64,000 bases of DNA from Picochlorum sp. 'celeri' (Eukaryota > Chlorophyta > Trebouxiophyceae), in assembly GCA_010909725.1 (NCBI GenBank), contig JAACMV010000005.1:868001-932000 (forward strand). Reading direction: 5' to 3'. Positions 1 through 64,000 of the stretch are shown here, piece by piece. The position numbers were made by a program, and so were the translations under genes. Position 1 is the first letter of the stretch. Every line of letters begins with the position of its first letter. The notes under the pieces are model-generated. The model saw nothing but the letters and a program-made list of their open reading frames with translations, was not told the DNA's origin and made no database searches.

Positions 1-385
1 CCTGACTGGCCAATTTCAAGGTGACACCCTTGGCTTCTCCCAAACTGGGATCATCAAAGTTGCCACCAATATCATAATATTTGCCATAGTTATCCGTGAA
101 TCGGATACTTCTCACTCTCACGCCATCAACGCGTGTCTGGATAGACGATATCAAAGCACCATTATACTGAAAATCTGTATAATATTGATACATCCAGCCA
201 TCTTGAGTCTTAGCCCTCACTTGGCTTCCACCATCTGGGAGATAGTAGTAGAGGCCATCATATGAAAATCCCTCGTAATATTGAATAGCGCCCGCACACC
301 CGTTCCTCCTCACGTCGACAAATAATACAAGATACAAGATGACAGTCACCGAAAGTGAGAGTCTTTGGCATGGATGTCTCCTCAT
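1..385 (-). CDS. Partial secreted protein, N-terminal 128 residues, possibly lectin-like
   Basis: An open frame starts at the ATG at 385-383 and runs off the left edge without a stop. The first 30 or so residues (MRRHPCQRLSLSVTVILYLV) are basic then hydrophobic, as in a signal peptide or signal anchor. The rest is rich in Tyr and Gly with many short beta-type stretches, ending near the edge with GGNFDDPSLGEAKGVTLKL. That ending loosely resembles the strand pattern of jacalin-type lectin domains, but I cannot confirm it from a partial protein. The gene faces away from MOT1 and shares an 823-bp divergent upstream region with it. It is real as an ORF (about 128 codons with a signal peptide); the function is unknown. 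Confidence 0.6.
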   Translation of the reverse strand, partial: MRRHPCQRLSLSVTVILYLVLFVDVRRNGCAGAIQYYEGFSYDGLYYYLPDGGSQVRAKTQDGWMYQYYTDFQYNGALISSIQTRVDGVRVRSIRFTDNYGKYYDIGGNFDDPSLGEAKGVTLKLASQ

Positions 386-1208
386 CTGTCGTGATTGTTG
401 TCTAGAGTATTGGTTTCGGTCTGAAAGTACTGCGGTACCTTTCCCCCTTGTAAGGAACTCCAGTCCTCGGGGAACCGCAATCACTGATCGACAGTGTTGA
501 GATGGAAGTAAAAAATTCAAATAGATGTATGTGTCGTGTATGGATTCTGTAGGCAAAATCTGGCATCGGCATTCTTACGGTGTGCGTAGCGTAATCCACC
601 GGATGGTACCTCGTTTGATTAAAGGACCCCAAATTTTAGGGTTTTGTCATGCCATGTGCTTGTGAGCTAAAACGGAACCTTTTAAAAAGTGTGGACACCC
701 ATCCAAAGCCAACAACAATAATTGTTCCACGTGAATACAATAGAATCCATGATGGATTCGATTGTAGCTGGATAAAGTAAGGCATTCATCCAGCAACATG
801 GCAAGAAGATGAATTTGGACAGATGTGCAGTAGTAGTAATCAAGTAATCATCATCCTAGATCTCCATGCATCAAGAACATTCACATTGCACAGTATACAA
901 TCAACCATGCATAATCCTTGAACAACTTTGAGTAACCATAACAGGAGTAGTAGCAATGTGGTCAGTGATCCTCGTCATTATCAAATCCAACCAGTCAATT
1001 GAATGCTCTCAATTGACTACGCATGGACAGTCTTGAGACTGAGCAATCATTGGGTTTGGGAACACCCAATTCTGGCATACAAATTAATTGATGTATTAGT
1101 GTAGTGAAATGGAAAAAACGGTATTTCCAGGGTTAGGAACACGGTCGTGTTGAATAGTTGCCAATGTGAAAATTCGCTATCAGAGTTCACCATACGTTGG
1201 GACTTGCC
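386..1208. other. Divergent intergenic region, no gene seen
   Basis: About 820 bp separate two divergently transcribed genes. The longest frame (402-632, minus) has no recognisable domain and I do not accept it. The part from about 660 to 1190 is AT-rich with no clear repeat. It presumably holds both promoters and 5' UTRs. Confidence 0.6.
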
Positions 1209-2888
1209 ATGCCTCAATTCCTCTGGAATACGCAGGAATATATATATTATAGATATATAGATACCCTGGGAGGGCTACGGAGATCGGTCGAACATGTATC
1301 GTGGGCAGAGCTTAGTGGCTGTTTGGGTGACCTGGGAACCTTTTTGCCCCTGGTGGTTGCTTTGACGCAGGAGGTGGGGCTCGATCTGGGGACGACTTTG
1401 CTCTTTACAGGAGTGTACAACATTGTGACTGGACTGATGTTTGATATTCCCATGCCTGTGCAACCCATGAAGACAATTGCAGCAGTTGCCTTGTCTGGGG
1501 ATGGGTTGACGATTCCTCAAATCATGGCTGCGGGTATTTTTGTGTCGGCGTGCGTCCTTGTGCTAGGCGCGGCGGGTTTGATGGGTATTGCAACACGATT
1601 GACTCCTCCACCTGTGATCAGGGGAATGCAGTTGGGAGTAGGGCTTGCACTGAGCCAGAAAGGTTTCAGATATGTTTGGTACAGGGATGGGGCATCATCA
1701 GAGGGCATGAATAGTGTGTGGGGACTGAGTGGTATTTTCGTGGGTATGTTTTTCATTGTATTTATTCTGCTATCCGTGTATAAAGCTAGTGATGCGAACA
1801 GCGACGACGTCAGTAGGCCTACTGAAGGTGGTGCATCACAGCAACAGAGAGTTGTTGATCAGGAGAATGGAGGAGAAGAGAGAGGAGAGGGCAGTGTCCC
1901 AGTGTCAGTGACCGTAAAAGAGGATACAAAGGTGTCGGTAGTTACTGAAACTGATTTTCCTTCATCATCCATGGCATCGCAATCTCCTGGAGACATTACA
2001 CTAGTGTCCTCCTCCAACCGGATGGGTAATGGCACAGCATATGGAGCCCTATCGAAGATACGTGAACTCTCTGAAAAGTATCTCCTACATCCACTGTATA
2101 TTTGCGGTGATAAAGCTGGGCAGGCATGCGGAGAGGCCAAGTATGATGTCCAGCTACAAAAGACATGTTGCTGTGGCATCCCTCCATCCTCTGGACGCCA
2201 CATCCCAGCAGCCCTCATCATCTTGGTGGTCGGTATCATACTGTCGATATGCTTCAACCCATCCATTGTCAACGGACTATCCATGGGTCCTTCAAAACCT
2301 GACGTGATTGTCCCTAATGGAGAGGAATGGAAGAGTGGTATCCTTCGAGCAGGACTACCTCAACTGCCCTTGACAACTCTCAACTCTGTCATCTCAGTCA
2401 CTCAGTTGGCAAATGAGTGGTTCCCAGACAGATACTCTAAACCAGGATCCGTGGCGACTTCGGTTGGACTGATGAATTTGGTGGGATGCTGGTTTGGAGC
2501 AATGCCAAGTTGCCACGGAGCAGGAGGTCTTGCAGCGCAAGTACGATTTGGAGCTCGATGGGGCACCGCACCCGTCATCCTCGGTGTCATGAAAATATTC
2601 TTGGGATTACTATTTGGATCCTCGTTACTGAGTCTCCTGCAAGAATTCCCCCTTTCTATGCTTGGCGCAATGCTTGTCTTCTCAGGTATTGAGCTTGCCT
2701 CTGTAGCCAAGGGCCAAAAAGGGGAACGAGGAATGGCCATTATGCTTTTGACGGCAGCTATTGGTCTCGCAACAGGCAATATTTCCATCGGTGTCGCCGT
2801 TGGTTTAGCGTGTGCCTACATCGTAGCTTTGTGGGATCATCTATTGATGCTTGCAAGCGCCCAACGGTGGCCTATATTTACTAGGTGA
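1209..2888 (+). CDS. MOT1: Molybdate transporter, MOT1 family
   Basis: Single-exon gene, 559 residues from the ATG at 1209; the frame is open from 1197, but that codon is TTG. The family signature is clear: GDLGTFLPLVVALTQ near the N-terminus, then FTGVYNIVTGLMFDIPMPVQ and PMKTIAAVAL, and near the C-terminus PSCHGAGGLAAQVRFGARWG. MOT1 proteins are SulP-related membrane carriers that import molybdate for molybdenum cofactor synthesis. Several hydrophobic segments are visible on both sides of a hydrophilic insertion of about 150 residues (roughly codons 195-340), rich in Ser, Glu and Gln with a Cys-rich end (KTCCCGIPP). That insertion is longer than I expect for the family. A TGTAA poly(A)-type signal lies about 50 nt after the stop. 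Confidence 0.93.
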   Translation: MPQFLWNTQEYIYYRYIDTLGGLRRSVEHVSWAELSGCLGDLGTFLPLVVALTQEVGLDLGTTLLFTGVYNIVTGLMFDIPMPVQPMKTIAAVALSGDGLTIPQIMAAGIFVSACVLVLGAAGLMGIATRLTPPPVIRGMQLGVGLALSQKGFRYVWYRDGASSEGMNSVWGLSGIFVGMFFIVFILLSVYKASDANSDDVSRPTEGGASQQQRVVDQENGGEERGEGSVPVSVTVKEDTKVSVVTETDFPSSSMASQSPGDITLVSSSNRMGNGTAYGALSKIRELSEKYLLHPLYICGDKAGQACGEAKYDVQLQKTCCCGIPPSSGRHIPAALIILVVGIILSICFNPSIVNGLSMGPSKPDVIVPNGEEWKSGILRAGLPQLPLTTLNSVISVTQLANEWFPDRYSKPGSVATSVGLMNLVGCWFGAMPSCHGAGGLAAQVRFGARWGTAPVILGVMKIFLGLLFGSSLLSLLQEFPLSMLGAMLVFSGIELASVAKGQKGERGMAIMLLTAAIGLATGNISIGVAVGLACAYIVALWDHLLMLASAQRWPIFTR

Positions 2889-3002
2889 CGGAAATTTCCT
2901 CCTTGCGTTGTATTTATAAATTAATGTACACATTATCATTGTAACATTATTCAAATACTAGTTTTTGAATACCGAAAGTAACAGAAAGAGATAGAGGGTC
3001 GC

Positions 3003-3251
3003 ATGTCTCAGAACAATAAGGATTTCAAACCATTCACAACCCCTCCAGGGTATAGACCTCCGACCCTGGCAGAGTGCTGGAAATATTTCTATAAACAACA
3101 CCCATATTACAGATATGGATATTCGGCAGTCATTGTTCTAGGTATCGTGGGCTATCTTGCATCAGATCAACGGAAGGAAACCCACCCACCAGTGGCCAAA
3201 AATACGCGAGATGAGGATGTCGACAATCATATATCTTCAGAGAATACCTAA
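3003..3251 (+). CDS. Small single-pass membrane protein, unknown
   Basis: 82 residues, starting at the ATG 115 bp after the MOT1 stop on the same strand. The N-terminal third is polar and Pro-rich (TTPPGYRPPTLAECWKYFYK). One hydrophobic segment (YSAVIVLGIVGYLA) follows, then an acidic tail. The aromatic cluster HPYYRYGYS directly before the membrane segment is typical of small organelle or ER inner-membrane subunits, but I do not recognise the family. The frame is plausible because it has a single clean membrane helix and a normal start context. It could be a mitochondrial or ER accessory subunit; that is a guess from size and layout only. Confidence 0.55.
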   Translation: MSQNNKDFKPFTTPPGYRPPTLAECWKYFYKQHPYYRYGYSAVIVLGIVGYLASDQRKETHPPVAKNTRDEDVDNHISSENT

Positions 3252-3790
3252 AGACGCTCGGACAAGGCCTGAAACCCTTGCATTGATACCGCTGAGAGCC
3301 AAATAGCCGGTAAATATGCCGTAAAAAGACACAATAAAAAAGTGTGGCCAAGTACCAGTCGACGCGAGTGTCGAGAGGGTGTGGAACTATGCCAGCGTGG
3401 TGTGTGTACTCGCCCAATCACGATGAGCCACTTCCTGCTCAGCTCTCTGGACACTGCCGAGGATTGGGATTGTGATCAGAATGCATGCAGTTTCATGCCT
3501 CGACCTGGTCGTCCCAGGCAGGGCGCGTTGCCCAGGCACATGGGACGGATCCATATCCTTGGACGACTCCGGGATTACATCAACAGACGTGTGCAACTCT
3601 TGTGTACGAGGCATTCTGTGCTCTCATATACTTGTATTTCTTGCACATTTCCTCTTTAGATTTGTGTACAGCTTGAGAAGGAGCGTGGGGGTACTCGGTA
3701 GACTGGGACTAGCCGCGTCGGACTTTTACTTCCCTGCTTCACACAGTGACTTGTACAGAGTAAGCATTCGCAATACACAATTTTCCATCA
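3252..3790. other. Gene-less stretch with a GC-richer core
   Basis: About 540 bp with overlapping short frames on both strands, none with a recognisable domain. The core, about 3340-3620, is clearly richer in G and C than the other intergenic regions here. It could be the long 5' leader of the next gene or a structured non-coding RNA. I could not match it to SRP, RNase P/MRP or spliceosomal RNA by eye. Confidence 0.4.
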
Positions 3791-4378
3791 ATGCTTGGTG
3801 GGTATTCGAAAACAGAACAGCACATGCATCCTGGGAATGCTGCAGTCGATATCTCTGTGAGGGCTGGCACAACGGACGCCCAGAATGCTGCTCCCGGGAT
3901 GATGTCGCAGAAGCAGCAGATAGAATTAATCCTTCGATCGTGCATGGAGCCGATGGAAATTAATGTTGCGTGTGAGAACCCGGAATGCGCCTCTTTACTG
4001 CGTGTCATGGTGCCTGAGAGTGTTCACAGGCTTGCACCTCCAAGTCTTGTTATTCGATGTGCTGGGTGTGGGAAATTGTTGTCAGTGTCTCTGCCAGCAG
4101 AGACGTATATTCAACATCGCACGAAACAGCTGCAAATGATGCAAGAGAAGCAGGATCAATTGAAACAGTTGCAGCTTCTTGAGCAAGAGATTCAACAAAA
4201 GAGGAAATTCTTGGAGGAGCAGATGAAATCTTTCCAGGCGAATACTGTAGAAGAAAAGGATACGAATAGGCAAAGTGGATCACATCGTGTGGAGGATATG
4301 CAGGATCAAGAAGAGGCCTTGGTGACCCCAGTTTTGCAACGAGGACTCAAACCTTCTGAATCCCCAGAGTCTGCCTGA
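3791..4378 (+). CDS. YABBY-like zinc-finger protein with glutamine-rich coiled coil
   Basis: 195 residues from the ATG at 3791. Residues about 60-100 contain CENPEC, then MVPES, then IRCAGCGKLLSVSLP: two cysteine pairs about 30 residues apart. The second half matches the YABBY zinc finger pattern (RCGHCxxLLSVN) well, and the VxVP spacing after the first pair agrees too. The YABBY HMG-like C-terminal domain is absent. Instead a Gln/Glu/Lys-rich stretch of about 50 residues (TKQLQMMQEKQDQLKQLQLL onward) should form a coiled coil, followed by a polar tail. In plants YABBY proteins are transcription factors. Here I infer only a small zinc-ribbon protein that probably multimerises. A later in-frame start (MMSQ, about residue 37) is possible. 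Confidence 0.65.
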   Translation: MLGGYSKTEQHMHPGNAAVDISVRAGTTDAQNAAPGMMSQKQQIELILRSCMEPMEINVACENPECASLLRVMVPESVHRLAPPSLVIRCAGCGKLLSVSLPAETYIQHRTKQLQMMQEKQDQLKQLQLLEQEIQQKRKFLEEQMKSFQANTVEEKDTNRQSGSHRVEDMQDQEEALVTPVLQRGLKPSESPESA

Positions 4379-4553
4379 GAGTACGATCTTTTCTTGTCAT
4401 TGTGCAGGAATCTACACCATCATCTGATACGTATAATAACACCAATAATCTTTAGTACTAGATTGACAATAAGAGTAGCGGTAAAACTGGTCATATTCAT
4501 CCATTGCATGATACAAATCAAAATGTACACTGTAAAACACGTCACATCCTGAT

Positions 4554-5867
4554 TCACCCCGCATGCTTTGCTTGCGATTGAAGAGCTTGTCGAGCCCACT
4601 CAGGCAAATAATCAATCATGTACAAAATAATATCTGGATATGATTCAATATACTGTCGCGACACGTGAATCAGTATGGCCATCATTGTGACAAAGCATAC
4701 CACTAGTATGAGTGCTGATATGCTTCCAAATGCCCTCTCCTGTGACACATTTGTCAGCGTTGCACTCGCATCGGCGGACACAGAAACAATCGCAGAGTCA
4801 TCAGGAGTAAATGCCACAGCTGTCGCAAAGGTCATATGAGCCCCTTTGACATGCTTTTCTGTTTTTAAGGATTCTGTTGATACCAGGCACTGGTCTGCAT
4901 CAGGGGTGACAACAGCAATCTTCGCCCCATTATGACTCAGTTCAAAGCCACTTATAGGACAAGCTACAACCTTTCGCACGCAATCTAATGTCAGGGCACC
5001 ATCGTCAGTCTGCCTCCATCGCACAATGTATCCATTGCCCTTTGAATTTCCAGCAGCATAGAGCGCAATACCTTTATGGTCTATGGTAGAGACGCATCTA
5101 AAAAGCGATAATCGAGGTATATCCGAGGGTTTTTCTAACAAACAAAGCATCTGCATATCTTCCACATTCCAAAGAGAACAACTCCCACTCTCATCAACAG
5201 CCAACACAATGCCATCACTATGAGCACTACTGAAATCAACATTCCTCACAGCCTTGCGTCTATCTTTACTCACATCCAGCTCTCCTTGTCGTTTCAACGT
5301 CGGCCATGATATTATATGAACCTTTCCATCCTCCGTACCAAGCGCTAATAATGTCCCATCTGAGCTGAATGACATGCACTTGATCACACCTAAAAAGGAG
5401 GAGCACTTCTCTGCTGCACTCATCACACTTGGAGACGGCCAAGAAAGCACTGGCAGAGCCTCATTGTCCTTCGTCGTAATCTGAATCACCTTGATCCCTC
5501 CTGTAGCCAGTGAGATCACCATTGATTTGCCAGACGGGTGCATTTTCATTCGGTACGGGGCATCCTGCCCAACGTTGAACTTGGCAACTTCCTCTGTCAA
5601 TTTTGAATCTCCAGCACGCTGAACCATGACAATTCTGCAACGAAGAATTTAAAAAAATGGCGACATCAGTATCGTAAAAGCAGATCCATTCGCAGTTGAA
5701 AACACAGTGTCAGTTCGAGAAGATTTATACACAGGACATGATCCAACGAAGACGCACTTATTTTCAATTCCCATATTCCCACCGCCACACATGTATCCAA
5801 TGGAATTAAACCATTCTATTGCGTACAGCGGTGCCCCGTATTTTTGCAATGTATCTGATTTTGGCAT
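4554..5867 (-). CDS. SEC12: SEC12-like WD40 membrane protein (Sar1 GEF / PHF1 family)
   Basis: Two exons. Exon 1 is 5867-5758 (ATG at 5867-5865) and exon 2 is 5634-4554, with a 123-nt intron (donor GTGCGT, acceptor TTGCAG); 396 residues. The joined N-terminus reads QKYGAPLYAIEW, then GGGN, then GIENKIVMV, the start typical of Sec12-like proteins. WD-type blades follow, including GNGYIVRW, then a single hydrophobic segment near residue 340 (SALILVVCFVTMMAILI) and a short C-terminal tail. Sec12 is an ER-anchored exchange factor that loads Sar1 with GTP to start COPII coats; in plants the PHF1 branch helps phosphate transporters leave the ER, and I cannot tell the branches apart. It lies 161 bp downstream of EFL1 on the same strand. 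Confidence 0.88.
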
Positions 5868-6028
5868 GATCTCCACTTTTCAAAACCACAGCAACGGTAT
5901 CATTCAAAGGGGCGATTATAGGGTCTACTATATCTATATTATTATTATATTCATTCAAAATAAATAAACTGGCTCCAGTGGAGCCTTCTAGATCGGGTTG
6001 ACAATTCCCAACTTGGCTGCGCATCTGG

Positions 6029-9000
6029 CTATTTCCTTCTGGCTCGTGTCCTCTGCTTTGTTGCATTTTCCACGACTTTCTTCTCGACTGGGAGACCTTT
6101 TCTAGTACGCACAGCATCTATAAGCCTTCGGGCAAGATTTTGAGTTCCAACTCCTTGGCCTTCTTCTCCAAACTCTTCTCTTTCTTCCTCTGTAAGTGGC
6201 TGGAAGAAAGGATCAATGTCCAGCCTTTCCCAATGAGAGAGCATGAGAGACGCTGATGCGCTTCCAGAGGATTTTCTGCGAAGCTCGTCAACAAATCCAA
6301 AGGACGCTTCAACTGGTAAATGGGCTAGAATGACAAAGAGACCGGATCCCTCTCTTAGTTCTTCTCGCAAGACCTTGGCCCGTCTTCTTCCAAGGACAGC
6401 ATATACAGCTGCCAAACCTTCTGAGGAGGTTGAAATCTCGCAAAGGAAATGGGCTTCTACGATGCGGGGGCTATTTTCTAAAATACATCGCCGAATGCCT
6501 TGTTTGACGACGGCACTGACCTGGCCATTGAATGGGCCAAACACATCCTCTTGCAAGGGGAGGGTTGCAGTTCCAGTGCTACTCTGTGAGAAGCATAGCT
6601 TGGCCTGAATATTAACGAGTATACCCCTAAGAGGTTCATCACATAAAGGTCCGGATGCACTTGCCATTTGGAATCCAGCAGAAATACCCGATATGATTGC
6701 ATGGATGGCTGATTGAGTAGATGTGATCAAGGACTCTTTTTCCTCTGCCGATGAGTCTGCACGCACGACGCCATATTCTTCCAGAAGCTGGAGAATTGCG
6801 TCTCCTTTATATGATTCGTTGCTTGAGGAATGCTTATCGAGTCCCAGGAGATGAGAAATGTGGGGAGACCCCGTCGGTATTGGGACATCAATGGTGGCTG
6901 GTGAGATTTCCTTTGGGCTTTGCTCATCCTCTTCTGTATGACGCTCTATCTTTGTCTTGCCAGCGTGTACTACATTGTCTTCAGGCTCCATCCATAGGTT
7001 TATCTCGGAGGTTTTGGTCGACATAAGGAGGATATTGGGACCAACACGCTTTGGTCCAAATTGCCAGATTCCATGGCATACGTTCTGAAGGTTGCCAGCC
7101 TGTAATATGGACTGCTTTAAATCCGCCAATTTTTCCTGTATTTCTTCCAAATTCCTTTCTTTCGCATCTGCTCTCATCAAAGCTACCAATACATCCTCAA
7201 GAGTTTCAATATCTGAAGAAACTTTGTTGGTAAGTGGCTTTATTTGTATTCGTAGTTCACATGCCTTGCCTGCCGTGAGGACACTTACTGTCTTGGTTGC
7301 AACTGTGTCCTCTGCGATTGATTCTTTAAATCTGACCAGAGGAGGTGATACGACGAGCTCAACCCTAGCGAACCTCTCTCTCAAGTCTTTAATGCATGTT
7401 TCAAGATGGACTTCCCCTGCTGCACACAGGACATGCTCACCACTATCTTGGAAAATGACCTTCACCAGAGGATCTGCTCGATGCAGTAATTTCATTCCAT
7501 TTTCAAATTTCTCCATATCTCCTGGGTGCGCTGGTTCGACTGCAACTTGCACGATTGGTGCTGCTTGGAACATGAGAGGTGCGATGGGCTTGCACATGGG
7601 TGTGGATGATAATGTTGCCGATTTCAGAATTGCCATTTCCAAGCCACTCATTGCTAGTATATTTCCAGCTGGAACTTTGTCAAGAAATTCTAATCCTCTG
7701 CCCATCATGAGGTATAGCTCATTAATCTTTGCTTTGGAGATGGAAGGGTTGGTCTCATCATGAGCCATTGTAATAGGATCATAATCTGCCTGAAGTACGT
7801 ACACATCCTGTCCTTCTTTGATTACTCCTGCAAAAACTCGCCCAAAGGCTAAAAATGTTTCTTCTTTTGCATCGAGTGATCGTGATGGCTGCCCAATCTT
7901 CCTAGGGAGGCTTGTCAGTGGAACCGACACCATTTTGGACACATAAATGACAAGGGGAGCAGTCTCTCGTGTGTCACAGGACGTGATTGCCTCTTTTACT
8001 TCTCTCAACAGAGCACTTTGATTTCCATCTTGTTGAGGCAGAAAGCGATCAATCCTGTTAGGTGCAGCTACTCTAGGGTTTGGCAAAAACTGTACCCCCA
8101 TGGTTAATATTGCATCAGACAAGGGCAACCAAGATCGCATGAAACCTCTCAGCGCGACTCGAGCATCTGCATGCTGTGTCAACTGCTTTGATTTTTCGTC
8201 TATACTCAACTTATCAGCGAGCTGCTGCAGTATCCCCTTGTGGTCTGCATGAGGCATACATGCCCCATATGCCTTGAAAATTGGTTCCAATATCCAACTG
8301 ACAAATAACGGCGTGCCGCCACTCCCCGGCTTGATCGGAACGATTCTCTTTGATTTTGCACTAAATGAATAATTTCCCCAGAGAGCCTTATGTAGCGGTT
8401 CAGCTTTGCACTGTAATTTTTTGGAGTATATTTTGGCAAACTGCTGCACATTGAATGCCCAACCATCAAATGCACTCCCAAAAGCCACATTCCCTTTCTC
8501 CGGCGAGAAATAATCCTCTTCGTCTTCATCATCACTTTTGTCGTCTTCCCTGTTGATGGATACTGCATGCAAGTCCTCTTGATAGTCCAAAAAGGCATCT
8601 GCCTCAGAAATGAATTTTTCAGACTCAAACGATGAAAGCACCATATTAACATTACTCACGATCGATACAATTCTTGTATATGCTTCTAATGGATCGAGTT
8701 CTAATTCAAGTATCATTCTATCAATCTTATTGATGACCAGACACATCTCTAACCTCTCTTCCCATGCCTGCCTCAACACAGCATGTGTTTGAATACAAAC
8801 CCCTTCCACCGCATCAACTAGAACAAAAGCACCATCACTAAGACGCGCAGCAGTCGAAACCTCGCTACAAAAATCAATATGGCCAGGAGAATCGATCAAA
8901 TTAAACAAGTACCCAGAGTCAAGCACTTCTCGAGGCTCTCCCTTTGGGATATGCAGCAGTGATATAGAGGAACTCTTCATCGTGATCCCCCTCGCTTGCT

Positions 9001-9311
9001 CATCCTCATTACTATCCATATATCGAAGCTCTCCAGCTAGACGAGGGTGAATAAGCCCATTAGATGCGATCAGATGATCAGACAGGGTCGTTTTCCCATG
9101 GTCCACGTGAGCCAATATACAAACATTCCGAATTTTCGCCTACAAACCCATTCATAAGCGACTTAAAGTGATATAAAGTATACATATTTAAGATTTAATG
9201 GCACATTGCGTCATTGTACGTCCATGCACAATACCTGCATGTCACATGTCAGGGGGAAATCCGTACCGTCTGTTGCTGGAGAGCCACAATTGTCTGTGTA
9301 TCCACCTCCAT
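6029..9311 (-). CDS. EFL1: Elongation factor-like GTPase 1 (60S subunit maturation)
   Basis: Exon 1 is only 45 nt (9311-9267; MEVDTQTIVALQQQT) and exon 2 is 9139-6029, with a 127-nt intron (donor GTACGG, acceptor TGTAG); 1051 residues. The splice restores the family's N-terminus: LQQQT joined to AKIRNVCILAHVDHGKTTL. GTPase motifs visible: G1 AHVDHGKTT, G2 region RGITMKSS, G3 DSPGH, G4 NKID. EF-G/EF2-like domains II-V follow, and the C-terminus is basic. EFL1 works with SBDS to evict eIF6 from new 60S subunits in the cytoplasm. The length fits the family (about 1000-1120). It is EFL1 rather than EF2 because of the insertion after G4 and the divergent C-terminal half. Confidence 0.93.
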
Positions 9312-9495
9312 ATCTTTATATTTACTTTTCTAGAATTCAAACATGTATGAATCAAGAACATGAGGAATTCAAGTCGTGACGAGTGATCTCCATATTTAGA
9401 GATTTGTACAATTTCAGCAATCGCTCCCTCAATACTCATTACATGTCACCCAGACCATCACATCGTTTATAGTTATATAAAATTAAGAACACAGA

Positions 9496-12400
9496 ATGCC
9501 TCGCCACGGTGTCAAAGGCCAGCAGAATGAGGCATCGATCGCCGACTGGCCATCGGTTAAAGCCACGTCCATGGTGACAGGGAATGTCCTGGGAGTATCA
9601 CCTGGTGCATTAACATCAGAAATTGTTGTTACTGTACCAAGTGATGGGGTTTCAGTGATGAAGCTGGTAGGTTTGCAACTCAAACGTTTTGCATGCAAAT
9701 TGTTCACAGAGTTTACCCTTCGGATTCGGTCTTTGTACCGCTCAAATACTATATGCAATGTTTTTTTATTCCATCAATGTAGGATAAAACGTTTGTGCAC
9801 TCTTGGATATTCAATGCTGAAGGGGACGAGGAGTGTAGCCCAACAGGACCAGCTTGTTTTCAGAAAAATGGGGGATTCTTCTGTGTACCAATGCGGCAAT
9901 CACGAGGGAGAGGGCGTAAATCGGTTTACTTCTTGTATGTATGGAACGTAGAAGATGTGGAGTCGAAGAGTATTCGGCATGTGTCCAAGAAGGTTGAGGT
10001 GGCTGCAGAGGTTGCATTTGTTGTGCCTGTTGCATGCCCTCGGAAAAGATCTCAAAGTAGAGGATTTTATATTGTACTCGATAATGGAGACGTACTTCTT
10101 ATGGACAGTGATACTGGACGGGTAGAGGATGTGTGCCGTGATTCCCCGGTTGTTGGGAAGACTATTCTTTTTGCTTCGAGTGTGGCAGATGGGCTGGTTA
10201 TTGTCCATGAGGAGAAGACGTCGAAACAGAAACCCCAGAGTACATGCCGTGTTTCGAAGATTTTATTCACTTCATATCCCAAGATGGAAGTAGAGGGGAC
10301 ATGCCGTCTTTCATTGAATGAGAATTCTGTTGGGGGCATTGCGTGTGACAGTGGAAAAAGAGTGAGCATTGTCAGCCCCTCTGGAGAGTTCATGGTGTAT
10401 AATTTGCCCAGCAGTCTGGAAGGAATTTCAGAAGACCTGGTCATTGAACCAAGCGTGACTAGAACGCTGGCTAATGCATCTGCTGGAGACACCTCGTTAA
10501 AGAAGAAACGGCAACAGGAAGGCAAAGTCAATTCAGAATTCAGGGTATTTATGGATGGCGTGTCAAGGATTTATGTCCTACAGAACGTCAATGTGGATAT
10601 CATGCGGCTTCATATTTTTGATGCCCAGTATGGAAGTGTCCTTTGGTCTGGTACTGTGGACAAGGAGATTAGGTCAGGAGAGCCAGTGACACAGGTATGT
10701 CTGATGTTCTTCTGTGTACCTTGCATGTATGCACAGTTTCTTAAGATCTGCCTCCGAGTTCCATCTCGACGTATCATGGAGGACATATTGAGTCATTGCT
10801 GTGCTATAACAAGACGAGGGAATCAAAACCATGACATGTGTTTTGCATGGATTGGTCTGAGATTTTCTCTGTTTGCTGAATGGACAGAGTCTCATTTGTG
10901 TTCATGAACAAAAGAGATGCATCCACTCGCATGTACATCTTCAGACATTTCTCAATCTGTTATTCTGTACTAATAGCTTTATCTGATGAATTTGCAGGCC
11001 ATCGTGTATGGTGAAGCTTCGGTAGACATGATTGTATCATGCAAAGATGGTGGCATTTTGCATGTGAACATGAATATTCCAAAGCCTTCTCTCTCGGCAC
11101 TTGTAGGATCTTTCAATATTCAGAGCACTTTAGGAGATCGTGAAGTTAGAAATAGCTTGGCGATGAATGCGAGGCGTGCATTAGATTTGGAGGCAAACAG
11201 CGTAGTTACAACAAGAACAAAACAACTTGGCAGGGTTCAAATTGGCGTAGAGCCCGGCGATGGTGGGAACGAGCTCGTGCATGTTCCAACCAAATTTTCT
11301 TGGAAACCAGCCATGAATAAAGAACTCATGGCAGTAGAGACTGAAATCACAGATATTCTGGAAGGTGTTCACCCAGATTTGAAAATGGATGCCAAGACCA
11401 AATCAAAACTGTTAAAGTGCATCATTGGTGCATTAGATCGATGCAAAAAGTCAAAATGCTCTCTCTCTAGTAATGTTGCTGCAAGGATTTTGGCGGTATT
11501 AATTGGTATGTCGAATCTCCAACATGCGTATTTTGTAGTGTGGCAGTGATGAATTACAAAATTATAAAGTAGATAGAGACAACTGATTCTTCTATGAAGA
11601 TAAAACTTGTGGGAATCTCTCTGAGCCATACAGATGCACAACTTGTGTATTTATTTATACTATCTCACTGCATGCGCGATTAAAACGTCCTTTATCTATT
11701 GATGCAGAGTTGAAGCAATGGGATTCCATTGGAAGCTTGTTGCATTACAGTCATCCCAGATCTCTCTCACACTGCCCTGGAGCTGCTCTTGTTCTTGCAG
11801 AAAATGCTAGATACTCTGATTTGTTTGCATTGCTCTCACAAGCTTCAGATATCAGATCTAGTGAATTGTGCTCAGTGGTCAAGTCCCTGATTGGTGGAAC
11901 TGGGCCCTTGATTGAGAAATCTAGAGAATCCTACATGGCAAGCCTCTCCTCTCTCGCCGAGGAACAGTTGAAAGCTCTTGAGAAGAGCTCAAAGAAGACA
12001 CCAGTAGACAACCTAGATAACAATAAGCTTATTGAAGCGTCGTGCTGTGCGGCAGCAGTGCATGGATTCTCCAAACGGCAGGTTTCTTGCCATCCAATAC
12101 TCACACTGTATCCAAACCCCATCCTCATCAGCATGGCATTGAAGAGGATGCACTCCGAGTATTTGATATTCTTAATCAGATATTTGATGCAATGGGTTTC
12201 CAATATCATCGACCTTGACGTGTCACAAGGTGGAGTGATCCCCAATCTATCTCCTGTGCCGAGTCTGGAAACTGTGCTCATCTGGCTTTCAGCTGCAATG
12301 GACGCAGGCAACATGCGCTTGACGAACTCGGAAAAGGGGTTAGAAGTGCTCCAAAAACTCATGGACGAGGTCAGTTCTCAAGTCTCATGCTTGCACATGT

Positions 12401-12504
12401 TTGAGAATCTTGCAGGAGTATTGTCGCATGTGCAACATGCGTCACCCTCAAAGCAACGGCAGAACAACATGCCTGGCTATAAGATCCAATGCCTGTCGCT
12501 ATAG
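9496..12504 (+). CDS. Nucleolar propeller protein, NOL11/UTP8-like
   Basis: Four exons: 9496-9669, 9783-10694, 10998-11505 and 11708-12504; 796 residues. Donors are GTAGGT, GTATGT and GTATGT; acceptors are TGTAG, TTGCAG and ATGCAG. Each join keeps the frame (for example MKL-DKTFVHSWIFNAEGD). The first 450 residues look like a degenerate beta propeller (FYIVLDNGDVLLMDSDTG, VSIVSPSGEFMVYNLPSS). The C-terminal 300 are alpha-helical. The start (DGVSVMKLDKTFVHSW), the propeller and the helical end (LIFLIRYLMQW, LQKLMDEVSSQVS) recall NOL11, a t-UTP component of the U3 snoRNP processome, but the match is by pattern only. The exon structure is more certain than the name. It converges on the translocator gene. 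Confidence 0.6.
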
Positions 12505-12602
12505 AACTCTGTAATAAATGCAATTTACATCATCATATGTATATTTATATATATATGTAATGCTCTCTGAGATGGTTGCTCGCGAAACTGGATTTGAAAA
12601 TA

Positions 12603-13721
12603 TCATGCAGTCTCCTTTCGAACCTGCACAGTTTTTGGAGCTGATTTTGTGACTTCTGCCTTTTTCAGGGCCTGGAGTTTCTGATAATTGTACACAGCTA
12701 CCCCTGAACAGCAAAATATATATCCTATCATGTTCAATCGTGTCACTGGAGCGTGGAAGACAGTGTACGAAAAGAAAATAAGCATCCAATCTTTAATGAC
12801 GCCTGCAATATTCATCGTGAGAGCTGATGTCTTCCCTATGAGTAGAAATACTGCCAAATTCAAACTAAATGCTATCAAACCATTGCCTAAAAAGACAGCA
12901 GGATAAATGACAGGTGGCTCTGCCATCAAATCGTTCAACTCAACAAATGCTGCATTGGAATGGGAAGGATTGTGTCAATGATGATGGACAGACATGTGGA
13001 AACCATGAGGCATGTAACGTACTGAAGGGGACCAGCAAGCACAAAAGACAAGCAGGTGAGACATAATAGAGACTTTGGAGAGGATTCAACTTGATTCCTT
13101 TTCCAGTCATGAGAATCTGGACCAAAGTAAGCCTAGCAGCCTCAAACAACAAGGCAATCAACTGCTGAACCAGGCCTTTCATGACTAAGTTTTCCTCACC
13201 AACTGCGCACACTACAACCCCAAATGCAATTAAAATCATATTCAAAGCTGACGATATACTGAATTTTTCTGTGCCCAATGTTATTCCGCACGAGTATACG
13301 AGCCCAGGCATGAGTGATTTTGTCATTTGAATAAAGGACACTGACAAATACAAGTATGCAGAGTTTGAGAGCCATAAACTGGCAGCATATAGCACTCCTA
13401 TCGGGATAACCCTCCTGATATACTCTGAAGCTGACATATTGTGACTTTTGACTATTTTAAACACACGAACGCACAAGAATCCCACAGTAGAACAAATAGT
13501 CATGTGCCATAGTGTCAGTGAGATGGGAAAGGGAAACCCCGAGTATGCCAGTAGCCATTTATTCGCGAGAATGACCGCGATCGAGTTGGTCTACACAATT
13601 CACGATACCAAATTGTAAACATGGACACATGGGTGAGAGACAATCCTACTTGATTGGCCAAAACGCACCATCCATATAAGAACATAGAAATACGACTGGA
13701 AAATTTTCCGAGCCACTCCAT
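12603..13721 (-). CDS. Sugar phosphate/phosphate translocator, TPT/DMT family (plant At3g14410 type)
   Basis: Three exons: 13721-13650, 13590-13023 and 12949-12603; 328 residues. The introns are 59 and 73 nt, with donors GTAGGA and GTACGT. The joined protein has about ten hydrophobic segments and strong family blocks: ANKWLLAYSGFPFPISLTLW, SLMPGLVYSCG, LNMILIAFGVVVCAVGE, VQQLIALLFEAARLTLVQ, LQSLYYVSPACL, LNLAVFLLIGKTSALTMNIA and GVIKDW. These match the plant group of putative sugar-phosphate/nucleotide-sugar carriers rather than the plastid TPT, which has a transit peptide that is missing here. It is probably a Golgi/ER antiporter; the substrate is unknown. It is divergent from the EEP-domain gene and converges on the NOL11-like gene with 98 bp between stops. 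Confidence 0.9.
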
Positions 13722-14258
13722 CTTTTTGAGACATGCTTCCTTTTTATTTCGATGTAAAAATCAAAATTTTATTCATACAATAGAATGATAGGCGCGAATC
13801 AATATCCTACTCCTATTCTAATAGGGCGCAGCGTAACTGTCAGCCCAACGACGAGTTCTTGCACACGTCACCTTCTCCCTTTCTTATGATTCCCCCCGAA
13901 TCACTATACGAAACAGTAACAACGTATATCTGTAACGAAGAAAGACTGAAACTTTTCACCGATATGTCCAGGGAATATGGATGGGAAGCTACATCACGCT
14001 GATACAGGAGCGGCGCCCGTCTGGGCGGGCTCTTGAACGGGGAGAAGCCATCGCTTATAGTGACCAATTGATGGGCGACGCCAATGCTTCCATCAGGCAG
14101 CAGATGACCCAGGTAATGCGTTCCGTCATGCCCGTATACATATATATGGCAATATTTCTTCAACATGTACAGTAAAACAATCTCTCTATCAGCAAAGTGA
14201 GTAAAGATAACGGTATACAGTGGTGTTTCATTGTGATCTCAGGAAGAACAAGTATCCC
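13722..14258. other. Divergent intergenic region with competing short ORFs
   Basis: About 540 bp. A plus-strand frame (13981-14175, 64 codons) and a minus-strand frame (13840-14166, 108 codons) overlap in opposite directions, and neither has a recognisable domain. I tried to join the plus frame to the next gene as a first exon. The obvious donor (GTAATG at 14113) is in the wrong phase for the best acceptor (TCTCAG ending 14242). The stretch most likely holds promoters and the 5' UTR of the EEP gene. Confidence 0.4.
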
Positions 14259-16286
14259 ATGGCCCTTCTCCTTTTGAGAGAGAATAGAGACGCCACAACG
14301 CGGTCAGCAGAGGAGAGTTTCTCGCGTTTCGAGAGTATCGGAACGACGATTTTTGCAATAACACATCAACAGCTGGTGGATCGACACGAGAATGCATCAA
14401 ATTTTCAAAGGGCTCTGATTGGGGATTGGCCTCAGGAAAGAGTGTTGTCTATCCCACAACACTTTTCAGGCAGCAACGCTCCAAGTCCTGAACAAATCAA
14501 AAAACTTCTCATCGATCACGGATTTCGTAGACAAAGTGCTTTATCAAAATCTGATAGGAGGGATTTTGCTCTCGGGCTTTGTTTCAGAATCGTTTCTCAA
14601 AGGTCTTCTCCACCAGAGGGGCTTTCAGAGGAATTCGACAGTATGAAACTTGCAGAAGAAATTCAAGACCATCTTGGGACTACACTTATATTTCGTGACC
14701 CTAAAAAGCTATCCAGATCAAACCTGCGGGCGTATATCAAGTCAAGAACAGCTCGTTCATTGTTAGAACGATACCAGGTGACCACAGAAGTCAAAAGGCG
14801 GCAAGAAAAATGCGACTTGCTGTATGCTCTCCTCTGGCTTGATCCCAAACCCCAGGACAATGATGATACCATAAATGACGTCACACCGAATCAAAGGATT
14901 GTTTCGCACCAGGTATCTGGTATAGGGTCCCGCACAACTGGCGCAATCACAAATGGGAATTCAGAAGGTCTGCATCGTGACATGAATGGAGTGCAGGACT
15001 CTGTGAGACAGATTGACTTTGAGAACAGCTCAAATGTCATCAAGTTTTGTGGTAAAGATCGATGTTTGGGCAACTCCGAGCCCAACAAGTGCCCCGCCAT
15101 GTTACAAACATCAAGAACAATCTGCAGGAAACCCATTAGCCATGGACCATATTGCAGCGTTCATGCAAAAGTGTTTCCACGGCTTAAATCAGCTGAGACA
15201 AGGCTTCTCAAACATGTTCAAACGTCTCTACAAGAACTTCTCCGTATGCACGGATACGACGAGATTACACAAAATGCCAAGTTATCAGATATTTTGACAC
15301 ATCTCTTGGAATTAGAGAGGAGGCACGAGGAGCCATGGAATGACCTTTCATGTACCTTTTTGCCTCTAGAAATGAGTCAAGAAGCTGATAGTATACGCCA
15401 TACTGACATGGCATCTTCCCGAGGCAGCCTGGACACTAATGTTGTATTGTTATTATCGGCTAATGTGGATGGCAACCACTCCAAACCAACTGAATTGGAA
15501 AAGAGCAGGTATATTGAGACATTGCTGTGCAACGTACAGCCAACGATACTATTCTTACAAGAATTAAATTTGAAGAAGCTCACCAAAGAAATGGAAAATG
15601 GGCGCTTTATTGGCCATGCAAATGTGACAACACAGAGCCCTGTGCTGTCAGGTTACAGGCTAGTCAAGTCTTCTGAGAAACCAGATGTATGCCTATTATA
15701 CGACAAAAATTGTTTCCAATGCAAGGCTACCTCAGTTGACTTGAAAGAATTTTTCGAAGAAAAATACATGAGAAAGAAAACTCTCAGAAGCAAAATCTTG
15801 CAGACTTCTCCCCTTTCAGAAAGATATGTGGGAGCCATCCTCAAAGCGACGGGGGCAGGCCATGAATTTCTCTGTCTGAGCTATCATGGGTTCAAAAACG
15901 ACCCTAAAGCCAGGTCGGAGAACTTTGGTTCTACAGAAGAATCTATCAGAGCCTTCGTCAAGGCCGTGATTGGATACGTGCGAGAGCATCAGATGCCAGC
16001 AGTGATTGGAGGTGACTTTAACTTTGGAATACAAAGGATGGAGACCTTGTGCACTGAAATGATTGGCGATCAAGATGTATTTCAGCTTTCACCAGACCCC
16101 GGCGCTTATGAAAGGACAATTGACTACTATCTACTGATACATCCGCCACATGGCAAAGGACAGGATACAAAAACGCTCATCCTTGACGACGACTCAGCAG
16201 CAGACAGTGCATCCATGTCAACCTCGACCCATGAATCAAATCGCTTTAATCACCAGCCCGTCGAAAGCAGCCTCATTCTCATATAA
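14259..16286 (+). CDS. EEP (endonuclease/exonuclease/phosphatase) domain protein with a central Cys/His cluster
   Basis: 675 residues from the ATG at 14259, which has a good context; the frame is open back to 14220, so a further 5' exon cannot be excluded. Residues about 1-250 are unrecognised. At about 263-310 a Cys/His cluster (CGKDRC, NKCPAML, TICRKPI, GPYCSVH) resembles small zinc-binding motifs of the DUF5763 kind. The last 280 residues fit an EEP fold with its active-site residues: SANVDG (Asn), FLQELN (Glu), LSYHGF, VIGGDFNF (Asp-Asn), RTIDYY (Asp) and FNHQPV (the final His, where most members have SDH). EEP enzymes cleave phosphodiesters in nucleic acids, lipids or inositol phosphates. 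The substrate is not predictable, but the residues suggest an active enzyme. The KH+J gene starts 100 bp downstream. Confidence 0.7.
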   Translation: MALLLLRENRDATTRSAEESFSRFESIGTTIFAITHQQLVDRHENASNFQRALIGDWPQERVLSIPQHFSGSNAPSPEQIKKLLIDHGFRRQSALSKSDRRDFALGLCFRIVSQRSSPPEGLSEEFDSMKLAEEIQDHLGTTLIFRDPKKLSRSNLRAYIKSRTARSLLERYQVTTEVKRRQEKCDLLYALLWLDPKPQDNDDTINDVTPNQRIVSHQVSGIGSRTTGAITNGNSEGLHRDMNGVQDSVRQIDFENSSNVIKFCGKDRCLGNSEPNKCPAMLQTSRTICRKPISHGPYCSVHAKVFPRLKSAETRLLKHVQTSLQELLRMHGYDEITQNAKLSDILTHLLELERRHEEPWNDLSCTFLPLEMSQEADSIRHTDMASSRGSLDTNVVLLLSANVDGNHSKPTELEKSRYIETLLCNVQPTILFLQELNLKKLTKEMENGRFIGHANVTTQSPVLSGYRLVKSSEKPDVCLLYDKNCFQCKATSVDLKEFFEEKYMRKKTLRSKILQTSPLSERYVGAILKATGAGHEFLCLSYHGFKNDPKARSENFGSTEESIRAFVKAVIGYVREHQMPAVIGGDFNFGIQRMETLCTEMIGDQDVFQLSPDPGAYERTIDYYLLIHPPHGKGQDTKTLILDDDSAADSASMSTSTHESNRFNHQPVESSLILI

Positions 16287-16386
16287 GAAATATTTTGAAT
16301 TTTAATCCAGTCGGATTTTCATGGCATATGAGCTGAAAGAAAGCATATTTGCGTAGAGATTTCGTTATTGCTTTAGAATCTTTGTC

Positions 16387-17487
16387 ATGGAACAACGCTC
16401 ATCGAAATACGATGGGCATAGATCCCGTCGTTATGACGACAGAATGACCGATTCAAGAAGATATAGAGATAGGAGCAGAAGCCCTGCCAGGTCTGGTCCA
16501 AGCGACGCTGCCAAAATTGCAGCTCGAAAGGCCAAGTTGGCCATGTGGAAGGCCAAGAAGGCTGCAAACGAGGTGACCAAGTCGCACGACGACCATGAGG
16601 ACCCTTTGGATGCGTTCATGTCTAACGAGGTACTCCCTGAAGTGAAAGAGAAGGAAGAGCAGGAGAGGAAAGCAGCGGAGCAGGAGAAGAAAAAGATGGA
16701 TGAGATGCTGGCGGTGCGTTGCATTATTCTTGGTTCGTCAATTGTCTCCTTTGCGCATATTACATCACAGCGTCTGTATTTGCAGAAGGGACACATTCCA
16801 AAATCTTTGAAAGAACTCATACAAGATGACGACGCGACAGAGAGCAAGGCAGATATGGAGGTTGAGATTCCAACAAACAAGCTCAAACGGGTGATTGGAC
16901 CAGGAGGGGACATCATCCGGGGCATCGAGAAGCAATCCAAATGCCGCATACAACATACAAAGAACGATCAAGAAATGGGAGTGGCATTTGGGGCATCGTA
17001 TAAGACACGAGTTGATGCGCAGAGCCAAACGATTACATTAAAGCTGTTTGGCTCGCAAGATGCCTGTGCCAGAGCAAGAGAACTCATCATGAATGCAGTA
17101 GAGAACAAAGAGCAGAAGGCGAAACAGAGAGCAAAAGAATACGAGAAGAAAAAGGAAGAAAAGCGTGCACAGAGACAGATTTATCATTTACGGCATGCCA
17201 GGGATTATGAGGCACTCGGTGTTCCACTGGGCACTCCCAAGGCAGACATCAAGGTGGCATTTAGAAAACTGGCCATGATATGGCATCCTGATAAGAACCC
17301 AAGTACGTGCTTTACTGTTTGAAACTGCCTTATATACATTCATTGAACAAACACTGTATAACCATTCACTGATGCAGACAATAGAGAGGAAGCTGAACTC
17401 AAGTTCCAACAGATCAACAAGGCATATGAATCATTAATGACCACTGACGAAGACCAGCAGGTACAACAATTGGGTTTTAATTCATAA
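16387..17487 (+). CDS. Arg/Ser-rich KH-domain and J-domain protein with Prp5-type DPLD motif
   Basis: Three exons: 16387-16713, 16786-17302 and 17378-17487; 317 residues. The first intron is 72 nt without an in-frame stop (donor GTGCGT, acceptor TTGCAG); I call it an intron because its translation is hydrophobic inside a charged region. The second has donor GTACGT and acceptor ATGCAG and is needed to complete the J domain (HPDKNP-NNREEAELKFQQIN). Order: Arg/Ser-rich start (RDRSRSPARS), HEDPLDAFM at about 70-78, a charged coiled coil, a KH domain at about 130-215 with the loop GPGG (VIGPGGDIIRGIE), then a C-terminal J domain with HPD. HPD implies it can stimulate an Hsp70, and KH implies RNA binding. 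DPLD is the motif by which Prp5/DDX46 contacts U2 snRNP, so a splicing role is inferred. ORC2 starts 31 nt after the stop. Confidence 0.8.
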
Positions 17488-17518
17488 GAATTCGACCACG
17501 AATAGTATAGGAGGAGAG

Positions 17519-18895
17519 ATGACGAGCAAACGGACAACCAAACACTCGTCGTCACTTCCTTCTGGGAAAGGCAAGGAGAAGGATCCCCAGAAGAGCAAGC
17601 GAGCACTATTATCACCCAAGAGTAAATTAAAGATGATCAAAAGGAAGAGAGAGACAAAGGAAGCGGGAGGAGGTGAATTGGATTCCCCAACCCAGTTTGA
17701 AAATTCGATCGGGTCGAAACAGCATCCCATTGTCGATTACGATGACGATGATGAAATTCATTTGAGTAGAGGATCTAGTTTTTTCAAACAGAGAGTGAGT
17801 TCCAGTGCCAAGACTGTGGCTGAGTTGGGGATCAGTTTGGCGAACGAGTCTGAATTGCGAGCATCCGTTGCCTCGCTGCCTGAGAGGCTGGTTGAGATTA
17901 AAAAAGCACTGATAGAGACGTATAAATCGCATGCAAGGGATATTGCTGTGCAATGGAGGGCAGGGTTTAGTGTTCTCCTGTATGGGTACGGGTCCAAGTT
18001 TGAACTGCTCAAGATGCTGGTACGAGAATGCTCTGCTGGATACCCGGCACTCGTGATTGATGGGTTGTCTCCACGAGTCAACTATCGATCCATCCTGATG
18101 AACACGTTGGGGGTGGTGAGGGATTGCAAACCCTCCAACTTTTCCTCCATGAATGACGATGAGTTGCTCAAGAGCATTACAGAAGAGACCAAGCATCAGA
18201 GGATATTCATCATGGTAAGCAATATTGATGGGCCCAGTCTTCGGAGCCTTGAACAACAAAGGGCGCTGAGTGAGTTTTCGAGAATTCCCAGGCTCCATTT
18301 TGGAGCATCCATTGATCATGTGAATGCTCCTCTGATTTGGGATTTGCAGACCAAGGACAGATTTGCATGGCTGTGGCACCATGTGCCGACATTCAAACCA
18401 TATATTAGAGAGGCTAGCTTGTCGTCGCTTCCATCATTATTCTTAGGGAGAAAGTACGTGTTTGTCAAACCCAGCATTCATGACAGTACCATGACCATGA
18501 CCCATGTGTGTATGTGTGCAGAGAAGCATGTACCCAAGAGAGTGCCGCGGTCGTACTCTCATCTCTATCAAACAATGCTAGAGAAGTATTTAGATGCATC
18601 GCGGATGCACAGTTGGATCCAGAAGGAAATGGAGGCATAACATTCCAGGGCTTGTTCAACATTTGCAAGGAAAAGTTCCTTGCCTCCAATGAGAATACCC
18701 TAAAGGCCTTCCTCACCGAATTCAAGGACCATGACATCCTCCAAACTAGGTATGATGCGTGTATGTATGCTACCATTGTTGTATAGATGGCATAACGGAT
18801 CCCATTCCATGTACAGGAAAATGAATGATGCCAGTGATATCTTATGCATACCTTTAGAACCTGGACCTCTTCGGCAGCTATTAACAATTTGTTAA
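17519..18895 (+). CDS. ORC2: Origin recognition complex subunit 2
   Basis: Three exons: 17519-18453, 18522-18749 and 18817-18895; 413 residues. Donors are GTACGT and GTATGA, with acceptors GTGCAG and TACAG. The first 80 residues are Lys/Ser-rich and disordered. The AAA+-like core follows: FSVLLYGYGSKFELLKMLV, ALVIDGLSPRVNYRSILM, RIFIMVSNIDGPSLR and LHFGASIDHVNAPLIWD. The winged-helix end is restored by splicing (AAVVLSSLSNNAREVFRCIA, FLTEFKDHDILQTRK, DILCIPLEPGPLRQLL). ORC2 is part of the six-subunit complex that binds replication origins and loads MCM. The protein is shorter than human ORC2 (577), mainly at the N-terminus. It is flanked at 31 and 34 nt by same-strand genes. Confidence 0.93.
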
Positions 18896-18929
18896 AATAA
18901 TTTAATGTATCATACTGTAATGGACTGAA

Positions 18930-19981
18930 ATGAGCGTGAATTTGACGGATGTGTTTCAAAATCTTGTGCTCCACATTTCGAAATCCCACGGAGCGACTGA
19001 CGTACGTGCCTGATGGGGTTTTTCTTCATCTTCATAGTATTTTATATTGAGTTACTTGATCCTGATGCCTGCAGGGGGATCTGAAAAGCCTCAGATCGTC
19101 TCAGATACTTCGTTCGCTCGGTGCCAAGAGCACGTTTTCAAAAGCTGCAGAGGGCGTGGTATGTGGCTTGATTCATGACAAATCAACCTGCTTTGGATTT
19201 TTCTAATACTTTTATACGAATGCAGGCTCAGAACATTGCCACATTGCGACAGATTCTTCGGGAAAATCAGTCTGTATTCTACCAGCCAGGAGCTGCCACT
19301 GAGAGAGAAGTGACTGAAATTGAGGCACAGATACGCGAGTATGTTGGGCATTGTAAGCAAAATATCGACAAGCTGCAGCACTTATGTACGGAGCTATCTG
19401 ATGCCAAGTCGATGGAGATGGCTCATAGGCAAGGGTGTGTCTTGATCTTGGCAGAGAGGCTGAAAGCAGCAATCACATCGTTCGAGTCAATGCAGAGGAC
19501 TAGAATGTCCAGGTTGGAGCAGATAGAGTCATCTAAAAGGCGTAGAACTCCATTAGTATCTAAATCAAAGACATCGAAAAAGGATCCGTTGTCTCATTTG
19601 AGGCGCATGGCAGAGGGATTTTCCCAGCAGAGTGAGGTGGCATCACCTGAGGGACAAGTGCAGCTGGATGCCCAATTGCAGTCAGAGAATTTCGCGCTGC
19701 AGCAAGACTTGGTGCAGTTATCCGATCGAGTGCAACATGCAGAGAAATCTGTGCGAGAAATAGCATCGCTCAATCAGGCATTTAGTGCGGCAATTTTTCA
19801 GCAGGCAGAACAGATTGAAACATTGTATAATGAAGCAGTGCAGGCATCTGAGAATATTCAGATGGGTAACGTGCAACTGGAAAAGACGGTGCGGGTGAAT
19901 AAGAGTTCCAGAAAGTGTTTACTCTTCCTTCTTTTTGTCTTTTCGCTGGCACTTCTTTTTGTAGACTGGTTTTACAGTTGA
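18930..19981 (+). CDS. SYP81: ER t-SNARE, syntaxin 18 / SYP81 / Ufe1 family
   Basis: Three exons: 18930-19001, 19075-19158 and 19226-19981; 303 residues. Donors are GTACGT and GTATGT; acceptors are CTGCAG and ATGCAG. The N-terminus (MSVNLTDVFQNLVLHI, GAKSTFSKAAEGV) and helices up to about residue 120 match the Sec18-type Habc start. The SNARE helix runs VREIASLNQAFSAAIFQQAE to ASENIQMGNVQLE, followed by the C-terminal anchor SRKCLLFLLFVFSLALLFVD ending WFYS. Syntaxin 18 proteins receive Golgi-to-ER COPI vesicles with Use1 and Sec20. The start codon is 34 nt after the ORC2 stop, the third member of a close same-strand row. Confidence 0.9.
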
Positions 19982-20212
19982 GTTTTTCCTTTTCAAGGAA
20001 AATGTCATGGCATGAAAACAATGATACTTCAATAATGATGAGCCTTCTTCTCCGACATATTCTCTGTAATATTCATAAACAATACTCGATATACTGCCAA
20101 GTACAACTTTGATTGATTGGTTCATCCATGCCTCCTCGCAATTTCATACGTGCACGCATGCTGTGGGTGAGGCACTTTTGAATCAATACCAGCAGCAGCA
20201 GAGCCAGCAACA

Positions 20213-21896
20213 TCATGCAGCCTTTCCATTTACCAAAGGCATAGAATATCCCTTGTTATTTCCCATAATCTTTTGGCTCCAGAATTCACGGATGAGTGCA
20301 AATGTCAGAGGGACGGCAACAGTTGGTCTAAAGAAGTCAGTTTTGGGGCGCATGCATGTGGCAACTTCAGCCCACACTGACATGAATCTGTCCCCAGTAC
20401 GCTGCGTCTCATTTGCAACGGCATCCATCAAAATAGGGCAACGATAAATAGCCTCAGCAAATGCCTGAGACCAGTAAAAGTCGTGACCATATCTCCTCAT
20501 CCAAGCTTCCTGGAACTTTTTGGTGGCATCCACCGAGAAATTTCCAGCAGCACGTGCCTTCAAAATAGTCTCAGCGGCAATCTTCCCTCCCATCATGGCA
20601 GTATGAATACCTTCTCCAGTCAATGGATCAATGTGGCCAGCGGCATCACCAACAATCACCAAATGCTCATCATACGTCTTTGGCACACCCTGTCCTCCAA
20701 CGCGAAGGGATCCAGCCTTCATGCGCTGGCACTTTGGCTCTGGACCCATAGCTCTCGAAATAAATGGATCGCTCTTGATTCCATCTTCATGAAGACGTTT
20801 CAAATCATCCGCAGTAACACACCCAAGCTGTCCCTTATCCGCATTTGGACCAGCTGGAATGAGATAGTAGCAGTATCCCAGCTCCCCATCAGCATGTCTG
20901 AAGATGGCAGCATATCCTGGGAGAGACCAACGTGGGTAGAAGCAAGCTCCATCGAATTCCGTATTATGGTTTGATATGTACGCACGAGAAGACACTCCCA
21001 ACGCCGGTGCTTTGCAAAGACCCAAGCGAGTCGCAAGTCTGGATGTCGCACCATCAGCACACACCAACATGCGTCCCTTCACGACACTGCCAGTCACCGA
21101 CTTGACAGTCCACAGACCCTTCTCAGCATCAAACGTCACATCATTTCCCACCTCAAACTTCTCCATAAGCTCCGCACCAGCTTCCTGTGCCTTCTTGGCA
21201 ACAGCATTATCCAAATGATATCTCTTGATAGCACAGGCAGCACTCTCACCCAACTCATGCACAGAGTTCCCAATATACGACAACCCAGCTGGACTCACAA
21301 ATCCTCCACTATCAGCATACTTGGCCTTTCCTTCCGCCACCAAACCATCAATCACTCCCATATCCTTTAGGATATGAATAGCTGGCGTGCACACAGCATC
21401 CCCACAAATCTTCTCACGTGGAAACACTTCCTTATCCAGAAGCGCAACTTTAGCCCCACCTTTAGCCAAATAGTACCCGCATACAGACCCAGAAGGACCT
21501 GCAATGGTCGAATGACATTCCCGGTCAGATTGCCGCCAGATCACTTTCATCTCGGGATACATCCCATCGCGCGATCAACCATGGGTTTATTCATCCCATC
21601 AAAACATAAGCACACATATACCCCACATTCTCCCATCGGGCACACCATCAAGAAGACAGAAAAAAACCTCACACAGCAACAAAGACCAACGCACCAGCTC
21701 CTACAATGACAGCATCGTAGCAATCCTTTGGAAGAGTTTCTGGCGTGTACGGACCAGATGGAATCGGAGCAGCTTCACGACGAGCACGTATCACTCGACG
21801 AAGCAAATACCCTCCACCAACAACACCTGCAGCAGCAGCAGCAACAGCAATCTGGCTCTGCCTGTCCCGCAGATCAATCGATTTGAACACATCCAT
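20213..21896 (-). CDS. Geranylgeranyl-reductase-family flavoprotein with N-terminal anchor
   Basis: Two exons: 21896-21695 and 21498-20213; 495 residues. The 196-nt intron splits the FAD-binding loop (donor GTGCGT, acceptor TTGCAG): CYDAVIVGAG joined to PSGSVCGYYLAKGGAKVAL. The N-terminus has one short hydrophobic segment (AVAAAAAGVVGGGYLL) followed by Arg-rich residues, which looks like a membrane anchor rather than a transit peptide. Other motifs: FPREKICGDAVCTPA, VCADGATS and GDAAGHIDPLTGEGIHTAM with MGGKIAAETI. This is the family that reduces geranylgeranyl groups (TIGR02032-like). It differs from plastid CHLP, which has a KPCGGAI-type block, so I do not call it the chlorophyll enzyme. 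The substrate may be another isoprenoid. Confidence 0.85.
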
Positions 21897-22525
21897 GGTT
21901 CAATACTACTAATAATAGTACAATTAATGATGATGAATTGCTCAATTCTGCAGTATCTTTCGAAAAATAAAATTCTATTCAGGTGGAGCGCTATCCAATC
22001 TTAGTCTGACATCCCTTCCCTTCAGAAGAGTACTTTGACAGGTGATCTGAATCAATCAGATGGTACCTTTCCTTACTTGAAAGAAGAAGAAGAAGAATTC
22101 TTCATGGATCATCATCATCATCATCCCCAGTTGCTGAACCATATCTATAGATAGCATCGCATGCTCCTCAACACATACAACATATGGTATGCATCTGGTC
22201 TTGGTTCCCTAGTATTATCATCATGGCATATGTGTTTGCTTGCTGATCATTCATTCAGAATTGAATTCAACCCATCACAACAAAATTATTATTTCTTTTG
22301 CGCACTTGTTCCAAATTAAAAAATTAGGAATACCAACCAACCAACAATAAGAATACTGCGGTATTATTGATTGAGGAGTCGTGCATGGATGGGAACAGTC
22401 GAATGCACTCAGAAGAAAAGCAAGCAAGCAGTAGACTTCTGCCATACTCTGAATTACATATGTCTTCAATAAATGATGCATAGTTGTACACAGTAGTTGA
22501 GTTGATCTATAGGTCTGTGGAAGAT
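21897..22525. other. Divergent intergenic region with two trinucleotide repeats
   Basis: About 630 bp between divergent genes. It holds an (AAG) run at about 22081-22096 and six copies of ATC at 22108-22125, otherwise AT-rich unique sequence. No gene is recognised. The next frame is open from a TTG at 22484, but the first ATG is at 22526. Confidence 0.55.
22108..22125. repeat. (ATC)6 microsatellite
   Basis: Six perfect ATC units, 11 bp after an (AAG)n run, in the region upstream of the triphosphatase-like gene. Confidence 0.9.
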
Positions 22526-23785
22526 ATGGAAGGATTGGTGAGGTCGGGGTTCAATCCACCAGGAGAAGCCGAGCCTGATACGCATCCCTTGGACATTCAT
22601 CGTGATGGTAGTCGTAGTAAAAGTCAAGGTTGTGTTCAGGATAATGAGTCTCTCTTGGGGAGTGGGAGACGGGGAGGGAGTTCTTCGGTCTTGTTCGATA
22701 GCGATGGGCGGGTTGTTGTGACGGATCAGACGCCCACTGTGTTAACAAAGCTTCAGAAATGGGCTGATTATGAGTCTATTGGCCAGCCAGTGTCTCCGAC
22801 AATGTTCTTGCCGATGAAGACTCCCATGTCTCGGGAAATTATTTCGAACTGGTCACTGGAGGATCCGCCGAGGCATGTCTTGACGGTTCAGGAGTTGATA
22901 GAGTCTCAGAATAAGGTTCAACGGCGTGTTGGTATGATTATAGATCTGGCGAACCACGAGTGTCTGTATCAGGATGATGTGCCAGAGGGTGGGTTGGAGT
23001 ATGCACATGTGCAGCTTGTTGCCAAGGTGTTGCCTTCAAAGGATGCGGTGGACGAGGTGGAGTATGTCGCGAAGGAGTTTTGGTCACGACATCCTGATCA
23101 GTATATTGCTATACATTGTGCGTATGGGTTCAATAGGACGGGGTTTATTGTGTGCTCGTATCTGTGTCAGGCCCATGGAATGACTGTGGATGAGGCGCTT
23201 GCAAGTTTTGCAGAGGCTCGGCCGCCTGGGGTGAAGCATGGTAAATTTATTGATGAATTGTATGCGAGATATGGTGGGACGCCACGGGTGGTGAGGAGTG
23301 TTGCGACGAGCCTGCTGAAAGCAGAGCTGGCATCCTGTCAAGGATGTGATGAGGAGGGTCCCTTCTCACATGGAGAGGATGCCTGCATGGACTCGCTGCG
23401 CGAGGCCAGATCATCATCTCGGAATAAAGGGATATTGATGAGGAGTGCTCCATCCTCGATCCGGAGGAGTCATTCGGGATCGAGGATGGCTCACTCGGAT
23501 GAGTCTGAGTATTCGCGATCGTATCATTCTGCGGGTGCATTGGAGAATGAAGAATTGGCTTGCATGGCAAAATCTTTAAAGTTTAGTACAACCATGAGGA
23601 GAGAAACAAGCCTTGGGTTGGCAAAAGCGTTGCATGACGATTTTGGTCAGCATGATTTTCACGCGGATGAGATTGAGGAGATTGCGAATAGAGCAAGGAG
23701 AGACATGCAGCATCGTCAACAGATTGAGGATGATGATACTCGGGAACAAGAATGCGACAATCGTCGCATGTGTACAATACTCTGA
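22526..23785 (+). CDS. Capping-type RNA 5'-triphosphatase-like phosphatase with C-terminal CaaX box
   Basis: 419 residues from the ATG at 22526. Residues about 75-260 match the cysteine-phosphatase domain of plant and animal mRNA capping enzymes: RVGMIIDLANHECLYQ, the catalytic loop HCAYGFNRTGF (HCx5R) and SFAEARPPGVKHGKFIDELY. That domain removes the gamma phosphate from nascent mRNA. In plant capping enzymes a guanylyltransferase domain with a KxDG lysine follows. Here the C-terminal 160 residues are Ser/Arg/Glu-rich with no KxDG, and the protein ends RRMCTIL. CTIL fits CaaX with Leu at the end, the usual signal for geranylgeranyltransferase I, which would tether the enzyme to membranes. 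It may therefore act on another phosphate substrate. It converges on the CID gene with 55 bp between stops. Confidence 0.82.
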   Translation: MEGLVRSGFNPPGEAEPDTHPLDIHRDGSRSKSQGCVQDNESLLGSGRRGGSSSVLFDSDGRVVVTDQTPTVLTKLQKWADYESIGQPVSPTMFLPMKTPMSREIISNWSLEDPPRHVLTVQELIESQNKVQRRVGMIIDLANHECLYQDDVPEGGLEYAHVQLVAKVLPSKDAVDEVEYVAKEFWSRHPDQYIAIHCAYGFNRTGFIVCSYLCQAHGMTVDEALASFAEARPPGVKHGKFIDELYARYGGTPRVVRSVATSLLKAELASCQGCDEEGPFSHGEDACMDSLREARSSSRNKGILMRSAPSSIRRSHSGSRMAHSDESEYSRSYHSAGALENEELACMAKSLKFSTTMRRETSLGLAKALHDDFGQHDFHADEIEEIANRARRDMQHRQQIEDDDTREQECDNRRMCTIL

Positions 23786-23840
23786 AAATTATATACATGT
23801 ATATTACCGTAGTAGAAATTCGGGTCGCGACAATGGGTTA

Positions 23841-24416
23841 CTACTCCATATCAATGCTCTTCATGTATTCAACGCGGGCACTAGACTGCTGCATACGTGC
23901 CATCCTCTCCTCAAAGATGCTCTTTTGCACCTGATATGTGTCATCTGCATCAGGTGTTTTCACAGCATGGTCAAATCCTTTGTCGGTTGTGTGAAGAGAT
24001 GCACCCAAGGTGTCCAGGACACCTACTCCCAGCACTCGTTCCGCTCGCCACAGCCTCAATATCCTGTTCACTTTATCGCCTTGCCCTTGGCGCGCTATAC
24101 TCTTGAACGCATCTGCTATCGTGTCTACATGTCTCTCGAGTTCAGACGTGAGTCCCCGCATAAAGCGACTCGACCGGCGGTCAAACGTCGTTGAACGACC
24201 CCTGAGAACGCTACTCATACCATATACACAGCGCATCTTCTTCTCCGTGTTTAAATCCTTTTTAGATAGATATTCAATCATGGTACTGCATATGATGCTC
24301 CCATAGTGGTAGCCACCGCCCTCTGCGAGTCTACCCACGAGGCCTTCTAATCTGTCTAATCGCGACCTTGTCGCCTTATCCAACACTTTCAACCAAATAT
24401 TTTGAAACTCATCCAT
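23841..24416 (-). CDS. CID (RNA polymerase II CTD-interacting) domain protein, putative
   Basis: 191 residues, single exon, almost wholly helical. The pattern WLKVLDKATRSRLDRLEGLV, then TMIEYL, then KKMRCVYGMSSVLRG, then FMRGLTSELERHVDTIADAF, then KVNRILRLWRAERVLG fits the eight-helix CID/RPR domain of Pcf11, SCAF and RPRD proteins, including the typical end kvxRlxxxW. Such domains bind the phosphorylated RNA polymerase II tail and act in termination or 3' processing. There is no second domain apart from about 45 polar C-terminal residues. The call rests on pattern, so I keep it putative. Confidence 0.65.
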   Translation of the reverse strand: MDEFQNIWLKVLDKATRSRLDRLEGLVGRLAEGGGYHYGSIICSTMIEYLSKKDLNTEKKMRCVYGMSSVLRGRSTTFDRRSSRFMRGLTSELERHVDTIADAFKSIARQGQGDKVNRILRLWRAERVLGVGVLDTLGASLHTTDKGFDHAVKTPDADDTYQVQKSIFEERMARMQQSSARVEYMKSIDME

Positions 24417-24786
24417 ATTAAGAAGTCATAGTATTTCATTATGTATACGTCTTAGGCGGGAGAAACGAACGAACAAAGAATGATTCTGACGGTCCATTTG
24501 AATGCGGTTTCTGTAATTGAGAATATTATGTATAATATACATAATGTATTAATTACGAAATACCAGAGTTTCTCTGTACAAATCTCATGGTGCCACGCGG
24601 GGTTTGGGCAGAGCACGCATACCATCTTTGTGTATGAATAAAAATAACCTCTGTCTGGTCTTGGAGGGAGCGTGACCGGGTACCGCGGTAATACCCACCA
24701 ACTGCCATGAAAGATTATTCCTACAGGAGTTTGATACATCGACTGCCGTGACCATCAGAGAATACAATACATTAGGTTAGTATATA
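24417..24786. other. Divergent intergenic region, no gene seen
   Basis: 370 bp between the CID gene (minus) and the SYP4 syntaxin (plus). It has AT-rich flanks and a moderately GC-rich middle (about 24590-24700). Short frames on both strands have no recognisable content. Confidence 0.5.
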
Positions 24787-25752
24787 ATGAATCAGAGCAG
24801 TGCCTCGCAGCAGCGGTCTGCGATGTTGGGGACAATCAGGAACAGGACTGACCAGTTTCTCAAGCTTCGGGAGAAGGGAAGGCGGTTGATGTCGACGACA
24901 ACGACGACCAGTATTGGAGATGAGACGTCCAAGTTGCTTGCGACGGCGATGGGGATGTCGGATGTGGAGCTCGGGGAGGAGATGGGACATGTTCCTTGGT
25001 ATGTGGAGATGCGGAATGAGATTCGTCAGGATATGGCATCTATACGGGAGTTGATGGAGGAGATACGGATACTGCACGGGAAGGCGAGTTTGAATACATT
25101 TGATGATGCTAGAGATGACGAAGTTGCTGTGGAGGTGACGACGCAGCAGATTACAAAGTTGTTTAGAAAGTGTGAGAAGTCATTGCAAGATTTTAGCAGA
25201 CGATTTGATGGCGTGTCCCGAGATTCTTTAGACGCAAAGGTCCAGAGTAATATGCAAAAGACATTGGCATTAGAGTTGCAGAAACTGTCTCTGGATTTTA
25301 GAAAGCAGCAAAAGACATACTTGGTGAGATTACGAGAAAGGGATGGAGGTGATAGTGTTGCTGCCAGTGCTCTGGATTTGTTTGAATCTGGGAATGAAAA
25401 TGACGCAACGTATGACCCTGGATTGTCAGAGTTGCAGTCTATGGCAGTGGCGTCGTCGTCAGCATTAGCTCAAGAAAGGGATAAGGAAGTGATGAAGATT
25501 ATGACATCCATCCATGATTTGGCACAGATTATGAAAGATTTGTCCACGTTAGTCATCGAGCAAGGAACAGTACTCGATAGAATTGACTATAATTTAGAGC
25601 AGACTTCCTCCATGGTTGATCAGGGCGTGTCTCAGTTGAAGAGAGCCGAGAAGGCGCAGAGAAGGGGGATTCTGGCCTCGTGTGTCCTGGTGTTGCTTGT
25701 GATGATTATTCTCATGTTTGTTGTGTTGGTGGTGAAGAGCTTGTTGGAGTGA
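24787..25752 (+). CDS. SYP4: trans-Golgi t-SNARE, syntaxin 16 / SYP4 family
   Basis: 321 residues, single exon. Start: RNRTDQFLKLREKGRRL, with a Ser/Thr-rich linker. The VPWYVEMRNEIRQDMASIRE region and the Habc helices (ITKLFRKCEKSLQDF, LALELQKLSLDFRKQQKTYL) match SYP41-43/Tlg2. The SNARE helix (KEVMKIMTSIHDLAQIMKDL, VIEQGTVLDRIDYNLEQ) contains the zero-layer Gln in VIEQG. The C-terminal anchor is ILASCVLVLLVMIILMFVVL. SYP4 proteins act at the trans-Golgi/early endosome with VPS45. The stop lies only 13 bp from the stop of the convergent PQQ-propeller gene. Confidence 0.9.
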   Translation: MNQSSASQQRSAMLGTIRNRTDQFLKLREKGRRLMSTTTTTSIGDETSKLLATAMGMSDVELGEEMGHVPWYVEMRNEIRQDMASIRELMEEIRILHGKASLNTFDDARDDEVAVEVTTQQITKLFRKCEKSLQDFSRRFDGVSRDSLDAKVQSNMQKTLALELQKLSLDFRKQQKTYLVRLRERDGGDSVAASALDLFESGNENDATYDPGLSELQSMAVASSSALAQERDKEVMKIMTSIHDLAQIMKDLSTLVIEQGTVLDRIDYNLEQTSSMVDQGVSQLKRAEKAQRRGILASCVLVLLVMIILMFVVLVVKSLLE

Positions 25753-25765
25753 GAATCTTTATTTA

Positions 25766-27421
25766 TTAAAGCTGTAAACAACTATATAGCATGAAAGCCA
25801 TGAGGGTAAAGAAGGCGGTACTCCAAGGGTGGAACAATGAGGCATGACCACTGCCGTACGGGTCAAATGCACTGTACATGCAGAGCGTTGGTATATCAGC
25901 TTGCATGCATCGCACAGCCACCATGAGACCTGTCTCATTTGCAAACGTAGGTGATGATTCATATGAATAATTCGTGGTGGGATCTCCTGCGATTGTCCAC
26001 AAAGTGGACCCGCTACTACCTTGAATTGCATTCAGTCCATTCTTTCCAGTCACAAACACCCTCCCATAGAATGTCGACGGGAGACCGATTGGATCAAGTC
26101 GAGCTGACCAAACTTCGGATCCATCTGACATCTTTTTGCCGACCAAGTACGTCTGCATACACGCATCATGTTTGTGTTAGACATACCAATGAGAGAGAAC
26201 CATTCCATGCATGGCATACCTCTGATGTGGGATTCTCACCCACATTCCAATTTGTTCTATTTGCCCAATAGTAGAACATTTCGATATCAGGGGAGTTGTC
26301 GACTGTTGGAGCTGTCAATTCGACGTCTAACAGGGACGTTTCTGGGAATCGAGATCGCCAAAGTGTCTCTGGTGGTGCTGCAATTGATGGAATCACCTTT
26401 GTGAGGGGCATGATATCATCACGAATCGTGTTATCAAACATGACGCACCAGTAGTATTTGTTTCATTAAATGCCAACATGACGAAGCGCTGGAATCCCCA
26501 ATTGTTTGCATTCAACAGGATCCTATCAGATGCATCCAGGAGAGGGTGTTTTGGAACATATCTCATGTGTGTGATATTTGCCCCCTGCCCAGTCCCAACG
26601 CTGCCTTCCAATGAGACTTGCGTCTTCCAAATAACGGATCCATCGTCCCAGTCCAAAAGCTGCAGCTTATTTGCCCTAGAGTACAAGAGACCCTCCCGTG
26701 TCCCCTCTATGGCTTCTACAGCATATGATGCTGAATCGGCCTGAGACAAGGGAAGGACATCAGTCGCATTCTGAAGCCACAACAAGGATCCATCGACAGC
26801 ATTTATTGTTGCCAGAACAGTGGGTCGAATGACTGCAGGGAAGTAAGGGCTGACGATCGGTTGGCCTTGCAAAATCAATCCTAGGTGATTGTTCCAACCA
26901 CTGACATACTGCAAACTATTATTCACTGGGATGGGCCATTGCCACTTGGGCGTGCCATCCACCCCATCAAGCGCAATGAGAATACCAGGCACTTGGACAA
27001 ATGCCAAGTTAATGTCATTGTCAATAAACTGCTGCGGGTTCGCTGAGAAAACCCCACGACCAACCTGGTCTTCTTCGGTAAAAGGCAGCACAGCGTCCCA
27101 TATTCTTCTACCTGCATAGTCAAAATACGCGCCGTGAATACATTTTCACACCTTTTCTCGAGGGAATAGCACCACAAACTGACCATTTACGATGCTAAGA
27201 CCATCGACAGCCCAATTGCCGTTGGCAGTTCTGCTCAGAACAGCTACCCGCTCATCTCCAGGTGCTGTGCCTTTTAATATAGGTGGAACAAATGGTGAAT
27301 TATATGGAGAATATCCATCATTTGCATCAAACATCCATTTCAGATGACCTCCAGTTACTCTGCAGTCTGCCACGGAAAACAGTAGGGAAAGCAGCACTGC
27401 AACAACAGCCTTCATTCCCAT
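25766..27421 (-). CDS. Secreted PQQ-type beta-propeller protein, probably membrane- or GPI-anchored
   Basis: Four exons: 27421-27184, 27111-26449, 26377-26220 and 26152-25766; 481 residues. Donors are GTCAGT, GTGCGT and GTATGC; acceptors are ATGCAG, TTGCAG and ATGCAG. The first donor was chosen because it produces a perfect propeller motif (IVNGRRIWDAVLPF). A GTGTGA donor 17 nt further on would break the frame. A signal peptide (MKAVVAVLLSLLFSVADC) comes first. Repeats of the quinoprotein type follow: LIALDGVDGTPKWQWPIPV, INAVDGSLLWLQNATDV, LLDWDDGSVIWKTQV and LNAIQGSSGSTLWTIA. Several Asn-X-Ser/Thr sites are present. The last 25 residues are hydrophobic (FFTLMAFMLYSCLQL), like a GPI signal. 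No PQQ-ligand residues can be named; many such plant and algal propellers are structural. Confidence 0.8.
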
Positions 27422-27699
27422 CGAGACTCACTTTTTATGTACACATATAAATAAAGAATTGAACTTTTCAATATAAATCTCAATTCTGGGTCATACCATG
27501 AGGGTCGTAGATCAACGCGTCCCTGTCGACACTGTCGACTCGACAGGTACCTGACTTCCAGACGGTTGCAACTGGATTCATCCGAGTGAGAAGAAGCACT
27601 CCTACTCTTCAAGACACCTCCAAGCATCGGCAGAGCCATGAAGAGACTGTAGGTTGATTGCATAGTTTCATAAAACCGTATTACAGATTATTATGCTCA

Positions 27700-29472
27700 T
27701 TATTTCCAAAATGACAACTTTTCAAACCCCGAAGATTTTGCCTTCTCGCTAGACTCTGCCAAGGTCTTTTTGGCACGCTTCAAATTTCTACCGATACTCT
27801 TCCGCCGCTGCCTGAGCTGCTGACGCGCTGCCTTTTGTCGAGACTGCCACCACGTGATAGTATTTGAGCCTCTCATAGGAGGAGGGGCTGTTTTCAAGCC
27901 CAGGTTATCCAATTCTTCGCTGAGCTGTGCTTCCGTGAATCCTCCTGCTTCAGAGGTGCCAGAGCGAGCAATCTGCTTCTGTAACCAGCCATCGTCAGCA
28001 GTAGTAACCTTGGCCGCCGTTCTTCCAATTGAATCCACAGTGGATGTCATTGTTGCCATAAAGGAAGAATCAAACCATGGGTGGGACAGAGCTGCTGTGG
28101 CTGTGATCCTATCAGCTGGCTCTTTCTGAACCAACTTGACAGCCAAATCCCAGCCTCCTCCTCCCAAAGCATCCAACGTCTGAAATCCTTCGACCCACTC
28201 CTTGGCACCTTTTTTCTCCATCGAGCGTCTCCATGCGCGCAGATCCCAATTGAACTTGTCTCCGAGAGTTTTATTGAATGCAATCAACCCGTTATCAGTC
28301 CTGAGTGGTTGGAATGCCATCTGCAGCAACGTGATACCAGCACTGTACATATCAAATTTGTCTGGACCGTTCAACTGCCAAAGAACAGGTGATAAAAATG
28401 CTGCCACCGGCTGAGGAGGTGCTCTCGGGGTCTGCGCACTCATCACATACTGCTCTGGTGGAGCATATCGCGGATCTAATAAATACTGATTCGGGACATA
28501 ATTAATTCCCACTCTCAAATCTGCAGCCGCTCCAAAATCAATCAGCTTAAATCTGTTATCTTTCTCCGCAAGGACACAATTCTGAGGCTTGAAATCCCTG
28601 TGGACGATGCCAACATTGTGACACGCCCTCAGCCCTTCCAAGACTTGTTTCATAATCACCCGAATAGCTGCTGCTCGCCTGTTCGGCCCGGGCAACACAC
28701 TCAATGATTTTCCAAATAAAACTTCCTCTGTATTACGTGGAAACTCTCTTGATTTCATCAAATCTGCCAGAGTTTTATTCCCCTCAAACTCCCACATGAG
28801 CCACAATGGATCCCCTGGACGAGGATCTGGGCCATCTGGAAACGCAGTAACATACGTCGCCGCAATCTCTGGAGATGCTCTCATAATCCTCTCATTCATC
28901 CACACCTCCGCTTCACCAAACTCTATCGCCTTCTTCAAAATGATTGGCTTGTCACTCTCCACCAACCGCCCTGAATACACAGACCCAAACCCACCACTTG
29001 CAATCTTCCTGCCAACCTTGACATCATCGATACAATACACTGGAGTCGTTACCCTCTGCAGAGGAGCTAAAAAATATGTGTCCACCATACCCTGAAGAAC
29101 GCCTGGCTTTGAAAACAGATACGACAAACTAGCTGCAAGAAGCAAGAGGCCCTGGGGCGAGAGCACTCTCTGCTCCATTCGAAGCACAGGATCCAAGGTA
29201 CTCCGATACACTATATCCCCACAATTCATCGAAGAACAAGGAAGAACTACAGGCTCGTACGCAAACGTGAATAACGCTGACATGCCATGTTGACATGTGT
29301 CGTGGATAGAACTCAGAATGTCTGGCGATATCACAGCCTGCCGCACATGAGCATTCCTTTTTGAAAATTGTTTTCTTTCAAGAGAAGAACGATGCCATCC
29401 CTTTGCCCCTGTCAGGCAAGACATGGCAGCAGAACGAGGGCACGCATGTCTCGTACTTGGAAGTAACTCCAT
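27700..29472 (-). CDS. STT7: Thylakoid protein kinase, STT7/STN7 family
   Basis: 590 residues, single exon. The first 70 residues are Ser/Arg-rich, like a transit peptide. Next comes LPCSSMNCGDIVYRS, the conserved lumenal Cys-x4-Cys pair used for redox control in STT7/STN7. One membrane segment follows (GLLLLAASLSYLFSKPGVLQ). Kinase motifs: IASGGFGSVYSG (P loop), IILKKA (Lys), GIVHRDFKPQN (HRD) and LIDFGAAADLRVGINYV (DFG). The family block LDPRYAPPEQYVMS is present. STT7/STN7 phosphorylates LHCII during state transitions. The Cys pair favours STT7/STN7 over STN8/STL1. The gene is divergent from the Mpv17 gene over 227 bp. Confidence 0.92.
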   Translation of the reverse strand: MELLPSTRHACPRSAAMSCLTGAKGWHRSSLERKQFSKRNAHVRQAVISPDILSSIHDTCQHGMSALFTFAYEPVVLPCSSMNCGDIVYRSTLDPVLRMEQRVLSPQGLLLLAASLSYLFSKPGVLQGMVDTYFLAPLQRVTTPVYCIDDVKVGRKIASGGFGSVYSGRLVESDKPIILKKAIEFGEAEVWMNERIMRASPEIAATYVTAFPDGPDPRPGDPLWLMWEFEGNKTLADLMKSREFPRNTEEVLFGKSLSVLPGPNRRAAAIRVIMKQVLEGLRACHNVGIVHRDFKPQNCVLAEKDNRFKLIDFGAAADLRVGINYVPNQYLLDPRYAPPEQYVMSAQTPRAPPQPVAAFLSPVLWQLNGPDKFDMYSAGITLLQMAFQPLRTDNGLIAFNKTLGDKFNWDLRAWRRSMEKKGAKEWVEGFQTLDALGGGGWDLAVKLVQKEPADRITATAALSHPWFDSSFMATMTSTVDSIGRTAAKVTTADDGWLQKQIARSGTSEAGGFTEAQLSEELDNLGLKTAPPPMRGSNTITWWQSRQKAARQQLRQRRKSIGRNLKRAKKTLAESSEKAKSSGFEKLSFWK

Positions 29473-29699
29473 TCTCTACTCAATAAAATCCATAAAATAA
29501 ATAGCAAAATAATAAAATATCAGATATCCTCATCAGAGAGGATCGTGGCGTATTTATATCTTCAGCCGCTATCAATTCTTATCGGAGTCGAAGAGCCCCA
29601 TGGGGACACATGGCCTTGTCTGGCACCCATCAATAGGATCTTGATGGGTGGCACTCCGCTCTCATAACACAGACTATATACCTCTAAATTGTATCTGTG

Positions 29700-30354
29700 A
29701 TGGCACCGCAGGATGGTGGCAGGAAGCAGACAAGGTCGTTGCTTGTTCTGGTATGGAGGGCATACCTGAACAAACTTCAAAAGGATCCTCTCTTGACAAA
29801 GGTACGATGCGGGCTGAACGATTCCTTTTATGTCATAAACTAATGGGGTGTTGATGATGTGTCTGTAGTCTCTGACGGCGGGTGTGTTGAATGGACTGTC
29901 AAATGTGGTTGCTCAGAAAACAAGAGGTCACCACAACAAACGTCATGTGTCGTGGCACATGGTCATGAAATATGTGGCATTTGGCATCGTATGGGCTGGT
30001 CCATCGGTTCATTATTGGCAGAATGCACTAGAACGACTGGTTCCTCGTAGGCGGGGAGAATCTCGAACAGCATGGGCTCTTCGCAAGACAATCATTGATC
30101 AACTTGTCTATGGCCCTGTTGCCAACATTGTATTTTTATCCTTCATCGGGCACGTCATTGAACAGAAGAATTTCAAAGATACTATACAGAAGGTTAAAAA
30201 AGAATATGCGCATGTTCAAATGAAAGGTTTTGCCATATGGCCTATTGCAAGTCTGATTAATCAGTTTTATGTTCCCTTGTCATTACGAGTTTTGTGGCTC
30301 AACTCCGTGTCATTCGGATGGTCCACATTCCTCATGCTTCGTGCGAAAAGATAG
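29700..30354 (+). CDS. Mpv17/PMP22-family membrane protein
   Basis: Two exons: 29700-29801 (ATG at 29700) and 29869-30354, with a 67-nt intron (donor GTACGA, acceptor TGTAG); 195 residues. The join gives WRAYLNKLQKDPLLTKSLTA followed by GVLNGLSNVVAQ, the standard N-terminus of the family. Later blocks: MKYVAFGIVWAGPSVHYWQN, KTIIDQLVYGPVANIVFL, the conserved WPIASLINQFYVPLSLRVLW and FGWSTFLMLRAKR. The Mpv17/PMP22 family comprises four-helix proteins of the mitochondrial inner membrane, peroxisome or plastid that may form channels. There is no clear targeting peptide. It converges on the ABC ATPase gene, 18 bp between stops. Confidence 0.9.
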
Positions 30355-30372
30355 AATTATATGTAATATATA

Positions 30373-31618
30373 TTAGCGAATCACAGCGTTGCTGCTCAGC
30401 TTCATGCTTGACGATATTCTGCCAGCTTTCCACCCATTATTCCATTCAGCTCTTGCCTGCTCACCAGACCCTTTGTCTCCGTCGTACGTCACCTTCACAG
30501 GTCCTTCAACAGCTTCTCTTTCTGCTTTTTCTTTCCTCAGCCACCCTTCTACCAGACCAAGAAGCTTGCCCTGTTGCAGTTCTGGAATTGTGCGTGCCTC
30601 CTCAAACAGCCTCAACTGCCCTTGTGCTACATACATCACATGGGAGGGCCACGATTCCAATCCATCAAATATGTGCGTCGCGTAGATAATCGTCGCATTT
30701 CTTGATGCGCATTCTTCTTTTAAGAAATTCATCAAATCCGCCCTACCAAGGACATCCAAATCAACAGTAATCTCATCCAAGAGGAGGACATCAAATGGCT
30801 TGAGCAGACCCATCGCAATCTGCACCCTCCTCCTCTGACCATCTGATACAAGATGCATTCTCCACTCTGGATCTATATCCAACACATTGATGAGCCGCTC
30901 CAATCGTTTCGGGTCCACATCAGGCATGCTATGCAGCATTTGCCTAGCTGGAATATCTCCCTACATGCCATGTATTTGCGATATCATCTCTTGGTGCTAG
31001 TGTAAAGCAATTACATATCATACACGTACTGCAAGTGGAATGGAGTATCCAGCAAATGCAATATCCCGCTCCCAGTTGCCCCCAACATATGCAAGAGACC
31101 CAGAGGAAGTCAAACCAGTCGAGTGAAACGGGGACATTCCCAATACCTGCACAGCTCCAGCAGACACCATATGCTTCCCAGCTAATACTTTCAACAGCGT
31201 CGTCTTACCAGCCCCATTTGGCCCGATCAGAAGCACCGTTGCCCCTCGTGGAATGTCTATACTCAAGTTCTCAACCACAGCTTGGCGATTCGACAATGGC
31301 CGTCCATCTGCGATCAATAATCACCCATTTTACCGTGTAATATATCAAAAATATTCATATGAACACCAATGTACCTATATCGCAGTACCAGAAGCTGAGA
31401 TTATTTGTTCGAACTGCTGGCACGTCCTCTTGCACTGCGACTTCTGAAGGGGAGGATTTCTTACGTGCACCCTCTGACACACACACATTTTTGTTGACAT
31501 GTGTTCCAGACCCGGAACCCAACCGATCAAACAGACTGGAGGAGGTGGGCAGGACGTCGTGCTGAGCTGCTTCCAGCCCAGAACCGTTCTTATGGGTCAC
31601 ACTCACAGGAACGGGCAT
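30373..31618 (-). CDS. Soluble ABC ATPase, CAF16/ABCI19-21 type
   Basis: Three exons: 31618-31375, 31307-31030 and 30960-30373; 369 residues. Donors are GTACAT and GTACGT; acceptors are CGCAG and TGTAG. The first 75 residues are Ser-rich and disordered. The nucleotide-binding domain follows: Walker A IGPNGAGKTTLLKVLAGKHM, signature region VSDGQRRRVQIAMGLLKPF (here VSDGQ instead of LSGGQ, as in the CAF16 group), Walker B VLLLDEITVDLDVLGR and H-loop IIYATHIFDGLE. The splice restores SFWYCDIDGRPLSNRQAVVE and IPLAGDIPARQML. There are no membrane segments. Yeast CAF16 associates with CCR4-NOT; plant relatives respond to light and hormones. The C-terminal 50 residues are polar and specific to this protein. 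Confidence 0.88.
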
Positions 31619-31814
31619 GACTGGATACTACTACTAATGAAGAATAATAATTAAGATGTTCAGAATGTATAGCAATTGAGGTGCCTTGGTCAATACGTTG
31701 TGGTTATGATATCAATGCCATCCCTCAGGACTTTTTTTTTTGAAACACACATGGGTGTGCTGTAATCCACACTAATGCTTTTGTGTTGTGCATCTACTGA
31801 TATGTTATAATCGA

Positions 31815-32312
31815 TCAAATGAAGGGCCTTGCCGTGTCTGGAGTCGCTGGGCGATCACCATTCTCTGCTATACGAGGCACATTCCTATATTGTTCCATCT
31901 TTTGCTGCAATACAGACTTGATCTGCCAGGCAGAGGTGCTCTCCAAGGCATCCTCCACAGCAGCTGCCAACTCGTTGCCAGCGCGAGCATGTTCATTCGC
32001 TTGACGTAATTTCTCTTCAATTTCATCTATGCGCTCCTGGAGGCCTGCGATATTGTCTTGCTGGGCATACTTTTCATGATACCGCACCAACGAGAGACCC
32101 ACAAGACCTGCTGCCAGACCAAGGTTTACGAGGTGATGGGAGTTTCTCTTCACGTGTCTCTGAATTTTCACAGTCCATGGAGCATTCTTCCTCTGTTCAA
32201 TTGCTTCAATACGCTTTAAAGCTTCTTCTGAGTCTTTGAGAAGAGCATCTACGTCAACTGGAGAAGTTGGCTTGCCGATCCCGGTCTTTTGGCCATTGTC
32301 CTTTGCGGACAT
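31815..32312 (-). CDS. Coiled-coil protein with one membrane segment, unknown
   Basis: 165 residues from the ATG at 32312; the frame is open upstream, but this start has the better protein N-terminus (MSAKDNGQKTG). Order: polar start, helix DVDALLKDSEEALKRIEAIE, a conserved-looking APWTVKIQRHVKRNSHHLVN, one hydrophobic segment (LGLAAGLVGLSLV), then a long charged coiled coil (IAGLQERIDEIEEKLRQANE) and a Pro-rich end. The layout suggests a protein that dimerises on an organelle membrane. I do not recognise the family. Confidence 0.6.
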   Translation of the reverse strand: MSAKDNGQKTGIGKPTSPVDVDALLKDSEEALKRIEAIEQRKNAPWTVKIQRHVKRNSHHLVNLGLAAGLVGLSLVRYHEKYAQQDNIAGLQERIDEIEEKLRQANEHARAGNELAAAVEDALESTSAWQIKSVLQQKMEQYRNVPRIAENGDRPATPDTARPFI

Positions 32313-32492
32313 GATATGACGTACACGTTTGATGATTTTATTATGTTTTTCAACCAACGATCTGGGAGAATATTCAAAATGAAAGATTTGAAATGCAGGA
32401 GAGTTTTAATGTCCCATTCAAGGAATTTTCATGCATCTCCTATGCAATGTGAGTACTGGATGCCACATAGCCTGCATAATTAAATTATTAAA

Positions 32493-35400
32493 ATGGAGGA
32501 ATCTGGTTCTGATGTGGGAGGGCTTCAAATAATGAAGCGACGTGGGGACAAGGAGGAGCCGGAGGACAAGCATACTTTTCGGGCACCGGAACCTCGCCGG
32601 TCTATTCTAGGTGCGTACAGTAGGCATATAATTCATATTATAGTATATATACTAATACATTGTACCCGTACTTCAGGTTTAGATAAGCTGGCTGCTCAAA
32701 AGAGGCGAGAGAAGCAGCAGAAGCAAGGTGTGGCAATATCGTTTAGTGGGATGGATGAAGAGGAGGACGGCGTTGGGAAAGAGCAGGGGTTCCGGAGGCG
32801 AGAGCATAGTTCGAGGAAGAAGCGAGAGTATGATACGTCTCGAGCGGGGGAGAGGGATGCGGATGAGGACCGGGGAGCAAGACGGAGGGATGGAGGTGGG
32901 TATTCATCCAGTCGATATAAAAGGAGATATGATGATGATAGGAGGCCGACATCATCTTCTTGGCAGGGTACTCCTTCAAGAGGAGGTGAGAGGAGAGAAT
33001 CAAGGCGCCCGTCTCATTATAGTAGCAGTTGGGACGCCCCATCAGCATCTCATCATGTATCACGGCCTGGATCTCGACTGCAAAGGAGAGATGTGAGGGA
33101 TACTGGACGGGTTCGATTTGAAGATGTGGACGGTAGAAATAGGTATCAAGTAGATGACCGTCGTAGAGAGCCTGCAGTGGATTATGCAGAACTTGAAGCA
33201 ATAGAAGAGCAGCTTGATCGAGAATGGTATGCTCAGGAGGAAGGAGGGGCTTTGGACCAAAGCCATGATCCGTTCTTGGGTGATGCTGAGAACGATCCAT
33301 CGCTTGTGCGGCGGAAAGAGATTGCTCAGAAGAAATTGACCAGGAGGGACGGAAGTCTGATGACACTGGCTCAGAGCAAACGGGCTTCTGAAATGCAAAA
33401 GGACATGAATGCTTGGGAAGAGAACAGGCTTCTTACTAGCGGTGTCGTCAACCCTCTTGAGGTGGATCTTGATATGACACATGATGGCGATTCCAGAGTT
33501 TTGCTGCTCGTTCATGATACAAGACCTCCCTTTTTGGATGGGCGGTTTTTGTTTACAAAGCAAAAGGGCCCTGTCATGCCTTTGAAGGATCCGACATCTG
33601 ATTTGGCTGTTATCGCACGAAATGGGAGTAAAATTGTCAAAGAAATCCGTGAGAAGAAGGACGCAAATAAGAGTAGGGCTCGATTCTGGGAAGTGGCTGG
33701 CTCAAAAATTGGTAAAATCACTGGATTGACAGAGAAAGAGGTGGAGGAAGGGGAAAAAGCGCGAGAAGAATTGAGAAAAGAAGCCGGGGATGACGTGGTC
33801 GATCCCACAGAAGTAAACTCAGATGAGGAAGGGGAAGAAGGCAGAAAGGCGCGGCGGGAAAGATCACAATTCAAATCTCATATGAAGAAATCTGAGGCAG
33901 TTTCCGAGTTTGCAAAGACAAAGAGCATTTCAGAGCAGAGGAAATATTTACCTGTGTTTAGCGTGCGAGATGAGATGATACAAGTTATTCGAGAGAATCA
34001 AGTCGTCATTGTTGTTGGTGAAACAGGAAGTGGCAAGACAACTCAAATGACACAATATTTGCATGAGGAAGGATTTACAAAGGTTGGTCAAGTGGGTTGC
34101 ACACAGCCACGAAGAGTAGCGGCAATGAGTGTTGCAAAGCGTGTTAGCGATGAAATGGGGGTCGAACTAGGAAAAGAGGTGGGATATTCAATTCGTTTTG
34201 AGGATGTCACATCTGAAGATACTGTCATCAAGTACATGACTGATGGTGTCTTGCTGAGGGAGACGTTGACAGAACCCGACTTGGACAGGTATAGCGCTGT
34301 TATCATGGATGAGGCACACGAGCGCTCTCTTAATACGGATGTCCTCTTTGGAATCCTGAAAAAAGTTGTTTCTAGAAGGCGTGACTTTAGATTGATAGTA
34401 ACATCTGCAACGCTGGACGCAGATAAATTTTCAAACTTCTTTGGCCGTGCTCCAATTTTCAAGATTCCTGGAAGGACGTTCCCTGTCGACGTCATGTTTT
34501 CGAAAACTCCCCAAGAGGATTATGTTGAGGCTGCTGTGAAACAAGCAATAGCTGTACATCTCGGGCATCCAGCAGGAGACATTCTCATTTTCATGACGGG
34601 TCAGGAGGAAATCGAAGCTACATGCTTTGCTTTGCAAGAGAGACTGGAGCACTTGGGAGAGGGCATCAACCCTTTGCTAATTTTACCAATTTATTCCCAG
34701 CTGCCTTCGGATCTCCAGGCAAAAATTTTTGAGCGAGCACCAGAGGGAACCAGAAAGTGCATTGTATCAACCAATATAGCAGAAACATCTCTCACAGTCG
34801 ATGGAATCATTTACGTGATCGACACAGGATACGTGAAAATGAAAGTGTACAACTCGAAAATTGGAATGGACGCATTGACAGTATTCCCCGAGTCACAGGC
34901 TGCTGCAAACCAGAGGTCTGGAAGAGCAGGGAGGACCGGACCAGGAACCTGCTGGAGACTGTACACAGAGAGCGCATTTGTTCATGAGATGCTTCCGACG
35001 ACAGTTCCAGAAATACAGCGGACCAACCTCGCCAACGTCGTCTTGCTGCTCAAGAGCCTGAACGTCAAGGACTTGATGCAGTTTGACTTCATGGACCCTC
35101 CTCCACAAGAAAACATTGCCAACTCCATGTATCAATTGTGGATATTGGGTGCCTTGGATAACACGGGCTCCCTCACAAAATTGGGAAGAAAGATGGTTGA
35201 ATTTCCATTAGATCCACCCCTGGCAAAAATGCTGCTCGTGGGTGAAGAAATGGGTTGCTCTAATGAAGTACTGACCATTGTGTCCATGCTAAGTGTCCCT
35301 TCTGTATTTTTCAGACCACCAGACAGAGCTGAAGAGAGTGATGCTGCCCGCGAAAAATTCTTTGTCCCAGAATCTGACCATCTCACGCTCCTTCACGTGT

Positions 35401-36023
35401 ATCAGCAGTGGAAGACAAACGGATATAGAAGTGATTGGTGCAGCGCACACTTCCTTCAGCCAAAAGGCTTGAAGAAGGCAAAAGAGGTCCGTTCGCAACT
35501 GTTGGACATCATGGAGCAGCAAAAGATTCGTATCGTGTCGTGTGGAAATGATTGGGATATTATACGAAAGGCAATATGTTCTGCATACTTTCACAATGCA
35601 GGCAAGCTCAAGGGCATTGGAGAATATGTCAACTGCCGAACAGGCATCCCATGTCATTTACACCCGACATCCGCATTGTACGGTCTAGGATACACTCCAG
35701 ACTATATAATTTACCACGAGCTCGTGTTTACAACGAAAGAGTACATGCAATGCGTTACTGCAGTGGATCCTGAATGGCTTGCTGAACTCGGCCCCGCATT
35801 CTTCTCCATCAAAGAGACTGATGCCTCCCGCTTGGACCATGCCTCCCACCTCAAATCCAGGCAAATAGCCATGGAGCGAGAGATGCAGAGCGTGAAAGAG
35901 GAAGAATCCAAGCTAAAGGATATTGAAGAGGAAGCGAAACAGAAACAGCGCGCCAAACAGCGAGCATCCATCGCATCCATAGGAGGCCCTCGGCCCACAA
36001 AAAAGAGAACATTTGGATTATAA
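32493..36023 (+). CDS. PRP16: DEAH-box spliceosomal RNA helicase PRP16
   Basis: Two exons: 32493-32610 and 32677-36023. The 66-nt intron (donor GTGCGT, branch-like TACTAAT, acceptor TTCAG) has no stop in frame, so the unspliced frame is also open. The spliced protein has 1154 residues. The join gives [19 protein letters not shown], the family's N-terminal block. An Arg/Asp/Glu-rich disordered region of about 200 residues follows, then the helicase: [10 protein letters not shown] (I), [33 protein letters not shown] (DEAH), TSATLD (III), [13 protein letters not shown] (V) and [14 protein letters not shown] (VI). The HA2 and OB domains end in a basic coiled tail. PRP16 drives remodelling after the first step of splicing. 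The N-terminal block separates it from PRP2, PRP22 and PRP43. Confidence 0.95.
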
Positions 36024-36042
36024 TTCATTCATTCATTCATTC
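36023..36042. repeat. (ATTC)5 microsatellite between two convergent stop codons
   Basis: Five ATTC units begin at the last base of the PRP16 stop and contain the stop codon (36039-36037, minus) of the convergent HAD gene. Confidence 0.9.
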
Positions 36043-37032
36043 TGCTTCATCTGTAGCATGGCGAACCCTCCGTCCAGGCTCCTGTCCCGCACCATCATCA
36101 ATTTTCTTTTCCAAATCCATAAAATTGCCACCACCTTTATTCGCAAACAACCGCCGGATATTATACACTGACAACTCTTTTAAAGACCCAACTGTCAAAT
36201 CAGCCCCTCGCAGCTGATGCGCAGAGCATCTACCAATCACCCCCACCGCCCTCATCGAACAATTATGCGCCGCAACAATAGAATTCTGAGACGTACAAAA
36301 TACGACGCACTGCTCAGGAGCCCGCCCAAGTTTCAAGGCAGCAGCCAAATACTGCAATGATGTCGTCTCCATATCATCTTCCCCCGTAACCAGCGCATCA
36401 AAGTACCCCACCACGCCCTCCCCCAGCAACCCAGTCACAGCTTTTCTACTCATAGATGACACCAATGCAGAAGGAATCTTAAACTCCTGCGTCGTCACCT
36501 CCACCCATCCAACAGTGTCATCATACACAAGGTTATCCCCCACCCCATCTGTATCCTCTATTGCCTCATACACCTCAAATGCCAACGCCCGTGCCACCTT
36601 GATATCATCCGTCCAACGAAGAACCTCCAGTATCGCCCTCTCAGCCATCATGCCACTCACCCGATCCCAAACAGCGTCAGATGGATGAGGCAATCCACGT
36701 CGTCTGGCCACATTCAACCACGCCCCCTTTGTCCACACACCAACATCCATGAGAGCATCCAAATCGTAAAGTAACCCAAATGCCTGATCCGGATGCATAG
36801 AAAACCTCATCCTATCAGCACCACGGACTTTTAAAGACTCGTTCATGGTATCGACATCCAGTCTCGTCCGTTCCCCTGTTCTCGTAAAGACTGTGAATCC
36901 CTCTCCATACTCGGAACCAGCATTATTAGGGGAAGAAGAATGGTTTCGGGATGATGCGTGGGCTGTACAGGATCTCAAAGGCACCCTGAGGCAATTCCAA
37001 GGCCTGGGAAGAATGGAACCAACACGAACCAT
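36037..37032 (-). CDS. HAD-like hydrolase, probably organelle-targeted
   Basis: 331 residues. The first 40 are basic and Ser-rich (MVRVGSILPRPWNCLRVPLR), consistent with a plastid or mitochondrial transit peptide. HAD motif I is LLYDLDALMDVG (DxD kept; the usual Gly after DxD is Ala). A cap domain rich in helices follows (WLNVARRRGLPHPSDAVWDR), then motif II-like SALVSSMSRKAV, GVVGYFDALVTGED, and a motif III/IV region APEQCVVFCTSQNSIVAAHN in which the expected ED is changed to CT. Members dephosphorylate small metabolites. The altered motif IV makes activity less certain. The sequence after residue 270 is family-specific. It converges on PRP16, 13 bp between stops. Confidence 0.75.
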   Translation of the reverse strand: MVRVGSILPRPWNCLRVPLRSCTAHASSRNHSSSPNNAGSEYGEGFTVFTRTGERTRLDVDTMNESLKVRGADRMRFSMHPDQAFGLLYDLDALMDVGVWTKGAWLNVARRRGLPHPSDAVWDRVSGMMAERAILEVLRWTDDIKVARALAFEVYEAIEDTDGVGDNLVYDDTVGWVEVTTQEFKIPSALVSSMSRKAVTGLLGEGVVGYFDALVTGEDDMETTSLQYLAAALKLGRAPEQCVVFCTSQNSIVAAHNCSMRAVGVIGRCSAHQLRGADLTVGSLKELSVYNIRRLFANKGGGNFMDLEKKIDDGAGQEPGRRVRHATDEAE

Positions 37033-37219
37033 TGCTGCAGATGCACGCTCAGAGACACATTATGAGTGTTTTATGTTGATAATTGTTAGAATCAATCGAA
37101 ATAATCCTCGAATATTCAGGAAGTAATTGCAAATCTCTAGGTAGTACCATTGTACCCCATTTTCAATGAAAATTTTTCATGCATATGCACATGGAGAGTA
37201 CGACACATGTACACCAACA

Positions 37220-38020
37220 TTACATGGGAGGCAATTGCTCTGGTCGATCACCCTTGACAATCTTACTCACTGCTTTGAATGACGGGTGACTGGTATTCAC
37301 CATCATCTGGAACAGCGTCATCTCTGATGACGCAATATGAATGTGACCATGCTGCTGCGCTAATCGATGCAGGGCAGCAGATCTATCCCCAACTCTCTGC
37401 GACGACACCCCATCAACAAGAATATGAACATGGTATCCCATCTCCACAAGATCAATCGCCGTCTGGAGAATACAGACATGGGTTTCCACACCAAGCAAGA
37501 GAATGTTCTTCACATGGCTCAATTCACTCCCCAAAGGACCCTTGACATCTGGAACCATCATGCTGAAATCTGTCTTTGCAACAATATTCGTGTACGGTGA
37601 TGATGCCTCGCTGCTCTGCAAAACCTCTGTAACTTCAGATACAGTGGACCCTAATGCCTTGGGATATTGCTCTGTAATGACCACTGGCAGCCCCAACTCA
37701 TGCGCAGCCATTGTCATGCGTCGAGCCACATCCACAACCGCAGGAAATCCATGAATGACTGTTCTGAATCGCTCCTGTACATCGCAGATGAATAGTGCTG
37801 TGTTTTCTGTGGATAATCTCCCAAGAGGTGGAGAATCCAATGTTCTACTATTCCCCGCTCCCATCGCTGTTCTAATGGTAGAGTACAAGCTCTTGAATTC
37901 TTTTCTATAAGAAAAGTCAGATATATCGCTGTTATAACGAGGATAGTGAGTAGACAACTGTCTCCTGCTCGTTCCAGTGACCAATAGGAGTGCTCGTCTC
38001 CCCAGTAGATATCGTTGCAT
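37220..38020 (-). CDS. Isochorismatase-family hydrolase (ISOC1/2-like)
   Basis: 266 residues; the first 55 are basic and hydroxyl-rich (MQRYLLGRRALLLVTGTSRR), fitting a mitochondrial presequence. The cysteine-hydrolase core has the three catalytic residues: Asp in LFICDVQERFR, Lys in IVAKTDFSMM and Cys in GVETHVCILQTAIDL. Other blocks: PVVITEQYPKALGST and GYHVHILVDGVSSQ. ISOC1/2 proteins are mitochondrial or peroxisomal enzymes of unclear substrate, so isochorismate hydrolysis should not be assumed. Its start lies 451 bp from the divergently transcribed oxyanion transporter. Confidence 0.9.
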   Translation of the reverse strand: MQRYLLGRRALLLVTGTSRRQLSTHYPRYNSDISDFSYRKEFKSLYSTIRTAMGAGNSRTLDSPPLGRLSTENTALFICDVQERFRTVIHGFPAVVDVARRMTMAAHELGLPVVITEQYPKALGSTVSEVTEVLQSSEASSPYTNIVAKTDFSMMVPDVKGPLGSELSHVKNILLLGVETHVCILQTAIDLVEMGYHVHILVDGVSSQRVGDRSAALHRLAQQHGHIHIASSEMTLFQMMVNTSHPSFKAVSKIVKGDRPEQLPPM

Positions 38021-38471
38021 AGACTCAATTGTCTGCGATGGTATTTGGATTTCAAATTCTTCGATATGCCAATGATATTACTATTATTCTGAACAGCATT
38101 ACTAGGATCTCTTCAAGCGTTGCAGAATTCGAATGCAATTTTATATTCTAGTCAAGGAAGGAACATTCCTTGAATACGAATAATAAGAATCGGTTCCTTT
38201 TTTCGTTGTTGGGATTTGAATCTCTTCGTTGACCAAGATCCAGTTAAATCAGAGCATCTCCGGTCGGAATGATGTTGCGAATATATCTATTTTACATCCA
38301 AAACCTTGATTGAATGAATTATTCACAAATGCAACAACAATTCTACGAATAGGATTGATAGACGCGATGAGACGTGTCAGAACTCTTGGGAATCGTCACG
38401 TGTTAATTCAGTTGCGCTGAGATTGTCGATTTTCTCATCTCATTTGTATCTCGATTTGTATCAATTGCACT
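38021..38471. other. Divergent intergenic region with one perfect hairpin
   Basis: 451 bp, AT-rich, between the isochorismatase gene and the oxyanion transporter. It contains an 8-bp perfect inverted repeat (38152-38173) and no coding frame I can support. Confidence 0.5.
38152..38173. repeat. Inverted repeat, 8-bp stem and 6-nt loop
   Basis: TCAAGGAA at 38152-38159 and TTCCTTGA at 38166-38173 are perfectly complementary, separated by GGAACA. It could form a hairpin or be a palindromic binding site upstream of the transporter gene. Confidence 0.6.
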
Positions 38472-41318
38472 ATGGTTTTATCTGCGGTGAAGGAGAAGGT
38501 GGACAAGATACGGCATAGCGAACGGGTCTATGTGTGCTTTGTTCTGGCGACGACGGCACTGGCGATTGTTCTGATGGTGGTCCCTTCCTTGTTGATGGCT
38601 GATGCTGTCAAAGATCAGAGTGTGCCTGAAGGGGATGGGGGAGGGACTGACGAGGACCAAGCGGCGCTGGATACCACGTTTTCTGATCTGGATGGCAAAG
38701 GGTGGCTGTCTCTGGTGTTGATCTTCATGGGCTTTTTTCTCATGATTTTCGATGTCGTTGGCGCTGATTTCGCTATGAATTTGGTTCTTTTGCTCATGGT
38801 TGTGTTTAAAATTCTTCCATTACAGCTTGCCATCAGTGGGTATGCAAATTCTGGCCTGCTGACTGTGGTGGTTCTCTTTGTGGTGGCACAGGGTTTTACA
38901 GCGACAGGTGGGGCAGATTATTTCATCACCAAGCTCCTTGGGAATCCGAATGATGTCATGCTGGCGCAAGTAAGGATGTGCTTGATTGCCGCAACGATTT
39001 CGTCGTTTATTAATGACACGCCTGTGTTTTTAATCATGCTTCCTATCGTCATGACATGGGCATCCAAGGCAGAGCTTAATATACGCCAGTTGCTGATACC
39101 GTTGTCGTATTGCTGTTTGCTTGGAGGATTGAATACATCGATAGGAACGAGTACAAATCTTGTCGTGACTGGTCAGTTTACTGAAAAGGTGTTGAATCCC
39201 CTCAGTCCATACTACCAGCCAGGGTTGTCCAAGATTCCCTTGTTTGGTGTCACGCCCTATGGGTTGCCTAACGTTATATGGGGTGTGATTTACATATTAT
39301 ATGCCTCCCCTTTTCTGCTGACAGGAGGAGCTGGAATGAGAACCTTCCAACGAGTGGGTCAAGCGCTTTTGAGGAGGAACAGGCCCTTGTCATCTGATGA
39401 AGGGAATGGCTTGGAGCAGGCCAATGGGTTTGATTCAAGCGATTTTTTCATCGGCCTCATGATAAAACCATCGTCTCCATCAATTGGCATGACGATTGAG
39501 AATGCGGGGTTGAGGCATCTGGAAGGAGTGTACCTTGCATCTGTCAGAAGGAGTGGCAAGGTGGTGCATGCTGTTGGGTCTGAATTCATACTTGCCTCTG
39601 GAGACATCTTGTATTTTTCTGGGGTGCCTGACGGTATTGAAGAAATTGCCGAAAAGCATCATTTGATTCCATACACAGACTCTATCGATGTTTTAGATGT
39701 ACATGATGTTGCTAACTTGTCCGCAGCATTCGGGACTGAGACTATATCTGTACCCAGAGAGGATTCTGTCATTGACGTCCCAGTATCTCCCAAGGAATCG
39801 CCGTTGGAGTTGGTACAGGCGACCATTAAAAAGAATGCTGCAATTGATGGTCAGAATATTCGAGATTGTATGTTCCGACGAACATTTCATGCTGCTGTGG
39901 TGTCTATTAAAAGGAAAGGGCTGCCATTGGCATGGACTGGGCCAACCATTGGGGATGAGGTGTTGCGTTCTGGGGACGAGTTGCTGCTGGATGTGAGGCC
40001 GCAGTTTTGGACCTCTGCAGAAGTCAATGCGAATTTTACCGGCATATCAAAGAGTGGACAGGTGAAATCGAATAATGAATTCATGGTCTACATGCAAGTG
40101 ACGGGCACGCTTGCTGGAACAAGTGTCCACAAGGCTGGATTGCGAAAATTGCCCAATGCATTCCTGGTGGCTATTGAGAGAGGGCCTACCACTCTTCATG
40201 CAGTAGACCCAAAAGAAATTCTAGAAGATGGTGACATTCTTTGCTTTGCAGGGGATGCATCCTCCGTGAAATTCATTCGCAATACGCCTGGTTTGGTTCC
40301 ATTGGCAGAGGAGCATGCATCGCGGTTGGAAGATGTCAAGCATGTGGAGAGGCGTCTTGTCCAAGCTGTTGTTGCTCGAGGTTCCCCGCTTATAGGTAAG
40401 ACACCAAAGGACATCAAGTTTAGACAACACTTTAACGCAGCAGTGATTGCGGTCGCAAGAAAGGGAGAGAGGGTCAAAGCAAAGCCAGGGGAAATTGAAC
40501 TGCAAGCATCAGACATTCTCCTGCTTGACTGTGGTCCAGCCTTTGCATCCAAGCACAAGGACAGCAAATATTTCTCAGTAATTTTAGAAATGGAGAATAC
40601 CAATCCGCCGAGATATCTTCATACGGGAATCTGCGTCGTGCTTATCGTGGCTGCATTTGTCCTGTATGCTGTCAATGTGCTTGATATTCTAATTGGTGCA
40701 GGCATTGCCGCAGCCACAATGCTTGTGACAGGGTGCTTATCACCTGCACAGGCTCGACATGCAATCAAGTGGGATATTTATATGATGATTGCGGGCTCTT
40801 TTGGTGTTTCTGCTGGACTAGAAGTATCGGGAGGCGCCGCAGCCATTGCCAACCTCATCATCTCCATTGGCAAGAATGCTGGTGGGAAGGGATTCATCAT
40901 CGGTGCAGTCTATGTGGCGACCGTTGTCCTGTCTCAAATAATATCAAACAATTCGGCAGCAGCCTTGGTCTTTCCAATCGCTGCCACAATATCCCTGAAC
41001 ATGGATATAGATATTTACATCCTGAGTTATGCAGTCATGCTGGGGGCCTCGGCAGTCTTCATGTCAAGCTTTGGATACCAAACAAATTTACTCGCATTGG
41101 CAGCCGGCGGACACTCCTCGAGAGACTTTCTGAAATTTGGAACGCCACTCCAATTTGTCCTTGCTGTCGTATCCATCGCAACACTGATTGCAGGTTCCTC
41201 CAACTGGCCCTATGTATGGCTTGCAACAGGCATTGTTGGTGTAGTCACCCTGTCTATTCCTCAAGTTGTCGACATTATTTTCCGAATGCGCCAAAAAAGC
41301 ACTGATAAAGAATTCTAG
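38472..41318 (+). CDS. Sodium/sulfate-type oxyanion transporter with four TrkA-C domains (SAC1/SLT-like)
   Basis: 948 residues, single exon. The N-terminal half has about eight membrane segments, with FINDTPVFLIMLPIV and GGLNTSIGTSTNLVVTGQF, the two re-entrant substrate loops of the DASS/SLC13 fold. Four TrkA-C-type modules follow in the cytosolic loop (about residues 330-400, 450-520, 535-600 and 630-700; for example VYLASVRRSGKVVHAVGSEF, then ILASGDILYFSG). Then come the last membrane segments with ISNNSAAALVFPIAATIS and SSFGYQTNLLALAAGG. In green algae this layout is shared by the sulfate transporters SLT1-3 and the sulfur-status regulator SAC1. I cannot separate these by eye; phosphate or arsenite transport is also possible. 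Confidence 0.9.
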   Translation: MVLSAVKEKVDKIRHSERVYVCFVLATTALAIVLMVVPSLLMADAVKDQSVPEGDGGGTDEDQAALDTTFSDLDGKGWLSLVLIFMGFFLMIFDVVGADFAMNLVLLLMVVFKILPLQLAISGYANSGLLTVVVLFVVAQGFTATGGADYFITKLLGNPNDVMLAQVRMCLIAATISSFINDTPVFLIMLPIVMTWASKAELNIRQLLIPLSYCCLLGGLNTSIGTSTNLVVTGQFTEKVLNPLSPYYQPGLSKIPLFGVTPYGLPNVIWGVIYILYASPFLLTGGAGMRTFQRVGQALLRRNRPLSSDEGNGLEQANGFDSSDFFIGLMIKPSSPSIGMTIENAGLRHLEGVYLASVRRSGKVVHAVGSEFILASGDILYFSGVPDGIEEIAEKHHLIPYTDSIDVLDVHDVANLSAAFGTETISVPREDSVIDVPVSPKESPLELVQATIKKNAAIDGQNIRDCMFRRTFHAAVVSIKRKGLPLAWTGPTIGDEVLRSGDELLLDVRPQFWTSAEVNANFTGISKSGQVKSNNEFMVYMQVTGTLAGTSVHKAGLRKLPNAFLVAIERGPTTLHAVDPKEILEDGDILCFAGDASSVKFIRNTPGLVPLAEEHASRLEDVKHVERRLVQAVVARGSPLIGKTPKDIKFRQHFNAAVIAVARKGERVKAKPGEIELQASDILLLDCGPAFASKHKDSKYFSVILEMENTNPPRYLHTGICVVLIVAAFVLYAVNVLDILIGAGIAAATMLVTGCLSPAQARHAIKWDIYMMIAGSFGVSAGLEVSGGAAAIANLIISIGKNAGGKGFIIGAVYVATVVLSQIISNNSAAALVFPIAATISLNMDIDIYILSYAVMLGASAVFMSSFGYQTNLLALAAGGHSSRDFLKFGTPLQFVLAVVSIATLIAGSSNWPYVWLATGIVGVVTLSIPQVVDIIFRMRQKSTDKEF

Positions 41319-42048
41319 GCCATACGAGTTTATGTTTGTACCTATGACGATATAAATATGTATCGATTGTTGCTATTTTCAAGTACCCATCTGTATCAAA
41401 GAGCTGCCAGTACCATGCCTCATGAGGCATTCTCAATTTCTTATTAAGCACACATCTGTGCAATGGATAAATGTCGTCACAAGCAACCTTATCGCGTATT
41501 CTGAAATTATGTTATCACATACAGTTACGATAAAGTGAACGAGGTGCGTCATATGGCCACAGTGGCCTCTTGCGATATCCTTTGGACGGGGTGGTTGACG
41601 AGACGGGCACGTCATATTCCCGCACAGCGCGGTATATGAGACGCTTCTTCTACAATGTGCGAGTATATCGATATGTAAATTATATATCACGTCAAATCTG
41701 CGCATGGAATGGCCTAGAGCCTCCAAGGTAGAGGTGTCGGAGAGGTGTCGGAGTGATGACGTGTCACCACCCATGTCAATGGTTCACATTGTTTCATCAA
41801 CGTATACAACTTACAACGCCATGCTTACGGTGTGCTGCAGAGGAATCTCATTACAATACGAAAGAATAACTTACAATTATTCATGTCAGTGATTGACAAA
41901 GATCGTTATACGAGTACCATAGAAATCGACGAACACCACAATAATACCAACAGACTTGCCAGAAACCCTGTGGTGAAATTGGCAAGCTTGGGTAAATGTG
42001 CTTTAAGAAATAGATGTAGGATAGTAAAGCCCAAAGTATCAGATAGTA
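41319..42048. other. Intergenic region with a tandem 11-mer and a TGACGTGTCA element
   Basis: 730 bp between same-strand genes. An 11-bp unit (GAGGTGTCGGA) occurs twice in tandem at 41731-41752, followed at 41757-41766 by TGACGTGTCA, an ACGT-core element of the sort bound by bZIP factors. The frame of the next gene is open from 41832, so its start could lie upstream of the ATG I chose. Confidence 0.5.
41757..41766. promoter_or_regulatory. ACGT-core (G-box/TGA-like) element
   Basis: TGACGTGTCA contains the TGACGT and ACGTG cores recognised by plant bZIP proteins, and lies 290 bp upstream of the small hypothetical gene. Function is not shown. Confidence 0.3.
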
Positions 42049-42362
42049 TGAATACGCCTAGTTCTCCGCGAGGAGTGCCCAAGGGACCAAATTTGAATAG
42101 GGTGTCGTCTCACAGCCAGCCAGCATCACCATCCTCTCCTTCAGCTAGATTATTCGAGAGGATATCTGCGAGTTTGAAGGAACATGGAGACGATGAGGAA
42201 AAGGATGGAGTCCATTACTGTGATATTGTGGACGGATCTGCATTTAATCAAAGACCAGATTGCCTGGACATGGATTGCTGGAGGCATGGAAATTTTTCAC
42301 CGTCAGATCCAGCCAAGTCCATGAAGGCCTTGGATGGTGCCAAGAATTCCGTAGAGAAATGA
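42049..42362 (+). CDS. Small Ser/Pro-rich protein, unknown
   Basis: 104 residues from the ATG at 42049 (MNTPSSPRGVPKGPN). The frame stays open back to 41832, so up to about 70 more residues are possible, for example from MSVIDKDRYTS. The N-terminal half is Ser/Pro-rich (SQPASPSSPSARLFERISAS), with several Ser-Pro sites. The C-terminal half is acidic with three Cys and ends in a charged tail. I do not recognise it. It may be a disordered phosphoprotein. It converges on the GINT1-like gene, 33 bp between stops. Confidence 0.45.
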
Positions 42363-42395
42363 TATCGTTTTAAATGTGTAATAGAATAAATAGTG

Positions 42396-44623
42396 TCATG
42401 AATGGTACGAGCAAAAGAGTTTCGAACGCGCCTGATTGCATACCGGCCTTTTGAACCCAGAAGAAGCTGGAAACGTGTTTGTTTTCAAAGGATTGCCAAA
42501 GATTTTCTCAAATTCCTTGAGGCACCCCTCAGCCTTTCGTATGAAATCTTTCTCGTCATGACTAATGCCAACACCTGTTGTATGACTCAGATCGATGAGT
42601 CTTTGTGGCCTCAAGTACTGAACCACTGGTTTGGTCCCTTGATGCTCACTCGCCACCACAAAGTTCATCAAAATATCATCACAATTTTTCTTTTTATCTA
42701 CCAGATCTCTGAGCTTGGCATATTTCTTCGACCAATACTTTTTGAAATACGTCGTATGGTCAATGAATGCTGCGCCAGTCAGGATTAGATTATACTTGGA
42801 TGATGCCATCGTCTCAGGTTCGCCATGGTATGCAGCCTGGGGTACCTCAACGAGTCTGGGATACCATCCAACGAGACGATGGGGCTCTCGCCTCCAAGCG
42901 GCAAATGCTGCTTCAACTGAGCCACACGGTATACGGAGATCATCATCTAATATCAACACTGCTCGAGTGCCAATGTGGGCATCTGGCCTGTATCTATTGT
43001 TCATTGAACCCTTGTGCTCTACTCGAATGCTGACAGGTGGTTTTCTACTATGTGTCTGCAAATGACGTATGCCATCAACTCCGTCTCCATTCCACACGAT
43101 TATAATGGACCCCACTGATGGGCATTGACTATAGTACTGAATAAAACCATCCAAGAGTGATGCTCTTTTTGAGTATGACATGGTCATCAACGTAAATTGA
43201 CTGAACTTGCCAGCGATTGCAATAGGCCTCGATTCCTTGTAGAATGGCTGATGCAGTCTTGAATAATACAGTACATATTTGAGTAGTAGAGCAATACACA
43301 GTAGGGCAGCGACTCCACCAAGTACAAGGAGAGGATGAAATTTTGACATCTTGCTCCAAGCCAGTCCTACTCTGGTATTCGTTTTATTCTTCTTCAGATT
43401 CGCTTTTGTCCCACTCGATATATAGCTTGCAATGACAATTGCACCACAGCATGCCAGTGCAATATAATATGCTAGACAAAGATACTCCAAGCTTTGCAGC
43501 AGATATAATTTTAAATGCATGGCATAATCTGGCCTCTTTCTACTGGATCCAACCATCATGACTTTCCCCGAAGGAAGTCGTGCGATAGATGCATACCTCA
43601 GCACCTCTCCCTTTGGACCAGACAGCCTTGCAAAAACATTTCCCCCACTCTTCTCATTGACATCCCTCTCAGAATACACCAATTTCTTGGAATCTCGAAT
43701 TCTATGAAGATACATTCGTCTCAATTTGAGGCCAGAACATTCTCCCCAGGCGCTGCATGTAGCCACAATCCGATATGAATGCGTTCTATTGTGAATATAC
43801 ATATCCCCACCATCAGCCACAGGCTGCATTTGCGATGGAGGCCTGGCCACCTTGACCCTTTTCCAACCCACCATCGCATTCTTCTTCGAAAAGAAGACAG
43901 ATATATCCGATGTTTCGTCAGATTGCTGCTCCCAAGAAAAGCCTGGACCCTTGGTCGCCAGCAACATCCATTGTTTCCATGCTGGGTGCCAAGTCACCCG
44001 GGCATGCTGAAACCCTGCAGGGACCCCTTGTATCTTCTTCCCTTCCTTCAGGCTCGATGGAAACTCTCGAAACTCATACACAGTTATCTTTCCATTCTCT
44101 GAAACAGTCAAATACTCGGTCTCATGGCTCTGAAACAAAGACAATCGTGACGACGTCATTGCACCAGAGATTGGCTCCAAACTCTCAGCTCGCCCAATGT
44201 ACTCCCATGAGTGCCCTTCATTAGTACTCTTTGCCACTCCAACGTCACATCCCATCCTCTTACAAGAACAAACCTTGAACAGGATGTACAAAACGCCCTT
44301 GTGCACATGCAGAGAGGGTGAACTCAGATACCCATCCACTGAACCAACACTGTTCTTGAACAGCATTGGGTTTGCAATGGGCCATACACCCCCGGCCTCC
44401 CACCCAACAGCATCAATGGATTTTAAATGACGTATATCATCACCATAAAACAGATAAAAGTCCTCATCCTGCGACAGAGTCAATAAAGTGAAGGAAGAAC
44501 AAAGCATGGAATTATGCGAGTAATTTCACCAACCTTGGACAAACAGACGTGTCTACGCTCTGATGAGAATATAGAATACGTTGTAATGCATATTATACCC
44601 AGGGCAAACAGCCACAACCTCAT
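42396..44623 (-). CDS. GINT1: GT64 glycosyltransferase with N-terminal GH43-like propeller (GINT1 type)
   Basis: Two exons: 44623-44534 and 44468-42396, with a 65-nt intron (donor GTTGGT, acceptor CGCAG); 720 residues. Exon 1 encodes a signal anchor (MRLWLFALGIICITTYSIFS). The next 330 residues look like a five-bladed GH43/sialidase-type propeller (FYLFYGDD, YLSSPSLHVHKGVLYILFK, STNEGHSWEYIGRAES). Two membrane segments follow at about 350-420, then the GT64 domain shared with exostosins: LDGFIQYYSQCPSVGSIIIV, the DxD motif AVLILDDDLRI, LVGWYPRLVEV and NLILTGAAFID. The same propeller-GT64 order is known in Arabidopsis GINT1, which adds glucosamine to inositol phosphorylceramide in the Golgi. 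The sugar used here is not certain. Confidence 0.85.
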
Positions 44624-44765
44624 AATGCCGGGTAATTTCTTTGAACTGCCTCAGGTACTCCAGGCCAGGAGGAGTTTCAAAAGCCACACGTATCTATTAA
44701 AAGACACAATCTTCATTGGTATTTCATACATACTTTTATGCCGATGAAATAATAAACAAGAATTA

Positions 44766-46091
44766 TTATTCATGTGAATAGTGCGCTGCCCTTCCATCTT
44801 GACCCTTGACAATCACAGAGGCTTCCTTCTCCTCACCTCCAGCACATGGGGCCTCGACTCCTGTCCATGTCCGACTGTGGATAAGATAATCTGCAGAGCT
44901 TTGGATTGCTACCTTTCTACCATACTGGGAGGGCTCTGTGATCTGGAGGGCCTGTTGAGCCTGTACTGCTAGGGTTTGGCAGGGGCCTTTTGGATCCATT
45001 GCATGCTGTTCTGGTGAGGGGAATACGTCTATATCCAGTCTGTACGCATGTTGTTCCCATTCTAAATCGTCCGAAAAAGCAATCTTGGCTTCATGAGGCG
45101 TAATAATGGGAGCATAATACTCTTTCGAGTCCAGGATTTGACCCTGAGGGTCTGCTACCAAGACAAAAATCTCAATCTCTGGAAAGTTTGCTAATTTTGC
45201 TGGATTGGGCTTTCCCATCAGGAGTGTATATGTTTTCTTCCCAGATTTCTCCGCAGCTAATCGAATAGAATTTATTGAATGCTTGTATCCTTCTGCCCCG
45301 AGAGTACCGACCAGTATCCCCACGATGCTTGCCTCTCGTGCCTTTTCCACTAGAAAATATCTCCTCCGAAGCACCTGCATCACATCTTTGGGCAGCCCTG
45401 TTTCTACAATACTCGACGCGGGATCGATCGATATCCAGGGAAACGCATTATACGTCATCATAAGATGTCGTTTAGATGGTGCATCAGGTGCCCCGAACCA
45501 CACCAGCACAGTATCATCCGACACCTCCTCCTCAGGCATGTGATACCCAGCAACTGTGGCCTCTCGTCTGCAACAAGCTTCTCCCTCACTACGAAGTGTA
45601 GGAAATACTATAGTAGTAGTAGTATCCGACCGAAGACATCGAGACACCTCTTCCTGCACCGTACCCATACAATGGGAATAGACCTGATCAATACAGCACA
45701 TCACTCTGCTCCTGCCAGTCTCCTCCAGGGCATCACGGATTCTCTGCATCATTTCTACATCTTCGATTTTATAATCATTCTGCCTTGGAAATACATAAAA
45801 TGCTGGCACCCGTGACACAGGAGTCAAAGAAGCCCTCCCATAATGAATCACACAGTCTGCCTGAATATGGGACGATGCCACCTCATCCACACTCAGGCTA
45901 TTGTAGGTTGTATCAGCCAATAGGTACATAGTAACATCATGACCCCTTTCCCTGCAATACTGCTGAATTCGACTGGATATCTCTGGTGCCAGTCGAAGCA
46001 AACTATCCGGAAACTGAGATGCAATGCATGTATAATTATTCCCACAGATGTAGTCTACTGTGTCATTAATTCTATACTCTTCTTCCTCCAT
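44766..46091 (-). CDS. DPH2: Diphthamide biosynthesis subunit DPH2
   Basis: 441 residues, single exon. The DPH1/DPH2 fold is recognisable: CIASQFPDSLLRLAPEISSR, MYLLADTTYNSLSVDEVASS (in DPH1 this block carries the first cluster Cys; here Leu-Ser), ADCVIHYGRASLTP, VGILVGTLGAEGYKHSINSI and FPEIEIFVLVADPQGQI, with ALQITEPSQYGRKVAI near the end. The lack of that cysteine marks the DPH2 subunit, which supports the catalytic DPH1 in the first step of diphthamide synthesis on the eEF2 histidine. The last 35 residues are polar. EFL1, a relative of the diphthamide target, is elsewhere in the window, but nothing links them. Confidence 0.88.
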   Translation of the reverse strand: MEEEEYRINDTVDYICGNNYTCIASQFPDSLLRLAPEISSRIQQYCRERGHDVTMYLLADTTYNSLSVDEVASSHIQADCVIHYGRASLTPVSRVPAFYVFPRQNDYKIEDVEMMQRIRDALEETGRSRVMCCIDQVYSHCMGTVQEEVSRCLRSDTTTTIVFPTLRSEGEACCRREATVAGYHMPEEEVSDDTVLVWFGAPDAPSKRHLMMTYNAFPWISIDPASSIVETGLPKDVMQVLRRRYFLVEKAREASIVGILVGTLGAEGYKHSINSIRLAAEKSGKKTYTLLMGKPNPAKLANFPEIEIFVLVADPQGQILDSKEYYAPIITPHEAKIAFSDDLEWEQHAYRLDIDVFPSPEQHAMDPKGPCQTLAVQAQQALQITEPSQYGRKVAIQSSADYLIHSRTWTGVEAPCAGGEEKEASVIVKGQDGRAAHYSHE

Positions 46092-46365
46092 TAGTATGAC
46101 TATGAATGTATTTGTTTATTTTACCTCTATATAGACTGTAGCCATGGCTGTATTCTGTTGTGGATACAGTAATTCAAAAAGAAGAAGAATTCGACGAAAA
46201 AGTTCCTTCAAATAAACAATAAAATAGAACTGGCCTTGGCTGACAATATACGGTACTTGGGATGAACCGATGGGGGTGTAATTTAAAAATACATGAAGAA
46301 TAGGTATTAGTAGTAGAACAATAATTGATTAGACGATGGATCGATAATTTCCTACCCGCATTGAC

Positions 46366-47374
46366 ATGTCACAGATTTCTAAAACTCTGTATAGGTTGCT
46401 TTTGCGCCATGGTCGGGATATGACACGCCGATCGCTCGAATTTCAGTTTACAAAACCAATGGATAAGGAGGCATGGTTGACAAAAGGGGGTGCTCCGTCC
46501 TGGGTGTCACCAGAGCCTCTGTACTCTACTGAAGCCATCCAAGATGGCCTGCCTTGGGTTGATCCCGAGCGACTACAGTATGGCAAGGTGACTGGGGAGA
46601 CTGTTATATCGTGTGTGAGAGAGTATTTTAGAAGACCCTTGGGGGATGATGAAACTGTTGATGGAAGGATTGATAGAGCTTTTCAAGCTATTCGAGCACT
46701 GGAGGAGCAGCTGTACTATGCAAGGAGTGGTAGCTCCTCGTGCACTGATGGCGTCCGAGTGGACGTGACGACATGTTTTGTAGGATCACAGAAAGAGCTG
46801 GACGTCATGTATGACGAAGAGGAGGATGGTCCTCCCAAGTATTACTATTCATATCGAATTAGGGTTACAAACCTAGGGTGCGTTGGATTTGACATGGCCT
46901 TGTGTCACTCAATACTACATATGTACCTATATACTATGCTTCGATGATTACCAAAGAGATTTGTTTTCAAACTAGATCACGCTGCCATTCATAGCAATAT
47001 TGGCATGTGATGTGAAGACAACTGACGCAATCCTGAGAGGCACATGAATGCTTTTTCCATCCTAGCCGTGCATGGCTGCCTTGGCAAACTAAACGTTACC
47101 TCATCACCTGTACTGCAGGAAAGAACCCGTACAGCTACTCTCTCGGCATTGGAAACTCTATGACAAGGATGGAAAATTGCAAATGGAGGTTGCCAAGGGA
47201 GCCAAAGGTGTTCTGGGCCAAACGCCAATCATCAAGGCCAACACATGCTTTTCATATTACAGCGGCACAGACACAGAAACCAGAGGAGCCACCATGGAAG
47301 GCAGTTTCGGACTCGTGAGAGGGGACCAGGCATTCGAAGCTCCTGTTGCATTATTCAAATTCCTTGATAGATGA
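46366..47374 (+). CDS. ApaG-domain protein with N-terminal UVR-like helix pair
   Basis: Two exons: 46366-46877 and 47119-47374; 255 residues. The intron is 241 nt (donor GTGCGT, acceptor CTGCAG) and falls inside the ApaG domain: YRIRVTNLG joined to KEPVQLLSRHWKLYDKDGKL. The ApaG fold (about 130-255) ends with SYYSGTDTETRGATMEGSFG. The N-terminal part has a possible transit peptide and a paired helix (DRAFQAIRALEEQLYYA) resembling UVR/B-C linker helices seen in plastid proteins. ApaG domains occur in plant FBX3/SKIP16 proteins and in PDIP38, and are thought to bind proteins or pyrophosphates. The function here is unknown. It converges on IMP3, 11 bp between stops. Confidence 0.82.
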
Positions 47375-47385
47375 CATGATTGTCT

Positions 47386-47995
47386 CTATTCCAAAAGATC
47401 AAAATCGTCCAATTTATCATTATACTTCAGTACTTTCCTCTTAATCTTTGATGTATCAACCCATGTCACAAAGTCCTCCATAGACCGCGTCACCAAGTAG
47501 GCAGAATCTGTCACTGTATCAGGACCCACCCGCACATGTCCCTGTTCTATAAACGTCACTGCCTCCCTCAGAGTCTCCGCCATCTTCAGCCTCACCATCA
47601 CAACTGCTAAACGACGACGACAAAAAGAAGCAGTAGATAACTTCTCAAGCTGCACAAGACTCTTCTTCGTCGAAATAACCCCCATATCATACAACTTGTC
47701 CAGTATTTTATCAGTGAGGTCTATTCGAGTCGTATCCGTCGCATCCAACTTTTTCAGCGTACTAACAATGGCAGTCACCATCCCACAGATATGATTGTAC
47801 TTTTTATAGTCATCTCTGTTGGTAATATGATACCGCCGCATCACCTGAATCTCTCTCAGGTTCCCTTCATTTTTGTAATGCAAAAAACTGCACAAAGAAC
47901 ACAGTCAATCGCCGATATTGCATTCCCCAGTACATGAATACAACATACTTTACTTTCTTGAGCAATTTCTGCTCATGATGCTTCAATTGCCTCAT
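47386..47995 (-). CDS. IMP3: U3 snoRNP protein IMP3
   Basis: Two exons: 47995-47949 (47 nt) and 47887-47386, with a 61-nt intron (donor GTATGT, acceptor GTGCAG); 182 residues, the family's usual length. The join gives MRQLKHHEQKLLKKVNFLHY, which matches the conserved start of IMP3. The S4 RNA-binding domain is complete (SFCRRRLAVVMVRLKMAETL, REAVTFIEQGHVRVGPDTVT) and the end KIKRKVLKYNDKLDDFDLLE is typical. IMP3 holds the U3 snoRNA-pre-18S duplex with IMP4 and MPP10. It lies 109 bp after chorismate mutase on the same strand. Confidence 0.95.
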
Positions 47996-48104
47996 ATCAG
48001 ATGATTTGGAATTCTACAATTTTGCATGCAACGAGTTCACAGACAAACTCTTCTTCTACGGGTAGTATTCACAGTTTTACAATATTAATAAAGTTGAATT
48101 CCTT

Positions 48105-49043
48105 CTATTCATCCAGACGTCTGAGCAAATACTCCACCTCCACATCCTTGGTCAATGGCATGACCCATGTATCATACAAGTCCCCAACGGCATCTGGGTC
48201 TAAGCGAAGCATTTGCTCATCTGTATTCAAATCTCTACCAAAGATGGATGTCTTCATTTTAACCCTGTCGATGACTTTGAGCTCAACAGCCCTATCGGTC
48301 AGAAGCTCCATAATGGCATCTGCATCTCTCTTTCGAATAAGGTCAGAGTACTCTTCTGTCTGCTGCAAAAATTTAGACTCTGCCACGAATTTACCGTAAT
48401 GGATCCTACGAGACAGAGCTTGAAGAATCATGACATCATACATGGCACTCGATCCATAGTTACCATCGTCTCCTGGAGCAGCAATGCCTGGCAGCAAGTG
48501 CTCTTTGTACATGGTCATGATCCTATCATTGACATTCACTGATGCAGCAGGTGTCCACAGAACGTTTGGGTATACCAGAGGAGGGAGTATCAGAGGCGGC
48601 AAGTATTCTGGGAAAAACGCATTCTCATCTGGATTTGTGTAACGGCGAATCTTTCCGTGAACATGCTCTGTTTCCAGCAATAGATACTCCAGCAGGGATA
48701 GCTGCCGTCCATCTCTCGTATACATTGGTATTTCTCCTGGATGATAGACAGGATCATTCAAAGCAAACTGGCTGCGCTCGACCAAACCGAAAATGATTGT
48801 ATCTTCCATGAGAATGAGAGAACGTCTGATATTTGAAAGAGACAGGCTGTCAGAAGAATCCTTCAAGGAACTGCGTGTAATCACCTGATTCCGAGTGTAC
48901 ATCGGGGATGTGTACCTTCTATATCTTTGAAAATGCCGTGCAGATCCCCGAATCTCCTTCGAATTGGCTTGAACCTGCCACGTCGCCCATGGCATTGATT
49001 GCCCATGCACCAAAGGCATGCTGTTACGCTGTAGATGGTGCAT
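48105..49043 (-). CDS. CM: Chorismate mutase, plant/fungal AroQ type
   Basis: 312 residues from the ATG at 49043-49041. The N-terminal 55 residues are Ser/Arg/Gln-rich and could be a plastid transit peptide. The AroQ helices are clear: SLSLSNIRRSLILMEDTIIF, GLVERSQF, LLEYLLLETEHVHGKIRRYT, the conserved FPEYLPPLILPPLVYPNVLW, YGSSAMYDVMILQALSRRIH and YGKFVAESKF. It ends LYDTWVMPLTKDVEVEYLLR. The enzyme converts chorismate to prephenate for Phe and Tyr synthesis, and this type is often regulated by aromatic amino acids. The start codon is only 28 bp after the RPOT stop, so its promoter must be within RPOT or the mRNA may be shared. Confidence 0.93.
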   Translation of the reverse strand: MHHLQRNSMPLVHGQSMPWATWQVQANSKEIRGSARHFQRYRRYTSPMYTRNQVITRSSLKDSSDSLSLSNIRRSLILMEDTIIFGLVERSQFALNDPVYHPGEIPMYTRDGRQLSLLEYLLLETEHVHGKIRRYTNPDENAFFPEYLPPLILPPLVYPNVLWTPAASVNVNDRIMTMYKEHLLPGIAAPGDDGNYGSSAMYDVMILQALSRRIHYGKFVAESKFLQQTEEYSDLIRKRDADAIMELLTDRAVELKVIDRVKMKTSIFGRDLNTDEQMLRLDPDAVGDLYDTWVMPLTKDVEVEYLLRRLDE

Positions 49044-49071
49044 TAAAGTGTTAATAATAAATAATTGTACA

Positions 49072-52000
49072 CTAACTGAAGAAGTACTGAGCGGATTTGA
49101 TGTCCTCAAGATCCAGATCACCGCGTGGAGGCAATGGCGGGAAGACGATATCTGGATGCTCTGTCTGCAATTCCTCCAACAATGTCTCCAAGAGTGGCTG
49201 CGAGTGGAGGTCGATGAACTTGGAGCGGAGAATGTAGTTCATCTGATCTACATGCCCAGCATGGGTCCAGAATGAGTCATGGACGCCGGCAAAGTCTAAA
49301 CCTTGTTCTCTACAGGCGACAGCAGTCATCATCATGTGTGATGAGTCAATGGAGTGGATGTAGTTTGGTGGGAAGGCTGTTCTCTGCCTCTGCTTCATCA
49401 CTGGTTTCGTATCGTGTTCTGTTGCAAGGACGAGACGCTGTAGTACTGTCCTCACATGCTGCTGTGTTTTCCTGCGATAGGGTTGGACCACAGGGAGACC
49501 CAGGGGAGTTGTCCAGGTGACAACCCGGCCTTCTTTGGCAATCAATCGTGCACATTCTGAGAGCCATTGCATAATGTGCTTGGCGCTCTGGAACATCTCG
49601 TGCAGACAATCGAGAGTCACCCTGGCAGAATAGCATGATACCTTGTACATGGCATGATTGTCCTCAAATCCTCTTTCCTTGAGTCTGTTCCCTATCTGGG
49701 CCCGTGCCCCGACAAATGTCACACCGTACACGCTCGTCATCACCGTCTGTTTGACCAGTTTCCTGTCGATTTCCGTAGATTTCAGTAGCGTCTGGGCTTC
49801 CGGAACTCCAGATGCTGCATCTGCCTCCACTCGTTTGGCAACAAGCCTGCTAATTTCACTGTACACATCTTGGGGGCGATCTACTGGGCACAAATTCACA
49901 GCCCAGCCTCCAGACAAGTCTCTTCCTAAAGCGGCATAATGTTGAAGTCCGTTGCAAGACCCATCCTGGTGGACTGGCAATCGCGATCTATAACTTGCTG
50001 GATCTCCACATGAGAGCGCCCTGTAGATGTCAAAGCATGTGGCCAAGAATTGGAAAGGAGCTTCTGCTTTGTACCATACCGCAGCACCTCCCCCTTTTGT
50101 GTGTGGATTTTCATTCGATTTGAGAAGGTGTATAATTGCTGAGCCAGCAGTGGATGCGTCTTCATTCAATTGAATACCAAGGTGATCTTCCAAGTCGGAC
50201 AAACTCCCATCATACGCAAATGGGTCTGTCGCATTATCAATGATTGAGCCAATATGTTCTTCTACCCACTTGACTCTGCCGTCCAGAGAAAGTTTGTCGA
50301 TTCCCTTGCCCCATAAATTTGCTGCTTGGATGTATAGCCATCGTAGGCCATTGGGACCCAGTGGCCTCTCCTCAGCAAATTGGAGCAGGCCTCTGCACAT
50401 ATCCGAGCCCAAATGATTCAAATGAGGGTGCATAGGGTATGCTCGTCCACGGAAATCCACATTGTGAGGAAAATAAAACCTCTCTTCATGAGAGAATTCT
50501 CGTGCTATTGCCAATTTGTATTCCATATCACACCGTAAGGAGTGCAATTCGTTATTCTTTTTCTTGGCTCTCTGAGCATTATAGTAACTGGCACTCACAT
50601 CAGCTTTTGGAATGCTGAAAATGTACATTGGCCCCTTCTCATTAATTCTACGTATCCGATATCCAGGTTTAAGAATAGGAGGCTCCACAACGTCTGCTCG
50701 TGCTGGGATTTCACATATTCCCCCACCCCAAGCCCATATGGCTTCGACAACCTTGTAGACATCCTGATTGATGGACCACGCAGTCTCCCCCAAAGCATTT
50801 AATGACTCATACACGGGTGAAAGCCCATCGCTGGTGCCCTCGATCATTGATTTATCTGCCTCCTCTAGCCTCTGTCGCTGCGCTGCCGACCCTCTGACTC
50901 TCATAACTGAGGTTCGCAATGTCAAATGACCGCCTAGATTTCTTCTCTGCCAGGGTACTGGAGGCACAACCATTGGCAAAAACTGAGGCATGAAAGCCTC
51001 TGTCATGTGGTGGGGTTTGATACGTTTCATCACTTCTTGATCAGCCATTAAAAGACCATACCGTTTCCACACCCCCTTGAGCTTTGGATCTGGACCTTGT
51101 TCAAGCTTGTGCCAAAATGCAGGTACGCTTTCAAGTCTTCCATCACGCCAGGAATCAATTTTGCAAGACTCTGTGAGGAGTTTGATAAGTATGACTCCTA
51201 CTTTTGCCTGCATTTCTGGCCTCCATTCAATGGAATCTGGTGCATCTGCCAATAAACGCTTTGCTCTCTGAGACATCACACGCATCTCTTGCTGAGATGA
51301 TGCCTCCTTCTGAAATTGCTTTGTGAGCTTTTGCACTCGCATCTCAACCGAAACATCCTTAAACCAATCCAAATGATCCAAAGGCAGCATTTCACCAAGA
51401 TCTCGCAACCTACTCCCAACATCCAACCACTGTTTCCACTCTTGACTAGTCAAATCACCTTGTTCCTCGTATGCTGCCCTCAAAGCCCTCCCTTCGTCAT
51501 AGATATTCCTAATCTCTTTTACCCTCATATTTCGTTCATGAATCTCTGCTTCTAATCTGTCAATATGATGCTGTGCCTCCACGGCCTTACCTATTGCTGT
51601 TGAAAGTTTTGTCATCCTTGTGGCTCCTGGCCGAGCCCCAACAGCATCGCCCTCATTCTCTGGAGACATGAAACAATTCATGGCCGCATGCATCGTTATC
51701 ACAGCCAATTGCTCTGGATCCAACTGTAACAGATATGGGCCATACACAGAACGATCAATTCCTGGGCTCCCATTTGCAATTTTATACTGCTCCTCCTGAA
51801 TTGCTTGCGCTAACGGCTTGAACCAGTTCACAAGCAACTTTCTGGCCGGCGGTAAAGTTGCAGCAGCGCCTCTCTTCATCGCTGCCTCTGCTTCGCGCTT
51901 GTATCGCGCTATCGCAGCATCCACAGCCCTAGTCTCCAATGTTATCTGACGCTGCCAATTCTTTTGTAGCCTCCTCCCTTTGGGCGTCCCATCCATGAGA

Positions 52001-52503
52001 GACTGATGATATTGAATCGCAGCCAGCGACCTTTGAATATGAGATGGATTGACATTTAAAGCTTTTCCGGACACGTGACCATCGTGAGCACTCTGCTGCT
52101 CATCAAACAAATGCAATCCTTCAAACTCAAATGGCTGCTGACCATCATCTTGAGGGTGCTCACCTTGATTTGAAGAAGCTTGCCGCAGTATCGTCGATAC
52201 GAGCTCTGAATACGCCCTTCGAGCAGCACTGTCATGATCGATGTCAAAAGATGATGATACGGGTTCCTTTGCCGTCTCCCCCGAGCTCACATCCACTTCC
52301 GCTGCCAAACACAAGTTCGCCTGCCTTAGAAGAGAAGAAAACCCGCGACAGCCCCTTACATCTGCCCCATAATCGTACACAAGGAAATCTTCCCGCACGA
52401 GTGCGGCCCCTTGTCGTCGCCCCTTGTCCCACAAAGGAAAAGAGGGCCTCGCCAACTCCCTCGCATGCCGCTGCGCACGTTTCACAAACGTACTAACAAA
52501 CAT
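49072..52503 (-). CDS. RPOT: Phage-type organellar RNA polymerase
   Basis: 1143 residues, single exon. The start is basic ([20 protein letters not shown]), fitting a mitochondrial presequence. The N-terminal domain is long and helical (residues about 150-600). The T7-like core follows: [20 protein letters not shown], motif A with the catalytic Asp in [19 protein letters not shown], motif B region [20 protein letters not shown], then [17 protein letters not shown] and motif C [19 protein letters not shown] with the second Asp. The end (SAQYFFS) matches the family's hydrophobic C-terminus. RPOT transcribes mitochondrial genes. I see no second copy in the window, and a plastid role cannot be ruled out from the presequence alone. 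Confidence 0.95.
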   Translation of the reverse strand: [1143 protein letters not shown]

Positions 52504-53322
52504 ACCCCCGCAAATACAATATCACTGATCCTTTTTTGATTTATTTCATTGAAATTCGTTGAATGATGCGTTGTTCCATCCTCAGATACTGCTGTTTTCA
52601 ACTCAACTCGCTCCCACAAACCTACGAGTGGGCGTATCCAGAGGGAATTCTGAGACCAAATTACTACAAAGTTAATGCTACTGTTCTGAGTGTTGTTGAC
52701 AATGGAGTGTTCATCTTTTCAAGCCACCCAGGTCAAGCAGCCCCATGTACATATTTGTCTATTTAGGGACTTTCGAGGATGCACCTGGGCGTCAATCTCC
52801 TTCGGTCCCTGGACTCGCTTGATGGGCCCATCAGTCGATGACAAAGGGATGACTCGATTTATAACGCAATGCATTTGCAAGCCATCATGCTCTGGGCAAA
52901 TGGTATACAACAGATTCGAATCCATGGCATCATCGTACATATATATATACAATACATATATAAAGTTTCGAATATTCATATTTGACATCGCTGGGATATC
53001 TGCAGCGGTGTGGACAGGCCCGTGACGCACTGTCCAGTCTTCTCGGGTATAACGGTGCGCCAAGAATCCTTCGTCAGTGGGTTTATACTGCTCTGAAGGG
53101 ATTTTATACACTTTATGAAATTAAATTTGAACGGATATTGCCGCTCAATCACTGCAATTTCAGTCGCATTTCTGTTCCGACCTAGCGAGAGGGCGTGTCG
53201 TAGCGTAAAGACTGCAAGGGGAACCGGTTCTCCGCATCAATATCAATCGTTAACGTTATTATCAACGGCGTTGGCGATAGCACGGAACTGTGCTTTCATT
53301 CGAGTCGAGCCATCATCGGACT
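52504..53322. other. Divergent intergenic region with overlapping unassigned ORFs
   Basis: About 820 bp between RPOT (minus) and the bZIP gene (plus). A 130-codon minus frame (53111-52719) and a 111-codon plus frame (52690-53025) overlap in opposite directions across an AT-repeat-like stretch (about 52936-52965). Neither shows a known domain or a consistent splice pattern. The plus frame at 52563-52735 looks protein-like for about 55 codons. I leave this as unresolved. Confidence 0.4.
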
Positions 53323-53943
53323 ATGAATTCTTCTGATATACCTGGGTCCAAGGTCGTGGATCATCGGGACACATCAGATGGAGTTGGAGCCTGTCCTTGG
53401 GATGCTTGCATGGATACCGCCGGGGGATCAGAACAGCAGGTCGACCTCTTGGTCGGTACTCAAGATTGCGGCTTGAATTTTCTGGACACGGAGCTCACCC
53501 CCTCAGGATCAGATGGCGTTCCTATACCATTCTTAAATAGTGGTTCTTCCCAACGGATGGAATCCGAGAGAATGAGGTATGTGCCTGTGAATGATTCTGC
53601 ATTACACCCGACAGGCCAATCAGTGGTCCCAGGCGGAGGGGCATCGTCTCACAGGAGGAGTACAAGGGGCCGTCCCGGAGTTCAATACGAATCAATGATT
53701 GATCCAAACCTGTCCGAGGAGGAGAAGAAGAAGACGAGAAGATTGTTATCAAACAGAGCATCAGCCAAACGAGCAAGGGAACGCAAGGCACAACTGATCC
53801 AGGAGATGAGCGAGCAGTTGAAGATGCACAGCGAGCGAGTCCATCAGCTTGAGACGATGATGAGAGATTTGGAATTAGAGAATAAAAAGTTACGACAGGT
53901 GGCATCCTTGCAACAACAGATACTGGCCAGGGATGGAGCATGA
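53323..53943 (+). CDS. bZIP transcription factor
   Basis: 206 residues from the ATG at 53323. The first 130 are polar with no known domain. The basic region KTRRLLSNRASAKRARERKA has the invariant Asn-x7-Arg spacing (NRASAKRAR). A leucine-zipper coiled coil follows with heptads ending at about residue 195 (IQEMSEQLKMHSERVHQLET, MMRDLELENKKL). The factor should dimerise and bind ACGT-core sites. The subgroup is not assigned. The zipper is short, about five heptads. No other regulator lies beside it. Confidence 0.92.
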   Translation: MNSSDIPGSKVVDHRDTSDGVGACPWDACMDTAGGSEQQVDLLVGTQDCGLNFLDTELTPSGSDGVPIPFLNSGSSQRMESERMRYVPVNDSALHPTGQSVVPGGGASSHRRSTRGRPGVQYESMIDPNLSEEEKKKTRRLLSNRASAKRARERKAQLIQEMSEQLKMHSERVHQLETMMRDLELENKKLRQVASLQQQILARDGA

Positions 53944-54495
53944 GAGACATTTTGGTCCTCGTCTCAAAGGATGATAATCCATGTGGATGATCCATGGATG
54001 ATGAGTTGATCTCCAGACCATGACCATCTTACATTCTACTGTTCATACCAGTCATATATGTGTCTATTCGAGTATCCTTGCGATTTTTTTTTCCCTCGCT
54101 ACTGTAGCGTGTAATGTCCATACTTGTCTCAGCAGTGCTACTATGCGTCCAGCATTGGCATGAAATCCCATCAGAATACATGCATGCAGCACCTACGACA
54201 CATTGTCGATAAAAATTATTTACAAATCGAATTATTTTCACCATTGATTGATACAATAGATGGAGTGGCGACATTATTATTCTTGTTGGCTGTCACCCAA
54301 CCATGGGTGTAACACCGTTAACAGCAACAGGAGCCATCATTGATATCAGAACTCTCAATTTATTACAATAAAATCAAATTAGCCTAGGACAGGGTTCATC
54401 TGTGCGGGAGTAGAGTTTTCGCAGAGAGTCCTGGTTGCGTTGCATTCTTCGACTGAGTGCGCGTTGCGATTGTCTTGGATATTGTCGGAAAAATT
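53944..54495. other. Intergenic region, no gene seen
   Basis: About 550 bp between same-strand genes. It includes a T-run (54086-54093) and short frames with no recognisable content. It probably holds the bZIP 3' UTR and the promoter of the Dicer-related gene. Confidence 0.5.
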
Positions 54496-57400
54496 ATGTC
54501 GGAGAAAGGTGCAGCAGGATCGCATGTGCAGTCGAGGAGAGGAGGTGCGGAGAATTTCCGACATCAGATGATTGAGCAAATTATCAAATCTTCTGGGAAT
54601 GAAATCACATTTCTTCCGACTGGGCTTGGTCAAATGAAAGTGGTTGATGCGGTGATTGATACCATGCTCTCGAGGTTTCCTGAGAAGCATGTTGTGGTGT
54701 GTGTGCTGAGACCTGCTCAAGTGCTGTCTGGAGCTCAAAGGCTGAGGAGATCGTTGAAGGGCCGTGTGCCTGTGGGAGCGTACGTTGTGGGATTGTATGT
54801 CTCGTGCATATGTGCGTATTACTATAGAGTGGTGGTATTTTTTGTGCAGGTACTGCGGGGGAGACTTTCTGTACGATTTCCCCAAGGAGTTTGAGCAGAA
54901 TCGAGTCCTCGTTTTCACAGCGGGATTGCTGATGAGGCTCACAAAGCTGGGGGTGTACCGTTTGGATCAAAGTTCATTACTGGTTCTACATGATGCTTTC
55001 CATGCAGTTCGAAATCACCCGATGAATACCCTTGTCAGAGAGTACTACTGGAAACTTGCTGCCACAGAGGATTCTTCAGAGGAGGTTGTCAGGCCAAAGT
55101 TACTGGGAACAATGCTTCCGCAGACCCATACACTGAAACGGCCTTTCGATAAATTGAGGCAGGTTATTCGAAGATTATCGCATAGTGCTCAGGCTGGGAT
55201 TTGCTTACCAACAGGGCATGCACTTGAATCCCTTGCACAAAGAATTCACAGTTCCCGGCTGGCATTTCATGCTTATACTCCCTGCCAAGACGAATCTCTC
55301 CTGATTGGGTCGATTCAGAAACACTTACTTCATGTGTGGGATGTTTTGCACGCGCACAGTCAGAATCATTTCGGCAGGCTAATTCATTTCCCTACAGTGA
55401 ATGAAAGTGTGCAAGATGGAGAGAAGGAAGCGAGGGAGGATTTATACGTGAACCCAGTCCATCATGACTGGGAGCAGATCATGCTTATGGTAGATCATTC
55501 GATTGCTTTCACGGCAAATTTGCCAAAGTCTGGTGCTGCGCACTGCAGGAGTGATGCAGCACTCTTGGTGATGGAGCATGTGAGATCATGCATCAAAGCC
55601 CTTGTTGTATGCATGGGCGAAACAATGAAATCAGCAATCGATATATTCGTGTCCAGTATTGAAGAATTTAGAGAGAAATTAGGTGATTTATATGACTCGA
55701 AAGATGAGGATAGCCTGGAGACCAGAGTTGCCAAGGATGCTATTGCAGCACTGGAATCCTCTCCCTTGGCTCAGTCTCTGGGTGTGGATCTATGCGAGGA
55801 ACTAAAAGTCATTCTCTATGACAAATTTAAGGATTCTCTGAATAGGTCATCAAGGATGGACATGTGTGCATCATTATTGAAAGACTTGGGTTGCCCAGAC
55901 TTGGATAGGCCCGTGTATGTAGTTGTGCAGGATGGAGCCTCTGCTCGTTCTTTGATTGAATTTTTGAGCACACATTTTCCAAAAGATAATCTCGTACAAG
56001 TTGAGAATGTGCTGGAACCGGTGCCAGCTGAACTCCAGATGATGTATTTCATCACTGAAGAATATGTTGAGTTGACTGATAGACTGAATGAGATTAAACA
56101 GTCGAATGGCCACATTCTTTGGTATAGTCCAGCTAGTGTGATGCATGCAGCTGGATTTGATTATGACTCTACAGCATTGAATGTCCTTCGTGACATTTGT
56201 GGTACGGGGTCACCACAGCATACAGAGCAGAAAGAAGAAACTGCTGGTCCATGCTGTCATATTATTGCAACAAGAGAGCAATCCCTTGCGTGGATTGAAA
56301 TTTCTAAAGCAGATCAAATGCTTCTTGCAGCAGCAGAATTTGTACACTGTGGGGATGCTTCACTGGAAGAAAGCTTGGCACAACTTACTGTGCATGGAAA
56401 GTCAGCATTTTTCCATGATATGAGTCACCTGCAGTCGCTATCACTTGCTGTTCCGCCACCTTCGACGATTCTGCACACCCTGTGTTTGGGATTATCTGGA
56501 TATCCTCCAAAATTTAACCTGTATCAAGTACAAGTGGAAGACCCCCATTCAGGTAATGGACTGTGGCAGGCAACAGCCATTCTCCCAGAGGCATTGATCA
56601 TGACTGCTGAAGACTTGGGCCACGTACATAGCCGAAAACGAGGCTCCGAACAGGTATTTTCTTCTTCTTTGATACCTCGTGTATTTTACTTGTTCTATAT
56701 CGCTTTTTATTGATGCAGAATCCATTTGTTGGGCAGTTGGCTGCCTCATCTTCTGAGGCCAGGGATGCAGCTGCTGAGGCAGCACTGGTTTCCCTTGCGA
56801 ATTCAGGCACAATATCGGCATATTGGCAGACTAAATTGTTAGTGGAATCTATTATGAAGCGCCAGGAGCCATGGGAGACTGCGGGCCAAGGGTATGTGCG
56901 CCCAGGAGAGTTGATGGGGCAGGTTACTTCACCTTCCAACATTCCTCAATCTCCCTTCACAGGAGCGACAAATACACAGGATGTACGCCCTTCTGATACT
57001 GAGAGACGTATCTGTTCAATATGTGGCATCGTGACAACATCAGAAGCCCACCTGAAAGAGCATGAGAAAGGCAGGCGCCATTTGAAGAATTTGGAAAGGC
57101 TACAACGTCAGCAAGAAGCTGCTACAGTGCCCAGAGATTCGAGCGTGACACGCGAGAACGCCTCCAGTAGTTCTCAAGAGAATCTAGGCGGAATTGAATC
57201 GAACCATAGCCTCTCCAACACGATCGAGCAGCTCCCTTCGACCCTGTCAGATGCACTCATAAGGAGATCATCGTCACAATTCAGTAGGCAGAACTCGAAC
57301 GTGTACGAAGGATTTCCTTGTGTTAGAGTTGGAGATTGTTCTTTACCTAGTTCCATGGATTTGCGTGCATTTTTGGATGAAATGCAACTTGGGGAAGATG

Positions 57401-57960
57401 CAAAGTCCGAACCCAGCCCGAGGCCTCGCATCAAAACGCAGCCTAGTCCTCGCGATCCGAATACGAGAAGAAGTCCACGACAGGGGTTCTCAAATCAAAG
57501 CACTCCCAGTCACGGTTCAAGAAGAAATACCCCGAGACAGCTACATATGGGGGGCAATAATAATGCAGAGAAAGGCTTGACCCAAAGCCATGCCTTGCAA
57601 CAATCTGTTCAAGATCTGTACAAGTCTGGGTATAATCAGCAATATACCAGCTTGCACCCTATGGATCAAGCAATGTATAATGGAGGGTTCTTGTATCCAT
57701 ACAGTCCTGTCCACTATGTGCCCGTCATGCAGCATGCTCAAATGATGCCAACACAGTTTGTGAACCCAGTTGCAAGCCCAGGCCATGTCCCCCATCATAT
57801 GATGCCGGGCTACATGGGCATGGATATGATGAGTGGACAGGGTGAGATCCAGGGACCGGAGGTACAGCGGTCACCAAGAATGGAGCATTGGAAGCATCCT
57901 CGTGCTGTTGACAAAGCAAAGGGTCCGAGGATAGAGCAGGAGGAGAGCATTCCAGAGTGA
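54496..57960 (+). CDS. Dicer-related protein: degenerate helicase, Dicer dimerisation domain and dsRNA-type zinc finger, no RNase III
   Basis: Three exons: 54496-54794, 54850-56653 and 56719-57960; 1114 residues. Donors are GTATGT and GTATTT; acceptors are GTGCAG and ATGCAG. Residues 1-200 align with the Dicer helicase N-lobe: the join gives VGAYVVGLYCGGDFLYDF, then RVLVFTAGLLMRL and VLHDAFHAVRNHPMNTLVRE. The ATPase motifs are lost: motif I is TGLGQM (42-47, no GKT), motif II is HDAF (147-150) for DECH, and motif III is LLGTMLP for LGLTASP. The C-lobe is recognisable but lacks the QRxGRxxR box. At about 645-735 a Dicer-dimer (DUF283) domain ends SEARDAAAEAALVSLANSGT. A C2H2 finger of dsRNA/U1 type follows (C800, C803, H816, H822: CSICG...HEKGRRH), then a Ser/Arg-, Met- and Pro-rich tail. 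PAZ and RNase III are absent. It probably binds dsRNA or a partner without unwinding or cutting. Confidence 0.78.
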
Positions 57961-57998
57961 CCATCAAAAGGACGCTTGCTCTTCTATGTTGCATATCA

Positions 57999-58967
57999 TT
58001 ACATAACATTTTGCGAATTTTCCATTGTCTTTGAAAATTCTGCGTGCGTTTTTGCATACTTTTGGAGGAGATATTCCCCAGACGTGATTGGTGGGTACTT
58101 TTGTGCCTCTCCCTCTGGCAAATACCCTGGCAGAGGTTGAATTTGAGCATCAAATTGTGGCTCAAAAAAGAAGGGGAATGAATATCTTTCCTTCTCATGC
58201 CCCGTCATCACCCTGTGAATCGTACTCTTGTACAACCCGCAGGTCCAATACTCGAGCATGTCCCCAATATTGATCACAAACCCATCTTGCAATGGATCAA
58301 TTGCCACCCATTCCCCCTTTTGAAAAATTTGCAGCCCTGGTTGTGGAGCATACAGTATGGTCAAGCATCCATAATCGGTATGTTTCCCAGCGCCATAGAT
58401 CCCTGCACGCTCATCCGAATCCACAGGTTGATACTTCAATGGTCGCAGCGTGATCATGGGCTCTTTGAAGTACGCGTTTAGGTATGACTTGTCAAATCCA
58501 AGCGACAAAGACACCAACTCCAACAAGCGATACCCAAGTTTTGTCAGCTCATCCATATATCTTTCTACAGCAGAGCGATACCCGGGTACATCTTCCTCGC
58601 CAGGCCATTGGTTCTGACCATCGAGGGGATTCCCTGGAGAAGACAGCCGAAAGTACAAGCCTTCGCGGGTATCCCCAACCATCGAGCCTTCTACGTCCAA
58701 TGTCTCCTCTCCTATCACAGTATACCCACAATTGCTTTTATTAACAGATATTTGCATCTTCCTCTCCAGCGGAAGGCTGAAAAACTGCTTTTGCACTGCG
58801 ACGTGTCTCGAAATGACTTCCTTCGGAACAGAATGTCCAGTTACAGCAAAGAACCCATGCTTTATGGCTGCGTCCCTTACAATCGCTGCTATTTCCTCAT
58901 CTGAACTCTTGGTATGACATAAATCTATAATAGGGACGTGCGTTTCAATAGATTGAGCCAAGTTCAT
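57999..58967 (-). CDS. 2-oxoglutarate/Fe(II)-dependent dioxygenase
   Basis: 322 residues, single exon. The DIOX_N part (HVPIIDLCHTKSSDEEIAAI, KHGFFAVTGHSVPKEVI) is followed by the jelly-roll with the iron ligands His-x-Asp in GKHTDYGCLTILYA and His in YKSTIHRVMTG. The Arg that binds 2-oxoglutarate is in KERYSFPFFFEP. The set matches the isopenicillin-N-synthase-like group common in plants, algae and fungi. The substrate cannot be told. It lies 98 bp after ATG7 on the same strand and converges on the Dicer-related gene, 38 bp between stops. Confidence 0.92.
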   Translation of the reverse strand: MNLAQSIETHVPIIDLCHTKSSDEEIAAIVRDAAIKHGFFAVTGHSVPKEVISRHVAVQKQFFSLPLERKMQISVNKSNCGYTVIGEETLDVEGSMVGDTREGLYFRLSSPGNPLDGQNQWPGEEDVPGYRSAVERYMDELTKLGYRLLELVSLSLGFDKSYLNAYFKEPMITLRPLKYQPVDSDERAGIYGAGKHTDYGCLTILYAPQPGLQIFQKGEWVAIDPLQDGFVINIGDMLEYWTCGLYKSTIHRVMTGHEKERYSFPFFFEPQFDAQIQPLPGYLPEGEAQKYPPITSGEYLLQKYAKTHAEFSKTMENSQNVM

Positions 58968-59065
58968 TGGGAAACCCTTTCAAACCTCCAGAAGCGCCGT
59001 TGCAGTGTATTACACCTCTATCATTGACATTCTATGTCGAAAAAGATATTTTATATGCATTTTGT

Positions 59066-61113
59066 TTATAATTCTGTCCAATCCTCGTCATCATCCCCCA
59101 CATCTGGTGCAGCATGGGTGGTTTCCCTGTAGACATGGTCCAAAAGTCCACTCACCCTCTCCAGGTAGTCTACATCCTTTATGGCATCCAATATCATCTC
59201 CTCTTTTCTAGATCGATAGTCAGATATGATCCGCGGTCCACAAGCAGGGCACAGATCAAATGCTGAACCCACAAAGCATTCCTGTGAGAAGCCAGTCAGT
59301 GCTCCTCTAATCATGTGTGGAACCTTGCCAAGGGGTGAGGATGCATCACTATCCGCATCCTCTGGAGACGTCGATGCCGGTGCATTGTATCCAAGAGGGT
59401 GTTGGAGAATGCTTGCTACTAACTCTACTGCGAGGCTACCGCAAATACCGCTCAACCCAGGTCGGGCAACTGTACATTGTTGATCCATGCTGCGATCCTT
59501 GGTCGAGTTTCTTGGAGCAACAATATCATTGCAAAAATAGCACCCTAATTTCTGCGGTGAATTTGATCCATGTCTCATGACAAGGTAACTATCGAAACCC
59601 AATGCAGCAGTTATCGTAATCTTGTTCATAGCAGTGCCCAAGACTGTCGGTGCCCAACGAGCCTCTCTGGTGTCCAATAATAAAAACACGACATCATGCG
59701 CTTCAATCAATGCTGCTAAAGTTTTGCTATTTTCTCTCGTTTCCGCTTCAGATGCAACGTGACCAGGCATGGGTATATCCAGCCGCACGCCTGTGGCATG
59801 AACACAAGGATGTATATCCCTTACCGCTGCAGCCGCAGCCTCTGCCTTGCACCTCCCACCATCGAGACAGTCATGATACGTGAAGAGAGACTGCCTCACC
59901 GGATTTGAAAACGACACTCGACCATTATCGACAAAAGTAATGTGCTGTACACCCCACCCCAAAAGTGTCCTGGCGACCGAGCACCCCAGCGTACCAGCTC
60001 CAAGAAGAAGGCACTTCTTTCGTGACAAGGCCTTTGTGTCCAGGGAAGGCAGTGCCCTCCATTTCATCAATTGTATGTTCAAATCAACAGCAGATACTGC
60101 AAGCTGTTTTGGATCAAGAGACTGTCCCAAGTCGACCACGTGCAATGCCTCCCATGCGTGAACAACCTTGACATCATCCATGCTAGACACAACTGGCAAA
60201 AGCACGTCACATTTCATGCTCATATCGTACTTGATAGATTTCGAATCTGACCTCATACACAGTACTGAAACATTTCTGAGTTTAAATTGGTACGCGATAA
60301 GCACGAGCATGTTTCTCAAAGCCCATCCTGGATACTCTTGTCTCCCACACGAGTCCCAAAAGACCACATGAACGTGTTCCTTCTGAGAATCCCCCCACCC
60401 ATTTGATTGCTGCATCTCATCCAACGCGACAGACCTCCAACCCGAGTCATTGCGCACTAAAAGATAACATGGAATACCAGACCTGTCCCGAAACATGGAC
60501 TCGAGAACACTGCATGCCCCAGGATCCAAGGCAACCAGGGACTGCAATGAGGCAATGCATACACCCTCCCTCGGCTGCAGCACAGGAGATGCAATCCTGT
60601 AATAGTACTTGTACGACTTCAAATCACAGTACACCAGCAGTATAAAATGACACAGGGAACTCGGTGTACGCAGACTTTGCCCATCCACAATCGAATCCCA
60701 CATGCCTTGTGCAATGGGAGCACTGTAGGACTTGACGTCCCCCGAACACAGAGACTCCCTGGTATTCAAACACACCACAGTCCCAGGACAGGCACACATG
60801 GATGAGGGAACAGCAGAAGAACCAGACCATCTGTATCCCTCATGCTGTGCATCCAGGTACATGACGGGGGATTGATATGAATGAAAAGGATTGTAATAGC
60901 CAACGATATCGTGAGGCTCGTCGCTCAGGGCAAGCGTATGAAGTTTGTAGTCTCCCAACTGAGACCAGAATGCAGGCTCAAAAATATACTGCATAAACAT
61001 ATAGTTGTCATACTACACAGTTATAGTACGTCACGAAGGTCGCAAAGAAAACCAACCTGCCATTTCTGAAACAACAGTTTCGGTACGGTGTCTTCTGTCT
61101 TCGTATCCCCCAT
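59066..61113 (-). CDS. ATG7: Autophagy E1-like enzyme ATG7
   Basis: Two exons: 61113-61057 and 60988-59066, with a 68-nt intron (donor GTTGGT, acceptor ATGCAG); 659 residues. The join gives PKLLFQKWQYIFEPAFWSQL, the expected N-terminus. The N-terminal ATG3/ATG10-binding domain spans about 1-290. The adenylation domain follows: CLLLGAGTLGCSVARTLLGW, ITFVDNGRVSFSNPVRQSL and FLLLDTREARWAP. The catalytic cysteine is in DQQCTVARPGLSGICGSLAV. The C-terminus is acidic (DDDEDWTEL). ATG7 activates ATG8 and ATG12. The length is close to plant ATG7 (about 700). It lies between the GIY-YIG gene (92 bp upstream) and the dioxygenase on one strand. Confidence 0.95.
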
Positions 61114-61205
61114 TCTAGAATCATTAAAATTGACTATAACCCATTCATATCTAATTCATTATGAGTATGGTTTTATCATGAGTAGTCTACTATGGATAAA
61201 TGTTT

Positions 61206-62270
61206 TCATACGGGACTGGCGCAGGTACATGGGTTTCCACGACACAACAGCATGGTGTTCAACAGCCATGCACAACTTTGAACAATCCAGGAACCCAAAG
61301 ACACCCACCCCATGATTTCGACTGCAATCTTCCATGAAGTAGTGCTGACTGCGGTTGTCTGTGCGCCAGTAAAGATGATTGAGAATGCCAACATCCAGAC
61401 ACACATGCCTAGGAGGCACACAAATCCTGTGACCCAGAGACCTCGCGGCGCTGGTGAACGGCCTAATGCCAAGATTAGGAGCAAACCCATACTTGAAGCT
61501 ATATTGACAGCCCCGACAGCATATGTGTACGCGCACGCATACGGTTTGGTCAGTGCACATTCTGCATCACGACTGAGGTGGATTGCCACGATGGATATCA
61601 TGGACACGCTCGCGATAGTCTGGACCATGCAGCACAACAGGTGTGTATACCATACTGCTGCAGCCACATGTTTGGATAGAATTACTGCATGCGTGGTACT
61701 ACGACCACGTGGAGAGCTTTGCACAAGCACACCCAGCATACAACACCACATGCAGGAATGCAGAGAGACCTGGATGTTCCTCTTTGCCATGTTGAGTTTT
61801 GCATTCCACGCGTAGTCATAGGATATGAGGAATCGAGCTTCCCACCTCTCGGCCTGTCCTTTATCCCGCACATACCTTATTCTTCTCCACAACAAAAGCC
61901 TCTGCTTGCCAACCACCTCATCAAAATACTCTCGCAACGAACTCCCGTCTTTTCCGTAATCCCGATGTCTGTTCTGTACATTTGTACTCTCTCCAACATA
62001 GACTGGAATCTTGGCGTGAGGACATGCCCGCGCCGACACAGCAAATTCATATACTGCTGCATGGGATTTGGGTGCAGAGCCAGCGTGAACCTTCCACTGC
62101 TGCTCCACGCCCCCACCATGATACTCTGGCACAATAAACAGCTCCCAATCGCATCCTTTCCAGAATCTCTCGTACATGGTCAGCATCCCTGGCTCTGTAA
62201 ACCCTTCTCGTGCCACTGGTAGGTCGTCGTACAGGCACAGCTGGGTCGCCGCTACCCCACAGCATGCCAT
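61206..62270 (-). CDS. GIY-YIG domain fused to a four-segment membrane domain
   Basis: 354 residues from the ATG at 62270; the upstream in-frame TTG is not used. Residues about 70-160 look like a GIY-YIG fold: AAVYEF (73-76 for the first motif), KIPVYVGES (91-95 for the second), the Arg pair in NRHRDYG (101-103), a helix SSLREYFDEVV, LLLWRRIRYV and the acidic helix AERWEARFLIS with Glu at 141/144, then YDYAWN. Four hydrophobic segments follow at about 204-230, 247-270, 278-303 and 315-342, with short loops, and a Cys-rich end. GIY-YIG domains are usually nucleases. Anchoring one in a membrane is unusual, and the substrate is unknown. I read through 170-204 without a break, so the fusion is in one frame. 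Confidence 0.72.
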   Translation of the reverse strand: MACCGVAATQLCLYDDLPVAREGFTEPGMLTMYERFWKGCDWELFIVPEYHGGGVEQQWKVHAGSAPKSHAAVYEFAVSARACPHAKIPVYVGESTNVQNRHRDYGKDGSSLREYFDEVVGKQRLLLWRRIRYVRDKGQAERWEARFLISYDYAWNAKLNMAKRNIQVSLHSCMWCCMLGVLVQSSPRGRSTTHAVILSKHVAAAVWYTHLLCCMVQTIASVSMISIVAIHLSRDAECALTKPYACAYTYAVGAVNIASSMGLLLILALGRSPAPRGLWVTGFVCLLGMCVWMLAFSIIFTGAQTTAVSTTSWKIAVEIMGWVSLGSWIVQSCAWLLNTMLLCRGNPCTCASPV

Positions 62271-62523
62271 CTCGGACAAAGTAAAACCGATTAGACAATC
62301 ACAGGCGTGAAATCGATAATAATAAATATAAATATCTATTTTATAACTGGTGATGGTGGTATCATAGCTTGATACATCGACACAGATACTGGCTATTCAA
62401 AAGTGTCCACTTTTCAAAAACAGGTACAATCCTCTTATACTTGCATGGTACCATACATACATGTAATTTTACCAATACACTACTTAAAAAGAGAGTACCT
62501 ATCTCTTCGCTGTGAGGATCATC

Positions 62524-63120
62524 ATGGGGGAGAAGAAGAAAACACCCCTTATAGTAGTGACTGGCTTTGGCCCATTTGGGTCGGTAACCAAGAATCCCAC
62601 CCAGGCACTCGTGGAGAAACTATCCCTGGAGGATCACAGTGTCTTTACATCAGTCATACCAGTCTCAGCCCAGGATGTAGACGAGTGGTTGAGCCATACT
62701 GCATGGGATGATGCTGTATTTCTCCATCTGGGTGTCTGTGAAACCAGTGATTGCTACAAGATTGAGTCATGCGCATATAACGAAGCTACATTTAGGATTC
62801 CAGATGCAAGAGGATATCAACCAGTCCATGAGCGCATTTCGAACGATGCTCCATTGGGTGCATGTGTGCAGACAACACTTTGTGTGGAGAGACTGATTGA
62901 AAGGCTGCAGGATTTTCCTGTGCAGCCATCTACAGATCCAGGTAGATATGTGTGCAATTACCTATACTACAAGTCCCTTTGTTCTGCTGCGTTACAGGGT
63001 AAAGGAGCAGTATCGGTTTTCGTCCATGTGCCACTTGTATTTTCCTTGGAAGATCACTTTTGTTTCCTTCGCTGTCTCATTCGTCACTTACCTCAATGCA
63101 TGACTGTAATTAATTGTTGA
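62524..63120 (+). CDS. Pyroglutamyl-peptidase I (C15 family)
   Basis: 198 residues from the ATG at 62524. The fold starts with IVVTGFGPFGSVTKNPT. The catalytic triad is visible: Glu in IESCAYNEA, Cys in DPGRYVCNYLYYKSLC and His in VFVHVPLVFS. The enzyme removes N-terminal pyroglutamate from peptides in the cytosol. The length fits the family (about 200-215). It begins a same-strand row: the DPM2-like gene starts 51 nt after its stop. Confidence 0.93.
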   Translation: MGEKKKTPLIVVTGFGPFGSVTKNPTQALVEKLSLEDHSVFTSVIPVSAQDVDEWLSHTAWDDAVFLHLGVCETSDCYKIESCAYNEATFRIPDARGYQPVHERISNDAPLGACVQTTLCVERLIERLQDFPVQPSTDPGRYVCNYLYYKSLCSAALQGKGAVSVFVHVPLVFSLEDHFCFLRCLIRHLPQCMTVINC

Positions 63121-63171
63121 CTTCAAAGTGATATGTTTTACAAACAAAAATAATATCTATAGTATATATGA

Positions 63172-63532
63172 ATGCGTCCCAAAGTCCTGCTTTTTGTCAT
63201 TTGTTTGGTGTATGTGGCATATTCGATTTGGATTCTCGGGACGGTGCGTGGGAGTTCTGGGCATTCGTCAATACAGAGAGGGATGTCTTGTATTTTAAAA
63301 TAGGAAAGACTATACATGAGGGAATCGCGGGATGAACCTGAGTTTGTGTCCACGTGTGTATTGCTGAATGCAGCCATTTATAGTTGATACCATAGAGACA
63401 GGAAAGTATTGGGCTACAGATACGGTTCCTGATGTATTGTATGGGATAGGGATTCCTCTATTGGTTGGGTGGTGTGGTGGGAGTCTTGTTGCCATAGGAT
63501 TGGGTATTCAGTTGATTCGGTGCTCACTGTAA
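63172..63532 (+). CDS. DPM2: DPM2-like subunit of dolichol-phosphate-mannose synthase, spliced 76-residue gene
   Basis: Two exons: 63172-63243 (MRPKVLLFVICLVYVAYSIW start) and 63374-63532. The 130-nt intron has donor GTGCGT and acceptor ATGCAG. The 76-residue product has two membrane segments: one at the N-terminus and one reading LYGIGIPLLVGWCGGSLVAI. The layout YSIWILGTPFIVDT, a short lumenal loop, then IPLLVG and a basic end matches DPM2, which anchors and stabilises DPM1 in the ER (usual length about 80-84). Each exon alone is too short to be noticed. The start is 51 nt after the peptidase stop, and the stop lies 10 nt before the next ATG. Confidence 0.65.
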
Positions 63533-63542
63533 TTCCACCAGG

Positions 63543-64000
63543 ATGTCGGGTTGGTGGGATCAGCTTGATGAGGTGGAGGCATTGCAATCTATTTACGGAG
63601 AGGACAGGTTCAGTTTCCATGTCGATGGTGTGCTGGGAGAAGAAGAGGTGGAAGCCGGTCTGGTTGAGAGGTTGAGGGGTTTGGAACCAGTGCCGGATGC
63701 ATGGGGCATCACCTGCCAGATCGATGTAGAGGTGGAGGTTCCCTGTGGAGGGATAGGAATATCTAGAGGTGATAAGCGTGTGGCTGGCAATGCTGTGGTG
63801 GCTACTATTCAGCATCTGCCACCTGTGAGGGTTGAGGCTAGCATGCAGCCTGGGTACCCTGACCAGGGAGGCCCCAGGTTTCGGGTGTCCTCTTGCTGGT
63901 TGGGCGATGCGATGACTTCTAGGATTGAAGAGGATCTGAACGCATGGGAGTTGGATGGATCGCCGATTCTTTTTGCATGCTGTGAGCATGTACGGTGCAT
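63543..64000 (+). CDS. RWD-domain protein, RNF14-like (partial, runs off the window)
   Basis: The frame opens at the ATG at 63543 and continues to the right edge without a stop; 152 codons are visible. The start (MSGWWDQLDEVEALQSIYGE) is the typical RWD opening. Later PPVRVEASMQPGYPDQGGPR, then FRVSSCWLGDAMTSRIEEDL, then NAWELDGSPILFACCEHV, follow the RWD pattern of RNF14-type RING-between-RING ubiquitin ligases. The RING part would lie to the right. RNF14 acts as an E3 for stalled ribosome factors in animals. It starts 10 nt after the DPM2-like stop. Confidence 0.75.
   Translation, partial: MSGWWDQLDEVEALQSIYGEDRFSFHVDGVLGEEEVEAGLVERLRGLEPVPDAWGITCQIDVEVEVPCGGIGISRGDKRVAGNAVVATIQHLPPVRVEASMQPGYPDQGGPRFRVSSCWLGDAMTSRIEEDLNAWELDGSPILFACCEHVRC

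Follow-up and report, generated by a model that had tools for sequence, protein, structure and literature searches.

What is left of Dicer in a green alga that appears to have lost classical RNAi? The question is raised by a gene in the window, the whole stretch of 64,000 nucleotides from Picochlorum sp. 'celeri' that was analysed, which an initial annotation made from the letters alone described as a Dicer-derived pseudohelicase with a dsRNA-type zinc finger and no nuclease. The gene is real and intact. Its three exons lie on the + strand in a single open frame (Table 1), an allele is present on contig C20, and there is no further match in the genome, which has 27,412,692 bases in 30 contigs and in which matches are mostly near-identical pairs. 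The published phased diploid assembly of P. celeri comprises 15 scaffolds for each of two sets, 27.43 Mb in all (PMC7225527).

Table 1. The pseudohelicase gene and its parts, by position in the window.
Feature	Position	Strand	Remarks
Exon 1 (revised): N terminus and start of helicase N-lobe	54496..54779	+	
Altered P-loop FLPTGLGQM	54610-54636	+	exon 1
RPAQVLSGAQRL, place of motif Ia	54709-54744	+	exon 1
Intron 1 (revised donor GTACGT, acceptor GTGCAG; initial donor 54795)	54780..54849	+	residues of 54780-54794 absent in 19 of 23 matched relatives
Exon 2: remainder of N-lobe, Hel2i-like helical insert, C-lobe, first half of DUF283/dsRBD-like domain	54850..56653	+	
VLVFTAGLLMRLTK, N-lobe	54905-54946	+	exon 2
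LHDAF and NHPMNTLVREYYWK, N-lobe	54977-55054	+	exon 2
NHFGRLIHF, family-specific, in Hel2i-like insert with HHDW elements	55364-55390	+	exon 2
HAAGFDYDS at the place of QRxGR, C-lobe	56114-56170	+	exon 2
Intron 2	56654..56718	+	P0003 has no insert there
Exon 3: remaining half of the domain (to 56826), zinc finger, conserved motif within a tail predicted to be disordered, stop	56719..57960	+	
Dicer_dimer (DUF283)/dsRBD-like domain, split by intron 2	56462..56826	+	model of relatives and profiles
C2H2 zinc finger, zf-met/JAZ (dsRNA/U1) type, C-x2-C-x12-H-x5-H	57013..57081	+	Pfam zf-met 2e-6
Conserved tail motif LPSTLSDALIRRSSS ... YEGFPCVRVGDCSLPSSMDLRAFLDEMQ	57232..57387	+	no other copy in the genome besides the allele

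With the joins originally proposed (introns 54795-54849 and 56654-56718) the protein has 1114 aa, and our searches were run with this version. The open frame and the second join stand, the latter because P0003, the protein of Picochlorum SENEW3 (47% identical to the window protein), continues through this point with no insert, but the first join is probably five codons off. An alternative donor for intron 1, GTACGT at 54780, leaves the phase unchanged and yields a protein of 1109 aa that reads VGAYCGGDF. When 23 relatives were matched for this pattern, 19 ran directly into the CGG block without VVGLY, and the remaining four (P0001, P0002, P0012, and P0014), which read CRYCGG, look like unspliced frames. 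Because 19 of 23 relatives are without these five residues, VVGLY in the block GAYVVGLYCGG, which had been cited whole as a Dicer-like feature, is probably intron-derived, and it is the CGG part that is found in relatives. The relatives thus make 54780 the most likely start of intron 1 and 1109 aa, rather than 1114, the corrected length of the protein.

A nuclease on an adjoining exon, which had been raised as a possible objection, is ruled out. Downstream, a convergent 2OG-Fe(II) oxygenase gene on the opposite strand has its stop at 57999, and there is no space for a 3' exon because only 38 bases separate it from the stop at 57960. Upstream, a bZIP-like ORF (E 0.00038, under the Pfam cut-off) ends at 53943, and the RNase III loci of this genome are on other contigs. 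The window also encodes, both on the - strand, a phage-type RNA polymerase of 1143 aa in one open frame (49072-52503) and a GIY-YIG domain protein (Pfam 8.6e-12, 61206-62279) that adjoins ATG7.

The N-lobe had been called Dicer-like, and both a profile of the family and the comparison of a predicted structure rank Dicer helicases first. Against sequences in the PDB, the family profile matched DCL1 (4.1e-16), the ancestral Dicer AncD1D2 (2.8e-13) and DCL3 (6e-8), and more weakly Dicer-2 (0.007), LGP2 (0.008), and Hef (0.58). It is in the N-lobe that these helicase matches have their best stretches, and there the NHPMNTLVREYYWK block aligns with the DCL1 block after motif II; the C-lobe gave no significant match of its own in this search. 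Single proteins pointed the same way, the window protein matching DCL1 at 4.5e-8, and P0028, a relative of 2455 aa from Parachlorella kessleri, matching AncD1D2 at 2.7e-7 and DCL1 at 9.4e-6.

An AlphaFold model of P0003 has a mean pLDDT of 67.5 and a pTM of 0.65; of its 1103 residues, 642 reach a pLDDT of at least 70 and 339 fall below 50. When it was compared with the PDB using Foldseek, the best 50 of 404 matches (E≤0.001) were headed by the ancestral Dicer helicase at ranks 1-3 (1.5e-19 to 2e-18), with RIG-I-like proteins from 4.5e-18, a small lead for Dicer. Within the same best 50, alignments span 766-780 columns in the five Dicer rows and 599-676 in the remaining 45, and the fold neighbours beside Dicer are RIG-I, MDA5, LGP2, and DRH-1. 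For rank 1 the TM-score by query is 0.24 and the rmsd 23.9; because TM-scores of this model are low, domain placement is unmatched. A better model was obtained for the relative P0013 (pLDDT 79.8, pTM 0.77). The protein thus has a Dicer-type helicase domain (N-lobe, Hel2i, and C-lobe), for which the profile evidence is in the N-lobe only and the fold is predicted. A viral structure library gave assorted helicases at 2.2e-9 and worse, with no lead among them, and a defence library, scanned with three of the 31 relatives, gave one weak match to HamB (0.031).

Every ATPase motif is altered, as had been noticed at the outset, and this extends to all members of the family with letters at the places concerned. 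In the window protein, FLPTGLGQM stands for the P-loop and LHDAF for DECH, with MLPQ at the place of TAS and HAAGFDYDS at that of QRxGR; we assigned the TAS and QRxGR places by eye, since the C-lobe is without sequence match to any Dicer. Counting only members with letters at each place, the lysine of motif I is missing in 20/20, motif II lacks DE in 25/25 (24 have HDAF or HDAI, and Parachlorella has LDAF), TAS is missing in 30/30, and QRxGR in 29/29. Working ATPase motifs, a Dicer trait, are therefore lacking (motifs I, II, III, and VI), and the protein has the features of a pseudohelicase, that is, a helicase fold, here predicted, with the catalytic residues gone. General Pfam helicase models barely register across the 31 members, with DEAD matching two (best 0.011) and ResIII one (0.07). 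Since the losses are common to these lineages, including Parachlorella, the inactive form is old and predates their split. It may thus have originated as a paralogue while a functional Dicer was still present, rather than as what the loss of classical RNAi left behind, as had been proposed.

Other places in the helicase part are conserved. NHPMN is retained in 24 of 25 members, with NNPMN in the other one, and the top conserved 15-residue windows among 13 chosen representatives are VLVFTAGLLMRQTKL (0.90), AFHAVRNHPMNTLMR (the NHPMN window, 0.88), and RPFDKLRQIVRKLSH (0.83). We take the VLVFTAGLLMRQTKL window to be the place of the RNA-contacting motif Ib/Ic of helicases, and conservation of this RNA-side place may be structural. 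The blocks NHFGRLIHF, HHDW, and PFDKLRQ are also conserved, with no Dicer counterpart seen.

The domain that follows the C-lobe had been named DUF283. In the P0013 model it consists of a helix (560-572), three strands (577-583, 587-594, and 604-610), and a second helix (613-630). This alpha-beta-beta-beta-alpha arrangement is the layout of both dsRBD and DUF283. A profile of the domain from 11 members scored highest in the PDB against the C-terminal dsRBD region of DCL4 (0.007) rather than against a DUF283, followed by full-length DCL4 in the same region (0.056) and TARBP2 (0.16). Pfam Dicer_dimer matched three of the 11 domain pieces (best 0.017), and P0028 at 0.0013, all under the cut-off. 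Layout and weak profile matches together point to a Dicer-type domain of dsRBD fold, which by its position is probably DUF283 but may be another Dicer-type dsRBD. Human DUF283 is reported to bind single-stranded nucleic acids and to anneal RNA (PMC4820750). DUF283 is also reported to contact protein partners, and dsRNA binding is given as none for human Dicer DUF283 and as a trace for that of DCL4 in the available text of the same source (PMC8395393).

The C2H2 finger of dsRNA/U1 type was recognised correctly. It is the sole Pfam match above cut-off in the window protein (zf-met, 28.4 bits for a cut-off of 21.2), and the C-x2-C-x12-H-x5-H pattern is present in 17 of the 31 relatives, that is, in all that reach that far, the other 14 ending earlier. 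The family profile of this region matched dsRBP-ZFa in the PDB (0.00095), as well as the spliceosomal proteins SNU23/ZMAT2 (0.0026) and Prp11 (0.026), and because of the latter the finger may serve an RNP. In the genome, zf-met is found in five genes (ten matches), including the pseudohelicase gene. As for the tail, strict patterns found LPSxLSD-type text in 12, RRxSS in nine, FPCVRVGD-type in 10, and LPSSMDL-type in 10 of the 17 finger-bearing relatives. The last three texts are missing from P0013, P0015, P0017, P0018, P0019, and P0020, some of whose models perhaps stop just past the finger.

The proposal of a conserved non-catalytic factor has gained support in its conservation part. The family comprises 31 retrieved proteins, 26 from a first search and five new among the 28 of a second; scoring in each of these was limited to some 8000 candidates with the most words in common, so the family may be larger. 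A third search, with residues 55-310 of P0009, returned 11 proteins, none of them new and no true Dicer among them. In a quick tree built from the window protein and 29 relatives (30 rows) there are two deep groups, and the placement of P0021 and P0028, which have long branches, is unsure. P0028 carries additional zf-met/JAZ fingers (three and two passing stretches) and long low-complexity inserts within its helicase part. As had been stated for the window protein, PAZ and RNase III are missing: neither has a Pfam match in it or in any of the 31 members. Searches of an open-access library yielded no description of this protein or family, and no mention of dicer or argonaute was found in the SENEW3 genome paper (PMC11092101).

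Comparison of the two alleles, over the 1114-aa reading, shows differences at 15 of 3345 bases, nine synonymous and six replacement, with no stop (pN/pS 0.19, binomial P 0.0019). Among neighbouring genes, synonymous and replacement differences number 26 and eight for the phage-type RNA polymerase (0.09), 16 and five for ATG7 (0.09), and one and two for the 2OG oxygenase (0.56), too few changes in the last case. The alleles therefore indicate purifying selection, where relaxed selection had been named as a sign of decay, and a constraint that is less strong than in two of the three neighbouring genes. A pseudogene is disfavoured by the frame being intact in both alleles and by the few replacement changes.

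What RNAi machinery does the genome encode? The genome was searched for domains exon by exon, together with control genomes, and no core RNAi gene was detected. Piwi had no match, although only 1/14 control genomes matched. RdRP, PAZ, and Dicer_dimer had none either, and since no control genome matched, these absences are weaker; the Dicer_dimer search missed even the pseudohelicase gene's own domain, so a diverged domain escapes it. The dsrm domain (PF00035) also had no match, though nine control genomes did, an unusual absence if real. RNase III is present in three genes (six matches, two haplotypes), with a single domain match each. For two of these pairs one ORF each was scanned with Pfam, and the third is a family match on an open frame of 118 aa. 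Of the three, the ORF on contig C11 has no dsrm match; the other two single-domain genes are those at L017:1432-2205 (contig C23) and at L019 (contig C18), the latter a short frame that we would guess to be Mini-III-like. From these searches, classical RNAi in this alga appears lost.

Reports on other green algae are mixed. Medakamo hakoo is described as lacking Dicer and Argonaute (PMC9871001), as is Helicosporidium in a source that credits Chlorella and Coccomyxa with both (PMC4014436); for Coccomyxa, another source gives Argonautes and RdRP as present and Dicer as not (PMC3446292). Prototheca wickerhamii is reported to have both Dicer and Argonaute (PMC7941945). Dicer-like genes without Argonaute are already known, since the algal endosymbionts of Paramecium bursaria are reported to have a Dicer homologue and no Argonaute (PMC8059543).

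As judged by sequence and predicted structure, the protein is a conserved derivative of Dicer that has lost its ATPase motifs, has no nuclease, and carries a dsRNA-type finger. An origin from another SF2 helicase, Hef/FANCM or RIG-I-like, is a question apart from function, and we hold it to be improbable. The NCBIfam Hef model does match the N-lobe of P0003, at 1.6e-8, and RIG-I-like structures score near Dicer among the best 50 of 404 Foldseek matches, so the test for a better match outside Dicer came out mostly, not wholly, in favour of Dicer. The family profile gives DCL1 an E-value some fifteen orders of magnitude below that of Hef, and both the NHP block and the Dicer-type domain after the C-lobe speak for Dicer. 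That the gene is a decaying relic of a lost RNAi pathway would fit the genome being without Piwi, PAZ, and RdRP matches, but is extremely improbable given a frame intact in both alleles, the signs of purifying selection, and the wide conservation of a form that was already ATPase-dead.

As to function, we lean towards an ATP-independent clamp or scaffold derived from Dicer, whose binding of RNA and partners we infer, and consider it somewhat probable. The N-terminal half of Dicer (N-lobe, Hel2i, C-lobe, and DUF283/dsRBD-like domain) is kept as a fold; the residues that bind and hydrolyse ATP have gone, as have PAZ and RNase III, and the finger and tail motif are additions. The helicase fold and finger would grip RNA, either structured or double-stranded, or else an RNP, and the DUF283-like domain and tail motif would hold partner proteins. 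More tentatively, the protein may be a stand-alone, ATP-independent dsRNA receptor, made in a Trebouxiophycean lineage from the RNA-recognition half of Dicer, which would act in an RNAi-independent dsRNA response with neither slicer nor Argonaute and engage partners via the finger and tail motif; we find this rather doubtful. We are equally doubtful of a protein-only scaffold, in which the helicase fold would no longer contact RNA and would form the core around which a complex is built, as Utp25 does for the SSU processome. NHFGRLIHF, HHDW, PFDKLRQ, and the tail motif do resemble protein-binding sites, the reported partner contacts of DUF283 (PMC8395393) would suit it, and there is the precedent of Utp25, said to be essential with dispensable DEAD-box motifs (PMC9539457). 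On the other hand, a dsRNA-type finger is kept in 17/17 relatives reaching it. The top conserved window also argues against a protein-only role, lying at what we take to be the RNA-contact place of helicases. A dsRNA sensor or antiviral factor that does not slice and feeds another nuclease or a stress response, like LGP2 or DRH-1, is unlikely. RIG-I, MDA5, LGP2, and DRH-1 are the fold neighbours beside Dicer in the best 50 of 404 matches, and no dsrm domain was found in the genome, but LGP2, MDA5, and RIG-I retain their ATPase motifs, there is no match to a CARD or RIG-I C-terminal domain at E≤1, and replacement differences between the alleles are few.

The protein differs from each known system that it resembles. 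It shares with Dicer/DCL proteins (DCL1, DCL3, DCL4, and AncD1D2) the N-lobe sequence, the predicted Hel2i and C-lobe fold, and the DUF283/dsRBD-like domain, in the same order, but has no ATPase motifs, PAZ, or RNase III, and carries a zf-met finger and tail motif. RIG-I-like proteins (RIG-I, MDA5, LGP2, and C. elegans DRH-1) are of the same helicase class by fold and likewise have no nuclease, whereas the pseudohelicase has no match to a CARD or C-terminal domain (Pfam, E≤1), no ATPase motifs, and a Dicer-type second domain and finger. Utp25/Def is also an SF2-fold pseudohelicase, with dispensable ATPase motifs, but is DEAD-box-like rather than Dicer-like (PMC9539457). Non-canonical fungal Dicers are also Dicer derivatives in which certain domains are not detected, namely PAZ, helicase, or dsRBD; none without RNase III was found in the available text of that source (PMC12663654).

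One practical consequence is that the source name of P0003, 'endoribonuclease dicer', could mislead annotators into assuming a working Dicer in Picochlorum. For the biology of this lineage, the gene suggests which part of Dicer can persist once classical RNAi is apparently lost, namely the RNA-recognition half with neither motor nor scissors, which is still constrained although the genome is streamlined, at about 14 Mb for each haploid set. Whether the Dicer helicase/DUF283 module has a role beyond feeding a nuclease becomes a testable question.
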